Origin: Calditrichales bacterium MX18-03
GTDB taxonomy: Bacteria; Bacillota; Clostridia; Lutisporales; Lutisporaceae
Assembly (NCBI GenBank): GCA_021083345.1
Contig: JAJGRE010000001.1
Span: 682,001-746,000, forward strand
Direction: 5' to 3'
Length of the DNA: 64,000 bases
The notes under the pieces are model-generated. The model saw only the letters and a list, made by a program, of their open reading frames with translations. It made no database searches and was not told where the DNA came from. Below, piece after piece: positions 1-64,000 of the stretch. The position numbers and the translations under genes are program-made. Positions within the stretch are counted from its first letter, which is position 1; each line of letters begins with the position of its first letter.

Positions 1-314
1 AGCCGGAAAGCCAGTTCTATTTCGCTGAGGACCTCTTTCCCCAGTTCAACAGCACGTTTGACCACCGGAATACTTAGCGGAATGCCTGGGCTGATAACAA
101 TGAAGTCGCATGCATCCGCCAGTTCCTCAGGATGGCTTCCGCCGACAAACCTGAAGGGCAGATGTCTGACCGGCGCAAGTATTTTTTGCAGTTCCTCTGC
201 TTGTTTAAAATCGTTAAGCGTAACCTCGGCACCTTTTTCACACAGCTTCCGGATCACCGGAATGCCGGTTACCGCCGCACCGATTACCAACACTCTCTTA
301 TTCCTTAGATTCAT
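1..314 (-). CDS. murD: UDP-N-acetylmuramoylalanine--D-glutamate ligase, N-terminal part
   Basis: About 104 N-terminal codons are visible on the minus strand before the window ends, so the protein is cut by the window edge. The start is the ATG at 314, behind AGGAAG. The reading begins MNLRNKRVLVIGAAVTG, a Rossmann-type glycine-rich loop typical of the UDP-binding domain of MurD, followed by an SPGIP motif near residue 75 that is characteristic of the family. MurD adds D-glutamate to UDP-MurNAc-L-Ala in the cytoplasm. It is the last visible gene of the division and cell-wall cluster. The 126-nt gap to mraY holds no clear terminator or promoter. The ATP-binding centre lies outside the window. 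Confidence 0.88.
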   Translation of the reverse strand, partial: MNLRNKRVLVIGAAVTGIPVIRKLCEKGAEVTLNDFKQAEELQKILAPVRHLPFRFVGGSHPEELADACDFIVISPGIPLSIPVVKRAVELGKEVLSEIELAFR

Positions 315-440
315 TCTCTTCTTCCTCTCATAAAGGCTATAGGCACTGAGCAATGGGCTACCGCCTATCGCCTTGTATATTTATACATTCTATACATCGC
401 TTACGTCCAATACATACATATGGCGGTCTGCCTGCAATTT

Positions 441-1418
441 TTACGACAGCGCCAATAAGCCGATCAGACTTAATATGATGGAGGATATGATGAATACCGA
501 AACCACTTTGGATTCCGCCCACCCGCTCAACTCAAAGTGATGATGCAGCGGTGTCATCTTGAAAATGCGCTTTCCGCCAGTCTTTTTGAAATACAGCACC
601 TGGATGATGACCGACAAGGTCTCTACCACATATACCGCACCGATGATGGCCAGAAAAACAGGCAGCCTGGTAATGACAGCAAGAGCGGAGATTGCTCCGC
701 CCAATGCCAGAGAACCGGTATCCCCCATAAAGACTTGGGCAGGGTGGGAGTTGAAACGTAAGAATCCCAGCAGGGCACCAATCAGAGCACCGGAAAACAC
801 CAGCAAGCCCTCATGCCTGCTCGCTAATGCAATAACCGAAAAAAAGCCCAGTACCACCACCGTAATGCCGCCTGCCAGCCCGTCAAGCCCATCGGTAAGG
901 TTGACGCTGTTCACCGTTGCAATAAAAATAAACACGATAAAGGGAATGTAGAAGGATCCCAATTCAAAATACATACCGGTAAACGGAATCAGTACTTTTG
1001 TTCCTACTTGGGATATTCCGGCTGAAACAAATGCCATAAAAACAGCCACCAGGAGCTGTCCGATAATCTTCTGGTACGCTCTGAGTCCCAACGACCGTTT
1101 GTTCTTGATCTTCAAGTAGTCATCCAGAAAACCGATCAGGCCGAAAAGCAGCGTGGTAATAAGCACCAGCAGCATATCTCTGTCCTTGGTGAAGGAGATG
1201 GCCACAATGGCTGCCGGGATGAGAAATATGGCGCCGCCCATAGTCGGGGTGCCGGTCTTTTTCAGGTGGCTTTGGGGGCCGTCATCCCGGACTGTCTGCC
1301 CGAACTTCAGCCGGGTCAGCACCGGAATCAGCACAGGCCCCGCAACCAAAGCAAGGACAAAGGCTGATATGATGCAAATGATATATAGGTTGTATTCATT
1401 GGTCATCCAATTGTACAT
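441..1418 (-). CDS. mraY: Phospho-N-acetylmuramoyl-pentapeptide-transferase
   Basis: This integral membrane enzyme moves phospho-MurNAc-pentapeptide from UDP to undecaprenyl phosphate, forming lipid I. The 325-residue length is usual for the family. Visible signatures are the early PTMGG segment (residues 58-62), the Mg-binding Asp pair in LDDYLK (99-100), the NLTDGLDG motif (173-180) and the PLHHHFE motif near the C terminus. About ten hydrophobic segments are seen. The gene starts six bases after the murF stop, so the two are co-transcribed. A second in-frame ATG four codons later (1406) is an alternative start. Confidence 0.95.
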   Translation of the reverse strand: MYNWMTNEYNLYIICIISAFVLALVAGPVLIPVLTRLKFGQTVRDDGPQSHLKKTGTPTMGGAIFLIPAAIVAISFTKDRDMLLVLITTLLFGLIGFLDDYLKIKNKRSLGLRAYQKIIGQLLVAVFMAFVSAGISQVGTKVLIPFTGMYFELGSFYIPFIVFIFIATVNSVNLTDGLDGLAGGITVVVLGFFSVIALASRHEGLLVFSGALIGALLGFLRFNSHPAQVFMGDTGSLALGGAISALAVITRLPVFLAIIGAVYVVETLSVIIQVLYFKKTGGKRIFKMTPLHHHFELSGWAESKVVSVFIISSIILSLIGLLALS

Positions 1419-1424
1419 TGAAGA

Positions 1425-2801
1425 TTATCCCCTCTCGCGTAAAAAATCAACAATCGCTTCCATTTTCATACCCCGTGAGCCTTTAACCAGCACCACATCT
1501 CCCGGTATCAATATATCCAGCAATTGCGCCATTGTATCCAGATTATGGTCGAAGCTGAAAATCGCGGCTTTATCCATCCCGGCTGCAGCTGCGCCTTCAG
1601 CCATATGCACAGCCATATCGCCCACCGTTATCAGAACATCCGCTCCTGAGGCGGCAACAAAGCCTCCCACATTAAAATGAGCCTTCTCCGCAGTATCCCC
1701 CAACTCCAGCATATTTCCCAATATGCATACCGTTCTTCCACTATTTTTCAAGCTGCGTAACGCACTGACGGCAGCTTCCATGGAATCCGGATTGGCATTG
1801 TAAACATCATTGACGATCAAAGTACCGCTTCTCAAACGCACCATATCCATTCTCATCTTGGAAGGTTTGAAGCACTGTAAGCCCTCCCTGATGTCGCAGG
1901 CCTTCATGCCGAAATAGCGGCCGATGCTGATTGCGGATAAAGCATTATATACATTATGGATACCTGGAATGGACACCTCAAAATACTCCGGTATACCGTC
2001 CAGCTCAACGCAGAAGGTGATTCCCTCCTGTCCCCGCTCTTCGATATCCATCGCTTTGATCTGGTTGCCGTCCTCCAGGCCGAACCGGATGATGCTGTAA
2101 GATTGTTCACCTATCCGCTTCAGCATATCATTATCACCGTTGATGACAGCGGTGTTTTCTGCACTAAAATAAGTAAAGAGCTCCATCTTGGCTTTCAAGA
2201 TGTTTTCCCTCGATTGCAGCTTCTCGATATGGGCAGTGCCCACATTGGTGATAACCCCCACTTCCGGCCTTACGATATCCGCCAGACAAGCAATTTCACC
2301 CAAGCTGTTCATTCCCATTTCCACGACACCGATCTGGTGCGTATCATCCAAGTTCAGCAGCGTCAGCGGCAATCCGATGGCATTGTTGAGATTCCCTTCC
2401 GTTTTCAGTACTTGAAACTGCCGGGACAAAACAGCTGCCACCATGTCCTTGGTGGTGGTCTTTCCGGAACTTCCGGTCACCGCAACAAAGGGTATTTTAA
2501 ACTTTCCCTTATAATACCTTGAAATATCCTGAAGCGCCTTAAGCGTATCCTTCACATGTATATAAGGGCGGACAAGGCCGTCAAGCACCTTGTCGGAAAT
2601 AGACAAAGCCGCTCCCGCTTCATAAGCCGTCACAATAAAATCATGGCCGTCAAAGCTTTCACCCCGCAAGGCCACAAATAAATCCCCTTTTTTAATTTTT
2701 CTGCTATCTGTTTCGACACCGCTAACGAAGATGTCTTCGTGACAATAGTAGGGGGTACCGCTGCACGCTGATACCACCTCTTCCAAGCTCAAACCCAACA
2801 T
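1425..2801 (-). CDS. murF: UDP-MurNAc-tripeptide--D-Ala-D-Ala ligase
   Basis: MurF adds D-Ala-D-Ala to UDP-MurNAc-tripeptide, the last cytoplasmic step of the peptidoglycan precursor. The 458-residue protein has the three Mur ligase domains: an N-terminal UDP-binding domain, a central ATPase with P-loop TGSSGKTTT at residues 109-117, and a C-terminal domain containing a Rossmann-like segment. The motif NDVYNANPDSM in the second half is typical of MurF. Its ATG shares the final A of the murE stop (TGATG), so the two genes are translationally coupled. Confidence 0.95.
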   Translation of the reverse strand: MLGLSLEEVVSACSGTPYYCHEDIFVSGVETDSRKIKKGDLFVALRGESFDGHDFIVTAYEAGAALSISDKVLDGLVRPYIHVKDTLKALQDISRYYKGKFKIPFVAVTGSSGKTTTKDMVAAVLSRQFQVLKTEGNLNNAIGLPLTLLNLDDTHQIGVVEMGMNSLGEIACLADIVRPEVGVITNVGTAHIEKLQSRENILKAKMELFTYFSAENTAVINGDNDMLKRIGEQSYSIIRFGLEDGNQIKAMDIEERGQEGITFCVELDGIPEYFEVSIPGIHNVYNALSAISIGRYFGMKACDIREGLQCFKPSKMRMDMVRLRSGTLIVNDVYNANPDSMEAAVSALRSLKNSGRTVCILGNMLELGDTAEKAHFNVGGFVAASGADVLITVGDMAVHMAEGAAAAGMDKAAIFSFDHNLDTMAQLLDILIPGDVVLVKGSRGMKMEAIVDFLRERG

Positions 2802-4258
2802 CAGATTTCCTCCCTCAACAGCGCCTGTACAATCTCCCTTTCATCAAAGGGTATGGTTTTATCCTTCAACACCTGATAGGTTTCATGGCCTTTTCCTGCA
2901 ATCAGGACAATATCCTCAGGCTTTGCCGTCGTCAGTGCGAATTTGATCGCATCTCTTCTGTTTTCAATACAAATATAGTCACAATCTGTTGATTTTATAC
3001 CAGCCTCGATTTGGTTTATTATTTCCATAGGTTCTTCGGACCGGGGATTATCTGAGGTGATGACCGCATAATCGGATAATTCTCCGGCTATTTTACCCAT
3101 TACCGGCCGCTTTTCCTTGTCGCGGTTCCCGCCGCAGCCAAAGACTGTAATGATTCTGCCTTTGGCATATTGATTGACGGTTTTTAGGATGTTTTCCAAA
3201 CCATCCGGCGTATGGGCATAGTCAATGATGACGGTATAGGCTGTATTGGTTTCAACGATCTCCGATCTCCCCGGAACGCTGCTGACCTGATAAAGCCCCA
3301 TGCGGACTGTTTCTTTGTCTATGCCCGCTGCATAGGCGGCGGAAGCGGCTGCCAGGGCATTATAGACATTAAATTTGCCGGGTATTTTGATTCGAAGCTC
3401 CGTCTCATATAGAGGCGTTGTCAATATGAATGACACACCTTTTGAGTCGATCCGTATATCGCGCGCCATGATATCGGCTGTATTATCAATACCGTAAGTA
3501 ATGAGAGGCGTCTTCAGTGCCTTGATCTCCTCCGCTATGATCCTTCCGTGGACATCATCAATATTGATGATATTGGCATCCGCGGTTCTGAAAAATAGCT
3601 TTTTCTTGGCATCCCTATAATTCTCCAGGGTTTTGTGGAAGTCCAGATGATCCTGGGTCAGGTTGCTGAAAATACCGATGCTGAACCGGCAATAGTCCAC
3701 CCGCCCCAATTCCAGTGAGTGGGAGGAAACCTCCATAACGGCATAATCCATATGCATGTCAGCCATCTCCCTGAAGAGGCTCTGCAGGTCCAGCGACTCC
3801 GGTGTTGTTCTGCTGGAAACATAGACCTTATCGCCGATTTGTGTTGAAATGGTACCCAATAGTCCGGTCCTTCTTCCTGCTGCCTCAAAAATTGATTTGA
3901 TCAGGTAGGTTGTGGTTGTCTTGCCATTGGTTCCTGTTATGCCGATCAGCTTCAGCTGCTCGGTGGGATGACCGAAAAAGTTGGCAGACAGCAGCGGCAT
4001 TGTTGCCCGTGTATCAGCCACCCTCACAACCGTCATCCCTTCGGTATGCACATCCTTTTCCACCAGTACCGCTGCAGCCCCCCGTTCCCTGGCATCACCG
4101 GTAAAGGCATGCCCGTCTGCGTTAAACCCGCTGATACAGATGAAAAGGTTTCCCTTCGCAACTTTTCTTGAATCATATGTAATTCCGGTAATCTCTATAT
4201 CAGTGCTGCCAGTGACCGTCAGGGTCCCAATACCATTCATCAATAGACTCAGCTTCAT
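2801..4258 (-). CDS. murE: UDP-MurNAc-L-Ala-D-Glu--meso-diaminopimelate ligase
   Basis: MurE adds the third amino acid of the stem peptide. The ATP loop TGTNGKTTT lies at residues 108-116. The DNPR motif (403-406, followed by SEEP) is the known meso-diaminopimelate specificity loop, so this cell wall is predicted to be of the DAP type rather than the lysine type. The length of 485 residues is normal. Upstream lies a 275-nt gap after the spoVD-like gene, unusually long for this cluster, with a candidate promoter; the start is backed by an AGGAGG-type site. Confidence 0.95.
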   Translation of the reverse strand: MKLSLLMNGIGTLTVTGSTDIEITGITYDSRKVAKGNLFICISGFNADGHAFTGDARERGAAAVLVEKDVHTEGMTVVRVADTRATMPLLSANFFGHPTEQLKLIGITGTNGKTTTTYLIKSIFEAAGRRTGLLGTISTQIGDKVYVSSRTTPESLDLQSLFREMADMHMDYAVMEVSSHSLELGRVDYCRFSIGIFSNLTQDHLDFHKTLENYRDAKKKLFFRTADANIINIDDVHGRIIAEEIKALKTPLITYGIDNTADIMARDIRIDSKGVSFILTTPLYETELRIKIPGKFNVYNALAAASAAYAAGIDKETVRMGLYQVSSVPGRSEIVETNTAYTVIIDYAHTPDGLENILKTVNQYAKGRIITVFGCGGNRDKEKRPVMGKIAGELSDYAVITSDNPRSEEPMEIINQIEAGIKSTDCDYICIENRRDAIKFALTTAKPEDIVLIAGKGHETYQVLKDKTIPFDEREIVQALLREEI

Positions 4259-4454
4259 GCTTATCCTCCTTCTCCATCCTCCTTATTCAAGCTCATGGAG
4301 GCCTCATCCTGTATTAATATGCTTTATTACTAGTCTTAACCATTTTTGGCAATGCTATGCTCATTGACGGTTAACCCTCATTCTGACACGGTCTGCTTCC
4401 GTTGCTTCCTATTATATATAGGAAAATTTCCGGCCATACTCCCTTGCAAAATAT

Positions 4455-4483
4455 ATTATCTACCACCCTTTGCAAAAAGGCAA
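4455..4483 (-). promoter_or_regulatory. Candidate internal promoter ahead of murE
   Basis: On the minus strand TTGCCT (4478-4483) and GATAAT (4455-4460) are separated by 17 bases, a reasonable vegetative promoter inside the 275-nt gap between the spoVD-like gene and murE. It would give murE-murF-mraY-murD transcription independent of the mraZ promoter. It is a motif match only; the leader would be about 190 nt long and nothing recognisable is seen in the rest of it. Confidence 0.45.
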
Positions 4484-4533
4484 CAGAAATTAAAGCTTTT
4501 CTTTAACTTCGTTGCCTTCGTTATATCGCCTGC

Positions 4534-6507
4534 CTATTCCTTGGGTTTTGCATAAAGAATGACAATGGAGCCTTCATTGATATCTGCCCCTGCCTTGGGT
4601 GTCTGGTCAAGGATCACCGATTCCAGCGAATGCTCAAATTCACTGTCCACGCTGTATTTCAGTTTGGCCTTCGCCAGTTCCTTAATGGCGTTTTGCAGCG
4701 ACATGCCTTCAACTTCAGGTACTTTGACCAGGGGCTTCTGCAGAAGCTTTGCCTCTTCAGGCGTATACTGAGGCTTCACATCCAGATATCGCAGGGTATC
4801 ATAAAGGATGCTCTTTGCCACCGGCGCTGCTATGACACCGCCAAAATGCTGCGCGCCTCCCGGCTCATCAATGACCACCATGACAACGATCTTCGGATCG
4901 TTGGCCGGTGCAAAGCCGATAAAGGACGAAACAAATTTGCCGGGTACATAGAAACCGCCTTCTGCCTTCTGAGCGGTACCGGTTTTCCCGGCCACCTTGT
5001 AGCCAGGGATATATGATCCCGCAGTGGGTGCCACCGCTGCTTCAAGAATCTGCCGCATCGTGGCGGCTGTTTCCTTGGATATGACCTGCCTGACCATGCG
5101 GGTGGGAAACTCATGTACCGTCTTGCCCATATCGTCGATCACTTTCTTTGCAACACGGGGTTCCATCAGGTATCCGCCGTTTGCCACTGCTGAGACAGCT
5201 GAAATCAGCTGTATGGGTGTAACGGAGATTCCCTGGCCGAAGGAAATATTGGCCAACTCCACCGGGCCCATTTCGTTGACGCCTCTGACGATACCTGCTG
5301 CCTCGCCGGGCAGCTTGATATTGGTCGGCGTCCCGAAACCAAATGCCTTGATGTATTTATACAGCTTTTCTTTGCCAAGCCGCTGTCCTACTTCAACAAA
5401 GACCGGGTTACAGGAGTTTTTGACTGCTTCAGCAAAGCTCTCGGGGCCATGAGGATTGTAGCTTCTCCAGCACTTGATCCTTTTTCCGCTGACGGTAACA
5501 TGCCCTACGCAGTGAAAACGATCATCCGGCTTGACGACATTTTCCTCCAGACCCGCCACCGAGGTGATGATCTTGAAGGTGGAGCCCGGTTCGTAAGTAT
5601 CCGACACCGCCGGGTTCCGCCATGTTTTGAACAATGCGTCGTATTGTTCCTTGCTGCTCATCGTGCTCCATTTATCCAGGAGCTCCTCCGGTATCTTTCG
5701 CGGATCATTGTTGTCAAAATCGGGTTTTACGGCCATTGCCAGTATATCTCCGGTTTTGGGATCCACCACGATGGCGGTCACGCGTTTCGCCTTGTTTTCC
5801 ACCAATGCATTCTCTATGGCTTTCTCCGCGAAATGCTGTATGACTTCATCCACCGAAAGAACAAGATTCAGACCGTCCTGAGGCTCATAGTACTTTGCCT
5901 CGCTTCCGGGCAGCTCCTGTCCGTGGGCGTCGGTCATTTTTATATTTCTGCCGGGAAAACCGTTCAGGTATTTCTCGTAAGTCAGCTCCACACCATCCTG
6001 TCCCTCATTGTCGGTATTGGTAAAGCCCAGTATATACGAGGCAAAATTGGTTTGCGGATAAAACCGCTTGCAATCATCAATAAAGATAAGGCCGCTCAGT
6101 TCTTTTTCCCTTAAAGCTTTAACCTTATCCGCATCTACCTTTTTCTTTATGATCACAGTATCTTTTTTAACACTGATCTTTTGCAATAGCTGTGCTCTAT
6201 CCATTTCCAGCACATCGGACAAAGCCTGGGCCAAAACCTCCGGATCCTTCACCTCTGCAGGTCTCACATAGATTTCATAGGCTGTAGCGCTGATGGCCAG
6301 TTTCTTTGAGTTCCGGTCGTAGATGATGCCCCGCTGCGACGGAATCGGTATATCTCTCGTCCACTGCTCCATAGCCTTTTGCTGATACTCGCTGCTGTTG
6401 ATGATCTGTATGAAAGCCAGACGTCCGATCAGTCCGGCATATACTGCAAAAAATGCAAACAAGACAACAATAATTCTTCTTTTCACGACGGTCTTGATGC
6501 TGGACAA
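4534..6507 (-). CDS. spoVD: Penicillin-binding transpeptidase with PASTA domain (SpoVD/FtsI type)
   Basis: This is a class B penicillin-binding protein that cross-links peptidoglycan at the septum or in the spore cortex. Residues 10-35 form a membrane anchor, followed by the dimerisation domain with RGIIYDRN (59-66). The transpeptidase domain has all three active-site motifs: STFK (309-312), SCN (365-367) and KTGT (508-511). A single C-terminal PASTA domain covers roughly residues 595-657. One PASTA domain and the position between ftsL and murE fit the SpoVD/FtsI group of Clostridia. Whether it serves division, sporulation or both cannot be decided, because no second copy is visible here. Confidence 0.9.
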   Translation of the reverse strand: MSSIKTVVKRRIIVVLFAFFAVYAGLIGRLAFIQIINSSEYQQKAMEQWTRDIPIPSQRGIIYDRNSKKLAISATAYEIYVRPAEVKDPEVLAQALSDVLEMDRAQLLQKISVKKDTVIIKKKVDADKVKALREKELSGLIFIDDCKRFYPQTNFASYILGFTNTDNEGQDGVELTYEKYLNGFPGRNIKMTDAHGQELPGSEAKYYEPQDGLNLVLSVDEVIQHFAEKAIENALVENKAKRVTAIVVDPKTGDILAMAVKPDFDNNDPRKIPEELLDKWSTMSSKEQYDALFKTWRNPAVSDTYEPGSTFKIITSVAGLEENVVKPDDRFHCVGHVTVSGKRIKCWRSYNPHGPESFAEAVKNSCNPVFVEVGQRLGKEKLYKYIKAFGFGTPTNIKLPGEAAGIVRGVNEMGPVELANISFGQGISVTPIQLISAVSAVANGGYLMEPRVAKKVIDDMGKTVHEFPTRMVRQVISKETAATMRQILEAAVAPTAGSYIPGYKVAGKTGTAQKAEGGFYVPGKFVSSFIGFAPANDPKIVVMVVIDEPGGAQHFGGVIAAPVAKSILYDTLRYLDVKPQYTPEEAKLLQKPLVKVPEVEGMSLQNAIKELAKAKLKYSVDSEFEHSLESVILDQTPKAGADINEGSIVILYAKPKE

Positions 6508-6552
6508 ACGAATACACCACCTTATCTGCGAACCATGGGGTCCCCAAGGGAC

Positions 6553-7065
6553 TTAGTCCAATACTTTCAGGATGTTGCCGATGACTGTCTTGGTATAGGC
6601 GATATACCTGTTCTCCTGTACGTCTGAGATACTGTAGAATGCGCTGTTCTGAACCTCACCCGCGCCCTGGTTCCTCTGAATGTTGACATAAACTATCTGA
6701 CTCTGAACATCCGGATATTGCATATTCAGTTCTTCAACAGCCACCTTCTCCAGCGTTTCCAGATTGACGCTTTTCATCAGTTGAACGTTCAGTTCGGTGT
6801 TTTCTTTCACTGCCTTCTGATAATCCTTTTCAAGGCTGTTGATATTGAAATTGATCTCTGCGATAAAAGCATATCTGGAAATGATCAATACACTGACGGA
6901 AAAAATAAAAATGATGCTGAATAAGTGCATTTTGGGCTTTACTGCAGTCTTCGGCTTTTGTACAGGCTTGACGGCGGGCTGTTCCGAATGAATCTTCTCC
7001 TGCTTCAGCTGCTCCAAGTACGCATATTTGCTATAATCATAGGCACTATTGTCTGCTCTTATCAT
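6553..7065 (-). CDS. ftsL: FtsL/DivIC-like cell division protein
   Basis: A 170-residue protein with a Lys/Pro-rich cytoplasmic N terminus (about 1-45), one transmembrane helix (about 47-70) and an extracytoplasmic segment rich in heptad-like Leu, Glu and Lys (about 72-115) that should form a coiled coil. The position between rsmH and the class B penicillin-binding protein is the classic ftsL place. FtsL sequences diverge strongly, so the assignment rests on architecture and synteny more than on residues. The C-terminal 50 residues are an extension I do not recognise. Confidence 0.75.
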   Translation of the reverse strand: MIRADNSAYDYSKYAYLEQLKQEKIHSEQPAVKPVQKPKTAVKPKMHLFSIIFIFSVSVLIISRYAFIAEINFNINSLEKDYQKAVKENTELNVQLMKSVNLETLEKVAVEELNMQYPDVQSQIVYVNIQRNQGAGEVQNSAFYSISDVQENRYIAYTKTVIGNILKVLD

Positions 7066-7077
7066 TCTTATTCCCCC

Positions 7078-8037
7078 CTAGTCTTTTTTAGAACCGACTC
7101 TTTCAGCAACCCTCAGCTTGGCGCTCTTTGACCTGGTGTTGCTGTCAAGCTCCCTTTCGCCGGCAGTAACGGGTTTTCTGGTAATGACCTTGACAAGTGG
7201 TTCCCGCCCGCAGTTGCAGACAGGAAACTGCGGCGGGCAGATGCAGGGCCTTTCCATGCTGTTGAAGGATGTCTTAACGATCCTGTCCTCCAGGGAATGG
7301 AAAGTAATGACCGCCAGCCGTCCGCCCGGCTTCAGCATTTCCACTGCGTCGGTTATGGTCTTTTCAAGTACGTTCAGCTCATCATTGACAGCAATCCGCA
7401 ATGCCTGGAAGGTTCTCTTAGCGGGATGCCCGCCTTCCCTTCTGGCCGCTGCAGGAATCGCCTTTTTTAAAATCTCCACCAGCTGCAGGGTGGAGGTTAT
7501 ATGTGATTTCTTTCTTTCATCCACGATAAACTTGGCAATTCTCACGGCCCATTTCTCTTCGCCGTACTCCCGAAGGATGCGGGTCAGCTCCTGCTCCGAA
7601 GCAGTGTTGACGATTTCCTCTGCCGTCATGCCGCCGCTCCTGTCCATACGCATGTCCAAAGGACCGTCATGCATGTAGCTAAAGCCCCTGTCTTCCTCAT
7701 CCAGTTGATGAGAGGATACCCCTATGTCCAGCAGTATCCCGTCAACACCGGCTATGCCTAGCTCGCGGGCTATTGCTTTCATATTCCTGAAGTTGTCATG
7801 GACGATTCGGATCCCGTCGCCGAAAGGTTTAAGCCGCTCTCCCGCCGCTTTGATGGCATTTTCATCCTGATCAATGCCGATCAGCATACCATCGGGCAGC
7901 ATTCTGCGGGCGATCTCCACCGAGTGCCCCGCCCCGCCCAAGGTACCGTCTATATAGATCCCGCCTGGCCTGACTTCTAAAAGCCCTATCGTTTCTTCAA
8001 ACAAAACCGGTATATGCTCAAAGTCCATTTTGCTCAC
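7078..8037 (-). CDS. rsmH: 16S rRNA (cytosine-1402-N4)-methyltransferase
   Basis: RsmH (MraW) methylates C1402 in the decoding centre of 16S rRNA using SAM. The N-terminal HIPVLFEE and the SAM-binding [10 protein letters not shown] segment (about residues 31-40) are family hallmarks. Downstream are [10 protein letters not shown] and the C-terminal [12 protein letters not shown]. The 319-residue length is usual. The gene follows mraZ by seven bases and is expected to be controlled with it by MraZ. Confidence 0.95.
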
Positions 8038-8044
8038 CCTCTAT

Positions 8045-8476
8045 TCAGATTCCAAGCTGCGACATTTTTTCTGCCACGTCTTCATAACTAATATTTGCAT
8101 CGCTGTTGAATTTATTCCATTCTTCCCTGCTCCAGATTTCTATGCGGGTTGAGACGCCTATGATGACAAGCTCCTTATCGATCCTTGCATATTCCTTGAG
8201 ATGGGTAGGGACCACCATCCTGCCTTGCTTGTCCAGTTCACATTCGCTGGCACCCGCAAAAAAGAAGCGCACAAAAGCCCTTGCATCCTTACTGGTCATG
8301 GGAAGGCTTTTCAGCTTTTCCTCCACATTGCTCCACTCATGATTGGAGTATATGAACAGGCAGTTATCCATCCCCTTGGTCATCACAAAGGAGTCGCCCA
8401 GCTTTTCTCTGAACTTGGCCGGCATGATCACTCTGTTTTTGGGGTCCAGGGTATGCTGGTATTCACCTATGAACAT
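8045..8476 (-). CDS. mraZ: Transcriptional regulator MraZ
   Basis: MraZ is a 143-residue DNA-binding protein with two SpoVT-AbrB-like halves, each carrying a DxKxR-type signature ([10 protein letters not shown] near residue 10 and [10 protein letters not shown] near residue 80). It is the first gene of the division cluster and in other bacteria represses its own promoter by binding short direct repeats with a 10-bp period. Such repeats are present just upstream (8494-8540), so autoregulation is likely here. Confidence 0.95.
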
Positions 8477-8493
8477 ATACTCACCACACTTAT

Positions 8494-8540
8494 CACTTTC
8501 TTAGTCACTTCCAACCACTTCGCTCCACTTTGTACCACTT
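8494..8540 (-). promoter_or_regulatory. MraZ-type operator: 10-bp periodic AAGTG repeats
   Basis: On the minus strand AAGTG occurs at 8536-8540, 8526-8530, 8516-8520 and 8506-8510, exactly 10 bp apart, with a fifth copy at 8494-8498. Three copies extend to AAGTGG. MraZ is known to bind directly repeated GTGG-like boxes with this spacing in front of mraZ, so this is very probably its autoregulatory site. The repeats end about 20 bases before the mraZ start codon. No convincing -35/-10 pair was fixed, though an A/T-rich TATAGAAT lies just upstream. Confidence 0.8.
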
Positions 8541-8607
8541 CTTGACATATTCTATATCCGACTGAAAAATCCTTCCTGGATTTTCAGGTATTTAACAAAA
8601 AATAAAA

Positions 8608-8641
8608 AATGATACAAAAGACCTATGTCTCTTGTATCATT
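8608..8641 (-). terminator. Rho-independent terminator after the Spo0E-like gene
   Basis: A 15-bp stem with one mismatch (arms 8608-8622 and 8627-8641, loop of four) begins 28 nt past the stop of the Spo0E-like gene on the minus strand and is followed there by a run of T residues. It insulates the mraZ cluster from the upstream gene. Confidence 0.85.
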
Positions 8642-8669
8642 CCGTCGAATGCTGTATTCGCAATGTCCT

Positions 8670-8816
8670 TTAAGCCGTCAATTTTTTCTGGCTGTAATAT
8701 GCATTGATCAGCAGATCCAACTCGGTACTGACCTTATATATCCTATCATAGCTTGCATTTGCAGCAATCAGATCATTCAACTGCGCTCTGACGTTCTCAA
8801 TAAATTCTTCCAACAC
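8670..8816 (-). CDS. Spo0E-family aspartyl-phosphate phosphatase
   Basis: The 48-residue reading starts at GTG 8816, nine bases after AAAGGCGG. A longer frame runs upstream to 8981, but its first part is Lys/aromatic-rich and looks untranslated. The C-terminal half reads YDRIYKVSTELDLLINAYY, which matches the Spo0E signature (S-x-E-L-D-x-L-I-x-x-Y) in the second helix of the helical hairpin. Spo0E-family proteins dephosphorylate Spo0A~P and so hold back sporulation. The exact target here is inferred from the family only. Confidence 0.78.
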   Translation of the reverse strand: MLEEFIENVRAQLNDLIAANASYDRIYKVSTELDLLINAYYSQKKLTA

Positions 8817-8845
8817 GCGCTTCACCCGCCTTTCAAGATAGTACC

Positions 8846-8875
8846 ATATTAAATAAGCCGGGCGGAAAACGTCAA
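8846..8875 (-). promoter_or_regulatory. Candidate promoter for the Spo0E-like gene
   Basis: TTGACG (8870-8875) and TAATAT (8846-8851) on the minus strand are 18 bases apart and lie about 30 nt upstream of the preferred GTG start. This supports the short reading over the longer frame. Confidence 0.5.
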
Positions 8876-9002
8876 TATTGATAATATGTTGTAGAACCCA
8901 AAAAATAGCTCTTTTCTTCTTTTTCTTACAGATTTTCCCGTTTTTTCTCCATTTTTCAATTTTATGAATAATAATTGGCATTTTCTTGTCGTAGTCCTGG
9001 GT

Positions 9003-9746
9003 TCAAACCGTATTTTCCGTCTTTTTTCTTTTTCTGAAAAGATAAAACAAAACAGAAAAAACAATGATGGTGGTGATGCTGACCAACTGTGCGGTCCGCA
9101 TGCCCATGAACATGAGGCTGTCGGTTCTCAAGCCCTCAATCCAGAACCGGCCGATGGAATATAGAATGGCATAGAGACAAAAGACTTCACCGTCAGCTTT
9201 CTTTTTACGCCTGTAAACCATCAGGAAAATGAAGACCACAAGGTTCCAAAGGGATTCATACAGGAATGCAGGATGAACCTTCACACCGTCAACCACGATG
9301 CCCCACGGCAGGTCTGTAGGCCCCCCGTGAGCCTCACCGTTGACAAAATTCCCCCATCTGCCGATGGCCTGCCCGATGATGATGGCGGGTGCAGCAATAT
9401 CTGCGTTCTCCCAAAAGCTCAGCTTTCTGACCCGGGTGAAAACATAGCCGGTCAGAACGGCTGCAATGAGCGCTCCATGAATGGCCAGACCGCCCTCCCG
9501 AATATTGATGATCTTGAGCAAGTCGCCCTGATAATACTTCCACTCAAAAATAACATAATACAGCCTGGCGCCAATCACAGCCATGGGAACTGCCCAAAGC
9601 GCCAAATCGATGATGTACTCGGGATCATATCCCTTCCGCTTAGCCTCATTATAGGCCAGCAGCACACCGGCCAGGATGCCGGAAGACAGCAGGATGCCGT
9701 ACCAACGCACCGACAAACCGAATATTTCAAAAGCTACGGGATCCAT
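9003..9746 (-). CDS. lgt: Prolipoprotein diacylglyceryl transferase
   Basis: Lgt transfers diacylglycerol from phosphatidylglycerol to the lipobox Cys of prolipoproteins in the membrane; the window encodes at least two likely substrates (GerMN and the 19.6-kb lipoprotein). The ATG at 9746 behind GGGGG gives 247 residues starting MDPVAFEIFG. A longer frame to 9899 would cross a perfect promoter and is rejected. Family motifs seen are the early VRWYGILL, GGLAIHGA, and the Lgt signature GRWGNFVNGEAHGG. About seven hydrophobic segments are present. Confidence 0.95.
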   Translation of the reverse strand: MDPVAFEIFGLSVRWYGILLSSGILAGVLLAYNEAKRKGYDPEYIIDLALWAVPMAVIGARLYYVIFEWKYYQGDLLKIINIREGGLAIHGALIAAVLTGYVFTRVRKLSFWENADIAAPAIIIGQAIGRWGNFVNGEAHGGPTDLPWGIVVDGVKVHPAFLYESLWNLVVFIFLMVYRRKKKADGEVFCLYAILYSIGRFWIEGLRTDSLMFMGMRTAQLVSITTIIVFSVLFYLFRKRKKTENTV

Positions 9747-9806
9747 TCTTAATTCCCCCAATCTGCATATTGCTTCAAACACCATTCTTGTGCCTGTTTC
9801 CTCTTG

Positions 9807-9835
9807 ATTATATGTATTTTGCACCAGCATGTCAA
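9807..9835 (-). promoter_or_regulatory. Consensus vegetative promoter for lgt
   Basis: TTGACA (9830-9835) and TATAAT (9807-9812) on the minus strand with a 17-base spacer, a perfect consensus. It lies about 60 nt upstream of the lgt ATG and settles the choice of the shorter start. Confidence 0.85.
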
Positions 9836-9880
9836 GTTGTATGAGCATCCCTGCGGTGCCGCCCTCCGGTCTGCGGCTGA

Positions 9881-9930
9881 ATGAAAGCCGGTCTCCCAAG
9901 CAGACAAGCTCTATGGGAAACCGGCTTCAT
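9881..9930. terminator. Inverted repeat after the SDH-type protease gene
   Basis: Arms 9881-9898 and 9914-9930 pair over 17 bases with one bulge and one mismatch. It starts 15 nt past the stop of the protease gene. The minus-strand flank lacks a good T-run, while the plus strand carries GTGTTTTT a few bases beyond, so the direction of termination is uncertain. Confidence 0.5.
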
Positions 9931-9944
9931 AATGTGTTTTTCAG

Positions 9945-10835
9945 CTAGTCGGCACTTGGTAGATCCAGAACGCCTCCAGCCGTCTCCATGATGGAGGAGT
10001 AATTCTTCCCCTGCATGTAATCGTCATAGGCCAGATAAAGCGCCCAGATGATATGCCATAGATCACCGTCAGCATAAACAATATTAAGCCCCAGTTCATT
10101 GGCTGCTTCCTTTCGGTTGATGCAATAGCCATGTGAAAAGTATTTTTCAGTCATCATCTTGGTGACGATCCTGGCGCGGTCTTTCGTACCCTTGAACATA
10201 TTGTTTTCCAGCAGCGCCTCAGCATACTGGTAGGAAGCTTTGATGGATTTCTCATAATCTCCCAGCAGCCAAGGGTCCAGTTTATTTGATATGGGGTACA
10301 GTACGGAGGCTGTTATTTTCATATCCTTGCTTTGCATCAGCTTTTCTTCGATGTAGTCGATGCACAGGCGGATGGATTGCACAGGAACCCACAAGTCACT
10401 GTAAATGGGATGCTTGACCAGCGGATCAATGGGACCCAGCTCGGAAATCGGACCCATCACGATTTCATCCGCACCTATCGCCACCATCGTTGCAGCGCTT
10501 TTTGCTACAAAGGGGATGATCACACTGAAGCTATCGCAGAATTCTCTGATGAGATTGACGATTTTGTAGGGCGTATCCACTGCCCCACCGTAGCTGTTCA
10601 AGAATAGGTCGATTTTTTCCGTCTTGCCGATGTTGCACAACTGCTTGTAGAGAGGTACCAATACATAGTCATCCATCGGTGAATAGGAGATATAGGAGAT
10701 GATCCTGGAATTTCTGATTCTTTCAATACTCTGCAGAAGGCTGATCCTCTTTTTATTGGTGATTTTCAACACTGTAAAACCCCTCTCACTCGCCGCTCTT
10801 TCGAGGCTTGCAAGCATTCGTTTTCTACTAAACAT
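9945..10835 (-). CDS. SDH-family Clp-fold serine proteinase
   Basis: The protein matches the serine dehydrogenase proteinase (SDH/SppA-like, ClpP fold) family. It has a FLNSYGGAVD strand-turn, the nucleophile region FVAKSAATMVAIGADEIVMG and an ELGPIDP motif, in the order found in the family. These proteins use a Ser-Asp-His or Ser-Lys type site and are often membrane-associated. The open frame extends to 11027, but its first 64 codons are Cys/Ile-rich, lack a ribosome site and run into the divergent gene's leader; I start at ATG 10835 (296 residues), with ATG 10817 as an alternative. The physiological substrate is unknown. Confidence 0.75.
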   Translation of the reverse strand: MFSRKRMLASLERAASERGFTVLKITNKKRISLLQSIERIRNSRIISYISYSPMDDYVLVPLYKQLCNIGKTEKIDLFLNSYGGAVDTPYKIVNLIREFCDSFSVIIPFVAKSAATMVAIGADEIVMGPISELGPIDPLVKHPIYSDLWVPVQSIRLCIDYIEEKLMQSKDMKITASVLYPISNKLDPWLLGDYEKSIKASYQYAEALLENNMFKGTKDRARIVTKMMTEKYFSHGYCINRKEAANELGLNIVYADGDLWHIIWALYLAYDDYMQGKNYSSIMETAGGVLDLPSAD

Positions 10836-11046
10836 AATATGAGCGGGCAAATGGTTTAGTGAGAACACAGACTTCCTTTTCAAGCAATTTTTAATAAGGC
10901 TGAAAGCCGTTAAAACGCAGCATGCATAAATATGCGAATACGCGTATAAGCCTTGCAGCACATGCCAAAACACCGGTTCAGGAATAATTCGGCATAAATT
11001 AGAGATAATAGTATTGATAAGGAACAATAAGAGTGGAGGCAGAATG

Positions 11047-11670
11047 ATGCTGGAATTTGGTTCGGAAGAGCTCTTAAACTATAAGCTTGCACTTATAAAG
11101 GACTTGGAAAAGACACTGAAAGCCGGTTATGAAAACCAATACCGGAGCATTCTGTCAAAAATTGTCATGAGTAAAAAAAGGTTCATCCGGAAAAGGCTGC
11201 CCATCAATGTATCAGAGGGCTTATACCGGTACAATACCCATACCTCAAATCTGACCAACTATCTTATCAACCTGTTTGATGTGTTCGGGGAAAGCGCCGT
11301 ACTGAACGCCAAGAAGCAGTTTGAGGAAAACGGCGCCAAATGGGGGAAGCGTATTAAGAGAAAAGTGCTGGTCCCTTTTGATACCCAAAGTATCGGATAC
11401 CTCATAAAAAACCTGTATCTTGATATTCCGGAGCTGGATTACATAGCTCAGGTCAACGACCAGTTGATCTGGTATTTCAACAAATCCCAGTGTCTTCAGC
11501 TGAACAGCGAATACTGCAATCTGAATACCCGTTTTTATGAAATAAAGGCGCTGTGGCTGCACGCCTTCATCAAATCACTGACGCCTCAATACATCAGCAT
11601 CTTTGAAAAGAAGAACGAGGATGAAGGCGAAATCGTTACCAGCATTGCCATAAAGGAGAACTCTGCATGA
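11047..11670 (+). CDS. Conserved hypothetical protein
   Basis: The 207-residue protein starts at ATG 11047, seven bases after GTGGAGG; the ATG three bases earlier is also possible. It is predicted soluble and mostly helical, with a Lys/Arg-rich N-terminal third (KKRFIRKRLP). The segment FGESAVLNAKKQFEENGAKWG resembles the GEE-A-x(n)-G-x-x-x-G helix seen in the L-2-amino-thiazoline-4-carboxylate hydrolase-like family, but this is weak. It is transcribed divergently from the SDH-type protease. I do not recognise a function. Confidence 0.6.
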   Translation: MLEFGSEELLNYKLALIKDLEKTLKAGYENQYRSILSKIVMSKKRFIRKRLPINVSEGLYRYNTHTSNLTNYLINLFDVFGESAVLNAKKQFEENGAKWGKRIKRKVLVPFDTQSIGYLIKNLYLDIPELDYIAQVNDQLIWYFNKSQCLQLNSEYCNLNTRFYEIKALWLHAFIKSLTPQYISIFEKKNEDEGEIVTSIAIKENSA

Positions 11671-11671
11671 A

Positions 11672-11726
11672 AAAATCCTATTCATTCAGCTTATTATAAA
11701 AATAAGATATATATGAATAGGATTTT
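11672..11726. terminator. Bidirectional A/T-rich terminator
   Basis: A perfect 14-bp inverted repeat (11672-11685 and 11713-11726) with a smaller nested hairpin in the loop separates the convergent 11.0-kb gene and deoC. A-rich and T-rich flanks on the two sides allow use from both directions. Confidence 0.8.
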
Positions 11727-11754
11727 ACAGTAACTAATTTCTTTTTATTGATAA

Positions 11755-12447
11755 CTAATACAAAGACCCGGAGATGTTCTTCTGGCCGGTGCCTGATTCA
11801 TTGACGATAGAGACGGAAGCACTTGCCCCGATACGGGTTGCCCCAGCTTCTATCATCTTCAGGGCTGTCTCAAGGTCCCGGACGCCGCCCGAAGCTTTGA
11901 CACCCATCTCGGTGCCCACACATCGCCGCATCAGTGTAATATCGGCAGCAGTAGCACCGCCGGTAGAGAACCCGGTGGATGTCTTTACAAAATTAGCTCC
12001 GGCTCTTCCTGAAAGCTCGCACGCAGCCACCTTCTCCTCTTCTGTCAGCAAACATGTTTCTATGATGACCTTAAGCAGGGCTTTCCCCTTGCATGCCAGG
12101 GCGACAGCTCTGATATCCTCTTCAACCAGATCCATCTTGCCGGATTTCAGGGCGCCGATATTGATGACCATGTCCACCTCAGCAGCGCCGTTTTCTATCG
12201 CCTGAGCCGCCTCAAAGGCTTTTGCCTCCTTTGTGGAAGCGCCCAAGGGAAAGCCTACTACCGTGCATACCTTGACTTCCGTTCCTTGCAGGAAGGAATA
12301 CGCAAGCTTGACATAAGCCGGGTTGACGCACACAGATGCAAACTTGTACTCCAGTGCTTCCCTGCACAGTTTAATGATATCCCCTTCCCGGGTATCGGGC
12401 TTCAGTGCTGTATGGTCGATATAGCGTGCCAATGTCTGTCTATCCAT
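11755..12447 (-). CDS. deoC: Deoxyribose-phosphate aldolase
   Basis: DeoC cleaves 2-deoxyribose-5-phosphate to glyceraldehyde-3-phosphate and acetaldehyde. The 230-residue TIM barrel shows DHTALKPD at the N terminus, [22 protein letters not shown] and the Schiff-base strand [14 protein letters not shown]. It follows pduL by 23 bases. Since DeoC makes acetaldehyde and PduL interconverts acyl-CoA and acyl-phosphate, the pair suggests salvage of the two-carbon product, although no aldehyde dehydrogenase is adjacent. Confidence 0.95.
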
Positions 12448-12470
12448 GATTTACCCCCCTAGAATTATCT

Positions 12471-13043
12471 CTATCGGATGACCTCTCCCTTTTCACCGTT
12501 CTGAATACAGGCAGCATTACCTTCTTCTATGTCGATGTGCATGTCAAGGGCATACTCCGGGTGCACTCTAACGACAACGTTTTCGAACACAACGGATCTT
12601 TCTCCGCCGGCTCTTACACAAACGGTATCCTTATCCTTCAAACCGAAGTTTGCTGCATCATCGGGATGCATGTGAATATGCCTGGATGCAACGATAACGC
12701 CCTCTTTAAGCTCAGCCTGGCCCTTAGGTCCTACGATGGTGCAGCCTGGTGTCCCTTTGATGTTGCCTGATGCTCTGACCATGGCATCCAAGCCAAGGGT
12801 TCTGGCATCAAAAACAGAGATCTCAATCTGTGTTTCCGGTCTGACAGGACCCAGGATCCGAACGCCTTTGATGGTGGCTTTTGGTCCTACAAGATCTACC
12901 TTTTCTTCGCAGGCATATTGTCCTGGCTGTGAAAGGTCTTTCATTTTTGTCAGTTCATGACCTGCTCCGAAGAGTAATTCCAAGTGCTCTCTGGAGATGT
13001 GCAGGTGTCTGTTGGATAGACTGACCGGTACAAATTTTTCCAT
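12471..13043 (-). CDS. pduL: Phosphate propanoyltransferase (PduL type)
   Basis: PduL converts acyl-CoA and phosphate to acyl-phosphate and CoA, a role taken by Pta elsewhere. The 190-residue length and two beta-barrel halves fit. Zn-binding His motifs are visible: SNRHLHIS near residue 10, ASRHIHMHP near 120 and DMHIDIEEGNA near 170. No encapsulation-type N-terminal extension is present and no microcompartment shell gene is nearby, so this is probably a soluble cytosolic form used in acetate or propionate energy metabolism. Confidence 0.92.
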   Translation of the reverse strand: MEKFVPVSLSNRHLHISREHLELLFGAGHELTKMKDLSQPGQYACEEKVDLVGPKATIKGVRILGPVRPETQIEISVFDARTLGLDAMVRASGNIKGTPGCTIVGPKGQAELKEGVIVASRHIHMHPDDAANFGLKDKDTVCVRAGGERSVVFENVVVRVHPEYALDMHIDIEEGNAACIQNGEKGEVIR

Positions 13044-13064
13044 TTTGTTTCCTCCTGTATTTTA

Positions 13065-14423
13065 TTATTTATTTTCCTTTAATGCTTGATAGGCCTTCAG
13101 CATAATGGCACACTCGATCCGCTTCTGCTGCAGCTTGCATTCCAGCTCATAAGGCTTCTTAAGGTCCCCGTTGAAAACGGCGGCATTGGCCTGACAGCCT
13201 CCGCTGCAATAGAACCTTGCCCAGCAGCTGCGGCATTTTTCCTTATGATAAACGGTGTTTTCCGAAAAGGCCTTCTGCATTTCCTGATTTGTGACACCGG
13301 ACCGGATATCCCCCATCCGGTATTCGGCTTTCCCCACAAACTGGTGGCAGGGATACAGCTCGCCGTCCGGCGTTACTGCAAAATACTCCACACCGGAGCC
13401 GCAAGAGGATACCCTTTTATAGACGCAAGGTCCTCCATCCAGATCCATGAGGAAATGATAGAACCGGAAGCCTTTGCCTGCTTCCTGATACTCTATGTAT
13501 TTGCCGGCAAGCCGCTCGTACTCTGCGTAGATCCGGTCAAGATGCTCTTCTTTCAAAGCATAGCTCCGCTCCTGTTCTGCAACCACCGGCTCTATGGAGA
13601 TCTCCTTGAAACCTTCCTCCGCCAGCAGCAGTACATCCTCACAGAAGTCCAGGTTGTTGGCTGTAAAGGTGCCTCTGATATAATAGCTCTTGGCGCCCCG
13701 GCTTTCCACAAAGGTCTTTATTTTGGGCAGGATTGCGTCGAAGGTTCCTGCGCCGTCAACAAATTTTCTCATTTTATCATTGACGGATTTTCTGCCGTCT
13801 ATACTGACAACGACGTTGTCCAGGCTTTGGTCGGCAAACTGCAAAAACGCTTCGTCCATCAAGGTTCCGTTGGTGGTCATGGTAAACCCGATCCGCTTGC
13901 CGAAAGCCTTCTCCTTCTCTCTGGCATATGCCACCGTTTCTCTGACAACATCAAAGTTCAGCAGAGGTTCTCCGCCGAAAAAGTCAACTTCCAAACGCTT
14001 TCTGCTGCCGGAAGTGGCCAGCAGGAAATCGATAGCCTCTTTAGCAACCTCCAGCGGCATCAGCTTGCGGCCCCCGTGATAATTGCCGGTGGATGCGAAG
14101 CAGTAACCGCAGCGTATATTGCAGTCATGGGCGATATTCAGACAGAGGGCCTTGGTAAAAACAGCCCTTTTTTCACTCAGTACCTTCTCTTCGTAGGAAT
14201 CGGCAGCATTCAGCAGCCCTTCGGCATCGAGAGCCTTAAGCTCGTCCAGCGCTTCCAGAATTGCCGGCACAGCGTATTTCCCCTTCAAAGCTTCAACCAA
14301 TGCGCTATCATCGCTAATACCCTGTTCCAATATGTCCCAGGTAAGTTCGTCCACTATATGTATAGCACCGCTGGCAACATCAATGACAATTTTCATCCCG
14401 TTCAATTCGTATCTATGCAGCAT
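13065..14423 (-). CDS. Radical SAM/SPASM thioether maturase of the SCIFF type
   Basis: The protein (452 residues from ATG 14423, behind GGGAGG; an upstream TTG at 14435 is less likely) closely resembles the maturase that builds the thioether bond in the six-cysteine SCIFF peptide of Clostridia. It starts MLHRYELNGMKIVIDVASG (precursor-recognition-like domain). The radical SAM cluster motif is CNIRCGYC near residue 105, followed by DFFGGEPLLNF. The C-terminal SPASM region has CGSGVEYFAVTPDGELYPC and CRSCWARFYCSGGC for two more Fe-S clusters. No Cys-rich SCIFF precursor is found beside it, which is unusual. It heads a likely operon with pduL and deoC. Confidence 0.88.
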   Translation of the reverse strand: MLHRYELNGMKIVIDVASGAIHIVDELTWDILEQGISDDSALVEALKGKYAVPAILEALDELKALDAEGLLNAADSYEEKVLSEKRAVFTKALCLNIAHDCNIRCGYCFASTGNYHGGRKLMPLEVAKEAIDFLLATSGSRKRLEVDFFGGEPLLNFDVVRETVAYAREKEKAFGKRIGFTMTTNGTLMDEAFLQFADQSLDNVVVSIDGRKSVNDKMRKFVDGAGTFDAILPKIKTFVESRGAKSYYIRGTFTANNLDFCEDVLLLAEEGFKEISIEPVVAEQERSYALKEEHLDRIYAEYERLAGKYIEYQEAGKGFRFYHFLMDLDGGPCVYKRVSSCGSGVEYFAVTPDGELYPCHQFVGKAEYRMGDIRSGVTNQEMQKAFSENTVYHKEKCRSCWARFYCSGGCQANAAVFNGDLKKPYELECKLQQKRIECAIMLKAYQALKENK

Positions 14424-14488
14424 TTTGCCTCCCAAAAAACTTCCTGATTATACCCCTTTTAGTCTTTGTTAACAGTATGTCACTGTTT

Positions 14489-14517
14489 ATTCTATATTAA
14501 AATTTCCGCAGTGTCAA
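14489..14517 (-). promoter_or_regulatory. Promoter of the SCIFF maturase-pduL-deoC operon
   Basis: TTGACA (14512-14517) and TAGAAT (14489-14494) on the minus strand, 17 bases apart. It lies between the terminator of the DUF1858 gene and the maturase start, so the maturase is transcribed separately from the gene upstream. Confidence 0.75.
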
Positions 14518-14535
14518 ATGCAGAATAAAAGCGAA

Positions 14536-14556
14536 AACCACCCGAATCGGGTGGTT
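14536..14556 (-). terminator. Terminator of the DUF1858 selenoprotein gene
   Basis: An almost perfect GC-rich hairpin (arms AACCACCC and GGGTGGTT around a five-base loop) 10 nt past the stop codon, followed on the minus strand by TTCGCTTTT. Confidence 0.85.
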
Positions 14557-14565
14557 GCGCCATTC

Positions 14566-14760
14566 TTATGACTCTGTGTTTTCATTCAGCTTTTCTACCA
14601 ACTCGTCGGGATTCAATCTGTATCTTAGAGCAGCCTGCTCTATCGTCATATACAACGCTCCGCCTCAGCCGAAGCATTTGATCCCGTTGTTCCTGAAGAC
14701 ACTCTCAAGCTGGGGATATTTATAAAGGATATCATCAATTACCATGCCCTTGTTTATCAT
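14566..14760 (-). CDS. DUF1858-domain redox protein with predicted selenocysteine (CxxU)
   Basis: Minus strand, ATG 14760 (or 14763), seven bases after AAGGGG; the stop is TAA at 14566-14568. The reading has one in-frame TGA at 14665-14667. Read through as U it gives 64 residues that fit the DUF1858 family from end to end: an MINKGMVIDDILYKYPQ start, the active-site loop KCFGUGG, then MTIEQAALRYRLNPDELVE. In ordinary family members this loop is CxxC; here TGA stands exactly at the second Cys, residue 32. The protein is intact on both sides, and has its own consensus promoter, an operator-like palindrome and a terminator. A SECIS-like hairpin follows the TGA. A pseudogene or sequencing error is the alternative, but the position makes selenocysteine far more likely. 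Confidence 0.8.
14627..14641 (-). promoter_or_regulatory. SECIS-like hairpin downstream of the in-frame UGA
   Basis: The transcript can fold AGAGCA-GGC-UGCUCU, a six-pair stem with a G-containing apical loop, starting 24 nt after the UGA codon. An outer UGUAU/AUACA pairing (about 14621-14655) could extend it through an internal loop. Bacterial SECIS elements lie within the coding region shortly after UGA and carry a conserved G in a small apical loop, so size and distance fit. Binding by SelB is inferred, not shown. Confidence 0.55.
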
Positions 14761-14804
14761 CATATCACCCCTTTTTATTATATGTACCTTTATGCACTTT
14801 AATA

Positions 14805-14819
14805 TACCCATACGGGGTA
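14805..14819. promoter_or_regulatory. CsoR/CstR-like operator palindrome
   Basis: TACCC and GGGTA arms separated by five bases, placed about 10-24 bases past the predicted transcription start of the selenoprotein gene. Operators of the CsoR/CstR/RcnR family are G/C-tract palindromes of the TACCC-N-GGGTA kind. The family includes copper and persulfide sensors, so control by a metal or by reactive sulfur is suggested. No such regulator gene is in the window. Confidence 0.5.
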
Positions 14820-14835
14820 GGTGTTGTGTAATAAT

Positions 14836-14864
14836 ATTATAGTTTTTTTTGAAAGTTTTGTCAA
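14836..14864 (-). promoter_or_regulatory. Consensus promoter of the selenoprotein gene
   Basis: TTGACA (14859-14864) and TATAAT (14836-14841) on the minus strand with a 17-base spacer. It gives a leader of about 68 nt that contains the TACCC/GGGTA palindrome. The gene can therefore be expressed alone, apart from the flavoprotein gene upstream. Confidence 0.85.
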
Positions 14865-14879
14865 TAGCTATCGTGATGA

Positions 14880-15740
14880 TTATTCCAGAGATTTTCCATC
14901 CAGGTACTTTACGGCACTCAATGCTGCTACGCTTCCTTCCCCTACTGCCTTGGCTATTTGATAGGGTTTTCCCGCACAGTCCCCACAGGCAAATACTCCA
15001 GGTATGCTGGTCCCCATGCTGCGGTTTACCCGGATGGAGCCCTCTTCCATCTCAAGACCTTCTATCAATTGACTGACCGGAATGACATTCCGAATGATAA
15101 ACACTGCATTGACCTGCAGCTCGGACTGCTCGGCAACCAGCTTGTTCACCTTACTGCCGTCTCCTTCTATGGACAGGACCCGTTCCCGGAGCAGCTTTAC
15201 GCCCTCCTTCAACTTGGGTTGTGCAGCGTAGGCAGGCAGATAATAGACCGCTGCGCATATTTCGGATAGGAAATTTGCTTCCTCTTCTCCCTCTTCATTC
15301 TCCGAAATAATGGCGATGGGTTTCCCCTTGTACAGGGGGCCATCGCAAGTTGCGCAATACCCGATTCCCTTTCCCAGGTATTCCCGCTCTCCTTTCAGGT
15401 AATTGGCCTTGCCATGTCCGGTAGCGAGGATGATGCTCCTGGCATCGTAGTATTCACTGCCTGCATTGACAGCAAAGTAGTCCCCCATGTCAAGGATGTT
15501 GTATGCTTTTCCCTGATTGATCTCAATGCCCATCCCTTCAGCATGCCGTTTGAAGCTTTCCAGCAGATCTTTGCCGCTGATCTCCTTGAAACCCAGATAA
15601 TTATCCACCTGCGGCGCTTTCATCAAGCCGGTGACCTTTTCATTGCCCCCAAGAACCAAAAAAGATTTATTCCTGATTTTCAGGTTCAAGGCTGCCGATA
15701 ACGCAGCCGGCCCCCCGCCAATCACTATAACATCCAACAT
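14880..15740 (-). CDS. Flavin thioredoxin reductase-like protein, probably ferredoxin-dependent type
   Basis: The 286-residue protein has the thioredoxin reductase layout: FAD loop GGGPAALSAA at residues 8-17, redox-active CATC at 129-132 followed by DG, and the C-terminal FAD motif GVFACGDCAG. The NADPH motifs are lost: where GGGNTA-like residues belong (about 142-150) it has IAIISENEEG, and the HRRxxxR segment reads YYLPAYAAQ. The same losses mark the ferredoxin-dependent flavin thioredoxin reductases (FFTR) of Clostridia, so ferredoxin rather than NADPH is the likely electron donor. It lies directly upstream of the DUF1858 selenoprotein, a possible redox partner. The start is supported by GGAGG nine bases upstream. 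Confidence 0.75.
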   Translation of the reverse strand: MLDVIVIGGGPAALSAALNLKIRNKSFLVLGGNEKVTGLMKAPQVDNYLGFKEISGKDLLESFKRHAEGMGIEINQGKAYNILDMGDYFAVNAGSEYYDARSIILATGHGKANYLKGEREYLGKGIGYCATCDGPLYKGKPIAIISENEEGEEEANFLSEICAAVYYLPAYAAQPKLKEGVKLLRERVLSIEGDGSKVNKLVAEQSELQVNAVFIIRNVIPVSQLIEGLEMEEGSIRVNRSMGTSIPGVFACGDCAGKPYQIAKAVGEGSVAALSAVKYLDGKSLE

Positions 15741-15759
15741 CTGCGCATACCTCCTCCTA

Positions 15760-16740
15760 TTATTGAAGCAAAGGCTTCCCCTGAATAATATACAGCACCT
15801 GAAGCAGCATCATGGCTGCAAAAACTGTCAAACCCACGTACAGCGGCCAGGCTTTTTTAAAATTCTTCAGAATCCGGCTCAGCGGAAACTGCTCCAGCAC
15901 TTCCACCTCCCTATTATGCCGTTCAGCCAGAGCCCTCATGCAAAGGATCATGACTGTACCGAACACCAATGCGATGATTCCGATAAACAAAGCAGCCGCT
16001 AAAAGCGGTGCAGTCTCAAGCCCGGTTGCAACATCCTGCTGCTCAATGCCCTGGTAGAACGGCAGCTGCATCAGTGCAAAACCCAAGGTGACAGATATGC
16101 CGTTGTTGATAAAATGTCCAAGCATTCCGGCGTAAATGGAATTGGTGGTATGGACCACATAGCCCAGAATGATTCCCAGGAACAGCGGCGCCAAAAGGTT
16201 CTGAATATTGAGGTGCATCATGGAAAACAAAACAGCCGTAAACAGGATGGACGGCCACTTGCCCACCCCCTCATAGGCCTTCATCAAAACACCCCTGAAA
16301 AGCAATTCCTCGCATAAGCCTGCAGAAACTGCGATCACCAGCAGCAATACAAAATACTCATTCCAGCTTTTCGCCACAGGAATATCCGGTATGATCAGCT
16401 GACCAAAAAGGCTTAGAAAAACCTCCCACAGGAGATTCAGGAACAAAGCCACCGAATAGCCGGTAAAAAATATGACCAGGACCAGGATGAGGTCTGCAAA
16501 ACCCAGTTTATTGAGGCGCAGAACTGCCTTAAGGCTTGCCCCTTTCATTCTGACATAGACAATTGCGGGTATTGCAATCAACAGAAACTCAGTAATCAGA
16601 ATACCATAATGAAAGCTCCAGTTTTGTGTAAAGTATCCGACACTGATAAACAGGATCATGGAGACCATATATAACCTATTGGCACCTGATTGTGTTATCC
16701 TGCCGGATGGTGTTGATGCTCCCTGTGCTTGCTCTTCCAA
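15760..16740 (-). CDS. CPBP-family intramembrane metalloprotease
   Basis: The 326-residue membrane protein (about eight hydrophobic segments) carries the CPBP (Abi, PF02517) motifs: LCEELLFRG (EExxxR) near residue 172, then FSMMHLNIQN and GHFINNG with their His residues. Such proteins are Rce1-like glutamic-type proteases of the membrane, with varied or unknown roles. The start is TTG at 16740, eight bases after AAGGAG. It ends 19 bases before the flavin thioredoxin reductase-like gene, so the two may be co-transcribed. Confidence 0.85.
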   Translation of the reverse strand: MEEQAQGASTPSGRITQSGANRLYMVSMILFISVGYFTQNWSFHYGILITEFLLIAIPAIVYVRMKGASLKAVLRLNKLGFADLILVLVIFFTGYSVALFLNLLWEVFLSLFGQLIIPDIPVAKSWNEYFVLLLVIAVSAGLCEELLFRGVLMKAYEGVGKWPSILFTAVLFSMMHLNIQNLLAPLFLGIILGYVVHTTNSIYAGMLGHFINNGISVTLGFALMQLPFYQGIEQQDVATGLETAPLLAAALFIGIIALVFGTVMILCMRALAERHNREVEVLEQFPLSRILKNFKKAWPLYVGLTVFAAMMLLQVLYIIQGKPLLQ

Positions 16741-16755
16741 ACCTATGTCTCCTTT

Positions 16756-17676
16756 TTATTCTTGATAGATCATTTCCGCCATCCTTGCCAGAGGCTCTTC
16801 AATGACCATATGCTCAATGTTCATAGCTTCTCCGTTCACTGTAGGCATGATTCTCTCAACCGCTTCGAATTCGGTCAGCGTATTGGCGATGGAAGCCACG
16901 GTCATCGCTTCTCCCGCAGCACCCCGCCAATGCTTAGAGTGCATCTCCTCGGAAAAATCGACCTTGACCAGATTTCCCTCCACTTCCAGGTATTCGATCC
17001 TGACTTCCGGCGGTATGGTTCTGTACAGATTTTCAGTCCGAGGACCTTTGATCAGCTCTTCCAATACCATTTGATACAATGCAGACTCTTCCATTCCTGC
17101 TTCAACGAATACCGTTCTTTTCTCCGGCACAACAAACATGGCCTGAGAATCGGCATAATAGAGCGTCAGTGTTAACTCCTGCTTGCCGGCGGTATTGAAG
17201 TCAATAAAGGTCAAATACCCATAAGGCTGGCCGCTGGGGGCAATAAGTTCATTCCCCTCTACCAGAATCCTTACCTTCCTGATTTCATTGAACTGCAGCA
17301 TGGTATCGACAACCGATGCAACTGCCGCCGCCTCATGCAGCATACCGCCAAAACCTGAAAACGCCTTGGAAAGGTCAACGGTCATCCCCTCATCTGTCAC
17401 CGTAATGCCGCGTATTTTGACAGTATTCTCAACACTGTTCTCGAAGCGGCTTTCGTCTTTAGGCCCATTTATCAGTGCAGCCAGCGTACTTTCATATTTT
17501 GATTGATCGTCGGTAAACCGGATCTCTTCCGTTTCCGTATCCAACGCCACATTTCCCTTCGTGGCATAATACAGCTTCACTGCCTGGGTCTGCTGCTTCG
17601 CATTTCCAAAACAGCCTGCAGTCAGCAGCATCACGGCTGCAAGAAGCAGGCACATCCGCCTTTTCCCAATACCCAT
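16756..17676 (-). CDS. Lipoprotein with two GerMN domains
   Basis: Starting at ATG 17676 (six bases after GGAGG), the 306-residue protein has a lipoprotein signal peptide ending in the lipobox LTAGC at about residue 22. Two GerMN domains follow (about 35-160 and 175-300), each with a strand rich in YYA and a helix of the AVASVVDTMLQF / TVASIANTLTEF type. GerM of Bacillus subtilis has this architecture and is needed for sporulation and germination. The direct role here is inferred from that family. Confidence 0.85.
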   Translation of the reverse strand: MGIGKRRMCLLLAAVMLLTAGCFGNAKQQTQAVKLYYATKGNVALDTETEEIRFTDDQSKYESTLAALINGPKDESRFENSVENTVKIRGITVTDEGMTVDLSKAFSGFGGMLHEAAAVASVVDTMLQFNEIRKVRILVEGNELIAPSGQPYGYLTFIDFNTAGKQELTLTLYYADSQAMFVVPEKRTVFVEAGMEESALYQMVLEELIKGPRTENLYRTIPPEVRIEYLEVEGNLVKVDFSEEMHSKHWRGAAGEAMTVASIANTLTEFEAVERIMPTVNGEAMNIEHMVIEEPLARMAEMIYQE

Positions 17677-17710
17677 AAGGCACCTCCATTCCATTCTGCT
17701 TGTGATTCCA

Positions 17711-18436
17711 TCAGTGGTCTCGGATTATCCGGTCCTTTTTACGGCGACGGGCAGCACTATATCTGTATACACCACATACCGCCAGTATCAGCACCAGCTC
17801 CGCCATATAGAAATACGAAATCCGAAAAGCCATATCCGTAAAAATGTCCTGTGGAAACATGTTGATCAGCCGATCCTGTGCAGGATCCAGAAGCCACAGA
17901 TCATTTTTGAAGAAAATCAGATGAAAAAGGGTGAAATATTTGTAAAAGTCCAAATTCATCAGGATAATCAACAGGAAGATGGGAACGAAGCCTGCAACTG
18001 CGGCAGCCGTTCCCAGGCCGGTCAGCCTGGACAGGCCTGAGCCTTCCTTTCGTCTCAGCAGCCAGAAGGCGAAGACTGCAATGAAAGCCGCTGCCGCATT
18101 TCTTATATAACGCCCGGCTGTAAACAGACCCTTTACATCCACCATATGCTGCTTATCCCGCGGGCTGAAGAATTCGACCGGCTGTCCTTTCACCACGGAC
18201 TTGAAATTCAAATCCTCCCTCTTGTTGTCCAGATATTGAAGCAACTTTTCAGTCGCTTGCTCCAGCTCACCCATTTCCATTCCCAGGGCTTTAGGTATGC
18301 CATATTTTATGTACTCCGCCGTATAATAGCTTCGGTCGAAGGCAATCACCTGCACATCCGTCAGGATCAGAACCACCGGCAGCAGCAGTATAAAAACCAC
18401 GCCTGCCACCCGCGGCAAAAATTCCTTTATGTTCAT
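17711..18436 (-). CDS. TIGR01906-family (DUF1461) integral membrane protein
   Basis: The 241-residue protein has four predicted membrane segments (about 8-30, 110-128, 140-163 and 212-230), a long extracytoplasmic loop after the first helix and a basic C-terminal tail. The FHLIFFKNDLWLLDP stretch between helices is typical of the TIGR01906/DUF1461 family. The function of the family is not known. It lies 35 bases upstream of the GerMN lipoprotein gene on the same strand. Confidence 0.75.
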   Translation of the reverse strand: MNIKEFLPRVAGVVFILLLPVVLILTDVQVIAFDRSYYTAEYIKYGIPKALGMEMGELEQATEKLLQYLDNKREDLNFKSVVKGQPVEFFSPRDKQHMVDVKGLFTAGRYIRNAAAAFIAVFAFWLLRRKEGSGLSRLTGLGTAAAVAGFVPIFLLIILMNLDFYKYFTLFHLIFFKNDLWLLDPAQDRLINMFPQDIFTDMAFRISYFYMAELVLILAVCGVYRYSAARRRKKDRIIRDH

Positions 18437-18499
18437 GCTCCTACTCCTATTCTTTGCAGTTCTATCTTATTCAAGTCAACATCCCCGCCAATGGAGGCA

Positions 18500-19360
18500 T
18501 CAGAAAACCTCAAAGGCGCTGTTGTATTCTTCCAACTTCAGAAGGCTTTGTCTTGTTTTCTCATAATCCGCCAGGCCAACCTCATATAGGAGGATCTGAA
18601 AGAAGGTCAGAATGGCGGCGTATATCTCGGTATAGATGCTGAAGCTGTTATTCAAGGGGAAAAACAAGCTATAGCTGCTGTACCGGATCAGCGGTGATCC
18701 CGGTCCGTCCGTCACTACAAAAACCTTTGCCCCTTTTTTTGAAAGCATTTCGGTAAGCCGGATCTGTGCCTTGGCATATCTGGGAAAGCAGATGCTCATT
18801 ACAAGGCAGTCGGGATCTGCATCATGGATCACCGTCAGCAGATTGCCCGTTTTCTCATTGACCACTTCTACTTTACAGCCGGCCCTGAGTAAATGATACC
18901 CTACATATTCCACCAGTCCCCCGGCACTCTCAAAGCCGACCAGAAAGACTTTCCTGCTTTCCCTCATGTCCTTGGCAATCCGGTCGATCTTTTCCTGGGT
19001 AACCAGCTTGGGAAGGCTTTTGATGGCCCTCAGGCTTTCATCCATTACATCCTTGAAAATATCCGAATGTGCGCTCAATGCGCCTAAACCTTGAAGCTTT
19101 TCAACGGTGGTCATCTCGTTTTTGATATACTCCTGGATGTGGCCGATCATCTCTGTGAAGCCCTCATACCCAAGCGCATTGGCGAACCTTACGACCGTTG
19201 CTTCACTGATGTCCACCTCTCTGGCCATAGGAACACAGGATAAAAACACAGCCGTCTTATAGTTTTTCCGGATATAGTCGGCAAGTCTGACCTGTTTCTT
19301 TGACAAATGCTTGTAATGGCGGTCCAATATATCAAAAAAGGTATCCTGATGATTTATCAT
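18500..19360 (-). CDS. MurR/RpiR-family transcriptional regulator
   Basis: The N-terminal 80 residues form an RpiR helix-turn-helix (KKQVRLADYIRKNY, then AREVDISEATVVRFANALGYEGF). A SIS sugar-isomerase-like domain follows (about 120-260; FLVGFESAGGLVEYVGYHLL), which in this family binds phosphosugars. The 286-residue length is standard. It has a GAGGAGA ribosome site, and an extended -10 (TGGTATAAT, 19429-19437) lies on the minus strand upstream. No sugar operon is adjacent, so its targets are not evident. Confidence 0.9.
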   Translation of the reverse strand: MINHQDTFFDILDRHYKHLSKKQVRLADYIRKNYKTAVFLSCVPMAREVDISEATVVRFANALGYEGFTEMIGHIQEYIKNEMTTVEKLQGLGALSAHSDIFKDVMDESLRAIKSLPKLVTQEKIDRIAKDMRESRKVFLVGFESAGGLVEYVGYHLLRAGCKVEVVNEKTGNLLTVIHDADPDCLVMSICFPRYAKAQIRLTEMLSKKGAKVFVVTDGPGSPLIRYSSYSLFFPLNNSFSIYTEIYAAILTFFQILLYEVGLADYEKTRQSLLKLEEYNSAFEVF

Positions 19361-19591
19361 GAAATTATCTCCTCAAACCATAATACGCAGTGCCTTCACG
19401 AAAGAAGCCACACTTTTGTTATTCCTTCATTATACCAAATTTATGAATGCTCGAATAGTATTTTTCTGGCATGATGCAGATTCAGACATCCCGGTGCAAC
19501 ATCAAACAAAGCATATTCCATTTTTTCCTGATGTGCTGCTATCAATATTAAACACAATAAAGGTAATAATAAAAGAAAGAGGTGATTTGCT

Positions 19592-20524
19592 TTGAAAAAT
19601 GGCAGAAGGTTATGCAAGAATATTGCGGTCTTTCTTTTGATTGTTGCTCTTTTTGATTTGTCCGGCTGTTCACCTAAGAAAAAACCCGAAACGCCAGAAA
19701 AACAAAGCCAGCAGGAAGAAAAAGAACCGCCCGAAGAGCTTGACAAGCTGAAAGAAGGCATCGAAAAAGTTGAGAAAGCGTTAAAAGCCATTTATGATGA
19801 GAATAAAAAGCCCCTGTTCATTCAGCAGGAAAAGCTGGAGGGCGGCGAAGAAAAGCAAGGGCAGGAAAATAAGAGCGGAGAACAGTCCTCCGGACAGCAG
19901 GAGGGTCAGGGCAGCAGCAGCAGCGGCGGGGGCAGCCAGTCCTCAGCAGCCAAGCTTACGCCCGAACAGATCAAGCTGAAGCTGGATCAAGAAAAATTCA
20001 AAAAGTTTGAGGCAATCAAAAAGGATGTCATGAAGCTGCATAGTGCCTGGAACAGCTATGAACCCAAGGCTATCGCCGACTTTGCCATCCAATCTTCTTT
20101 AAATGATTTTGAGATGGCATTGAACAACCTCACTAAGGCAGTGGAGCTGCAGGATATTTATCTCTCCATGCTGGAGGTCAACCAGCTTTACAAGTTTCTG
20201 CCTGATTTTTATATGCTGTACAAAACCAAGGTTCCGCCTGATTTGGACCGTATCCGGTATGCCGTGAAAAAAATCATGCTGGTAGGTGAGAAAAAAGATT
20301 TCACTTCTGCCAATGATACCCTTGCCTATCTGGAAACCGTCTGGATGGCTACCCGTCCCAAGCTGAAAAAAGACAACCTGCAGATGATGAGCAAGTTTGA
20401 ATTTGCCTTATCCGATCTGAAGAATGCCGTTATTGCCAAAAACGATATGATTATTGAAGCAAAATCCGAAGTCATACTGAAGCTGACAGATGAAATCGAA
20501 AAGGCTGCCGAAAAGGAAAAATAA
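19592..20524 (+). CDS. Uncharacterised lipoprotein
   Basis: The start is TTG 19592, behind AAAGAGGTG. The signal peptide ends with lipobox LSGC at about residue 26. A charged Lys/Glu-rich segment (about 30-85) and a low-complexity Gln/Gly/Ser linker (about 88-118) precede a helical domain (about 120-310) rich in heptad-like Leu/Ala/Lys. The mature part contains no Cys beyond the lipidated one. I do not recognise the helical domain. It is divergent from the RpiR gene and ends in its own terminator. Confidence 0.7.
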   Translation: MKNGRRLCKNIAVFLLIVALFDLSGCSPKKKPETPEKQSQQEEKEPPEELDKLKEGIEKVEKALKAIYDENKKPLFIQQEKLEGGEEKQGQENKSGEQSSGQQEGQGSSSSGGGSQSSAAKLTPEQIKLKLDQEKFKKFEAIKKDVMKLHSAWNSYEPKAIADFAIQSSLNDFEMALNNLTKAVELQDIYLSMLEVNQLYKFLPDFYMLYKTKVPPDLDRIRYAVKKIMLVGEKKDFTSANDTLAYLETVWMATRPKLKKDNLQMMSKFEFALSDLKNAVIAKNDMIIEAKSEVILKLTDEIEKAAEKEK

Positions 20525-20541
20525 TGCGGCTATAGCCCGGT

Positions 20542-20562
20542 GCCCTTGTATATTGCAAGGGC
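20542..20562 (+). terminator. Terminator of the 19.6-kb lipoprotein gene
   Basis: A seven-pair stem (GCCCTTG/CAAGGGC) with a seven-base loop, 18 bases past the stop and followed by GTCTTTATTTGTT. Confidence 0.7.
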
Positions 20563-20667
20563 GTCTTTATTTGTTCAGGTTTATTTGTTACAATAGTAGA
20601 TGCATGCAAAAAATAGAGGCAATGGGCAAACTGCGCCTTATGGCACATAACATTTATGAGGTGAATT

Positions 20668-21384
20668 ATGAAGTTAATCAAGCTGCTTATTCCTGTGTTG
20701 AACCGGATGCCCAAAGGCTTTATCCGGTTTTCCGGAAGGCTGATTACCGGCGGGCTTCTCCGGAAGTATGCCTCCATCAAGGTCCATGGGGAGGATATCC
20801 TCCGGTCACGAATCGGAAAGCCCACCATCTACATATCCAACCACCTGAGCAATATTGATGGTATCATTCTGGACAGACTTCTGGAACACAACAATATCGC
20901 CTTCATGGCCGGTGTCAAGCTGGGGCAGAATCCGTTCACGGCGTTTTTTCTCAATACGCTGAATTACATCCCCATTACACCCGGAAGTGCAGACAAAAAC
21001 GCCATTAAGCTTGCTCTCCGGCATCTGCAGGGCAATGGGTCCATCCTTATTTTCCCGGAAGGCACCCGCAGCAGGACCGGTTCCCTGATTGAGGCAAAAA
21101 GGGGCTTTACCCTGATGGTAAAAATGGCAAAGGTATCGGTTGTCCCCATTGCTTTGGAGGGGACAGAGAAGCTGCTTCCCATCAACACCTCGGATATGAG
21201 CGGGGAAAGGCTGCAGCGCAGCGATATCAGCATAACTATAGGCACTCCCTTCTCCCTGCCAGGGAAGCACGAGATCCCCGAGGATGCCGATTGGGACGCG
21301 CACTGTGCAGCCTTTGCCATGTACAGGATTTCCGAGATGCTGCAGCCAAAATACCAAGGTGTATATAAAACAAAGAGCCGATGA
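20668..21384 (+). CDS. plsC: 1-acyl-sn-glycerol-3-phosphate acyltransferase
   Basis: PlsC makes phosphatidic acid by acylating lysophosphatidate at the membrane. The 238-residue protein has the catalytic HX4D motif in NHLSNIDG (about residues 57-64), the glycerol-phosphate-binding FPEGTRSRTG (about 131-140) and a following VVPIALEGTE strand. The ATG is preceded by GAGGTGA. Its stop codon lies inside the shared terminator hairpin. Confidence 0.9.
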   Translation: MKLIKLLIPVLNRMPKGFIRFSGRLITGGLLRKYASIKVHGEDILRSRIGKPTIYISNHLSNIDGIILDRLLEHNNIAFMAGVKLGQNPFTAFFLNTLNYIPITPGSADKNAIKLALRHLQGNGSILIFPEGTRSRTGSLIEAKRGFTLMVKMAKVSVVPIALEGTEKLLPINTSDMSGERLQRSDISITIGTPFSLPGKHEIPEDADWDAHCAAFAMYRISEMLQPKYQGVYKTKSR

Positions 21385-21398
21385 GTTTCATCGGCTCT
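21374..21398. terminator. Bidirectional terminator between plsC and the TSUP gene
   Basis: A perfect 11-bp stem with a GTT loop. The plsC stop codon (21382-21384) is in the hairpin. On the minus strand the hairpin is followed by TTTGTTTT, serving the TSUP transporter gene. Confidence 0.85.
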
Positions 21399-21408
21399 CG
21401 GCATTCTT

Positions 21409-22170
21409 CTATGCCAAAAAGGCTTGATACAATAGTTTTACCGTTATTGCCAGGGCAATAGTGATAAAGATGGGGCGGATGACCTTTGAGCCTTTTTTTA
21501 TGGCAAACTTGCTCCCGATCCTGGCTCCCACAACCATCGCCGCAGCCACCGGTATCCCTACCAGATAGTAAATTTTGCCGTTCAGTGCAAATATCAAAAG
21601 CGAAGCGATATTGCTGACAAAGTTCAGCATTTTGCTGTTGCCTGCAGCCATGGTGAAATCAAATCCGAAAACGGCAATAAAAAGAAAGATCAGAAAGGAG
21701 CCGGTGCCCGGTCCGAAAAAACCGTCATAAAAACCGATGCCAAAGGCAAAAAGGCAGCCCCAGGTCAGGTTTTTCCTGTTGAGGCCGGGGAACTTGTCCA
21801 CGCTGCCGAAGTCTTTCTTGACGATGGTATAAACAGCCGTTGCAAGGATCATCACCAGTATCAACAGCTCCAAATGCTTCTGGTTGATGCGAAGCACCGT
21901 ATGGACGCCCAGCAGGGCACCCAGAAGGGTGCAGGGTATCTGGTATTTCATCAGCTGCATGTGGACCTTGCCTGAACGCAGGAAGGTATAAGCACTGGTA
22001 ACCGCACCGAAAGAGCTTTCAAACTTGTTTGTACCCAGCGCTATATGGGGTGGAATGCCGGCAGCCAGAATAGCCGGCAGATTGATAATGCCGCCGCCGC
22101 CTGCAATGGAGTCTACAGCCGAAGCGCAGAAACCCGCAGCACATAGCAGCAATATAGTCATAAGATCCAT
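21409..22170 (-). CDS. TauE/SafE (TSUP) family membrane transporter
   Basis: The 253-residue protein has about eight membrane segments and the repeated TSUP signatures: GGGGIINLPAILAAGIPPHIALGTNKF near residue 24 and GFYDGFFGPGTGSFL near 145, with AGNSKMLNF after it. Family members export or import sulfite, sulfoacetate or other organosulfur anions. The substrate cannot be told from sequence. It follows the pyrophosphatase gene by 17 bases and is probably in its operon. Confidence 0.85.
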   Translation of the reverse strand: MDLMTILLLCAAGFCASAVDSIAGGGGIINLPAILAAGIPPHIALGTNKFESSFGAVTSAYTFLRSGKVHMQLMKYQIPCTLLGALLGVHTVLRINQKHLELLILVMILATAVYTIVKKDFGSVDKFPGLNRKNLTWGCLFAFGIGFYDGFFGPGTGSFLIFLFIAVFGFDFTMAAGNSKMLNFVSNIASLLIFALNGKIYYLVGIPVAAAMVVGARIGSKFAIKKGSKVIRPIFITIALAITVKLLYQAFLA

Positions 22171-22187
22171 TTCACATCCTCCAAGCC

Positions 22188-23834
22188 TTATTGATTGACA
22201 CAGCCCAGGAGCGGCGGGATAACCTGCTTCTTCCTGGATACCACGCCCGGCAGCAGAATGGCATGATCACGCATCTTTCCTTCAAAGGCTTGAGAGATCA
22301 AATCCTTTTTATCTCCTACAAACAGCAGCTCCGTTTGTTCATTACCTATATCCGTCAGCATGAAAAGTACCATGTCCAGCCCTTTTTCCTTATAGACCTT
22401 TTTCATATAGACCAGAATATCGTTTTTGATCTCTTCCAGCTCCGCTGAATCCATGGAGCTGATTTGCCCCACGCCCAGCTCCATATCCCCCATCTTGAAC
22501 TGTTTGAAATCCTGGTAGAAAATCTCCTCCACCGGCTTTCCGCTGAGGCTGGAGCCTGCCCTGAACATGGCTTTTGCGAACTCGTTCATCTCCAGGCCGG
22601 CAATCTGGGCCAATTGCTCTGCTGTCAGCCGATCATAGTGGGTGCAGGTGGGGGACTTGAAGGACAGGGTATCGGACAGGATAGCCCCGCAAAGCAGTCC
22701 TGCTATCTGTCTCGGTATGTCAACATGATTCTCACGGTACATGTTTGTGATGATTGTGGCTGTGCAGCCCAGAGGCTGGTTCCGGAAATAGACCGGACCC
22801 ACGGTCTCAATATCACCTATGCGGTGATGGTCGATGATCTCCAGTATCTCAGCTTCTTCCAGTCCATCCACGGCCTGGGATCTTTCATTATGGTCCACAA
22901 GGATGACCTGCTTCTTCTGGAGGTTAATGAGGGATGCCCTGGAAAGCATGCCGATGCAGTTGTTTTCGTTGTCCACCACCGGGAAATTCCGGTACCGCTT
23001 CTTTACCATCACCTCTCTGATATCTTCAACATAATCATCCGCATTAAATACCGTTAGATTTGTGATCATGAAATGCCTGATGGGAATACTCTGATTGATC
23101 ATTCTGGCAACCTTATAGGTATCGTAGGGTGATATGACAATGGCGCAGTTTTTGCTTTCAGCCAACTTTTTGATGGAAGCAGCGACCGGCAGACCGCCCG
23201 TTACAATCAGGCACTGCGCCCCCATCTCGATGGCACAGAGCTGAGATTCGTAACGGTTTCCAAGGATGACGACATCCTTGGGGTGTAGATAGCTCTCCAT
23301 GACCTCCGGATTCATGGCACCGATAAGTACCTGTCCGTTATAAACGGCATCCTCGATATCTCCCACCAGAATTTCTCCCTCCAGCACTTCCAGTAAATTG
23401 CGGTAAGGGGTCCGGGCAGTGGACAGGATACCATTATCATATATATCCATATAGGACTGTGCAATATCATCTACCGTTATCAAACCGTCCAGGGTCCTTC
23501 CGTCCTTAGAAATGGGCAGCGTAGTGATACCACAGTTTTTCATGGTTTCCCAAGCCTTTTTCAAAGAAATCTCCGGATGCACCGCTGGTACCTTCCGGAT
23601 ATTGATATCCTTAACCTGCGTCTTGACATCCATAATCAATACCGGCTCTTCCACTTTGAAATAATCCAGGACAAACCGGGTTTCACTGTTGATCTCCCCG
23701 ATCCGCTTGGGAATATGCTGCTGGCCCCCGCTGATGTTGTTCTTCAGATACGCATAAGCGATGGACGAGCAGATGGAATCGGTATCCGGATTCCTATGGC
23801 CAATTACCGCAATTTCTTTCTTTGCATCATGCAT
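22188..23834 (-). CDS. Mn-dependent inorganic pyrophosphatase with CBS and DRTGG domains
   Basis: A family II (DHH/DHHA2) pyrophosphatase of the long regulatory kind. The N-terminal DHH part has GHRNPDTDSICSS; an inserted nucleotide-sensing module follows (CBS about 70-125, DRTGG-like about 130-240, second CBS about 250-310), then the IIDHHRIGD motif and the DHHA2 domain. In characterised clostridial enzymes the CBS/DRTGG insert binds AMP, ADP or diadenosine polyphosphates. The start at ATG 23834 is seven bases after GGAGG; an ATG two codons earlier is too close to it. The ribosome site lies inside the end of the preceding gene. Confidence 0.92.
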   Translation of the reverse strand: MHDAKKEIAVIGHRNPDTDSICSSIAYAYLKNNISGGQQHIPKRIGEINSETRFVLDYFKVEEPVLIMDVKTQVKDINIRKVPAVHPEISLKKAWETMKNCGITTLPISKDGRTLDGLITVDDIAQSYMDIYDNGILSTARTPYRNLLEVLEGEILVGDIEDAVYNGQVLIGAMNPEVMESYLHPKDVVILGNRYESQLCAIEMGAQCLIVTGGLPVAASIKKLAESKNCAIVISPYDTYKVARMINQSIPIRHFMITNLTVFNADDYVEDIREVMVKKRYRNFPVVDNENNCIGMLSRASLINLQKKQVILVDHNERSQAVDGLEEAEILEIIDHHRIGDIETVGPVYFRNQPLGCTATIITNMYRENHVDIPRQIAGLLCGAILSDTLSFKSPTCTHYDRLTAEQLAQIAGLEMNEFAKAMFRAGSSLSGKPVEEIFYQDFKQFKMGDMELGVGQISSMDSAELEEIKNDILVYMKKVYKEKGLDMVLFMLTDIGNEQTELLFVGDKKDLISQAFEGKMRDHAILLPGVVSRKKQVIPPLLGCVNQ

Positions 23835-23836
23835 GT

Positions 23837-24571
23837 TCATTCCTCCTTCAGCAAACGAGATACTTCATCCAGACTATAAGCAATAAATGCATCAAAATCA
23901 TGCCTGACGATTTCCCTGCTCTTTTCGATGATCTCGGAGCATCTTTGAACATCAATGCTGATCCCATGCTTGCTTTGCATCTGAACGTTATATTTAAATG
24001 CCAGATTATCAGAATTCAAGTCCTTCAACTCGACAAAGCCTTTGAACCGGCTGAAGGACGCTTCGATGGAATGGGGCTGCAGCTTGAAATACTGCTCCAA
24101 GGGCACTGCCAGCTCTGCAATAAGTGCCATGTCCTGAAGACTGTCATGCAGCCTTTTGATCAGGCTTTGCTCCTTCTGGATCATATTGATTTCTATTCCC
24201 ATCTCGATAAAATTATGTGCTTTCCAAAGACCATATTCTGACGGAAGGTTGCATGCTTCGATCACTTCCTCAACAATCTGGACACCTTTTTGAAAGCAAT
24301 AGCCTTTGTAACCGTTGCCGTATGCCTCATCTCCGTAATAGTCCAGTCCCCTGGGGTCTACGGTATGGGTAACCAGTGCCTTGCAGAAGTCCATATGTCT
24401 GCTGCCCTCTGTTTTCATCCCGTCAAACAGCCCCCACCCCATGTGATGGGTCTGGTTGTAGGTCAAATGGCCCGATACGGCAATATCCGGAAAAATGGAC
24501 CCCAATACGGTCAGATTGTTGATATAACCCAGTACCTGCCTGCTGAACCATATATGTGTAATTGGAAACAT
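23837..24571 (-). CDS. Uncharacterised protein resembling zinc-dependent phospholipase C
   Basis: The 244-residue protein begins MFPITHIWFSRQVLG and continues GSIFPDIA, with later HHMGW, VTHTVDP and HNFIEMGIEINM. This His/Asp spacing recalls the metal-binding helices of the zinc-dependent phospholipase C fold (PF00882), but there is no signal peptide, so a cytoplasmic role is more likely. It ends two bases before the pyrophosphatase start and is translationally linked to it. The function is unknown. Confidence 0.55.
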   Translation of the reverse strand: MFPITHIWFSRQVLGYINNLTVLGSIFPDIAVSGHLTYNQTHHMGWGLFDGMKTEGSRHMDFCKALVTHTVDPRGLDYYGDEAYGNGYKGYCFQKGVQIVEEVIEACNLPSEYGLWKAHNFIEMGIEINMIQKEQSLIKRLHDSLQDMALIAELAVPLEQYFKLQPHSIEASFSRFKGFVELKDLNSDNLAFKYNVQMQSKHGISIDVQRCSEIIEKSREIVRHDFDAFIAYSLDEVSRLLKEE

Positions 24572-24676
24572 AGCTTCACATCCGTCATTTAATCATAATT
24601 GAAATCAGAAAATGCCATAGATTAATATTATTATATATTAAAGTAAATATAAAGCACTACCTGAGAAAAAAATAAA

Positions 24677-24710
24677 GACCGGAAGGATCAAATCTGAACC
24701 GCTTCCGGTC
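24677..24710 (-). terminator. Terminator of the P-type ATPase gene
   Basis: GACCGGAAG and CTTCCGGTC arms (24677-24685, 24702-24710) begin 11 bases past the ATPase stop and are followed on the minus strand by TTTATTTTTTT. Confidence 0.85.
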
Positions 24711-24720
24711 TGCTGTTTCA

Positions 24721-27432
24721 TTATGCCCTTGCTTCAGCCCTTCTGGCTACGGCTTTATATAATTCGCCTGCAATGAGCGGGATAGCGGCCAATGATATAA
24801 TAGTGCCCCACTCCATCCATCCAAGTGAAACCGTCTTGAAAATAGGCTGCAGGAACGGTAAATAGATAACTGCCAGCATCAGGGCAAAGGAGGTCATGGA
24901 TGCCCATATCAGGGATCTGTTGCTGAAAACACCCAGCTTGAGGAGCGGAAGCCTCTCCGACCTACAGGAGAAGGCCATGATCAGCTCCACCACCGTAAGG
25001 GTTGTAAACGCCATGGTTCTGGCGTACAGCAAGTCACCACCATGGGTATTAAGAGACCATACAAATGCAATCAATACGGCAATAGTCTGTGCGATGCTCA
25101 GTGTCAGTATGCCGGTTATCAACTGCCTGTTCAATATAGGTTCCTTTGCATTTCTCGGCTTCATTTTCATGATGTCCGGTTCACCCTTTTCCGTTCCCAA
25201 TGCCAAAGCCGGGAAGCTGTCGGACACCAGATTGAGCCACAACAGCTGGATCGGGATCAGCGGCACAGGCATATTGAGAAGCAGTGAAATAAAGATGATA
25301 AAAATCTCCGCAATGTTGCAGGACAGCAAGAAATAGACGAATTTCCTGATATTGCTGTATATGATCCTGCCTTCTTCTACCGCCGCTACAATGGTTGCAA
25401 AATTATCATCCATCAGGATGATGTCAGCTGTACCCTTGGCAACGTCCGTACCCGTAATTCCCATAGAAACGCCGATATCGGATCGCTTCAGGGCCATGGC
25501 ATCATTGACGCCGTCGCCTGTCATGGCTGCGATATGTCCGTTTTGTCTCAGCGCTTCCACGATTCTGACCTTATGCTCGGGCGATACCCTGGCATAGACA
25601 CTGACCTGTTCCGCCTGTACCCTCAAATCTTCATCGGACAGCTTATCCAGATCCGCACCGGTCATAACGCCCGCACCTTCCGACATCAGGCCCAGATCCC
25701 TGGCAATTGCCACTGCTGTGTCCTTATGATCACCCGTTATCATCACCGGCTTGATTCCGGCTCCTTTGCACACCTTTATTGCATCAGACGCCTCTACTCT
25801 GGCCGGATCGATCATCCCCATCAGACCAATGAATACCAGTTCATTTTCAATACTGTCCGAATCGATACCGGCAGGAAGCTTATCATATTCCCTGTAAGTA
25901 AAGGCCAGTACCCGCAGCGCTTCGCCGGCAAATGCACTGTTGACGCCTGTGATTTCTTTCCGTATCTCGTCTGTCAACGGTTCTATGCGCCCATTCAGAT
26001 AAACCTTGCTGCAGCGGCTCAATATGATGTCCGGTGCACCTTTCGTAAAGGAGATGATCTTTCCGGGAAGGTAGTCCTTGTGGAAGGTCGTCATCATCTT
26101 TCTAGTAGAATCGAAGGGCAGCTCCGCAACCCTGTCATAGGCTTCGTTCATCGCAACCTTTTCCATCCCCGCCTTGGCGCCTGCAACCATCAGGGAACCC
26201 TCGGTGGGATCGCCTACGATACCCCAAATATTCTCCTCTTCACTCTTTTGCTCCAGCGTTGAGTCATTGCAGAGCACACCGCTGGCCAAAAGCAACTTCA
26301 GGTTGTTATCCTGCATGGGGTCTATCTTTGAATCCTGTACAGCAAATTCCCCGGCTGGATTGTAGCCCTGTCCGGAAACTCGGTAAGCAGTCCTTCCGGT
26401 ATAAGTCTTAACAACTGTCATTTCATTCTGAGTCAGCGTTCCGGTTTTATCGGAGCAGATCACTGTAACACAACCCAAGGTTTCCACCGCCAATAGCTTT
26501 CTGACGATGGCATTCCGCTGAACCATCCGCTTCATCCCCAATGCCAGCACAATGGTCACCACTGCCGGCAAACCCTCGGGAATAGCTGCAACAGCCAGGC
26601 TCACCGAAATGAGGAACATCTCGAGAAGATGTCCGTCACGCAGGAAGCCGATGGCAAATACCAGGGCACAAATCACCAGGCAGGCGATTCCCAGCCATTT
26701 TCCCAGCTCATTGAGTTTAAGCTGCAGCGGTGTAACCTCATCCTCAAAGGATTGAATGGCTTCCGCAATCTTTCCGATTTCTGTATTGGCTCCGGTATTG
26801 ATCACAATACCCTTTCCTCTTCCATAGGTAACGATGGTGCTCATATAGGCCATATTCACCCTATCGCCTATTGGCATATCCGACTCGAATACTTCTTCAG
26901 CATGCTTGTCAACCGGCACGGACTCACCGGTCAGGGAAGCTTCCTCTACTTTCAGGTTAATACTTTCAAAAAGCCTCAAGTCCGCTGGAATGCTGTCCCC
27001 TGCTTCTAAAAGCACGACATCCCCCGGTACCAGGTTTTTGGCGGGAATGATTTCGATATGCCCGTTCCTGTATACCCTGGCGTTGGGTGCCGACATTTTT
27101 TTCAAGGCTTCCAGCGCTTTCTCAGCCTTGCCTTCCTGCAACACCCCTAGAACTGCGTTGATTATGACGATGGCAATAATGACGATTGAGTCGGAGATTT
27201 CACCTACCAGACCGGAGACAATGCTGGCAACGATCAGGATGATGACCAGAAAATCCTTAAGCTGCTTGATGATCTTCTGCAGCATCGTCTCCTTTGCTTT
27301 TTCCTTCAGTTCATTGTGTCCGTATTTCTGGATGCGGCTTTCCGCTTCCTCTCCGGATAAACCCTTTTTCATATCAACGGACAGCTCATCTACCGTCTGC
27401 TTGACACTCTTGTTATACCAGTTCAGATTCAT
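24721..27432 (-). CDS. P2A-type cation-transporting ATPase, probable Mn2+/Ca2+ exporter
   Basis: From ATG 27432 (behind GGAGGG) the protein has 903 residues with the full P-type ATPase layout. It has an N-terminal cation-ATPase segment, the actuator TGES, the membrane motif PEGLPA in helix 4, the phosphorylation site DKTGT, the nucleotide-binding domain, TGDGVNDA and a six-helix C-terminal region. Sequence alone says SERCA/PMCA-like calcium pump. The yybP-ykoY (Mn2+) riboswitch just upstream argues that manganese efflux is a main job, as for other riboswitch-linked P2A ATPases. A longer start at 27447 lacks spacing to the ribosome site. Confidence 0.9.
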   Translation of the reverse strand: MNLNWYNKSVKQTVDELSVDMKKGLSGEEAESRIQKYGHNELKEKAKETMLQKIIKQLKDFLVIILIVASIVSGLVGEISDSIVIIAIVIINAVLGVLQEGKAEKALEALKKMSAPNARVYRNGHIEIIPAKNLVPGDVVLLEAGDSIPADLRLFESINLKVEEASLTGESVPVDKHAEEVFESDMPIGDRVNMAYMSTIVTYGRGKGIVINTGANTEIGKIAEAIQSFEDEVTPLQLKLNELGKWLGIACLVICALVFAIGFLRDGHLLEMFLISVSLAVAAIPEGLPAVVTIVLALGMKRMVQRNAIVRKLLAVETLGCVTVICSDKTGTLTQNEMTVVKTYTGRTAYRVSGQGYNPAGEFAVQDSKIDPMQDNNLKLLLASGVLCNDSTLEQKSEEENIWGIVGDPTEGSLMVAGAKAGMEKVAMNEAYDRVAELPFDSTRKMMTTFHKDYLPGKIISFTKGAPDIILSRCSKVYLNGRIEPLTDEIRKEITGVNSAFAGEALRVLAFTYREYDKLPAGIDSDSIENELVFIGLMGMIDPARVEASDAIKVCKGAGIKPVMITGDHKDTAVAIARDLGLMSEGAGVMTGADLDKLSDEDLRVQAEQVSVYARVSPEHKVRIVEALRQNGHIAAMTGDGVNDAMALKRSDIGVSMGITGTDVAKGTADIILMDDNFATIVAAVEEGRIIYSNIRKFVYFLLSCNIAEIFIIFISLLLNMPVPLIPIQLLWLNLVSDSFPALALGTEKGEPDIMKMKPRNAKEPILNRQLITGILTLSIAQTIAVLIAFVWSLNTHGGDLLYARTMAFTTLTVVELIMAFSCRSERLPLLKLGVFSNRSLIWASMTSFALMLAVIYLPFLQPIFKTVSLGWMEWGTIISLAAIPLIAGELYKAVARRAEARA

Positions 27433-27535
27433 CGAATCCCTCCTCATGCATATAATAACCGAAAAGCAACATAGGATGCATCATACATATTCTTTCCAAA
27501 GCTTCTTTATTACACACCTCCCGCGAGAATATAAA

Positions 27536-27668
27536 AAGACCTTTAATACAATGAAAATCATTGCACTAAAGGTCTTGCTCAGCTTGTTATAAGCCGCAAT
27601 AAAGCCAGGCCGTAAGGCTGTGATGTTGACTTTATCAACTCGTCGGAGCAGCTACTCCCCTTTAAAGG
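27536..27668 (-). ncRNA. yybP-ykoY manganese riboswitch with terminator
   Basis: On the minus strand the leader opens with CTTTAAAGGGGAGTAGC (27652-27668), has the TCAACAT segment near 27625-27635, and closes with GCAAGACCTTT (27568-27578). These are the conserved ends of the yybP-ykoY class, which senses Mn2+. A terminator hairpin (27536-27576) with T-run overlaps the 3' aptamer strand, so ligand binding should free the gene from termination. The controlled gene is the P-type ATPase about 100 bases downstream. Confidence 0.88.
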
Positions 27669-27684
27669 AATGCCATATATGCAA

Positions 27685-27713
27685 ATTATAGCTGCATTCG
27701 AATCAATTGTCAA
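27685..27713 (-). promoter_or_regulatory. Consensus promoter of the riboswitch-ATPase unit
   Basis: TTGACA (27708-27713) and TATAAT (27685-27690) on the minus strand, 17 bases apart, placing transcription start about 10 bases before the aptamer. It lies just after the oadG stop. Confidence 0.85.
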
Positions 27714-27741
27714 TACACGGCCTGCCAAAAGCCCCTATTTG

Positions 27742-27861
27742 CTACTTTCCCGGGAAAACTCTGACCAACAGCTTTATTACACCATAAAAAAGCACCAGCA
27801 CGAGAAATACACCTGTCAATCCATAAAGCATCAGCTGCCCTGCCATATTCAAATCACTCAT
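27742..27861 (-). CDS. OadG-like small subunit of a sodium-pumping decarboxylase
   Basis: A 39-residue protein, ATG 27861 behind GGGGGAAA and 15 bases after the oadB stop. It reads MSDLNMAGQLMLYGLTG, then a single membrane helix and a short basic tail, the minimal form of the gamma chain of Na+-translocating decarboxylases. The longer soluble tail of OadG proper is missing. Gene order beta-gamma supports the call. Confidence 0.65.
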   Translation of the reverse strand: MSDLNMAGQLMLYGLTGVFLVLVLFYGVIKLLVRVFPGK

Positions 27862-27876
27862 CTGATTTCCCCCTTC

Positions 27877-29142
27877 CTACATCAGCGACATCAGCCAGGG
27901 TACCAGCGCAAGCACCATACCGCCGGCCACGATGGAGCCCAATTGCCCTGCTACATTGGCACTCACTGCATCCATCAGGATAAAGTTATAGGGATCGGCT
28001 TCTTTAGCCATCTTCTGTACGATTCTGGAAGACATGGGAAACGCCGATATCCCTGCCGCTCCGATCATGGGATTGATTTTTTCCCTGACAAAAAGGTTCA
28101 GGAGCTTGGCAAACAGAACGCCGCCCGCGGTATCAAATACAAAGGCGATCAAGCCCATTGCCAGTATGAAAAGGGTCTCAACCTTGAGAAACTGCTCGTG
28201 ATACATGCTTCCGCCGATTGTTATCCCCAGCAAAAGCGTTACCAGGTTTGCCAACTCATTCTGGGCTGCCTTTGACAGCCGGTCCAGTACGCCGCATTCT
28301 CTGATCAGGTTGCCAAACATCAGGAGTCCCACCAAAGGAACACTGATGGGTGCTACAATACCAGCAATCACCGTAATGGCGATGGGGAACACGATCAATA
28401 CCGTTCTGGAGATTGTTTTATCTTTATACGCCATGCGGATCATTCTCTCTTTTTGAGTGGTCAGCGCTTTGATGACCGGGGGCTGGATAATAGGCACCAG
28501 TGCCATATAGGAATAAGCCGCTACAGAGATCGGCCCCAACAGATCCTTTGCAAACTTTGATGCGACAAAAATGGAGGTAGGACCGTCAGCTGCTCCGATG
28601 ATGCCGATTGAGGCCGCTTCCTTCAGATCGAAGCCAAGGAAGGGAAACGCTTTGGTTGCCAGCAGGGCCATGAAAACAGTGGCGAATATGCCGAACTGAG
28701 CAGCCGCACCGAAGAACAGCATCCTGGGGTTTCTCAAAAGCGGTGAAAAATCAATCATGGCACCTACTGCCACAAAAATCAGCACCGGGAAAATCTCCGT
28801 CAGGATCCCCGAATTAAAAAACAATTGCAGCACACCGGGCTCTACCTTCAGCATCTGCCCGTTTTCATAAATGTAGTGAAAATGTTCTACCAGGAATGCC
28901 TGAAGCTCCGGATATTTTTCAACGATTCCGGTGGCCAGGGCATCAACCTCAGGCTTGTACTGCCAGATGGACCTTAAGGGCAGGTTGACTAGAATAGCCC
29001 CAAAACCGATGGGGAGCAGCAGCATCGGCTCATAATCCTTTTTGACCGCCAGGTAAATCAGAATGCCGCCGATGACATACATGACAACGTATTGCCATTT
29101 GAAATCCATAAAACCTTCAAATAATTGCAGAAATTGATTCAT
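27877..29142 (-). CDS. Na+-translocating decarboxylase beta subunit
   Basis: The 421-residue protein has about ten membrane helices and matches OadB/GcdB/MmdB: an early IYLAVKKDYEPMLLLPIGFGAILVNLP, IDFSPLL and GAADGPTSIFVASKF containing the conserved Na+/H+-coupling Asp, and LVTLLLGITIGGSM. The subunit decarboxylates carboxybiotin and pumps Na+ outward. The carboxyltransferase (alpha) and biotin carrier subunits are not in this window, so the substrate (oxaloacetate, methylmalonyl-CoA or glutaconyl-CoA) cannot be assigned. The upstream neighbour is terC. Confidence 0.92.
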   Translation of the reverse strand: MNQFLQLFEGFMDFKWQYVVMYVIGGILIYLAVKKDYEPMLLLPIGFGAILVNLPLRSIWQYKPEVDALATGIVEKYPELQAFLVEHFHYIYENGQMLKVEPGVLQLFFNSGILTEIFPVLIFVAVGAMIDFSPLLRNPRMLFFGAAAQFGIFATVFMALLATKAFPFLGFDLKEAASIGIIGAADGPTSIFVASKFAKDLLGPISVAAYSYMALVPIIQPPVIKALTTQKERMIRMAYKDKTISRTVLIVFPIAITVIAGIVAPISVPLVGLLMFGNLIRECGVLDRLSKAAQNELANLVTLLLGITIGGSMYHEQFLKVETLFILAMGLIAFVFDTAGGVLFAKLLNLFVREKINPMIGAAGISAFPMSSRIVQKMAKEADPYNFILMDAVSANVAGQLGSIVAGGMVLALVPWLMSLM

Positions 29143-29183
29143 AAAAACCTCCTAAAAAGATGCCGGTCTGATTGAGTCAAGCA

Positions 29184-29882
29184 TTAAGCCTTGGCTTTCT
29201 CTGGCATTGTCCTGATCAGGTAATAGCCGTATGCCAGGGTCAAAGCCGAAATGGCAAAAGGAACAACAACGCTCACAATGTGCGGGATATGCGGGATAAT
29301 GAGCTTGTCTTCAAAAATCATGCCAAAAGCAGTGTGAGCCAGGATAGCACCGCCAACATAAATGACGATGGTATGCTTTTTCATCAGGTTTGCAACAAAT
29401 TGACTTCCATAAAAGATGATCGGTATATTCAAAAGCAAACCGAAGATGATCAGTTCAATGTGTCCATGGGCTGCTCCGCCGATGGCCAGGACATTGTCCA
29501 GGCTCATGCTGATATCCGCAATAATGATACTGCCGACAGCCGCCCAGAACTTATTCACCGTCTTTGCACCCTGCTTCTGCTCATCCAATTCCTCTTCCTC
29601 GTGCTGGGGCTTGATGAAATCCCAGGTGATCTTGACCAGCAGCAGACCCCCGATCAGCTTGACCGGCAGCCATTCAACCATCATGATATACGTGATGATT
29701 GACGCAAAAAATATCCTGAGGCCGATAGCCGCGATAACGCCGATCTTACTGGCTCGTTTTGCCATATCCTCCGGCAGATTCTTGGTGGCTAAAGCGATAA
29801 CACCGATATTATCGCCGGCCAGAACCAGATCCAATAACGTGATCTGTAGTGCTCCGATCATAAATCCCATAGCTGAGTCCAT
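29184..29882 (-). CDS. TerC-family membrane protein
   Basis: The 232-residue protein has about seven membrane helices and the TerC signatures: LDLVLAGDNIGVIALA near residue 17 and DISMSLDNVLAIGGAAHG near 110, each with acidic residues in the membrane. TerC/YceF/YkoY proteins are linked to manganese export and metal loading of secreted proteins. That fits the riboswitch-controlled ATPase downstream, and suggests the 24.7-29.9 kb block is partly a Mn2+ handling unit. Promoter at 29928-29956, GGAGG ribosome site. Confidence 0.88.
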   Translation of the reverse strand: MDSAMGFMIGALQITLLDLVLAGDNIGVIALATKNLPEDMAKRASKIGVIAAIGLRIFFASIITYIMMVEWLPVKLIGGLLLVKITWDFIKPQHEEEELDEQKQGAKTVNKFWAAVGSIIIADISMSLDNVLAIGGAAHGHIELIIFGLLLNIPIIFYGSQFVANLMKKHTIVIYVGGAILAHTAFGMIFEDKLIIPHIPHIVSVVVPFAISALTLAYGYYLIRTMPEKAKA

Positions 29883-29923
29883 AACAATTCCTCCTCCGAT
29901 TACAGCGAATATTACTACACTCT

Positions 29924-29956
29924 TTGCATTATAATCCCGGGGATGCTATAATTCAA
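29924..29956. promoter_or_regulatory. Mutually overlapping divergent promoters of lysR and terC
   Basis: Plus strand: TTGCAT (29924-29929), 17 bases, TATAAT (29947-29952). Minus strand: TTGAAT (29951-29956), 17 bases, TATAAT (29928-29933). Each -10 lies almost on top of the other's -35, with a CCCGGG centre, so only one polymerase can bind at a time. The LysR product is the obvious candidate to bias this switch. Confidence 0.7.
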
Positions 29957-30005
29957 ATATGTAATAATTATGATTTTCATATATAAAACTTATAGGAGAT
30001 TGGTT

Positions 30006-30920
30006 ATGGACCTTCATCATTTATGGCTTTTTCACAAGGTCGCTCAGAATCTCAGTTTCACTAAGACGGCTGAAGAGCTTTATATCAGTCAGCCGAATAT
30101 TTCGGTGCAGATTCGAAAGCTGGAAGAGACAATCGGACTCAAGCTCATCGAGAAATACGGCAAGACCATCTATCTCACCCAATATGGCCAGCTGGTTTAT
30201 TCGTATTCGCAGAGAATTTTCGCACTGGTAGGCGAGATGGAGGATGAGATCGATTTACTTAAAGGCAAAATGCACGGGAAATTGAATATTGGTGCCAGCA
30301 ATACGCCGGGCATCTACATCATTCCTTATCTCCTGGGCATATTCAAGAATCGGTATCCCGACGTTAAGAACAACCTGCATATAGGCAATACTTATGAAAT
30401 ACAGAGCATGATGACCGTCAACCAGGTTGATTTTGCCGTCATCGGAGGTGTATTGGATTTGCCGAAAGCCTTCAATGTGGAAAAGCTGGCAGATGACACC
30501 ATGGTTTTGGTTGCCAGTCCCGACCACCCCCTTTCCAATCTCAGCATTATCAGTGCCGACATGCTTGCCGGACAGCCGTTTATCACCCATGAACCTGCCT
30601 CCAACCTGTATAATGCAGTGGAGAACATTGTCACTAAAGAGCTGCATATTCCAATGACTGTATCCATGACGCTTGGAAGCGTGGATGCCATCAAGCATGC
30701 GGTCATAGCCAACCTGGGAATTTCCATGCTCCCGCTCAGTGCGGTGCGGCAGGATCTTCATTTGGGACTCCTTAAGACCATGAAGGTGGAAAATGTGAAA
30801 TGGAAATATGCCTATAACCTTGTTTATCCAAAGGATAAGGAATTGACGCTTCCTGCAAAAAAAATGATCCAGATCATACGGGATACCATATGCGACATCG
30901 TAGAAGAGCCTTTCACCTAA
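30006..30920 (+). CDS. LysR-family transcriptional regulator
   Basis: From ATG 30006 (behind AGGAGA) the protein has 304 residues. The N-terminal winged helix reads LWLFHKVAQNLSFTKTAEELYISQPNIS, followed by the linker helix and a periplasmic-binding-like effector domain (about 90-295; IGASNTPGIYIIPYLLG). The effector domain resembles the CysL/CysB side of the family. Its gene is divergent from terC with overlapping promoters, so terC and perhaps the oadBG genes are likely targets. The stop codon is in the terminator loop. Confidence 0.9.
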   Translation: MDLHHLWLFHKVAQNLSFTKTAEELYISQPNISVQIRKLEETIGLKLIEKYGKTIYLTQYGQLVYSYSQRIFALVGEMEDEIDLLKGKMHGKLNIGASNTPGIYIIPYLLGIFKNRYPDVKNNLHIGNTYEIQSMMTVNQVDFAVIGGVLDLPKAFNVEKLADDTMVLVASPDHPLSNLSIISADMLAGQPFITHEPASNLYNAVENIVTKELHIPMTVSMTLGSVDAIKHAVIANLGISMLPLSAVRQDLHLGLLKTMKVENVKWKYAYNLVYPKDKELTLPAKKMIQIIRDTICDIVEEPFT

Positions 30921-30935
30921 ATCGGTGAAAGGCTC
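30906..30935. terminator. Bidirectional terminator between lysR and prfC
   Basis: A perfect 12-bp stem (30906-30917, 30924-30935) with a six-base loop that carries the lysR stop codon. It sits nine bases from the prfC stop on the opposite strand. Confidence 0.8.
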
Positions 30936-30943
30936 CTTTCATG

Positions 30944-32542
30944 CTACCTGCTCAATATTTCAGTCAATTCCACACCATTATTTCTTTCAGTAACTGTTCG
31001 GATGGACCATTCATTTTGGAAGAGGAGTACCGGGTTTTCCTCCAGGTCCCTTGCTATGATGGTATCCGTCGTCAATTTGAAGGTCTTGGGGTTAAACTCG
31101 GATTTGATCCAACGGATATGCCGGAAGGGCAGATGGTCAATGACGGTATCGACACCGTACTCGTTCTTTAATCTGTAATCCAATACCTCCAGCTGCAGCA
31201 TCCCTACGACGCCGATGATGAATTCCTGTGCTATGGAATCCGCTTGCTGGAAGATCTGGATGGCACCCTCTTCCGAAAGCTGGGTGATCCCTTTAATAAA
31301 CTGCTTTCTTTTCATGGCGTTCTTGGTATAAACTCTGGCAAAATGCTCCGGCGCGAAGGTAGGAATTCCTTCAAAACGAAAAACCCTGTTACCCTCGCAC
31401 AGCGTATCTCCGATCTTGAAAATCCCCGGATCGAATACACCGATGATATCCCCAGCATAAGCTTCATCGACGATTTCCCTTTCCTGGGCCAGAAACTGCT
31501 GCGGCTGTGCCAGCCGGATCTGCTTTCCTGCCTGAACATGATTGACATTCATCCCTTTTGTAAACTTACCGGAGCATATCCTCAAGAAGGCAATGCGATC
31601 CCGGTGTGTCGGGTTCATATTGGCCTGGATCTTGAATATGAAGCCTGAAAAGCCTTCTTCTTCAGGCTCAACCTCTCCGTTGTCAGAGGACCTGGCCAAA
31701 GGCGGTGTCGTCATTTTCAGGAATTCTTCCAGGAATACCTGTACCCCAAAATTGGTCATGGCACTTCCGAAGAATATGGGCGTCAGCTCCCCCTTCAGCA
31801 CCTGCCTCTGGCTGAATTCATCACCAGCCGTATCCAACAGCAGGATATCTTCAACCAGCTTCTCATGGGCATCCGCTCCCAATAAGTCACGGAATACAGC
31901 ATCATCAACATCTTTTCTGGAAGATGCAACGGCACTTTGCCCATGGTTGCCGCCGTCAAAAAGCTCGATTTGCGATAGCTTCCTATTATATATCCCCATA
32001 AAGGTGTTCCCGATCCGGATGGGCCAGTTCATAGGATAAGACCGGATCCCCAATACCTGCTCGATTTCCTCGATCAGTTCAAAGGGGTCCTTTCCTGCTC
32101 TGTCCATCTTGTTGATAAAGGTAAAGATGGGAATCCCCCTCATTTTACAAACATGAAAAAGCTTCTTGGTCTGCTCCTCCACCCCTTTGGCGGAGTCGAT
32201 AATCATGACGGCGCTGTCAGCTGCCATCAGGGTCCTGTAGGTATCCTCACTGAAGTCCTGGTGGCCGGGGGTATCCAGAATATTGATGCAGTAACCTTCA
32301 TATTCAAACTGCATCACACTGGAGGTAACGGAAATACCTCTCTGCTTCTCGATCTCCATCCAGTCAGAAACAGCATGCTTCTGCGCTTTTCTGGCCTTAA
32401 CCGAACCTGCCAGCCGAATGGCGCCTCCATATAGGAGCAGCTTCTCGGTCAGTGTTGTTTTTCCGGCATCCGGGTGTGAAATGATGGCAAAGGTCCTTCT
32501 CCGCCTGATTTCATTCAAAATTTCTTCGTTGTGTATCGGCAT
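30944..32542 (-). CDS. prfC: Peptide chain release factor 3
   Basis: RF3 is a translational GTPase that recycles RF1/RF2 from the ribosome. The 532-residue protein has G1 SHPDAGKTTLTEK (about residues 19-31), switch II DTPGHQDFSE, G4 FINKMDRAG and domains II-III typical of RF3 rather than EF-G. The C-terminal RHIRWIKSEFNP is also typical. The start follows AAGAGGG. It lies about 100 bases after sdaAA. Confidence 0.94.
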   Translation of the reverse strand: MPIHNEEILNEIRRRRTFAIISHPDAGKTTLTEKLLLYGGAIRLAGSVKARKAQKHAVSDWMEIEKQRGISVTSSVMQFEYEGYCINILDTPGHQDFSEDTYRTLMAADSAVMIIDSAKGVEEQTKKLFHVCKMRGIPIFTFINKMDRAGKDPFELIEEIEQVLGIRSYPMNWPIRIGNTFMGIYNRKLSQIELFDGGNHGQSAVASSRKDVDDAVFRDLLGADAHEKLVEDILLLDTAGDEFSQRQVLKGELTPIFFGSAMTNFGVQVFLEEFLKMTTPPLARSSDNGEVEPEEEGFSGFIFKIQANMNPTHRDRIAFLRICSGKFTKGMNVNHVQAGKQIRLAQPQQFLAQEREIVDEAYAGDIIGVFDPGIFKIGDTLCEGNRVFRFEGIPTFAPEHFARVYTKNAMKRKQFIKGITQLSEEGAIQIFQQADSIAQEFIIGVVGMLQLEVLDYRLKNEYGVDTVIDHLPFRHIRWIKSEFNPKTFKLTTDTIIARDLEENPVLLFQNEWSIRTVTERNNGVELTEILSR

Positions 32543-32640
32543 TTTTATCCCTCTTATATTTTTATTCGTTGATATAGCCTATTTGATTTTACATGAGCAG
32601 CTGCATCGTGTCAATGAAAGAAACATTTTATTCCCGTGCT

Positions 32641-33525
32641 TCAGGACTTGCCGAAAATCCGCTCATGGATCTGCCTTCCGGTGGGCGTCCAGGCAAGACC
32701 GCCGGTGCCGGTCTCCCGCAGTTCGCAAGGCAGCGTTTTTCCTACCTTCAGCATGGCTTCCACTACTTCATCAAAGGGGATGATGCTCTTGATGCCTGCC
32801 AGCGCCAAATCTGCAGATATCATGGCATTAGCCGTTCCGATGGCATTACGCTTAATGCAGGGCGCTTCAACAAGGCCTGCAATGGGATCGCAAACCAAAC
32901 CCAGTATATTTTTGATTGCCATTGCCGCTGCATCCAAAGCTTGTTCCGGTGTTCCTCCCAGCATCTCGGTGATGGCTGCAGCCGCCATAGCCGCAGCAGC
33001 ACCGGTTTCCGCCTGGCAGCCGCCTTCAGCGCCTGCAACCGTGGCATTCCGGGTGATCAGATACCCGACGGCAGCTGCTGTAAACAAAGCGTTGACGATA
33101 TCCTCATCCTTTTTTTTGAAGCGCTGAGCCGTTGAAATAAGCGCACCGGGAAGTATTCCGCTTGATCCCGCTGTGGGCGCTGCTACGATCTGCCCCATGG
33201 CGGCATTTACCTCCAATACGGCCATAGCGCTTGCCACAGCCTTGTTCAGATCGGTTCCTGCCACTGTCATTTCCTTTTCATAGTATAACCTCAGCTTTTT
33301 GGCGTCTCCGCCGGTCAAACCGCTGACGGAACGGATATCCTCCGCAAGTCCTCTTTCCACCGCTTTTTTCATCACCGCCAGGTTTTCTTTCATTTCATTC
33401 AGGATATGATCCTTATTCCTCTGGGATATGTATACTTCCCTCACCAGCATCATTTCAAATATCCTGACATTGTTCTTGCTGCATAATCCCAAAAGCGCCG
33501 TTCCGCTGGTAAAATTTATGCTCAT
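32641..33525 (-). CDS. sdaAA: L-serine dehydratase, Fe-S dependent, alpha subunit
   Basis: Together with the beta subunit this enzyme deaminates L-serine to pyruvate and ammonia with an oxygen-sensitive [4Fe-4S] cluster. The 294-residue protein has the SGTALLGLCSKN motif near the N terminus, APTAGSSGILPGAL in the middle, and the cluster cysteines in GGCQAETG, LVCDPIAGLVEAPC. It lies 92 bases after sdaAB on the same strand; the gap holds a weak GGGGCAT/ATGCCCC inverted repeat (33578-33611). Confidence 0.95.
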   Translation of the reverse strand: MSINFTSGTALLGLCSKNNVRIFEMMLVREVYISQRNKDHILNEMKENLAVMKKAVERGLAEDIRSVSGLTGGDAKKLRLYYEKEMTVAGTDLNKAVASAMAVLEVNAAMGQIVAAPTAGSSGILPGALISTAQRFKKKDEDIVNALFTAAAVGYLITRNATVAGAEGGCQAETGAAAAMAAAAITEMLGGTPEQALDAAAMAIKNILGLVCDPIAGLVEAPCIKRNAIGTANAMISADLALAGIKSIIPFDEVVEAMLKVGKTLPCELRETGTGGLAWTPTGRQIHERIFGKS

Positions 33526-33617
33526 CCGTATCTTCCTCTTTCCATTATAAATAAGGCTTCATTTGAAACTCGCTAACGGGGCATTAGAAATTAATGTGGA
33601 ACAGATGCCCCTGCTCT

Positions 33618-34286
33618 TTATAAAGCTTCTATTAAATAGACATCCTGTATTTCATCTCCCAAAGCCCTGACCTGTGCGATCACCTTTTTTGATATGGCGT
33701 TATCGGTTTCAATGATCATAAAGGCATCCTGCCCTTTACTCTGCCTGAAAACCCGCATAAAGGCGATATTGATGTTGAACTGCACCATAAGGCTTGTCAC
33801 TTCGGCAATCACCCCCGGCCGGTCCATATGGCGGATAACCAATGTGGGATATTCTCCGGTAAACTCCACGTTCAGCCCGTTGATCTGGATCACTTTGATA
33901 CTGCCGCCGCCAATGGAGCAGCCCATCATTTCCGTCCGTTTGCCGTCGCTGCCGGTTATCACCGTTTTGACGGTATTGGGATGGGGGGGATCCGCATCAT
34001 CGGCAATAAACTCATAAATCAGCCCTGCTGCTTCTGCCAGCTCCAAGGACCTGCCCAGGTTGGGATCGTTGGGCTCCATGTCCATTATGCCGGCCAGCAG
34101 TGCCCGGTCGGTGCCGTGGCCTTTATAGGTTTTTGCAAAAGAACCGTATAGCACAAAGATAACCCTGGCCACATCATTGCCGCTGATCCTTCTGGCCACT
34201 TTGCCCAGCCTGGCTGCTCCCGCCGTATGGGAGCTGGACGGCCCGATCATCCTGGGACCGATAATGTCAAATACACTATAATCCAT
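33618..34286 (-). CDS. sdaAB: L-serine dehydratase, beta subunit
   Basis: The 222-residue beta chain starts at ATG 34286, seven bases after AAGGAG (the ATG just before it is also possible). It begins MDYSVFDIIGPRMIGPSSSHTAGA, the hallmark N terminus, and ends in an ACT domain (VEFTGEYPTLVIRHMDRPGVIAE, about 145-220), a likely serine sensor. A consensus-like promoter with a palindrome over the -10 box lies directly upstream. Confidence 0.95.
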   Translation of the reverse strand: MDYSVFDIIGPRMIGPSSSHTAGAARLGKVARRISGNDVARVIFVLYGSFAKTYKGHGTDRALLAGIMDMEPNDPNLGRSLELAEAAGLIYEFIADDADPPHPNTVKTVITGSDGKRTEMMGCSIGGGSIKVIQINGLNVEFTGEYPTLVIRHMDRPGVIAEVTSLMVQFNINIAFMRVFRQSKGQDAFMIIETDNAISKKVIAQVRALGDEIQDVYLIEAL

Positions 34287-34307
34287 CATCTTTCTCCTTA
34301 AATGAAA

Positions 34308-34353
34308 AAACAGATTGTTACTATCATTATACAATCTGTTTCCTTCAATTCAA
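34308..34353 (-). promoter_or_regulatory. sdaAB promoter overlapped by an operator-like palindrome
   Basis: On the minus strand TTGAAT (34348-34353) and TATAAT (34326-34331) are 16 bases apart. A perfect 11-bp inverted repeat (AAACAGATTGT and its complement; 34308-34318 and 34331-34341, 12 bases between) embraces the -10 box and the start point. As DNA it looks like a repressor site. As RNA it would resemble a terminator followed by T residues only if transcription began upstream. Confidence 0.6.
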
Positions 34354-34389
34354 ATAAAATCACACAGGGAATCTGATGTAATTTTATTT

Positions 34390-34409
34390 GGAGTTTGCGT
34401 GCAAACTCC
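34390..34409 (-). terminator. Terminator of the ilv-leu operon
   Basis: A perfect nine-pair hairpin (GGAGTTTGC/GCAAACTCC) 12 bases past the ilvE stop, followed on the minus strand by AAATAAAATT. The T-run is poor, so termination may be partial. Confidence 0.6.
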
Positions 34410-34421
34410 GAATCAAGCTAT

Positions 34422-35342
34422 TTACTTTTCATAAACCGGCGTGCAGTAATGGGTGTACTTTGGGTTTCGCGCCTTGGCTACATCAAAGAACAAGCCCTTC
34501 AGCCTTTTGCAGACCTCTCCCTGCTTGCCGCTGCCGATGGTTCTCTTATCCACTTCCACCACCGATACGACCTCCATCCCTGTCCCGCTGAAAAAGACCT
34601 CTTCAGCGGCATACAGTTCCGTTCTGGGAATGCTGCGCTCAACCACTTCCAAGCCCAATTCCTCTCTTGCCAATACCATCACCGTGTCCCGGGTAATCCC
34701 TTCCAGAATATTGTCGCTGGCCGGTGGTGTCACCAGCTTGCCTTTCCTCAGCATGAAAATGTTCTCGCCGGGGCCTTCACAGACATGTCCGTCAGCCGTC
34801 AGCAGGATCGCCTCGTCATACCCGTTCTGCAATGCTTCTAGAGAAGCTAATGCAGAGTTCAAATAAGCTGCCGTCGCTTTCGTTCTGGGGGGCAGCATGT
34901 TGTCATTGAGGCGCTGCCACGAGGATACCGCTACTCTGAATTCCTCTTTGCCTGCCAGCTTACCAAGGGGCTGACAATACATCAGGATTCTGTCATCATC
35001 ATCAAACAGCGTCGGAAACAGAAGGTCGGAGCCTTTATAAGCAACCGGCCTGATATAAACGGTAGTCCTGAAGCTGTTCTTTTTCAAAAGCTCCACCACA
35101 TACCGGCAGAGCTCATCCACCGTATAGGGCAATTTGATGTATATGGCTTTACAGGACTCCATAAGCCGCTCCATGTGTTCCCTGAGCCGGAACACATAAA
35201 GCTGCTCCTTTTCCTCATCCCAATAGGCCCGGATCCCTTCAAAGCAGCCCAGGCCGTAGTTGAAAGCCTTGCAGCGGATGCTGATGCTGACCTGGCTTTC
35301 CTCCAGGATCTGACCTTGGTAGAAAACATAACTGACTGTCAT
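34422..35342 (-). CDS. ilvE: Branched-chain amino acid aminotransferase
   Basis: A class IV PLP aminotransferase that carries out the last step of Ile, Leu and Val synthesis. The 306-residue protein shows FNYGLGCFEGIRAYW, RTKATAAYLNSALA with the PLP-binding Lys, and DGHVCEGPGENIFM. It is the last gene of the ilv-leu operon, 12 bases after ilvB. Confidence 0.93.
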   Translation of the reverse strand: MTVSYVFYQGQILEESQVSISIRCKAFNYGLGCFEGIRAYWDEEKEQLYVFRLREHMERLMESCKAIYIKLPYTVDELCRYVVELLKKNSFRTTVYIRPVAYKGSDLLFPTLFDDDDRILMYCQPLGKLAGKEEFRVAVSSWQRLNDNMLPPRTKATAAYLNSALASLEALQNGYDEAILLTADGHVCEGPGENIFMLRKGKLVTPPASDNILEGITRDTVMVLAREELGLEVVERSIPRTELYAAEEVFFSGTGMEVVSVVEVDKRTIGSGKQGEVCKRLKGLFFDVAKARNPKYTHYCTPVYEK

Positions 35343-35354
35343 TCCATCACCTTC

Positions 35355-37034
35355 CTAAATATCATCGATACATTCTGTTATCGGTTCTCCCGCCGGTACC
35401 ATGGGCAGCACCAGATCGTCGGGATGGATCATGCACTCCACCACCACCGGTTCATCATATTTCAAAACCTTTTTGAAAGTCTCCTCCACATCGTCGTCAC
35501 AGGTTATAACGACGGATTTGATGCCAAAGGCCTCGGCAATCCTTGCAAAGCTCATTTCATCTACCAGGTTGGTACTGGCATATCTTTCATTATAGAATAT
35601 GCGCTGCCATTGCCGGACCATACCTAACGCATTATTGTTCATAACTACCTGTACCACCGGCAGCCGATACTTCGCCAGGGTAGCCAGCTCATTCAGGTTC
35701 ATCCGGAAGCTGCCATCTCCTGCTACATTAATGATTCGCCGGTCAGGCCTGCCCACTGCAGCGCCGATTGCAGCACCTAGACCATAGCCCATAGTGCCCA
35801 GTCCACCGGATGAGATAAAGTCCCGTGGCTCGGCAAAGGGGTAGTATTGAGCCGTCCACATCTGATTCTGCCCTACTTCGGTGGTTACGATGCTTTGTCC
35901 CTTTGTCAGCTCATGCAGCTTGTTCAAGAGGTACTGCGGATTCAATGCGCCATTGCTCTTGTACTTCATGGCATAAGTCCTTTTCCACTCTGCAATCTGT
36001 TTGTTCCACATGCCTTCAGGCTTTTCTTCTACCCGGTCCAGCAGCAAATTCAAGAATCCTTTGACATCCCCGCAGAGCGGAATATTGATGTCTTTCGTTC
36101 GGTTGAATACAGCCGGGTCTATATCGATGTGGATGATATGGGCATAAGGTGCAAACCCATCTGCCTTACAGATTGTCCTGTCGCTGAAGCGTGCACCTAC
36201 AGCAATCAGCAGGTCGCAATTGGTTATGGCCAGGTTGGCGCAGCGTGAACCGTGCATGCCCAGCATCCCCATGAAATAGGGATGGTCTCCCGGGAAGGCG
36301 CCTGTTCCCATTAATGAGCAGGCAACCGGTGCGTTTATTTTCTCCGCAAACTGCTTCAGTTCACTGCAGGAGTCGGATATCTTGATGCCGCCGCCTACAT
36401 AGATGACCGGCCGCTTGCACCGGTTGATGGCCTTAACAGCTCTGCTCAGGTTCAGCTCCAGCTCCCCATTTGCCATATCCACCGGTTCAGGCTTATAGCC
36501 GGTATCCACCGCTGCCGGTTCATAATCCACTTCTGCTGCCTGAATATCCTTGGGAATATCAACCAATACCGGACCGGGACGGCCGGTGCGTGCAATCTCA
36601 AAGGCTTCACGGATGATTTCGGGCAGCTTTGCAGCCTGCTTTACCATGTAGTTCTTTTTGGTAATACATTTGGTTATCGTTGTGATATCCAACTCTTGAA
36701 AGGTCTCTTTACCCAATAATGAGCGGGCGACCTGCCCGGTAATGACCACCATTGGGACCGAATCGCGGAAGGCAGTTGCAATACCCGTTACCGTATTGGC
36801 AGCGCCGGGTCCTGAAGTGACCAGCACGACGCCGACCTTTCCGGTAGCTCTGGCGTAGCCGTCCGCCGCATGGGTTGCACCTTGCTCGTGGGCTGTAAGA
36901 ATGTGTCTGATGTCCGGTGTATCGTATAGTGCATCATAAATATTGATAACGGTTCCTCCCGGGAAACCGAATATGGTGTCAACACCCTGTTCGCGCAGGC
37001 ATTCAATCAGGACCTGCGCTCCTTTCATCTTCAT
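35355..37034 (-). CDS. ilvB: Acetolactate synthase, large (catalytic) subunit
   Basis: A ThDP enzyme that makes acetolactate for Val/Leu and acetohydroxybutyrate for Ile. From ATG 37034 (eight bases after GGAGG) it has 559 residues. Motifs: GFPGGTVINIYDAL with the catalytic Glu in the following HEQGATHAADGYAR, and the ThDP/Mg motif GDGSFRMNLNELATL. No regulatory small subunit (ilvN) follows, and none is in the operon, so feedback control must come from elsewhere or be absent. It could also be a stand-alone form. Confidence 0.94.
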   Translation of the reverse strand: MKMKGAQVLIECLREQGVDTIFGFPGGTVINIYDALYDTPDIRHILTAHEQGATHAADGYARATGKVGVVLVTSGPGAANTVTGIATAFRDSVPMVVITGQVARSLLGKETFQELDITTITKCITKKNYMVKQAAKLPEIIREAFEIARTGRPGPVLVDIPKDIQAAEVDYEPAAVDTGYKPEPVDMANGELELNLSRAVKAINRCKRPVIYVGGGIKISDSCSELKQFAEKINAPVACSLMGTGAFPGDHPYFMGMLGMHGSRCANLAITNCDLLIAVGARFSDRTICKADGFAPYAHIIHIDIDPAVFNRTKDINIPLCGDVKGFLNLLLDRVEEKPEGMWNKQIAEWKRTYAMKYKSNGALNPQYLLNKLHELTKGQSIVTTEVGQNQMWTAQYYPFAEPRDFISSGGLGTMGYGLGAAIGAAVGRPDRRIINVAGDGSFRMNLNELATLAKYRLPVVQVVMNNNALGMVRQWQRIFYNERYASTNLVDEMSFARIAEAFGIKSVVITCDDDVEETFKKVLKYDEPVVVECMIHPDDLVLPMVPAGEPITECIDDI

Positions 37035-37057
37035 TGCAATCACCTCCAAAGCTCATA

Positions 37058-38125
37058 TTATTCCAGCGCTTTACAGACCAGCTCTCCCATTTTCTGTGTA
37101 CCTACTGCCTTCATGCCGGGCTGCATGATGTCCAGTGTCCGATAGCCTTGGTCTAAAACTTTACGGACTGCATTTTCAATCATTACCGCCTCGTTTTCCA
37201 TATCAAAGCTGTACCGGAGCATCATAGCCGCACTCATGACGGTTGCCAGGGGGTTTGCCTTATCCTGGCCAGCAATGTCCGGTGCCGAGCCATGTATGGG
37301 CTCGTAGATTCCCAGCTTGCCTGCGCCGATGCTGGCGGATGGCAGCATACCAAGGGATCCGGTCAGCATGGATGCTTCATCGCTCAGGATATCCCCGAAC
37401 ATATTCTCCGTCACGATAACGTCAAATTGCCTGGGATTCCTGACAAGCTGCATCGCTGCGTTGTCGACGTACATATAATCCATTGCAATATCTTTATTCT
37501 CCAGGGCCAGCCGGGTTGCAACCTCCCGCCATAGTCTGGAGCTTTCCAGCACATTGGCTTTATCGACCAAGGTGACCTTTCCGCTTCTTTTGCGGGCAAT
37601 CTGGAAAGCAACCTTTATGATCCGCTCTATTTCGTGAGTGGAGTAAACCATGGTATCCCATGCCTTTTGCCCATCTGCCGTATCCACTCTTTTCTTTTCA
37701 CCGAAGTACAAGCCGCCGGTCAGCTCCCGGATAACCATCAGGTCGATGCCGTCGCCCAGCACTTCTTCCTTTAAGGTCGATGCCGACTTCAGCTGCGGAA
37801 ATAAAACAGCCGGCCTGAGGTTTGCGAAAACCTCCAGCGCCTTCCTTAAGCTCAGGAGCCCTGCCTCCGGTCTCAGATGTCCGGGCAAGGTATCCCATTG
37901 GGGTCCGCCCACTGCACCCAGCAATACGGCATCGCTGGCTTTGCAAACGTCTATGGTTTCCTGCGGCAGGGGCACCCCCGTCTCGTCAATGGCCCTGCCG
38001 CCCATCAGAACTTCCCGGTATTCGAAGCTGCAACCGGACTGTCTGGTTACAACATCCAGCACCTTAACGGTTTCGCGGATGACTTCTATCCCTATTCCAT
38101 CTCCCGGTATCAATGCAATCTTCAT
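37058..38125 (-). CDS. leuB: 3-isopropylmalate dehydrogenase
   Basis: LeuB oxidises 3-isopropylmalate; with citramalate-derived methylmalate it also serves isoleucine synthesis. The 355-residue protein shows [10 protein letters not shown], the [11 protein letters not shown] segment, the substrate loop [10 protein letters not shown] and [13 protein letters not shown]. Its ATG shares the A of the leuD stop (TAATG). Confidence 0.96.
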
Positions 38126-38613
38126 TATGCCTTCACCTGCCCCTTCACATAATTGATGAGACCGTCGGCTTTCATGATTTCCTGCATAAATGCCGGAAAA
38201 CTTGCTGCTCTGTATGTCTTTCCCTGAGTCAGATTTCGGATGGAACCACTTTCCAGGTCCACCTCCACCTCATCTCCCTGCCGGATTTCAGCCGCAGCCT
38301 CGGGACATTCCAGTATCGGCAGGCCGATATTGATGGCATTCCGGTAAAAAATCCTGGCAAAGGTTTCTGCGATGATGCAGCTGATGCCCGATACCTTGAT
38401 GACTAAAGGCGCATGCTCCCTGGAGGAGCCGCAGCCAAAGTTCTTTCCGGCTACCAGGATGTCGCCGTTTTTGACCTGTTTGACAAAATCTTTGTCGATA
38501 TCCTCCATGCAGTGGGCTGCAAGCTCTTTTTCATCCGCTATGTTCAGATATCTTGCCGGTATGATGACATCGGTATCCACGTTGTCCTGGTATTTAAAAA
38601 CATGTCCTTTCAT
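38125..38613 (-). CDS. leuD: 3-isopropylmalate dehydratase, small subunit
   Basis: The 162-residue swivel subunit begins [24 protein letters not shown], the standard N terminus, and has [15 protein letters not shown] longer open frame to 38793 only overlaps leuC and is rejected. Start and stop are coupled to both neighbours by TAATG overlaps. With LeuC it isomerises 2-isopropylmalate, and very likely citramalate. Confidence 0.95.
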
Positions 38614-39878
38614 TATTTCATGACCTCCTCGGGAGAAGATATTCTGCCGGTTATGGCAGATGCTGCCGCAACAGCGGGACTTGCCAGATAGACTTCGCTT
38701 TCCGGATGTCCCATCCGGCCTACAAAATTGCGGTTGGTCGTCGCAACCGCTCGCTCTCCCTTGGCCAATATCCCCATATGCCCTCCCAGACAAGGTCCGC
38801 AGGTGGGTGTGCTGACCGCTGCTCCCGCCTCTACGAATATCTCCAGAAGGCCTTCTCTCATGGCTTCAAGATAAATCTTCTGCGTAGCAGGGAATACGAT
38901 AGTCCGCACCCTCGGGTGTACCTTTCTGCCTTTCAGCACATGCGCTGCTACTCTCAGGTCCTCCAGCCTGCCGTTGGTGCAGGAGCCGATGACTACCTGG
39001 TCTATTGGAACGTCACCCACGGCATCGATGCTTCTGGTGTTTTCCGGCAAATGCGGGAACGCGACCGTGGGCCGGATACCTGCCAGATCGATTTCGATAA
39101 CCCGGCTGTATTCCGTATCCTTATCTGCTTCATACACTGCATACGGCTTGACTGCATGTGCTTTGACATAATCCACCGTTTTCTCATCCACCGGAAAGAT
39201 ACCGTTTTTTGCACCCGCCTCGATGGCCATGTTGGCAATAGTAAAGCGGTCATCTATGGACAGCGCCTTCACGCCTTCACCGCAGTATTCCATGGACTGG
39301 TATAATGCACCGTCTACACCGATCATGCCGATAAGGTGCAGGATCACGTCTTTTCCGCTGACCCAGGGTCCCATTTTTCCCTTCAGCACGATTTTGACGG
39401 CCTCAGGTACCTTGAACCAGGCCTCGCCGGTAGCCATACCCACAGCCATATCGGTACTGCCGATGCCGGTTGAAAAGGCACCCAGCGCCCCGTAAGTGCA
39501 GGTGTGGGAATCCGCTCCTATCACCACATCTCCGGGTACTACCAGGCCTTTCTCGGGAATCAGCGCATGTTCGATGCCCATCTGGCCTATCTCGAAGTAA
39601 TTCTCTATCTCCATTTTCCTTGCAAAATCCCGGATCAGCTTGTTCTGCTCTGCCGATTTAATATCCTTGTTGGGGGTAAAATGATCCGGCACGATGGCCA
39701 CCTTTTTCTTATCAAAAACACAGCATACACCTATCTTTTCAAACTCGTGAACTGCAACCGGTGTTGTGACGTCATTTCCCAATACCAGATCCAGCTTCGC
39801 TTTGATCAGCTGGCCTGCCTCCACCCGTTCCAGTCCGGCATGTGCTGCCAGAATCTTTTGTGTCATTGTCATTCCCAT
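38613..39878 (-). CDS. leuC: 3-isopropylmalate dehydratase, large subunit
   Basis: The aconitase-type Fe-S subunit, 421 residues, of the shorter archaeal/clostridial kind. Seen are [42 protein letters not shown] and [12 protein letters not shown], whose three Cys bind the [4Fe-4S] cluster. The start is ATG 39878, eight bases after GGAGGGAG. It lies directly after cimA, in keeping with use on both citramalate and isopropylmalate. Confidence 0.95.
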
Positions 39879-41492
39879 CTATACTGCTCCCTCCATCCAC
39901 GCTTCATTTTCCTTAGTCAGCGCCATATCCTTCTCGTACTCCATCAGAAAATACTCGATGGAGTCGGTAAGTGCGACCCAACTGGCTTCAATGATGTTGG
40001 TGGATACACCGATGGTACCCCACACCCTTTCGCCATCCGTCGATTCAATTTGGACCCTTACCTTTGCTGCCGTCGCTTGCTGCGTATCTATGACGCGCAC
40101 CTTATAATCCAGCAATCTCATTTTCAGAAGCTGAGGATAGAATAGCTCCAACGCCCTCCGGAGCGCACGGTCCATGGCATTGACCGGCCCGTCGCCCTCC
40201 GCTGCCGTAATTTCCTGCTCCCCGTTGACCTCTACCTTGATCACTGCCGTTGCACTGTTCCCTTCCTTCCACTGGTTTTCCGCCAGCACGGTGAAATCCA
40301 GCACCTGGAAGAACTGCCTGAGCTTGCCCAGGGTCCGCCTGACTACCAGGTCAAAGGAGCCCTCTGCCCCTTCAAACTGATATCCGTCATGCTCTAACGA
40401 CTTAAGCCGGTTCATAATATCCTGGACCTCTGGAGACTCCTTGGAAAGCCATGGCGCCACCTCCTGGATGCGCTTCAGGATCGAGCTCCTTCCCGCAACC
40501 TCGGACATCAGCATGCGCCTGCTGTTACCTACCAATTCCGGCGGAATGTGCTCGAAGGAGGCTGTGTTCTTCAGTACGCCGTCGATATGCATGCCACCTT
40601 TATGGGCAAAAGCATTGTTCCCGACATAAGGCTCGTATTCATTCAACGATTTGTTGGCCAGTTCACTGAAGTAACGTGCCAGCGTCGCCAGTTCGCACAA
40701 GCTGCTGTCCGGAACCAGCCGCAGCTGTTTCTTGAGCTGCAGGTTGGGTATAATGGTGCAGAGATTCGCATTACCGCACCGCTCCCCATACCCATTGACC
40801 GTGCCTTGGACCTGCACCGCTCCGGCCATCACCGCCATGATGCTGTTGGCAACCGCCATACCGCAGTCGTTGTGGCTGTGTATACCAACCGGCACATCGA
40901 ACCGCTTCACCACAGTTTTCACAATGCCTGCCACGTCTGCAGGAAAGGTTCCTCCATTGGTGTCGCAGAGCACCAGCCAGTCGGCCCCGCCCTCGCAGGC
41001 AGCGTGCAATGCGTTCATGGCATAGATCGGATTTGACTTAAGTCCGTCAAAAAAGTGCTCCGCATCAAATACGACTTCCTTGCCCTTCTCTTTGAAAAAG
41101 GCTACGGTGTCCCGGATCATATTCAGGTTTTCTTCCAGGGTGGTCCGGATGATCTGAGTGACATGAAAGTCCCAGCTTTTTCCGAAGATAGCTACCACCG
41201 GCGTGTCGGCTTTCAGAAGCGCCGTAACGTTCTGGTCCTCCTCAACCGCCACATTGGCTCTTCGCGTGCTGCCAAAGGCAGTCAGCTTTGCATTCCTGAG
41301 CCGCAGTTTCTTGACCTCTTCAAAGTAAGCCATATCCTTGGGATTGGAGCCGGGATTGCCGGCTTCAATGAAATCCACCCCGAATTCATCCAGCTTTTTG
41401 GTTATCTTCAATTTGTCCGCGACAGTAAATGAAACACCTTCTCCCTGCGCCCCATCCCTTAACGTGGTGTCAAAAACATAAATCTTTCTCAT
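39879..41492 (-). CDS. cimA: (R)-citramalate synthase
   Basis: CimA condenses pyruvate and acetyl-CoA to citramalate, giving 2-oxobutyrate for isoleucine without threonine. From ATG 41492 the protein has 537 residues: [38 protein letters not shown] and NGYGERCGNANL, then a C-terminal LeuA-dimer regulatory domain (about 410-530). The GNPGSNPKD reading and length separate it from LeuA. It starts one base after the leuA stop. Presence of cimA and absence of ilvA in the cluster agree with an Ile-sensing leader. Confidence 0.92.
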   Translation of the reverse strand: MRKIYVFDTTLRDGAQGEGVSFTVADKLKITKKLDEFGVDFIEAGNPGSNPKDMAYFEEVKKLRLRNAKLTAFGSTRRANVAVEEDQNVTALLKADTPVVAIFGKSWDFHVTQIIRTTLEENLNMIRDTVAFFKEKGKEVVFDAEHFFDGLKSNPIYAMNALHAACEGGADWLVLCDTNGGTFPADVAGIVKTVVKRFDVPVGIHSHNDCGMAVANSIMAVMAGAVQVQGTVNGYGERCGNANLCTIIPNLQLKKQLRLVPDSSLCELATLARYFSELANKSLNEYEPYVGNNAFAHKGGMHIDGVLKNTASFEHIPPELVGNSRRMLMSEVAGRSSILKRIQEVAPWLSKESPEVQDIMNRLKSLEHDGYQFEGAEGSFDLVVRRTLGKLRQFFQVLDFTVLAENQWKEGNSATAVIKVEVNGEQEITAAEGDGPVNAMDRALRRALELFYPQLLKMRLLDYKVRVIDTQQATAAKVRVQIESTDGERVWGTIGVSTNIIEASWVALTDSIEYFLMEYEKDMALTKENEAWMEGAV

Positions 41493-41493
41493 C

Positions 41494-43098
41494 TTATTCC
41501 AATCCCCAATTGAGTCCCACTCCTTCTCCAAAAAAGTTGCAGCTCCCGGCCAGCAAGGCTGCCTTTTGTGTCTGGTCCACATTCATATCCAGCCGGTAGA
41601 CCATATTATTGACGGCATTGACATATGCCCGTGCACTGGCTTCAATGATGTCGGTGCTGGCACCGTGTCCCACGAATACCATACTGCCTACTGAAATCTT
41701 GGTGGTTACCTGACCCAATGCATCCCTGCCCCCTGTTGCTGCCTTGATGTAATAGTCCTCCAGAGTAATCCGCATATTGACTGCCCTGTCTATGGCCTTG
41801 AAGGTTGCATCCACCGGACCGTCTCCACAGGCTGCTTCCTCTATGACACGGTCCTTATGCCGGATCCGCACCGTGGAGGTTGCCAGCATGCCGCTTCCGC
41901 TGGTGATCTGGAAATGCTCCAGGGTATAGGCTTCGGACACCTTGGAGGTTTCCTGGCTGACCAATGTCTCGATATCATCATCCATGACAAACTTTTTCTT
42001 GTCTGCCAGGTCTTTGAATTTGGCGAATATATTGGTTACCTCGTTGGCCGTCAGACTGCTGTAGCCCATTTCCCGGAGGCGCTCTTCAAAAGCATGGCGT
42101 CCGGAGTGTTTACCAAGGACGATATGATTCTGTTTGAGACCTACCGATTCCGGCGTCATGATTTCATAAGTCTGCCGGTGGGACAGCATGCCATGCTGGT
42201 GTATGCCCGACTCATGAGCAAAAGCATTAGCTCCGATAATGGCCTTATTGGGCTGTACATGCACACCGGTGAGGTAGCTGACCATCTTGCTGGTCCTATA
42301 AAGCTTTTCTGTGTGTATGCCGGTATTGGTGTTATATACATCATGCCGGGTACGGAGCGCCATGACAATCTCCTCCAGCGCGGCATTCCCAGCTCTTTCT
42401 CCCAGTCCGTTGATAGTGCATTCCACTTGTTCGGCTCCGTTTTCCACTGCGGCCAGCGAGTTGGCCACCGCCATCCCAAGGTCATTGTGGCAATGCACAC
42501 TGAGAATCGCCTTATGGATGTTGGGTACGTTTTCCCGGATATCCCTAATCAGCTTGCCGAACTCTCCCGGTGCCATATAACCTACTGTGTCGGCGATGTT
42601 GACCACATCCGCACCTGCATCGATGACGGCTTCCAGCACCCTAAAAAGGAATTGCGGGCTGGTTCTGCTGGCGTCTTCAGGTGAGAATTCCACTTCCGGA
42701 CATAAGGTTTTGGCATAGGCCACCATCTCGGCAGCCGATTGTATGACCTCTTCGGGAGCCATCTTCAGCTTATACTCCATATGCAGGTCTGAGGTTGCTA
42801 TGAAGGTATGAAGGCGGGGTTTTACGGCATACTTCAATGCCTCCCAGGCCCTGTCGATATCCTTTTTGGTTGCCCTGGCCAAAGCAGCCACAGTCACCTC
42901 CCTGACGTTTCGGGCTATTTCCATCACCGCTTCAAAATCACCATTGGAAGCGATGGGAAAGCCGGCTTCAATAACGTCTACACCCAGCTGCTCCAGCTGC
43001 TTGGCAATCTGCAGCTTTTCATGGACATTCAGGCTGACTCCCGGCGTCTGTTCGCCGTCCCTTAAGGTTGTATCGAATAAATAAATCCTTTTCGGCAT
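41494..43098 (-). CDS. leuA: 2-isopropylmalate synthase
   Basis: LeuA commits 2-oxoisovalerate to leucine synthesis. The 534-residue protein shows [70 protein letters not shown] and a C-terminal allosteric domain (about 395-515). Ribosome site AAAAGGGGG. It is second in the operon after ilvC. Confidence 0.95.
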
Positions 43099-43114
43099 TT
43101 TTGATTCCCCCTTT

Positions 43115-44397
<1,283 letters not shown>

Positions 44398-44628
44398 ATT
44401 TTTCTCAAGCCGAATAATGCCGTTGATGCTAATCACTAGCACGAGACCCAGTAGGATGCTTAGCAGCACTACTAGAATCCCGTTAATAATTAGGCCTAGC
44501 CCGGCATTGACAATAATGCTAATTATGATAATGGCGAAAATGTTCATTATCCAATTCAACATTTGAAAAATCCCCTTAATGCTGATTTCTTCCCCCGGCA
44601 GCGTCAGCACGCCGTGGTATTAAAAGTG

Positions 44629-44657
44629 ATGTTACCAGCTTCTGGAGCAGAAGTCAA
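44629..44657 (-). promoter_or_regulatory. Promoter of the ilv-leu leader
   Basis: TTGACT (44652-44657) and TAACAT (44629-44634) on the minus strand, 17 bases apart. Transcription would start near 44622, giving a leader of about 500 nt before ilvC that contains the leader ORF and the T-box. Confidence 0.7.
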
Positions 44658-44806
44658 TAAAATTTCTTGGTAAAATTTCAGATTTTTTTCAAATTTTTTA
44701 ACAATTGCGGGTGGACATGCATATTCAAACCAGATTTTGCAGGCTCCAGCTGCAATTGTTACAAATTTGTAAAATAATCTAGGCCGTCTTTTGCCATCCC
44801 CTCATA

Positions 44807-44835
44807 TTGACACTAAAAATGATTTGTAGTATATT
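44807..44835 (+). promoter_or_regulatory. Promoter of ilvD
   Basis: TTGACA (44807-44812) and TATATT (44830-44835) with a 17-base spacer, about 30 bases before the ilvD start. The leader is too short for a T-box, so ilvD escapes the Ile control of the operon. A 9-bp inverted repeat (AACAATTGC at 44700-44708 and its complement at 44752-44760) lies between the two divergent promoters. Confidence 0.75.
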
Positions 44836-44871
44836 AGGTGCTAAATCTTAAGGTCGTAGGAGATGTGTAGT

Positions 44872-46539
44872 ATGAACAGTAAAGATGTAACCCAAGGTGT
44901 AGCCCGTGCACCTCACAGGGCGCTTTTTTATTCCATGGGCTATCTGCCGGAGGATTTGGAAAAGCCGATGATTGGTATTGTCAATGCCCACAACGAGGTC
45001 ATACCGGGTCATTTTCACCTCAACGACATTGCTCAGGCTGTTAAGCTGGGTGTTTCTGCGGCGGGCGGAACCCCGGTGGAATTCCCGGTCATCGGCATCT
45101 GCGACGGAATCTCCATGAACCACAGCGGCATGAAATATCCCCTGGCCAGCCGCGAGCTGATTGCAGATTCCATAGAAGCTATGACCATGGGGCATAAATT
45201 CGACGGGCTGGTACTCATCGGCAACTGTGATAAAATCGTGCCCGGTATGCTGATGGCAGCTGCGCGCCTTGACATACCCTCTATTTACATCAGCGGCGGA
45301 CCTATGCTTGCAGGAAAGCACCGGGGCAAAACCATTGACCTGGTTCATGGTGCCTTTGAGGCGGTAGGCGTTCATGCTGAAGGCAAAATGAGCGATCAGG
45401 AGCTGCTGGAGATCGAGCAAAGCTCTTGTCCCACTTGCGGCAGCTGTGCCGGACTCTTTACCGCCAATACTATGAATTGCCTTGCAGAAGCGTTGGGCAT
45501 GGCTCTCTCCGGCAACGGAACCATTCCAGCACCTTTCGGCAAGCGCCGGCAACTGGCAAAGCGGGCCGGTATGCGGATCGTGGAGCTGGTCAAAAATGAT
45601 GTACGGCCCCACAGCATCCTGACACTCAAAGCTTTCAGGAATGCCGTGGCACTGGACATGGCTATCGGCGGCTCCTCCAACACCACGCTCCACCTTTTAG
45701 CGATAGCTAATGAGATGGGCGTGGAACTAACATTGGATGATTTTGACGCTATCAGCAAAAAGGTACCCAATATCACCAAGCTGAGCCCCTCCGGCTACCA
45801 TCACATTGAAGACCTGGAGGAGGCCGGCGGTATTTCAGCTGTTTTGAATGTCCTTTTGAAGGGCGGCCATATCGATCCTGATGAATTAACGGTAACCGGC
45901 AGAACATTGGGTGAGAATATAAGCACCGCAGCCGTGTTAGACTCCAGCGTCATCCGCAGTCTCGACAATCCCTATGGCAAGGAAGGCGGCATTGCAATCC
46001 TGAGTGGAAACCTGGCTCCTGAGGGTGCTGTTGTCAAGCAGTCCGCAGTACATGAGGAAATGATGCGGCATAAGGGTCCTGCCAGAGTATTCAACTCTGA
46101 GGAAGAAGCCTTTGAAGCCATTATGGCCCACCGCATCAGGCCCGGAGATGTGGTGGTCATCCGGTATGAAGGTCCCAGGGGCTGCCCGGGAATGCGTGAG
46201 ATGCTGAGCCCTACCGCTGCCATCATGGGGATGGGTCTGGAAAAGTCTGTTGCCCTGATTACCGACGGAAGGTTTTCAGGCGGTACCAGAGGGCCATGCA
46301 TCGGGCATATTTCTCCAGAAGCTTCCGAGGGCGGTGTGATTGCGCTTTTGGTAGAAGGCGACACCATTGAAATCGATATCCCCGGCCGCGTTTTGAAGGT
46401 GGATCTGTCAGAGGCTGAGCTGGAGAAACGTCGCTCGGAATGGCAAAAGCCCCAGCCGAAGGTTAAACCTGGCACCTATCTGTCAAGATACAGCAAACTT
46501 GTAACTTCTGCCAGTATAGGCGCGGTACTGGAGCGCTAA
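44872..46539 (+). CDS. ilvD: Dihydroxy-acid dehydratase
   Basis: IlvD dehydrates dihydroxy acids to the 2-oxo acids of Ile and Val. From ATG 44872 (nine bases after AGGAG; the ATG at 44863 touches the ribosome site) the protein has 555 residues. Fe-S and Mg motifs: [29 protein letters not shown], and the C-terminal [21 protein letters not shown]. It is divergent from the rest of the ilv-leu genes. Confidence 0.95.
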
Positions 46540-46552
46540 GGTCGGAAATGAA

Positions 46553-46588
46553 AAGGCGATCTGCACAGTTTTAAAGTGCAGCCGCCTT
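46553..46588 (+). terminator. ilvD terminator
   Basis: Two stacked stems (AAGGCG/CGCCTT and CTGCAC/GTGCAG) 14 bases past the ilvD stop, followed by ATTTTATTT. Confidence 0.8.
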
Positions 46589-46601
46589 ATTTTATTTCAG
46601 A

Positions 46602-47708
46602 TTATTGCGCGATGCAGATCCTGTTCCGGCCTGACCGCTTTGCTTCATATAGGGCTTCATCCGCCCGTCTGATGACCTCTTCTACTGAACCGCACTTTTC
46701 TGTGGAACAGCAGCTTACAACGCCAAAGGAGCTGGTAACCTGTATCTCACTGTTGTTGCATTCCGTCCGCTTGGCCTCCATCTTCACACGGAGCGCTTCC
46801 AGCCGCAGGTTGATGCCGCTCATATCCTGAGTATTCCTGAAAATAATGGCGAACTCCTCACCGCCGTACCGGCATACGATATCATCCTTGCGGATGGATT
46901 GGCGTATCAGTTCTCCCATTTCCTGCAGCACCATATCGCCGCACAAATGGCCGTAATTATCGTTCACCTTTTTGAAGTGGTCGATATCCAGTATGGTCAG
47001 TACAAAGGGCAAGCCGAACTTTTTATAGTTATCCATGCAGTTGTTGATTTCCTTGTTGAAAAACATCCGGTTGTGCAAGCCTGTCAAGCCGTCGATCAGC
47101 GCCATCTCCTCCAGTTTGGCGTAGAGCTGGGCATTTTCCAGTGACAGTCGGATGGCAATCGCCAGTGTGTTTAGGTACCGTTTTGCTTCAATCGTAAAAT
47201 AGTCGTCCCTGTAATGCTCCAGATAAATGATGCCTAAACGCTTTTCTTTTCCATTAAGGGGCACGCAGACTACCGAACGGATATCCCTTTCCCTGCTGAA
47301 ATCATCTGTGATGTCTTCACCATTGAGTATAAAGGGCTCCCGGTTATCCTTATACCGCGCCAGTAGCGTCTGCCCGATTTTTTCCATGCTCAACAAGGAT
47401 TGGCGCGATAGGCTGCTGGCTTCGATTTTGTAGCCGCCGCCGTTGTAAATGAAAATAGTGCTGCTGGTAGCACCCAGTACACCGATCAGCATGTCGTTGA
47501 TGATGGAAAAAAGGTTCTTGTAGTCGGTAACCAGGTTGATATACTCAAAAATGTTGATAATGGTGCTAAGCTCGTTCACGGTATGCTCGTACTTGATGTT
47601 CAAAGCAGAAATCTGCTGCAAGCTATTCTCTACACATTTCTGATAGCTGTCAACATCTGTCGTGACTGCCTTCAGCTTTTCACAGCAGTCGCAATTCATA
47701 TTGGCCAT
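46602..47708 (-). CDS. GAF-GGDEF diguanylate cyclase
   Basis: From ATG 47708 (eight bases after GGGGGAG) the protein has 368 residues. A short coiled N terminus with four Cys (CDCCEK... at the start) precedes a GAF domain (about 55-195). The GGDEF domain follows (about 205-365), with DGLTGLHNR at its start, DIDHFKKVNDNYGH and the active-site RYGGEEFAI. GGEEF is catalytically competent, so c-di-GMP synthesis is expected. An RxxD inhibitory site is not evident. No phosphodiesterase is nearby. Confidence 0.9.
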   Translation of the reverse strand: MANMNCDCCEKLKAVTTDVDSYQKCVENSLQQISALNIKYEHTVNELSTIINIFEYINLVTDYKNLFSIINDMLIGVLGATSSTIFIYNGGGYKIEASSLSRQSLLSMEKIGQTLLARYKDNREPFILNGEDITDDFSRERDIRSVVCVPLNGKEKRLGIIYLEHYRDDYFTIEAKRYLNTLAIAIRLSLENAQLYAKLEEMALIDGLTGLHNRMFFNKEINNCMDNYKKFGLPFVLTILDIDHFKKVNDNYGHLCGDMVLQEMGELIRQSIRKDDIVCRYGGEEFAIIFRNTQDMSGINLRLEALRVKMEAKRTECNNSEIQVTSSFGVVSCCSTEKCGSVEEVIRRADEALYEAKRSGRNRICIAQ

Positions 47709-47854
47709 AATAGCCACTCCCCCCAGTATTTTATGGTTCTATCATACTATTCTTTTCGACAACTATCAATCCTTTTCTCTCCCATCTGTTGCCATTTTTT
47801 CAGCATGTTGCAGCTTTCAACATGGATTCTAAAAAAGGCCGAATTTCAAACTTT

Positions 47855-47883
47855 TTGAAAAAAACTGAAATATGTGCTATATT
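47855..47883 (+). promoter_or_regulatory. Promoter of psuG
   Basis: TTGAAA (47855-47860) and TATATT (47878-47883), 17 bases apart, about 50 bases upstream of the psuG start. Confidence 0.65.
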
Positions 47884-47937
47884 TTAAGATAGACTATAAT
47901 CAGGAACCGCAAAATAATGACGGAGGAGGTTTTACAT

Positions 47938-48867
47938 ATGAACCGCTTTGTAGATTATATTGACATAAATGATGAGGTACTGGATGCCTTAAGGTTTTGC
48001 AATCCGGTGGTAGCCCTTGAGTCAACCATCATATCCCACGGCATGCCGTATCCGGATAATCTGAGCACCGCTAAGGATCTTGAAAACATTGTGAGGCAGA
48101 ACGGTGCCGTTCCGGCCACCATCGCCATTATAAAGGGCAGGATCAAAATAGGGCTGACCCCTGAGGAGCTGGAGTATCTTGCAACGTCAAAGGACGTCAT
48201 CAAGGTGAGCCGGCGTGATATTCCCCATATTATTGCCGGTGAGCTGGACGGCGCAACCACTGTGGCGTCCACCATGATTTTTTCCCGAATTGCCGGTATC
48301 AGCCTTTTTGCCACCGGCGGTATCGGCGGTGTTCATCGAGGCGCAGAAAGAAGCTTTGATATTTCAGCGGATCTCACTGAACTTGCCCAGACCAATGTTG
48401 CCGTCGTATGCGCCGGCGTCAAGTCTATCCTGGATATCGGCCTGACGCTGGAGAAGCTGGAAACGCTGGGCGTACCGGTATTTGGCTACGGTACGGAAGA
48501 TTTCCCTTCTTTTTATACCCGTAAGAGCGGGTTCAAGGTCGATACTCGGATTGATACCCCGGAGGAATGTGCCCGCATTTTGAAGACCAAATGGGACCTG
48601 GACCTGGACGGCGGCGTCATTATAGCAAATCCGGTGCCTGAAGCCTTCGAGGCCGATCAGTCGGTCATCGATACCGCTATTGAAATTGCACTTGTTGAAG
48701 CCCAGCGGAACAATATCCGTGGGAAGGAAGTCACACCCTTCCTCTTGTCAAAGGTCAAGGAGTTAACCGGCGGAGAGAGTCTGGAAGCCAATATCGCCTT
48801 GGTGAAGCACAATGCAGAGGTGGCAGCAAAGATCGCCGTAGCCCTGTACAATATATGCGAGAAATAA
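47938..48867 (+). CDS. psuG: Pseudouridine-5'-phosphate glycosidase
   Basis: PsuG splits pseudouridine 5'-phosphate into uracil and ribose 5-phosphate. From ATG 47938 (eight bases after GGAGGAGG) it has 309 residues with [14 protein letters not shown], the [11 protein letters not shown] strand, [13 protein letters not shown] and [15 protein letters not shown] PfkB kinase fitting the preceding step lies 1.3 kb downstream on the same strand, split from it by mtnA on the other strand. Confidence 0.94.
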
Positions 48868-48914
48868 CAGTGAGGCTGATGTCACTCTTGACACCAGCCT
48901 CACTGTTATTTCTC
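48859..48914. terminator. Bidirectional terminator with both stop codons in the stem
   Basis: A perfect 20-bp inverted repeat (48859-48878 and 48895-48914) separates the convergent psuG and mtnA. The psuG TAA (48865-48867) lies in one arm and the mtnA TAA (48906-48908) in the other. The last codons of both genes therefore mirror each other. Confidence 0.85.
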
Positions 48915-49961
48915 AAAAAGCTTCTTTAATCCCAGATCATACGGCGGCTTTACGACGCCCTTTTCGGTAATGATCGCTGTAATCAGGTGATGGGGTGTAA
49001 CATCAAAAGCCGGATTGAACACTTTGACCCCCTGCGGTGCAGTTCTTCTGCCGAAGCCACAGGTCACTTCCTGCTCATGCCGTTCCTCAATCGGGATTTC
49101 ATTTCCATCCGGTGTGGACAGATCGATGGTGGATGTGGGGCCTGCAATGTAGAACGGGATACCATGGGCTTTTGCCAGAACGGCCACGCCATAAGTGCCG
49201 ATCTTGTTGGCCGTATCCCCATTGGCTGCCACCCGGTCACACCCTACGATGACGGCATCCACCCAGCCCTTGGACATCACCATTGCCGCCATGTTATCGC
49301 AGATCAGTGTGACATCCACTTCAGCCTGCAGCAGTTCCCAGGTAGTGAGCCGTGCCCCCTGCAGCAGCGGCCTGGTTTCGTCCGCATATACCCTGATATC
49401 CCAGCCTCTTTCCTTAGCAAGATAGATGGGTGATAATGCGGTACCAAACTGAGCCGTCGCCAATCCTCCGGCATTGCAGTGAGTCAGCAGCGTCATGCCG
49501 TCATGCATCAATGTCAACGCATTTTCTCCAATGGCTCTGCACATATTTTCGTCTTCATCCCGGATGGCATGGGCTTCAGCCAGCAAAGCTGCCTTGATTT
49601 CATCAACGGGCTTCCCGCTTTGTGCTTCTGCATGTTTTTCCATGCGCTTCAGAGCCCAGAAAAGATTGACAGCCGTGGGCCTTGAAGTGGCCAGATAGTC
49701 GGAATATTTTTTGAAAGATGCCCAAAAGCCGTCGAAGCTGTCTGCCTGTATCTCATTCATGGCAACACACAAGCCGTATGCCGCCGCTATACCGATAGCC
49801 GGTGCGCCTCTGACTTTCAGTTGGAATATGGCATCCCATACGTCCTCCACCTTTTCCAGTCTGATGAAAACCGTCTCTTCCGGTAGCTTTGTCTGGTCCA
49901 GAATGACCAGGGTATCGTCTTCCCATTTTACAGAACGCAATCCGCTTAATATATTCTCCAT
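48906..49961 (-). CDS. mtnA: S-methyl-5-thioribose-1-phosphate isomerase
   Basis: MtnA isomerises methylthioribose 1-phosphate in the methionine salvage pathway; the fold is eIF2B-like. From ATG 49961 (six bases after AGGAGG) it has 351 residues. [25 protein letters not shown] with the catalytic Cys, and [20 protein letters not shown] with the catalytic Asp are seen. The other salvage enzymes are not in the window, so a ribose- or deoxyadenosine-salvage use is also possible. The leader may fold into a three-way junction. Confidence 0.93.
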
Positions 49962-49982
49962 GTCGCTCCTCCTAATCAATGT

Positions 49983-50041
49983 AAAGGGACACACCTTGCT
50001 CGAGCAAGAGGTATTCCTTTTATGCTAAGGAATATCCCTTT
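49983..50041 (-). promoter_or_regulatory. Structured mtnA leader (three-way junction candidate)
   Basis: In the minus-strand transcript AAAGGGA (50035-50041) can pair with UCCCUUU (49983-49989). Inside are an eight-pair hairpin with seven-base loop (arms 50027-50034 and 50012-50019) and the palindrome CTTGCTCGAGCAAG (49995-50008), a five-pair hairpin with UCGA loop. Together these make a compact three-way junction 22 bases before the mtnA start. It does not match a riboswitch class I can name. Confidence 0.45.
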
Positions 50042-50061
50042 TTGAGTCTCTTCGATGTTAT

Positions 50062-50091
50062 ATTATAGCATATCCTTTTCGTGAAGGATAT
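50062..50091 (-). promoter_or_regulatory. mtnA -10 box with upstream inverted repeat
   Basis: TATAAT (50062-50067) on the minus strand. The -35 region is poor and is covered by an eight-bp inverted repeat (ATATCCTT/AAGGATAT, 50070-50091). A poor -35 under a palindrome suggests an activator or repressor site that may also affect the divergent kinase gene. Confidence 0.45.
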
Positions 50092-50154
50092 TTGTATCTT
50101 GCGGAGAATTTATATGATGCGACTCAATGCATTATATTTTGGAGGTGCCTTCAG

Positions 50155-51078
50155 ATGAAACCTGTCGTTGTTGTCGGCGGTATCAATATGGATATAAAAG
50201 GGCGGTCGAAGGAGCCCCTGGTGCATAGGAGCTCCAATCCGGGCAAGCTTGAAATGGCCCCAGGCGGTGTAGGCCGGAACATTGCCCACAACCTGGCGCG
50301 TCTGAGAGTGCCCGTAACGCTGCTGGGCGTTGTGGGAGAGGATTATCAGGGAAGGCAGGTTTTGGAGCGCACCGTTGAGGCAGGTGTCAATATTGAGCAT
50401 GTCCTGCAGTTGAAGGGCAGAAACACCGGCACCTACCTTGCGTTGTTGAACTGTGACGGTGAAATGGAACTGGCTCTTTCTGACATGCAAATTACGGAAT
50501 CCATGGACCAGCACTACCTGAATGGTCAATCGGATGTCCTCCAGAGTGCCGGATTCATTGTCTGCGACACCAATATTCCTAAGGAGTGCATCCGTTTTCT
50601 GATACGCTATGCCAATGCTGCCGGTATCCCCATCTGCGTTGAGCCGGTGTCGGTGTCAAAGGCAGTTAGGATAGCGGATATACTGAATGGCATCGACTAT
50701 ATCACGCCAAACAAGGATGAATTGGGAGCACTTTCAGGGCTTCCGTCAGAGGACGCAGGCTTGGAAGCGGCAGCGCAGGCTCTGATCAAAGGCGGCATCA
50801 GGAACGTTCTGGTCACACTGGGCGAAAAAGGCATGTGCCTGGTCAATTCTGAAGGCAGCAGCTTTTTTCAAAGCCTTCGTGTCAGGGTTGCCGATGTGAC
50901 CGGTGCTGGTGATGCGCTGACTGCGGGCTTCATTTACGGCATGATGAAGTATGGCGATCCCCTTATGGCCTGCAAGTGCGGACTGGCTGCAGCTGCAATC
51001 ACAGTAGAGAGCAATGAGACAGTCAGCGGATCAATGTCTGAAACGGCGCTATTGGAACGCCTGGAATGGAGGAAATGA
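50155..51078 (+). CDS. psuK: PfkB-family carbohydrate kinase, probable pseudouridine kinase
   Basis: From ATG 50155 (nine bases after GGAGG) the protein has 307 residues with the ribokinase-like layout: GGINMDIKG at the start, APGGVGRNIAHNLARL, and the C-terminal catalytic VADVTGAGDALTAGF containing the Asp base. The early NMD and the GGVGRN loop resemble PsuK/YeiC. Nearness to psuG supports pseudouridine as substrate; a purine nucleoside or sugar kinase is the alternative. The PhzF gene follows after a single base. Confidence 0.75.
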   Translation: MKPVVVVGGINMDIKGRSKEPLVHRSSNPGKLEMAPGGVGRNIAHNLARLRVPVTLLGVVGEDYQGRQVLERTVEAGVNIEHVLQLKGRNTGTYLALLNCDGEMELALSDMQITESMDQHYLNGQSDVLQSAGFIVCDTNIPKECIRFLIRYANAAGIPICVEPVSVSKAVRIADILNGIDYITPNKDELGALSGLPSEDAGLEAAAQALIKGGIRNVLVTLGEKGMCLVNSEGSSFFQSLRVRVADVTGAGDALTAGFIYGMMKYGDPLMACKCGLAAAAITVESNETVSGSMSETALLERLEWRK

Positions 51079-51079
51079 T

Positions 51080-51985
51080 ATGTCAAGAAAATACCGTTTA
51101 TACCAGATCGACGCTTTTACAAAGGAGAAGTTTACCGGGAATCCTGCCGGTGTCATCACCAATGCCGATGGGCTGACGGAAAAGGAAATGCAGAAAATTG
51201 CCCGGGAGCTGAACAATTCTGAGACGGCCTTTGTTTTTTCTTCGGACAGCTCCGATTACGATGTTCATGTTCGCTTCTACACGCCAACCAGAGAGGTTCC
51301 GATATGCGGTCATGCCACTGTGGCAGCACACTATGCACGGGCTGTGGAAATGAAGCTGGGTACTATGAGGCTCTTTCACAAGACAGGCGCAGGGGTTTTA
51401 CCTGTGGATATCGTACATGAGGATGGTGATTACCGCATAATCATGACACAGGGTAAAATAGAGTTTGGGGAACTTGTCGAAGGAGTGAACAAGGACGTTT
51501 TGCTGTCCGCATTGGGGATATCTGAAGCGGATATACAGGAAGGCTGCCCCATCCAGATCGTGTCTACAGGGCATTCAAAGGTCATGATCGGCATAAAAAG
51601 CGCCTCAACCTTAAACAGCCTTAAACCGAATTATGACATGCTTTCTAAGCTGAGTGAGTCCATTAAGTGCAATGGCTATTATGTCTTTACATTCGATTCC
51701 GACAACGAGGGCATCCTGATCAGAGGCCGGATGTTTGCCCCAGCCATCGGCATCAATGAAGATCCGGTGACCGGTAATGCCAACGGTCCTTTAGGCGCGT
51801 ATCTGATCCATCACAAACTGGCGGCGCACAACGGGTCCGCTTTCAGCTTCAGTGCAAAGCAGGGTGAAGCGATAGGCCGTGCAGGCATTATCGATGTAGA
51901 AGCCGATATCGAAAATGCAGAGCCGGTGCAAGTTCGAATCTCAGGCAAAGCCGTCATCGCCTTTCAGGCAGAGTTGATACTGTGA
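51080..51985 (+). CDS. PhzF-family isomerase-like protein
   Basis: From ATG 51080, one base after the kinase stop with GGAGG inside that gene's end, the protein has 301 residues. It shows QIDAFTKEKFTGNPAGV, ARELNNSETAFVF with the catalytic Glu, the FYTPTREVPICGHATVAAHYA motif, and NEDPVTGNANGPLGAYL in the second half. These belong to the diaminopimelate-epimerase-like fold. Most members outside phenazine operons have no known substrate; no phenazine genes are present. Confidence 0.88.
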   Translation: MSRKYRLYQIDAFTKEKFTGNPAGVITNADGLTEKEMQKIARELNNSETAFVFSSDSSDYDVHVRFYTPTREVPICGHATVAAHYARAVEMKLGTMRLFHKTGAGVLPVDIVHEDGDYRIIMTQGKIEFGELVEGVNKDVLLSALGISEADIQEGCPIQIVSTGHSKVMIGIKSASTLNSLKPNYDMLSKLSESIKCNGYYVFTFDSDNEGILIRGRMFAPAIGINEDPVTGNANGPLGAYLIHHKLAAHNGSAFSFSAKQGEAIGRAGIIDVEADIENAEPVQVRISGKAVIAFQAELIL

Positions 51986-51992
51986 TTTTTGG

Positions 51993-52009
51993 GGGATATA
52001 AAATATCCC
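51993..52009 (+). terminator. Weak terminator after the PhzF gene
   Basis: A seven-pair hairpin GGGATAT/ATATCCC with an AAA loop, eight bases past the stop. The tail TGATAAAAAC is not a good T-run, so the call is tentative. Confidence 0.4.
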
Positions 52010-52062
52010 TGATAAAAACATGCGGATAGAACACAATATATAGAATGCGACAATTGTGCTCA

Positions 52063-52092
52063 TTGACTGCATGCCCGGTTTATTGTTACAAT
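52063..52092 (+). promoter_or_regulatory. Promoter of the 420-residue protein
   Basis: TTGACT (52063-52068) and TACAAT (52087-52092), 18 bases apart. Start near 52099 leaves a leader of about 140 nt with a CCGGTACAGGATGACCGG repeat (52156-52173) but no riboswitch I recognise. Confidence 0.6.
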
Positions 52093-52240
52093 ATAATTAT
52101 AAATATTGCAAAAATTGTTGATATTCCGCCTGTTGATCCGTTTCAATGACCGTTGGCCGGTACAGGATGACCGGTTAATGTATAGAGGGGCGCATTTCAT
52201 TTGTGCCGTCCCAAGTCATATAATTTGGAGGAGGTTTTTT

Positions 52241-53503
52241 ATGTTAAAGGACCGTTTGAAACTGGATGCTTCATTTATCGATGAGTTGAACCGTTTCCTG
52301 ATTGCTCCCGACAACAAGCTGATCAACGACATTTTGAGGGTCGTAGAAAAGTACGGAACCCCGGACGAGATCAATGACCAGGCAAAGCACGCCCGCAAGC
52401 TTTCCAACCTGATGGATCGGCTGCGGAATCAAGACTCCCCTTATCTGAAGGATCTCGAGTGGCTCGCTTCCATGAGGGATAAGGGTGCTTTCACTTCCAT
52501 TTCCCAGTACAGGCGCAATATCTTGGGCGATAAGGCCGACGCGGTATATTTTGAGGAAAGCAAGGCCGTTACATTGGAAATCAGTGCGCTGCAATACTTC
52601 CCCTGGTTGATCGAAGAAGCCAAACAGGCTATCGACAAAAAGGAAATCATGCCGGGACGGTACATACGTGTTCGAAATATGAAGGAGCAGGAAAGCGACA
52701 ACGGCGATATCCTTGCGGTAGCAGCCGCTATGCAGATTGTCGGTGCCAGCTATGTTGAAACCCTGGATACCAAGGGTACGGACGGCTCCAACGTCCATTT
52801 GGGCGGACCCGCCACCATTACCGGTTATTTCGGCGGCATCGGACAGCCCAACGAACATGCCTTGATGTGGATCGACGAACTGTTATACTATTACACCAAC
52901 TACGGTGTCAACGAAGTATTGAATATCAACCCCGGTACAGTCTTCCTGGGCTATATGCTCTATAAGCTGGGCATCAATATCCGTTTCAAGATTTCTGTCT
53001 TTATGGGCAACGATAATCCGTATTCGGTACTCTGGACCCTGCTCATGGCCAGATTCTTCGCCCGTGAAGACGGTACCACACCGCTGATCGGCTTCAACCT
53101 CAGCAACTCTGTCAACAACAAGACCATCGAGCTGAGCTCGGAAATCCGCAATATTTTCGGATTTGAAAATAATGTCCGGATCGAGCACCATATAACAGAA
53201 TGCTACAAGAGCATTGTCAGACAGCCCTATAACCGCCGCGATGAACTGATGGCGGTAGCTGCACAGGTACCCAATATCTCTGCCAAGCATGAAGGCGGAG
53301 ACCCGGATGCAGAAATCACTCAGACACATCCTTCCGATATACTGGACTACTTCAGGAAGAAGGAAGAAGTCATTGCCTCGGGCGATATGACGAATCTGCT
53401 GGGTAACTATTTAGGAAAGCACAACGCCGTCAACAATACGGCAAAGGCGCTGACCCAGAACGGCCTCTCCTTTATTGCAGCCAGGAAGCTGCATAAGCGG
53501 TAA
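52241..53503 (+). CDS. Uncharacterised conserved protein (420 residues)
   Basis: ATG 52241 follows GGAGGAGG by six bases. The frame upstream to 52106 covers the promoter and leader and is not coding. The protein is soluble, without signal peptide. The N-terminal 150 residues are helical and charged. A glycine-rich centre (LDTKGTDGSNVHLGGPATITGYFGG, near 180-205) is followed by alternating strands and helices, then LIGFNLSNSVNNKTIEL and HHITECYKSIVRQP with paired His, and KHEGGDPDAEITQTHPSD near the end. This suggests a barrel or Rossmann-like enzyme. I do not recognise the family, and no neighbour explains it. Confidence 0.6.
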   Translation: MLKDRLKLDASFIDELNRFLIAPDNKLINDILRVVEKYGTPDEINDQAKHARKLSNLMDRLRNQDSPYLKDLEWLASMRDKGAFTSISQYRRNILGDKADAVYFEESKAVTLEISALQYFPWLIEEAKQAIDKKEIMPGRYIRVRNMKEQESDNGDILAVAAAMQIVGASYVETLDTKGTDGSNVHLGGPATITGYFGGIGQPNEHALMWIDELLYYYTNYGVNEVLNINPGTVFLGYMLYKLGINIRFKISVFMGNDNPYSVLWTLLMARFFAREDGTTPLIGFNLSNSVNNKTIELSSEIRNIFGFENNVRIEHHITECYKSIVRQPYNRRDELMAVAAQVPNISAKHEGGDPDAEITQTHPSDILDYFRKKEEVIASGDMTNLLGNYLGKHNAVNNTAKALTQNGLSFIAARKLHKR

Positions 53504-53518
53504 TCCTCGTAAATGAAG

Positions 53519-53547
53519 AAAGTCAAAGGGTTATTCCCTTTGACTTT
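53519..53547. terminator. Terminator between the 420-residue protein and the GNAT gene
   Basis: A 12-pair stem (53519-53530, 53536-53547) followed on the plus strand by CAATTTTTTT. It is strong for the plus-strand gene and overlaps the end of the opposing GNAT gene. Confidence 0.85.
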
Positions 53548-54046
53548 CAATTTTTTTGCCGACGATGACCAGATCCCGCAGGATCCCATCCAACTCCGCT
53601 ACGCCGGGCATCGTTCCCCATCTTTCGAAACCGAACCTTGAAACAAGGTTCAGGCTGGGCGTATTGTGGCCGAATATGAATCCTACCAGGTTCCTAATTC
53701 CCAGACTGCCGCATGCGTTGATGGCATTCTGCAGCAGCAGCGGTCCCAATCCTTTTTTCCGGTATTCCTCTTTGATGTAGATGCTCAATTCAGCCGTCGC
53801 ATTGTAAGCCGGCCTGCCGTAAAAGGATTGAAAGCTGAGCCAGCCGCAGATTTCCTGCCCCTGCTGGATGACCCATAACGGACGAAACCCGGGGGAATGC
53901 GTCTCAAACCAGCCCTTTCGGCTTTCTGCCGTGACACACGCCGTATCAGCCGTCACTGCCCTGCTTGCTACCGTCGAATTATAAATGGCTACGATTTGCG
54001 GTAGATCCTCCGGAACGGCATCCCGTATCACATAATCCTGATCCAT
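53531..54046 (-). CDS. GNAT acetyltransferase (phosphinothricin acetyltransferase-like)
   Basis: From ATG 54046 the protein has 171 residues; its A is shared with the LUD gene stop (TAATG). It begins [23 protein letters not shown], and has [25 protein letters not shown] and the acetyl-CoA loop [14 protein letters not shown]. The pattern is that of the Pat/YncA subgroup, which acetylates amino acid analogues such as methionine sulfoximine. Being last in an amino acid operon fits, but the substrate is unknown. Confidence 0.8.
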
Positions 54047-54657
54047 TAGTATCCCAGTGTTTCGCCTACAATGTACACCTTGAAGTCCATTAACGGCGGC
54101 TTCGCTTCTATAACAGCCGTTACCGTGCACATTCTGTCGGTTCCCTTGCAGTCGGCACAGTCGTCAATCTTGGCGCAAGGGGTGCTCCGGTTGAGCCTTC
54201 TGGCGTTCATGGGACATGCAACGGTCTTGATCCGATTGATGGCTGCATCATAATCCGCACTAAGCTTGTTGGTTCCCACGATGATCCTGACCTTTTTGGG
54301 TCCGAAGAAGGTGGCTGCCACCCGGTTGCCGTTTCCATCGATGTTAACGATCCTGCCGTCTTCAATCAGGGCGTTGCAGCTGGATAAATACACATCTGAG
54401 AACAGCGCTTTCCGTATGGTATCCAGGGTTTTGTCCTTTTCGACGCGCCAATGCCACAGCACCTGATTGCCTCTCTCAGTGAGCTTTTCATATAAGCCCA
54501 GTGCCTCCAGCGTCTTGGAACCGCCGAAGGCCACCTGTTCTTCGGTACCGATTTCCTCCAGTAATTCCTTGACAATGGCTTCGGTATTCTCAAAATACTT
54601 TGCCTCGATCCGCCGCTTTCCCAAATTGTCAATGACGTTTTTAATTCTCTCGTCCAT
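54046..54657 (-). CDS. LUD-domain protein (LutC/YkgG-like)
   Basis: The 203-residue protein starts behind AAGGAGG and has the LUD (DUF162) fold motifs: [33 protein letters not shown] and [34 protein letters not shown] Cys cluster ([17 protein letters not shown]) near residue 160 could bind metal. LutC proteins take part in lactate oxidation with LutA/LutB, which are absent here; stand-alone LUD proteins of this form are common in Clostridia and have no fixed role. Confidence 0.85.
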
Positions 54658-54691
54658 GGTTGCCCTCCTTTTATTCTCTTGATCGGCCTGT

Positions 54692-55909
54692 TTAAAGCGT
54701 TACTGCTGCTTCTATGGCACCATGCCCTCCCATTTCTTCCTTCAGGACGATTGCCATCCTCCGGATGCCGTCTACGATGCGCTCCTCCTGCATGTTGGAG
54801 TAGTTCAGCCGCATGGTGTTTTCCCTGCCTCCATTCGCAAAGAAGGAACCGCCCGGTACAAAGGCAACATTGTTTTTCAGGCATTTTACCAGCAGTTCCC
54901 TGGAATTCAAGCCTTCCGGAAGCTCAACCCATAGGAACAGCCCTCCCTGGGGATTGGTTACCTTGATGTCCTTTGGGAATTCTTCCTGGATGGTCTGCAG
55001 CATCAGGTTCCGACGTCTTTCATACACATCCCTGATTTTCCGGATATGGGCCTGGAAGTCGTGGGACCGCACAAAGGCTACCAATACCATCTGAGCAAAC
55101 AGATTAGTATGCAGATCGGTTCCCTGCTTGAACAAGACATATTTCTGCAGGATCTCCTCCTTGGCCGAGACCCAGCCCAGTCTTAGTCCGGGGCTGAAGG
55201 TCTTGGAGAAGGTGCTGAGATAGATCACCCTGCCATCCTTGTCAAAATGCTTGATTGCCGGAAGTTTTTCGCCCTCGAAGCACAGTTCGCCATAAGGATT
55301 ATCCTCTACGATTATAATATCATATGCATCGGCAAGTTCCATCAGTCTTTTTCTTCTTTCCAGGCTCATGGTTCTGCCGCTGGGGTTCTGAAAGTCCGGG
55401 ACCGTATAGATGAACTTCGGTCTCATACCTGACATCAGAAGCCTTTCCAGCTCTTCCATCACCATCCCGTCTTCATCCATGGGTATTTCCACAAACTTTG
55501 GCATATAAGCCTGAAATGCATTGATAGCAGCCAGGTAGGTGGGGCTTTCGCAAAAAACCAGGTCCCCCTCATCCAGGAATGCTTTGCCGGTCAGATCCAG
55601 ACCCTGCTGGGAACCTGAAGTGATCAGCACATCGGTGAAGGCTGCATGGATACCATTCTTTTTCATCATTTCAACGGTCAGCTCCCTCAGAGGTTTGTAA
55701 CCCTCTGTTGTGCCATACTGCAGCGCAATCATGCCTGATTCCGTCAGAACCGTCTCGCAGGCTTCCACCATTTCCTGCACCGGAAACAACTCTGGCGCCG
55801 GCAAGCCTCCGGCAAAAGAGATCACCTCAGGCAGCTCCGTCAGCTTTAGTAGTTCCCTGATCTCCGACGCCTTCACAAAATTGGACCGTTTTGAAAAATT
55901 CACTTTCAT
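54692..55909 (-). CDS. PLP-dependent aminotransferase, class I/II
   Basis: The 405-residue protein resembles the 2-aminoadipate/multisubstrate (LysN-like) aminotransferases: VISFAGGLPAPELFP, TSGSQQGLDLTGK, YTVPDFQNPSGRTM, the PLP-binding Lys in STFSKTFSPGLRLGW, and a small C-terminal domain. Its sequence parallels the catalytic half of the MocR protein two genes upstream, so the two probably arose by duplication. Start behind AGGAGG. Confidence 0.88.
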   Translation of the reverse strand: MKVNFSKRSNFVKASEIRELLKLTELPEVISFAGGLPAPELFPVQEMVEACETVLTESGMIALQYGTTEGYKPLRELTVEMMKKNGIHAAFTDVLITSGSQQGLDLTGKAFLDEGDLVFCESPTYLAAINAFQAYMPKFVEIPMDEDGMVMEELERLLMSGMRPKFIYTVPDFQNPSGRTMSLERRKRLMELADAYDIIIVEDNPYGELCFEGEKLPAIKHFDKDGRVIYLSTFSKTFSPGLRLGWVSAKEEILQKYVLFKQGTDLHTNLFAQMVLVAFVRSHDFQAHIRKIRDVYERRRNLMLQTIQEEFPKDIKVTNPQGGLFLWVELPEGLNSRELLVKCLKNNVAFVPGGSFFANGGRENTMRLNYSNMQEERIVDGIRRMAIVLKEEMGGHGAIEAAVTL

Positions 55910-55921
55910 TGCTTCAGCCTC

Positions 55922-56356
55922 CTAATTCTTTTGGTTCAATAACACGTTTTCCAAATAATCTGCTGCAAATACCATCGCTTTTTTTGTAAGCATCTCACAT
56001 AAATGCGGCGGATTCTCCTTCTTAAAGCCTTCGACCCTCAATTCTCGGCAAACCAGGCTGCCAAAAGCATGCTGAAATTCCCAAGCAAAATCATAGCAGG
56101 CCTTTACCGTTTTTTTATCATCGAATCCCTTACTCCTGCAGAAAATGCCGATAAAGAGCAGCGTGCCTTCAACCAAGCCGCACTGCGCGCCAAACTTGCC
56201 TGCGCCATGCATGCCTACTGCAGAATCGATCACCTGCTGTTCCAGCTTAATACCGCATATTTCCGACAGTGTTTTAAGCGTTGTTGTTGCGCAATTCAAG
56301 TCATCTTCCCAATAGTAATCGTGTACCCTTTTTTCAATCAGTGCTTCTCTCTCCAT
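55922..56356 (-). CDS. C_GCAxxG_C_C-family redox protein
   Basis: From ATG 56356 (eight bases after GAGGAG) the protein has 144 residues. The open frame to 56644 only mirrors the MocR gene. It shows the spaced Cys of this family: LNCATTTLKTL, GKFGAQCGLVEGTLL, IFCRSKG, FGSLVCREL and LCEMLTKKA. Such proteins are small helical, metal- or disulfide-binding and of unknown function. It lies between the MocR regulator and the aminotransferase. Confidence 0.8.
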   Translation of the reverse strand: MEREALIEKRVHDYYWEDDLNCATTTLKTLSEICGIKLEQQVIDSAVGMHGAGKFGAQCGLVEGTLLFIGIFCRSKGFDDKKTVKACYDFAWEFQHAFGSLVCRELRVEGFKKENPPHLCEMLTKKAMVFAADYLENVLLNQKN

Positions 56357-56382
56357 TCTCTCATCTCCTCTTCGGTCTGATA

Positions 56383-57903
56383 TTAAACGATCGGCCTTGT
56401 GCCATATCTGGCCTGCTGCGGACGTTGGTCGGATTCCTCCAGCACTTCTTCTACTGCCTTTGCCAGTCGGCCGATGCCTTCCTTGATCTGGGAAGGGTTT
56501 GCATAGGTGAAATTCAGCCGGATATGGTTGCCATCCTGCTCTCCGCTGGGGTAGAATGGCCTGCCCGGGACATAGGCCACACCGTTCTTCGAGGCGCTCT
56601 GGAGCAACTTCTCCTGAACAACCTGCTCCGGTAAGCCGCACCATAAGTAGTAGCCTCCCTGAGGCTTGCTCCAGTTGACATTCAGGTAGCTATAACGCTC
56701 AAGCTCTGCCATCATGATATCCCTTCGCAGTACATACTCTTTTTTTACCAGCTTCAAATGCTCACTGTAGAGGTTTTGCTGCAGGAACTCGTTAAAAAAC
56801 AGCTGTGCCGGCGTATTGACATGCAGATCGGACATCTGCTTCAGCAGCGAAAACTTTTCTATTACCTGCCGCGGCGCTGCGACCCAGCCTACACGCATCC
56901 CCATGAAAAGCACCTTTGAAAAGGTGCTGAGGTAAATCACATAACCGTGACTGTCCAACGCCTTGACCGGCGGTACGAAGGCACCCTCATACCGGAGCTC
57001 GCCGTATGGGTCGTCCTCCAATATAGGTATCTGATGCCTATAGGATAACTCCAGCAGCTGATGCCGGCGTTCAAGACTCATCACTGTGCCGGATGGATTC
57101 TGGAAGGTTGGGAGGGTGTAAATCAGCTTGGGCTTATACCTAGTCAGCAATGCCTCCAGAATTTCCACCCGCATGCCGTCCCGGTCCACCGGTATGCCCA
57201 TGATCCTTGCCCCCGCGGATCTGAAGGTATTCATAGCGCCCAGATAGGTGGGCTCCTCCACTACAACAAGATCCCCAGCACTGATCAGGCTGCGGGCGGC
57301 AAAGTCCAGACCTTGCTGTGAACCCGACAATATCATGATATCCTTGGCGGAAGCCTGGATATCCCGCATCCGTAGGTGCCGGCTCAGGCTTTCCCTTAGG
57401 GGATAACTGCCTTCCACAGGGCTGTGGTGCATTTGCTCAAGCATGGCTGCTGAAGACATTTTGCCTTGTATTTGCATCATTTCCCTAACAGGGTAGACGT
57501 CAGGTGACGGCATCCCCCCTGCAAAGGAAATCACTTGGTCCCGGCTTGTGATGTCCATAATGTCCTTAATGACCCTATCGTTAGCGTATAATACGCTTTT
57601 GTTGAAAAGCTGATCCCACTGAACTGGATAAACAGCCTCCGCCACCGGCTTCTGCGAGCTGAATACCTGCGGCAGCACTACCGTCCCCCTGCCAACGTGG
57701 GCACCCAAGAGGCCGTCTGCTTTCAACTCCTGATAGGCTTTCAATACAGTGCTCCTGTTGATGCCAAGCTGATCAGCCAGCTTGCGTTCGGGTGGCAGCA
57801 TCTGCCCGGCCCTCAGCTCTCCCGAGAGGATTTTCTCCTGTATCTGCTTCTTGATCTGCAAGTAGACAGGTGCGTCGCCGTCTTTGTTGATGCTTAAGTT
57901 CAT
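56383..57903 (-). CDS. MocR-family regulator (GntR helix-turn-helix plus aminotransferase domain)
   Basis: The 506-residue protein has an N-terminal GntR winged helix (APVYLQIKKQIQEKILSGELRAGQMLPPERKLADQ and the following turn, about 10-78), then a fold-type I aminotransferase domain (about 120-490) with TLPTFQNPSGTVM and the PLP Lys in STFSKVLFMGMRVGW. MocR proteins sense amino acids or PLP derivatives. It is the first gene of a five-gene operon ending in the GNAT at 53.5 kb and is divergent from an M20 peptidase. Repeats upstream look like its binding sites. Confidence 0.92.
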   Translation of the reverse strand: MNLSINKDGDAPVYLQIKKQIQEKILSGELRAGQMLPPERKLADQLGINRSTVLKAYQELKADGLLGAHVGRGTVVLPQVFSSQKPVAEAVYPVQWDQLFNKSVLYANDRVIKDIMDITSRDQVISFAGGMPSPDVYPVREMMQIQGKMSSAAMLEQMHHSPVEGSYPLRESLSRHLRMRDIQASAKDIMILSGSQQGLDFAARSLISAGDLVVVEEPTYLGAMNTFRSAGARIMGIPVDRDGMRVEILEALLTRYKPKLIYTLPTFQNPSGTVMSLERRHQLLELSYRHQIPILEDDPYGELRYEGAFVPPVKALDSHGYVIYLSTFSKVLFMGMRVGWVAAPRQVIEKFSLLKQMSDLHVNTPAQLFFNEFLQQNLYSEHLKLVKKEYVLRRDIMMAELERYSYLNVNWSKPQGGYYLWCGLPEQVVQEKLLQSASKNGVAYVPGRPFYPSGEQDGNHIRLNFTYANPSQIKEGIGRLAKAVEEVLEESDQRPQQARYGTRPIV

Positions 57904-57959
57904 CTCTATCCCTCCGGTTTTGAAATGGCCGTATTATTTTGGCATTGGCCCATACCACC

Positions 57960-58034
57960 AACTACCAATTTTAGTATAACACAACCATTTTGATTTAAAA
58001 CCACCAATTGGATTAAATTTGAACCATCCAATTT
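57960..58034. promoter_or_regulatory. MocR operator candidate: four CCAATT-like repeats
   Basis: CCAATT at 57965, CCATTT at 57985, CCAATT at 58004 and CCAATT at 58028, in direct orientation and 20, 19 and 24 bases apart (two helix turns). The minus-strand -10 TATACT (57973-57978) lies between the first two. MocR/GabR proteins bind spaced direct repeats at their own promoter. The plus-strand peptidase -10 (TATAAT 58100-58105, extended TG) is 70 bases away. Confidence 0.5.
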
Positions 58035-58137
58035 GCAGGTTTTAAGTTTGTCTAATTTGATATCTGCACAATTCCTGTTTCCCATTTTATACAATATGGT
58101 ATAATAGTAAAGGAAAGGAACAAAAAGGAGGATTGAC

Positions 58138-59253
58138 ATGAATAGGGAAAGATTGGTCAACGAATTTATTGAGATGGTAAAAATCAGCAGTGTCACAGGC
58201 ATGGAGGGCAGATTTGCCAAGGTTCTGGAGGAAAAGCTGAAAGCCCTGGGCTTTGAAGTATATATCGACAACGCTGGGGAAAAAGCCGGCTGCGACACAG
58301 GAAATGTCGTCGGGAAGCTGAAGGGAAGCAAAAATGGGCCGGCCGTTCTGTTCGGTGCGCATATGGACACCGTCTCACCGGGAACCAATATACAGCCTGT
58401 GATCAGAGACGGCATCATTTACAGCGATGGGACCACTATCCTGGGCTCTGACGACAAAGCCGGCATAGCTGCGATACTGGAAGCGGTCCGCTATCTGAAG
58501 GAGCAGAATATCCCACACGGTGATATCGAGGTTGCCTTTACCATAGCGGAGGAAGGCGGAATGTTCGGCGCCAAGAACCTGGACTATGGCAGATTATCCT
58601 CCAAGATGGCCTTCATTCTGGACAGCGGCGGCGATATTGGCGGTGTCATCATACAAGGTCCCGCTCAAATCAAAATATTCTCAAATATCAAAGGCAGGTC
58701 CGCCCATGCAGGGGTTTCCCCGGAGGCAGGCGTCAGCGCCATTCAGGTTGCAGCCCATGCCATAGCCGGCATGAAGCTTCTGCGGATCGATCCCGAAACA
58801 ACAGCCAACGTTGGAACAATAAAAGGCGGCACCACGACCAACGTCGTATGTGATTTTGTGGAAACCTCCTTTGAAGCCCGCAGCCACAATCAGGAAAAAC
58901 TGGAAGCCCAGACCGCCCACATGCTGGCATGCATCAAGGACACTTGCGCTGCATTCGGCGCTCAGGATGAAACCACCCATTACCTGAATTATCCGGCCTT
59001 TACGATACCAAAGGATGCAGCGATTCTGAAAGTAACCGAGTCTGCCATGAACCGCATCGGGAGAAGGATGGAATTGAAGTCCACGGGAGGCGGCAGCGAT
59101 ACCAATATCATGAGCGGCAACGGCATTCAGGCAGTAACCCTGGCCATTGGCATGAACAATGTCCATACAACCTCTGAGAACATCGCAATCAGCGATTTGC
59201 TAAAAACGGCAGAACTGGTTTCTGCCATCATACAAGAAGCGGGAATGGAGTGA
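58138..59253 (+). CDS. M20-family metallopeptidase (peptidase T-like)
   Basis: The 371-residue protein starts behind GGAGG. Its zinc motifs are GAHMDTVSPG (about residue 80), GSDDKAGIA, the catalytic Glu pair in TIAEEGG, and a C-terminal STGGGSDTNIM. The dimerisation domain (about 180-290) is inserted as usual. It resembles YqjE/PepT-like tripeptidases or deacylases. It is divergent from the MocR operon and followed by two GNAT genes. Confidence 0.88.
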   Translation: MNRERLVNEFIEMVKISSVTGMEGRFAKVLEEKLKALGFEVYIDNAGEKAGCDTGNVVGKLKGSKNGPAVLFGAHMDTVSPGTNIQPVIRDGIIYSDGTTILGSDDKAGIAAILEAVRYLKEQNIPHGDIEVAFTIAEEGGMFGAKNLDYGRLSSKMAFILDSGGDIGGVIIQGPAQIKIFSNIKGRSAHAGVSPEAGVSAIQVAAHAIAGMKLLRIDPETTANVGTIKGGTTTNVVCDFVETSFEARSHNQEKLEAQTAHMLACIKDTCAAFGAQDETTHYLNYPAFTIPKDAAILKVTESAMNRIGRRMELKSTGGGSDTNIMSGNGIQAVTLAIGMNNVHTTSENIAISDLLKTAELVSAIIQEAGME

Positions 59254-59258
59254 TCTCT

Positions 59259-59816
59259 ATGTTCATAGGTGAACGCATCAACCTGCGGGCTATGAAGCGG
59301 GAGGATATCGAATATGCCGTCCGCTACCAGTCCGATCTGGACGTCACCAACAATTATTTCATGAGCCTCAACCTTTTTCCTACATCGGACATGTGGGATA
59401 AATGGTACGAAGGCATTGCCGAGGATGACAAAGGCTTCAGCTTTGCCATAGAAAACAAGGGCGGCCTGTATATCGGCGGCTGCCATACCATGTGGCTCAA
59501 TTGGAAAAACCGGACCACCTATATCGCCATTTACATCGGGCACCCTGATTACAGGAGCAAGGGGTACGGCACCGAAGCCCTGACTCTTTTTCTCGACTTC
59601 CTTTTTAACGAGCTGGGCTTGAGAAAGGTCAAGCTGAATGTCTTCAGCTTCAACAGCAGGGCAATCCGCTGCTATGAGAAATGCGGCTTCAGCCTGGATG
59701 GAATCAATCGGGAAGAGCTCTTTCGCGGCGGCCGGTATCACGACAATCTTGCCATGAGCATTACTTCGGAAGCCTTTAATGAAAGGGGGCGCTGCGGATG
59801 TTCAAAGGAAGCTTAG
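59259..59816 (+). CDS. GNAT acetyltransferase, first of a tandem pair
   Basis: From ATG 59259, five bases after the peptidase stop with GGAG upstream, the protein has 185 residues. It starts MFIGERINLRAMKREDIE and has the acetyl-CoA-binding PDYRSKGYGTEALTLFL and the RCYEKCGF turn, as in RimJ/RimL-type N-terminal acetyltransferases. Substrate unknown. Confidence 0.85.
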   Translation: MFIGERINLRAMKREDIEYAVRYQSDLDVTNNYFMSLNLFPTSDMWDKWYEGIAEDDKGFSFAIENKGGLYIGGCHTMWLNWKNRTTYIAIYIGHPDYRSKGYGTEALTLFLDFLFNELGLRKVKLNVFSFNSRAIRCYEKCGFSLDGINREELFRGGRYHDNLAMSITSEAFNERGRCGCSKEA

Positions 59817-60331
59817 TTAACCTGAGGCTGCAGACTCTGAAGGATATGGATGCCCTGGCTGAACTGATGAACAGCGACATGTATTTTGAATCCCTGACCC
59901 ATGATATGCCGCGGTTTACATACAAGGAGCAGCTGGCAAAGCGGTTCAAGGACAAAATGGACAAGCATAAGGACAATGAGCTGCATCTTGTCATCGAAAC
60001 CCTTGAAGGAAAGATCATCGGTGCTGTAGGCCTGGAGTTTATTTTCTGGAAGAACGGTCTTGCCTTCATGTACTTGCTTACAGGAGACCCGTCTTTCACA
60101 TCGGGCGGTTACCTTGAGGAAGCCATCCGGCTCTTTCTGGCTTTTGCCTTCCATGAGCATAATATTCGGAAGCTGAAAACACAAGTTCTGGCCAATGACG
60201 AAGTCAGCTTAAAAGCCTTGATGGCCAATGGCTTCAAGACAGAGGTGGTCCACCGGGCGGAAGTCCTGAAGCATGGACGGTACTTGGATTTGCTGGAGCT
60301 TGCAATCCTTCGGGATGAATATGTACAATAA
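59798..60331 (+). CDS. GNAT acetyltransferase, second of the pair
   Basis: A 177-residue GNAT overlapping the first by 19 bases, with AAAGGGGG upstream. It begins MFKGSLVNLRLQTLKDMDAL and has the ALMANGFKTEVVHRAEVL end. The acetyl-CoA loop is degenerate (PSFTSGGYLEEAIRLFL in place of R/Q-x-x-G-x-G/A), so activity is uncertain. It is related to its neighbour and probably arose by tandem duplication. Confidence 0.8.
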   Translation: MFKGSLVNLRLQTLKDMDALAELMNSDMYFESLTHDMPRFTYKEQLAKRFKDKMDKHKDNELHLVIETLEGKIIGAVGLEFIFWKNGLAFMYLLTGDPSFTSGGYLEEAIRLFLAFAFHEHNIRKLKTQVLANDEVSLKALMANGFKTEVVHRAEVLKHGRYLDLLELAILRDEYVQ

Positions 60332-60363
60332 GGAATGAACACCGGTCACCGGTGTTCATTCCT
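60331..60363. terminator. Bidirectional terminator between the GNAT pair and the UPF0489 gene
   Basis: A 15-pair stem with a TCA loop (60331-60345, 60349-60363), followed on the plus strand by TATTTTT. It overlaps the last base of each convergent gene. Confidence 0.85.
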
Positions 60364-61088
60364 TATTTTTGTTTCTGCATGTCCTGATGCTGCTGATAGA
60401 TGTTGTGAGCCACTGACCTGTCTACCCCAAAGCCGTCACACAGCTCAAAGATCAACGCGTCTGCTTTTGCAGGAATAAACTCCGGTGATGTGGCAATGGT
60501 CACTTTGTCGCAGGTCTTACCGAAATAGGGAAGCTGATGGAGCTGGCAAACATGCAGCAAGACATGTCTGGCATAACCCGTTATGTCAATACACTGCATT
60601 TGAATATGAAGTCCCTTATCATCCAAGGATGTTTCCTGTATCAGCGAAGCATGAATGATCCTGCTCGCTTTATCCTGGCTGACCAGGCAATCAAGGCTAT
60701 CGGGCAGCACCCAATAGACCTCATCCACATAGCCATCCCGGATTGCGTACCACAGGTAATTATAGCAGCCCAGCTCGCTGTTGGGCAGCTGTCTGAGATC
60801 CCTGGAGCTGTTGCGGTACAGGTCGGAATGGGCATCTATATGGATGACGGTGCGGCCTTGATTTTTGGTCATCCACCAATAGGTGTAGCTTTTTTTGTGA
60901 TTGGTAAAGCAATGGACATTCCGGGCTTCCCAGGTCAAGCCGCAGGCTTTGAGCCTTTCCATTACTGGCGCTGTCGGCAGAAGCAGACACGCCTCGTCAA
61001 AAAAAAGCCGGAGGTTGTCCACCGATTCTTTTTGAATAGGCTCCACAAAGAAGTCCATATCAATATCCAGATAAACCGCCTTATTCAT
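60363..61088 (-). CDS. UPF0489-family protein, peptide-arginase-like
   Basis: The 241-residue protein has the arginase-like metal motifs of the UPF0489 family: LDIDMDFF (7-14), HIDAHSDL (83-90) and an acidic ELCDGFGVD near the C terminus. Some family members are peptide arginases that turn Arg into ornithine in ribosomal peptides; others are uncharacterised. No precursor peptide or radical SAM enzyme is adjacent. It overlaps the end of the Nudix gene by eight bases and is co-transcribed with it. Confidence 0.65.
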   Translation of the reverse strand: MNKAVYLDIDMDFFVEPIQKESVDNLRLFFDEACLLLPTAPVMERLKACGLTWEARNVHCFTNHKKSYTYWWMTKNQGRTVIHIDAHSDLYRNSSRDLRQLPNSELGCYNYLWYAIRDGYVDEVYWVLPDSLDCLVSQDKASRIIHASLIQETSLDDKGLHIQMQCIDITGYARHVLLHVCQLHQLPYFGKTCDKVTIATSPEFIPAKADALIFELCDGFGVDRSVAHNIYQQHQDMQKQK

Positions 61089-61491
61089 GAGGGTTCTTCT
61101 CCCAGGCTAGCTTGTCGGCTCTGAGCTTTTCCACAATGGCCCTATCGGCAGGAACATAATCGTAGTCATCCAATTCTGCTTTGTCAATCCATCTGAAGTC
61201 GTTGCATTCCAGCTTCTTGCCCTCCCCCTCAATATGCCGGCACAAATAGCAGAGCAATAAAATATCCTTCTCCTCGTACTTGAACAATACGACCTTATAG
61301 ATATCAGACACCGTGATCTCCATGTCCAACTCTTCCTTGATCTCTCTGATAATACATTCTTCCGGCGTTTCTCCCTGCTCCAGCTTTCCTCCCGGAAACT
61401 CCCATTTGTATGCCATATGGGACTCCGCCTGCCGCTGCGCGATCAGAAGCTTTCTGTTTTTTATTATGGCTGCTGCGGTAACTACAAACAT
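61081..61491 (-). CDS. Nudix (MutT-like) (deoxy)nucleoside triphosphate pyrophosphohydrolase
   Basis: From ATG 61491 (seven bases after GGAAGG) the protein has 136 residues; a longer frame to 61542 lacks a ribosome site. It begins MFVVTAAAIIKNRKLLIAQR and has the Nudix box GGKLEQGETPEECIIREIKEELDM, slightly varied at the last Gly. WEFPGGKLE is typical of MutT-like 8-oxo-dGTP or CTP-type sanitising enzymes. Confidence 0.85.
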   Translation of the reverse strand: MFVVTAAAIIKNRKLLIAQRQAESHMAYKWEFPGGKLEQGETPEECIIREIKEELDMEITVSDIYKVVLFKYEEKDILLLCYLCRHIEGEGKKLECNDFRWIDKAELDDYDYVPADRAIVEKLRADKLAWEKNPHE

Positions 61492-61658
61492 CGAGATACC
61501 TTCCTTTTTCCAGATTTCATTCACTTCTTCATCTATAATCAAGTATAAATCACCTGCTCATATTGTCAATAAGGGCTTGTGCAGCCGGCTTCCGAGAATT
61601 TTTGTATTATTGCACTTTCATATCTATTATGATAGTATTCATATTTGAAAGGCATGTG

Positions 61659-62825
61659 ATGGACTTGGAAAACAAAACCTTAAAACTGAAGGTACGCTTG
61701 ATGTACCTGCTGCTCTTCGGCAGTACCGGCTGCTATTACCCTTTTATCGCCGTATATTTTGCCAGCCGGAATCTGAATTATATCCAAATCGGCTTGGCCT
61801 TTGCAGCGAATTCGCTGATTGCGATTATTGCGCAACCGGTCTGGGGCTACTTGACGGATAAGTATCTCAGCAAGAAAAAAACACTGATGATCGCAGTGTC
61901 TTTCTGTGCTTTGCTGATTTTTCTTTTTATCCTGGCGGACAGCTTTTATATGATCATTGGTGCCACTGTCCTGCTCATCATTTTTCAGAGTGTGACCCAA
62001 CCCATCAGTGACTCCTATACCTATGAAATGATCGAAAAAACAGATGCCTTCAACTTCGGAGAGGTAAGGCTCATGGGATCAGCCGGGTTTGCCCTTGCTG
62101 CCGTCATTGTCGGTAAGATCATACAGGAAACAAGTATTCATTCAACCTTTATGATCTATTCCTTACTTTTCATATTGATGCTGATAACCGTCAGGAGCAT
62201 CCCTTTTGAAGGGAATGGTACTGCCAAGAAGCGTGCCAGTATGAAGGATGTTTCAGGCATCCTGAAAAACTTCAGGTTCATCCTGATGATCTTGTCGGTT
62301 ATGCTCGCCAGTATCGCTTTGGGGGCAAATTCAAGCTATATCGCCGTCCTGATCGAAAAAACCGGGGGCAGCGTAGCCATTCTGGGCCTGGTATGGTTTG
62401 TGCTTGCCTTCAGTGAACTGCCGGCTTTCTTCTTCGGAAACCATATCATCCGAAAACTGGGTGAGCTGAATGCCTTCATCATAGCGATGGCGTTGTTTGC
62501 CATACGATTCGGATTATGTGCCATTGAGCAGGGCTATGCAAGCATCATCATCATTCAGTTGATGCAGGGCATCTCCTTTCCGCTCTTCCTGATGGGCGGT
62601 CTGCAGTATATGAATAAGGTGGTGCCGGAGCAGATACGCGCTACCGGCATTACGCTGCTTTCTTCACTGGGCTTCGGCCTCGGAAGCCTCTTCGGCAATC
62701 TGGGCGGCGGGATCCTTCTGGATAGTCACAGCATCTTTTTCCTGTATGCCGTCATCAGCTGCATCTGCCTTCTTTCAATGGCCTCAGCCTTTTTCCTGAA
62801 GTTCTGGGACAGTCGGAATGCCTAG
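61659..62825 (+). CDS. Major facilitator superfamily transporter
   Basis: From ATG 61659, seven bases after AAAGG, the protein has 388 residues and 12 predicted membrane helices. It begins in the style of the PPP/LacY-like group (MYLLLFGSTGCYYPFIAVYFASRNLNYIQIG) with WGYLTDKYLSKKKTLM between helices 2 and 3. Such proteins import small organic acids, nucleosides or sugars; the substrate is unknown. It is divergent from the Nudix gene. Confidence 0.85.
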   Translation: MDLENKTLKLKVRLMYLLLFGSTGCYYPFIAVYFASRNLNYIQIGLAFAANSLIAIIAQPVWGYLTDKYLSKKKTLMIAVSFCALLIFLFILADSFYMIIGATVLLIIFQSVTQPISDSYTYEMIEKTDAFNFGEVRLMGSAGFALAAVIVGKIIQETSIHSTFMIYSLLFILMLITVRSIPFEGNGTAKKRASMKDVSGILKNFRFILMILSVMLASIALGANSSYIAVLIEKTGGSVAILGLVWFVLAFSELPAFFFGNHIIRKLGELNAFIIAMALFAIRFGLCAIEQGYASIIIIQLMQGISFPLFLMGGLQYMNKVVPEQIRATGITLLSSLGFGLGSLFGNLGGGILLDSHSIFFLYAVISCICLLSMASAFFLKFWDSRNA

Positions 62826-62846
62826 TGCCCCTTATGGCGCATACAA

Positions 62847-62883
62847 AAAGCGATAATCTGCTACCAAAGCGGATTATCGCTTT
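62847..62883 (-). terminator. Terminator of pckA
   Basis: A 12-pair stem (AAAGCGATAATC and its complement) 13 bases past the pckA stop, followed on the minus strand by TTTTTG. It also lies 22 bases after the MFS stop and may act both ways. Confidence 0.8.
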
Positions 62884-62895
62884 ATTATTGCTTGT

Positions 62896-64000
62896 TTACT
62901 TTTCCTGCTGGCAGGCGATATTATCCAGAATCGGCATTCCAGCAGGAGAGCTGCTTTCATTTGCATTGGGACCTGCTTTTACGATGGCTTCCGAAACCCC
63001 TTTGAATTTTTGGAAGTTGTTCTCAAAGTCTTTGGCCAGCTTTCTGGCGGTTTTATCGTAGGCATACTTATCCGTCCATACATTTCTTGGGTTCAGGATT
63101 TCTGACGGAACGCCCGGACATTCTGCCGGAACCGCTACTCTGAAAATCGGATCGGTTTCATAGCTGACCTTTTCCAGGCTGCCGTCTATCGCTGCATTGA
63201 CCATGGCTCTTGTATAAGGCAGCTTCATCCGCTTGCCGACACCATAGGAGCCGCCGCTCCAGCCGGTATTGACCAGATAAACGCTGGCATTGCGCTCATC
63301 GATCTTCTTACCCAACAGTTCGGCATAAACCTGCGGCTTCATCGGCATGAAAGGTGCGCCGAAGCAGGTGGAGAAAGTAGCTGTGGGCTCAACGATGCCC
63401 CTTTCGGTACCTGCCAGCTTGCTTGTATAGCCGGACATGAAATGATACATGGCCTGCTCTTTTGTAAGCTTTGATACCGGCGGCAGTACGCCCGTAGCAT
63501 CCGCTGTCAGGAATATGACAGTGGAGGGATGGCCTCCAACGCCTTCTTCCACAGCATTATCGATATAAGTTACCGGATAGCCGGCCCTTGTGTTTTCTGT
63601 ATAAAGCTCACTGTCGTAATCCGGTGCCCCGGTCACCTCATCATGTACCACATTCTCAACAACTGTTCCGAAACGGATGGCATTCCAGATCTGCGGCTCA
63701 TTCTCTTGGGACAGCTTGATGCATTTGGCATAGCAGCCGCCTTCAAAATTGAAGACCCCATGCTCCGTCCAGCCGTGCTCATCATCGCCGATCAGCTTTC
63801 GCCCCTTGTCTGCCGACAGTGTGGTCTTACCTGTGCCCGATAATCCGAAGAACAGCGCAACATCGCCCTGCTCACCGATATTTGCCGAGCAATGCATAGG
63901 CATGACACCCTTCAGCGGCAGCAGGTAATTCATGACGGTAAAAAGCGATTTTTTAATTTCTCCGCAGTATTTTGTCCCGCCGATGATAACGGTTTTTCTG
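62896..64000 (-). CDS. pckA: Phosphoenolpyruvate carboxykinase (ATP), C-terminal part
   Basis: The gene enters from the right edge; about 368 of the usual 520-540 residues are visible. The reading is continuous upstream of the internal ATG at 63933 ([20 protein letters not shown] before MNYLLP). Motifs: the P-loop [22 protein letters not shown] with metal-binding Asp, [10 protein letters not shown] and VNTGWSGG with substrate Arg/Gly further on. The ATP-type interconverts oxaloacetate and PEP in gluconeogenesis or, in some anaerobes, in CO2-fixing fermentation. Confidence 0.95.

Follow-up and report, generated by a model that had tools for sequence, protein, structure and literature searches.

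Introduction

A selenocysteine (Sec) form of the DUF1858 domain (PF08984) is already on record. Two reviews tabulate DUF1858 with the motif CxxU as a predicted selenoprotein family (WP_012065717.1; tables of PMC9312934 and PMC13188914), and the Sec form of DUF1858 is therefore not new. The preliminary description of the locus studied here had taken DUF1858 to be a family usually known in its Cys form; Cys forms do exist, but the Sec form had been tabulated. The tabulated protein shares the domain and the Sec in CxxU with the protein encoded in the window (the whole 64,000-nucleotide stretch of DNA analysed here). The table rows themselves give CxxU only, with no subfamily, neighbour or CxU form, and the string 'DUF' does not occur in the main text of two papers cited for the DUF1858 selenoprotein (PMC2398784, PMC5029168).

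Other described systems can be set beside the window protein. The hybrid cluster protein-associated redox disulfide domain (TIGR03980, Cys form; PDB 2k53, 2k5e) shares its fold and the position of the redox pair, with Cys in place of Sec; in the TIGR03980 Cys forms seen here, the second Cys mostly stands before P, A, M or S, not GG. The ScdA_N domain of RIC/YtfE/ScdA has a like fold by TM-score (0.74–0.75, with low Foldseek probability). Passages of PMC9268430 describe the motif DfCCgG in this domain of RIC proteins and report that C31, the motif's second Cys, is required for YtfE to oligomerise. That second Cys aligns with the Sec of the window protein and is followed by GG; unlike the window protein, which scores under the family cut-off, ScdA_N proteins have an adjacent Cys pair and a fused di-iron hemerythrin-like domain. 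Listed selenoproteins that carry CxxU on other folds (selenoprotein W-like, AhpD-like, GrdA) have the redox motif in common with the window protein, and none of these families matched it in Pfam and NCBIfam scans.

Results

A DUF1858 reading frame crossed by a single UGA

The host genome comprises 4.69 Mb in 15 contigs. The gene and its expression signals are as follows.

14566–14760, minus strand: predicted DUF1858/TIGR03980 selenoprotein gene, 64 amino acids, motif CFGU, stop TAA at 14568–14566
14665–14667, minus strand: in-frame TGA, read as selenocysteine, residue 32; the aligned residue is Cys in homologues L182 and L186
14836–14864, minus strand: sigma-70-type promoter TTGACA-17-TATAAT, 12/12 consensus, from a sequence scan
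14764–14771, minus strand: ribosome-binding site GGGGTGAT, from the sequence, with GGGGTG at 14771–14766
14536–14556, minus strand: intrinsic terminator, a 9-bp terminator-like hairpin with a T-rich tail, from a sequence scan

The preliminary description had placed a gene at 14566–14760 without naming a strand. The gene was confirmed there and is now assigned to the minus strand, with its start at ATG 14760 (alternative ATG at 14763); on the plus strand of the interval the frame is not open. With the TGA read as U, the translation up to the terminal stop is MINKGMVIDDILYKYPQLESVFRNNGIKCFGUGGALYMTIEQAALRYRLNPDELVEKLNENTES. Gene finders would discard this gene because of the stop codon in its middle, and the ORF list of the window contains no frame of at least 60 amino acids across the gene interval.

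As had been proposed, the frame from 14760 to 14566 encodes a DUF1858 protein that is intact except for one TGA and that fits the family on either side of it. When the TGA was taken as a residue, the translation passed the cut-offs of TIGR03980 (58.4 bits, cut-off 44.95, NCBIfam scan) and of PF08984 DUF1858 (49 bits, cut-off 32.2, Pfam scan), with the whole domain covered in both, and the redox CxxC/CxxU site of the family is present as CFGU. TIGR03980 was the sole NCBIfam model above cut-off for the two proteins of the window gene's own orthologous group (group B, see below) that were scanned. The consensus promoter, ribosome site and terminator suggested earlier were all located, at 14864–14836, 14771–14766 and 14556–14536, respectively. 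Promoters of 12/12 consensus, with spacings of 17–18 nt, also precede 7 of the other 17 orthologues. Because the promoter is a perfect consensus, the selenoprotein gene is probably well expressed.

Two further regulatory elements were seen in the window. A second terminator-like hairpin (14504–14525, minus strand) and an overlapping 11/12 promoter-like site (14489–14517, minus strand) lie ahead of the downstream ScfB gene, and a T-box leader at 44182–44388 (minus strand, 101.7 bits) is the sole Rfam match above the gathering score.

The UGA is conserved and aligns with a Cys of homologues

The TIGR03980 profile gave 70 matches in the 22 genomes of the order, which belong to one family, Lutisporaceae. 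These were sorted into three paralogous groups, A, B and C, and six weak rows (20.5–22.9 bits) were left ungrouped. Group B, the window gene's own, was found in 18 of 22 genomes with the motif CFGUGG, and two named strains, Lutispora thermophila DSM 19022 and L. saccharofermentans m25, are among the relatives that carry the gene. All 18/18 orthologues from independent genomes (the window's included) have TGA at this codon, and it is therefore neither chance nor the sequencing error that had been considered earlier. Nor was the frame damaged elsewhere in any of the 18 relatives, another concern raised at the outset: each match contains exactly one stop, the TGA. The stop-interrupted gene is almost certainly a conserved selenoprotein gene in most genomes of Lutisporaceae.

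TGA-containing relatives, for which a search in sister species had been advised, occur outside the family as well. Among 391 genomes of the class outside Lutisporaceae, 7 further TGA copies were found (CFGUGG or CYGUGG), 6 from one clostridial family and 1 from another; six lower-scoring class matches are Cys forms of another subtype, CFGCMAARFEN. The class sequences compared were those of these 13 non-Lutisporaceae loci (7 Sec, 6 Cys); weaker class matches were left out. In the phylum (398 genomes, E 1e-13), the 38 non-own matches included 20 with TGA, of which 17 have the motif CxGUGG; 35 of the 38 were fetched, and three Cys rows were left out. The identification of the TGA (codon 14667–14665) with the second Cys of the CxxC site, K-C-F-G-U-G-G, held up in the alignment with Cys-containing DUF1858 proteins: Cys occupies the Sec codon in homologues with CIGCGGALFESVEQGA and CLGCGGALFESVEQGA (L182, L186). 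Both Cys versions sit in a genome, G537, that also carries a Sec copy. A conserved in-frame UGA aligned with a Cys of homologues, the pattern by which bacterial selenoproteins are recognised, was thus found. Judged by these alignments, CxGUGG DUF1858 is a Sec-dominated subfamily, and DUF1858, a domain of unknown function, would have a selenium-dependent branch.

In an unrooted tree of 109 rows, a supported branch (99/96) has 44 Sec rows to one side: every member of groups B and C, together with the 7 outgroup copies and G437. The tree needs 9 Sec/Cys changes, at least 7 of which are forced by supported branches. It was built on few columns with bootstrap values unsettled and with the near-copies L109–L111 left out; what was taken from it was the clustering of Sec and Cys rows and the at least 7 forced changes, with no rooting. 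Group A contains both forms (28 members, 20 Cys and 8 Sec). Its members in G002 (Sec, L037) and G004 (Cys, L026) are identical over the 58-residue domain except at the Sec/Cys site; this pair is a predicted very recent Sec/Cys exchange.

If the TGA were a real stop, the locus would be a pseudogene or encode a 31-residue peptide, with the downstream part a relic. TGA is a normal stop here, ending 2 of 8 neighbouring genes checked. Against a real stop stand the intact frame and the TGA codon in 18/18 orthologues, the covarying hairpin that keeps its distance from the UGA (see below), and the codons past the UGA, which look to be under purifying selection. The ratio pN/pS was 0.182 upstream of the UGA and 0.278 downstream (153 pairs), and a low value after the UGA is as expected if the downstream part is translated. 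We regard a real stop as extremely improbable. Synonymous diversity was itself lower after the UGA (pS 0.608 vs 0.876 before), which would fit an RNA structure in this part of the message.

The genome encodes the selenocysteine machinery

A search for selA, selB, selC (tRNA-Sec) and selD, named in the preliminary description as the first check, recovered all four from the genome. selD, selA and selB form one cluster (396, 634 and 372 bits, all above cut-off). The tRNA-Sec scored 70.0 bits (Rfam gathering score 47), and ARAGORN called the same tRNA as tRNA-SeC with anticodon tca. ARAGORN classed a second match above the Rfam score, at 49.1 bits, as a tRNA-Ser, and the tRNA-Sec call therefore rests on both programs. 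The selD gene itself contains a UGA at the active site (...MTSSSGUAAKIG..., GUAAK; L017:9956-11005, minus strand), which gives the genome a standard selenoprotein in addition to the DUF1858 one. Among class genomes with a TGA copy, tRNA-Sec scored at least 65 bits in 6/7, the seventh, G128, reaching only a doubtful 47.5 bits; the same threshold was reached in 1/3 class genomes with Cys copies.

Decoding of the UGA as another amino acid, by Trp insertion or near-cognate readthrough, would also carry translation through the gene. The UGA lies exactly at the redox Cys, with Cys the alternative in homologues; a SECIS candidate and the Sec machinery are present, and no Trp occurs at the site in the sequences compared (groups, class and phylum rows shown). 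The chance of such decoding is accordingly minimal in our estimate. Selenocysteine is almost certainly inserted at the UGA of the DUF1858 gene, as judged from sequence comparison.

A covarying hairpin lies at a fixed distance from the UGA

The candidate insertion element lies within the coding sequence.

14626–14642, minus strand: bSECIS hairpin, 7-bp stem, GGC loop (14635–14633), loop starting 29 nt after the UGA

The hairpin, UAGAGCA-GGC-UGCUCUA, spans 17 bases. The legend to Fig. 2 of PMC13188914 gives a bSECIS model with a loop of 3–9 nt, a stem of 4–16 bp, G in the first two loop bases, a spacing of 16–37 nt and a minimum free energy of at most -7.5, and the hairpin lies within every limit given there (GGC, 7 bp, 29 nt, -7.8 kcal/mol). 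The folding energy of the 25-nt piece, -7.8 kcal/mol, corresponds to z -2.29. For the whole 56 nt after the UGA the energy was unremarkable (-9.9, z -0.15, with 82/200 shuffles as good); by itself this energy is uninformative, and the SECIS assignment was decided by position and covariation.

Covariation was scored on 40 sequences (alignment A2: 18/18 of group B, 16/18 of group C without L072 and L073, the latter of which carries an extra codon, and 6/7 of the outgroup without L106). Pairing was found in 93.2% of cells, and two-sided changes occurred in 6/7 pairs (38 cells), with 0/500 shuffles as high. Slid controls, in which the partner was shifted by 1–3 columns, gave at most 44.3% paired and 8 cells. 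Two smaller alignments covered 12/18 group B proteins (A1) and 11/18 group C proteins (A3). In the phylum rows (A5: the window and 17/20 phylum TGA rows), which were selected for a +29 loop, pairing extends to 99.2% of cells and two-sided changes to 13 cells, with 0/500 shuffles as high; counted by pair, two-sided changes in these rows alone affect 2/7, which was not above shuffles (263/500 as high). A5 leans towards structure because it omits L177, L196 and L205, which have a loop other than a GG triloop at +29.

A stem of at least 6 bp capped by a GG triloop at +29 is present in 15/18 group B, 17/18 group C and 17/20 phylum Sec genes. Among Cys homologues, a +29 GG-triloop stem of at least 5 bp was found in 0/15, with 4 bp reached in 2/15. 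The background frequency of a +29-type GG triloop with at least 6 bp was 1.8e-4 over 127,840 positions of the window; under a loose definition of SECIS-like hairpins, 13.9% of positions carry one with 6 bp. The stem has a mismatch in 3/18 orthologues (L051, L053, L063). In group A Sec genes, a 7-bp GGA-loop hairpin at +23 is the best candidate in 3/8, and the other 5 are without a clear candidate. The hairpin located 29 nt past the UGA would hold SelB, which would bring Sec-tRNA-Sec to the UGA.

The same 7-bp GGA-loop hairpin is kept in 2/20 group A Cys genes (L019, L027).

A predicted small helical protein with a Cys/Sec pair

The structure was modelled with AlphaFold, with Cys for Sec, from 16 sequences (alignment A4: the window, 8 other group B proteins, 3 of one outgroup family and 4 phylum rows). 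The model has five helices at a mean pLDDT of 93.1, and residue 32 opens the helix 32–37. Among the Foldseek matches listed (50 of 155), the best was 2k53 (TM 0.88, rmsd 1.4, probability 1.00, E 9.9e-3), whose helical fold the modelled protein shares. The model is all-helical, and no thioredoxin-fold match was among the 50 of 155 matches listed. As pictured from sequence, comparison and model, the product would be a 64-residue all-helical DUF1858 protein with Cys29 in a loop and Sec32 opening a helix, and these two residues may form the redox pair. A redox role of the CxxU motif is probable; the DUF1858 selenoprotein would most likely work as a small redox carrier or disulfide reductase, in which Cys29 and Sec32 would cycle between thiol/selenolate and selenenylsulfide.

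The CxxU might instead serve to repair Fe-S or iron centres, or in NO chemistry or the handling of metal or selenium, as in ScdA_N, and not in a general thiol relay. To the alignment of the Sec with YtfE C31 can be added matches to ScdA chains in the PDB (E 1.8e-5, 1.3e-4), in which the Sec aligns with the second Cys of the pair, and, among the Foldseek matches listed, the YtfE N-terminal domain (TM 0.74–0.75, though at a probability of 0.38–0.41 and E 4.4). DUF1858 genes have also been mentioned beside nitrate respiration and in a denitrification regulon (PMC6282519, PMC6710368). The ScdA_N (PF04405) match in the Pfam scan is weak, however (22.4 bits, below the cut-off of 32.5), and no RIC, Fe-S repair or NO gene was recognised among the recurring neighbours, most of which were named by eye. 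We consider such a role a substantial possibility, though clearly the less probable one.

An FFTR-like flavoprotein gene as neighbour

Two neighbouring genes recur with the selenoprotein gene in the family.

14880–15740, minus strand: thioredoxin-reductase-like flavoprotein, candidate electron donor, adjacent in 17/18 loci
13065–14435, minus strand: ScfB-type radical SAM/SPASM SCIFF maturase, association conserved in the family

The flavoprotein resembles ferredoxin-dependent flavin thioredoxin reductase (FFTR). Its closest PDB entries are 6gna, 6gnd and 6gnc (269–279 bits; 6gna 279), followed by 4zn0 at 142; 6gnc and 6gnd are ferredoxin-dependent flavin thioredoxin reductase 2 of C. acetobutylicum (CaFFTR2), as named in PMC8469568. 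The cyanobacterial FFTR 5j60 scored only 117 bits, below several ordinary thioredoxin reductases. The neighbour keeps its redox CxxC as CATC. Of the NAD(P)H motifs GxGxxA and HRRxxxR (PMC10880999), its sequence has no HRRxxxR-like match and three GxGxxA-like matches, two of them interpreted as FAD sites and the third as overlapping the CxxC.

The FFTR-like gene lies on the same strand, about 19–199 nt upstream, in 17/18 loci (measured between the domain match and the end of the tblastn alignment), with a gap of 19–23 nt in 5 genomes (G020, G021, G016, G017, G004). It was not beside the gene in G014, nor at 27 loci outside Lutisporaceae (22 Sec, 5 Cys). At 8/18 loci, the window's included, a 12/12 promoter lies between the two genes, which argues for separate transcription at those loci. 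The adjacency in 17/18 loci suggests a ferredoxin-to-selenol relay, and the FFTR-like neighbour is tentatively put forward as the reductant. Ferredoxin would feed the FFTR-like flavoenzyme, which would re-reduce the DUF1858 selenoprotein; electrons would then pass to a target, perhaps an oxidised or nitrosylated thiol or an iron-centre protein, to which a cousin of the domain, the N-terminal domain of RIC/YtfE/ScdA, might point. Taken as a whole, the proposal of a DUF1858 selenoprotein that acts as a small redox carrier or disulfide reductase, re-reduced by the FFTR-like enzyme, is likely in our judgement. That Lutisporaceae run a thioredoxin-free path, from ferredoxin through the FFTR-like flavoenzyme to a DUF1858 selenoredoxin, is conceivable but somewhat doubtful. 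If the proposal is true, a widespread selenium-dependent class of redox carriers is being discarded by gene finders. The Sec/Cys pairs and the adjacent FFTR-like gene offer an experimental handle on DUF1858 function.

The position of the ScfB gene raises another reading, namely that the selenoprotein is a substrate or partner of this downstream peptide maturase. A RiPP precursor often sits just upstream of its maturase gene. ScfB is downstream in 17/18 loci, with the selenoprotein gene about 91–407 nt upstream of it, and in the 15 genomes where both ScfB and the SCIFF peptide gene were found, the latter is off-contig (14) or about 670 kb away (the window genome). Yet the SCIFF peptide is present in 17/22 genomes, so that ScfB, found once per genome in 17/22, has its usual substrate, and no ScfB was beside the gene at 27 loci outside Lutisporaceae, where no common partner gene was found. 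A partnership with ScfB is very unlikely on these grounds, and the presence of the SCIFF peptide elsewhere in the genome weakened the idea that ScfB is an orphan maturase acting on the selenoprotein. We retain the redox carrier as the preferred reading.

In the window genome the SCIFF peptide gene lies at L212:1498-1683 (plus strand), about 670 kb from ScfB, and the two genes do not share a contig in any of the 14 relatives that yielded both. PduL is downstream in 17/18 loci, the exception being cut by a contig end, and is beside the gene at 6/6 loci of one other family. At the 27 loci outside Lutisporaceae, an IMP-dehydrogenase-like gene occurs at 7 and a small radical SAM gene at 7 (named by eye). 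The recurrence of IMP-dehydrogenase-like, radical SAM and PduL genes was read as local synteny. A copper ATPase family turned out to be irrelevant.

Other predicted selenocysteine geometries in the domain

Group C was found in 18/22 genomes, with TGA in 18/18 and the motif C-G-U-G-G, that is CxU and not CxxU. The three group C proteins scanned matched no NCBIfam model above cut-off and scored 33.3–37.7 bits with Pfam DUF1858 (cut-off 32.2). A CxU variant of this group, as predicted from the genome sequences, accompanies the CxxU gene in the same genome. If the assignments are true, one tiny non-thioredoxin fold took up Sec in three geometries (CxxU, CxU and UxxC).

In the window genome, a second predicted DUF1858 selenoprotein gene lies at G000:C7:58069-58269 (plus strand; L073), with the motif GCGUGG (CxU). 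It is the lone group C member without the +29 GG-loop hairpin, having an extra codon and a loop at +32 with 5 bp.

In L196 (G753:C100:23216-23401, plus strand), the Sec is at the first site (GULGC, UxxC), accompanied by a weak 4-bp SECIS candidate only; three close tree relatives of L196 have CxxC.
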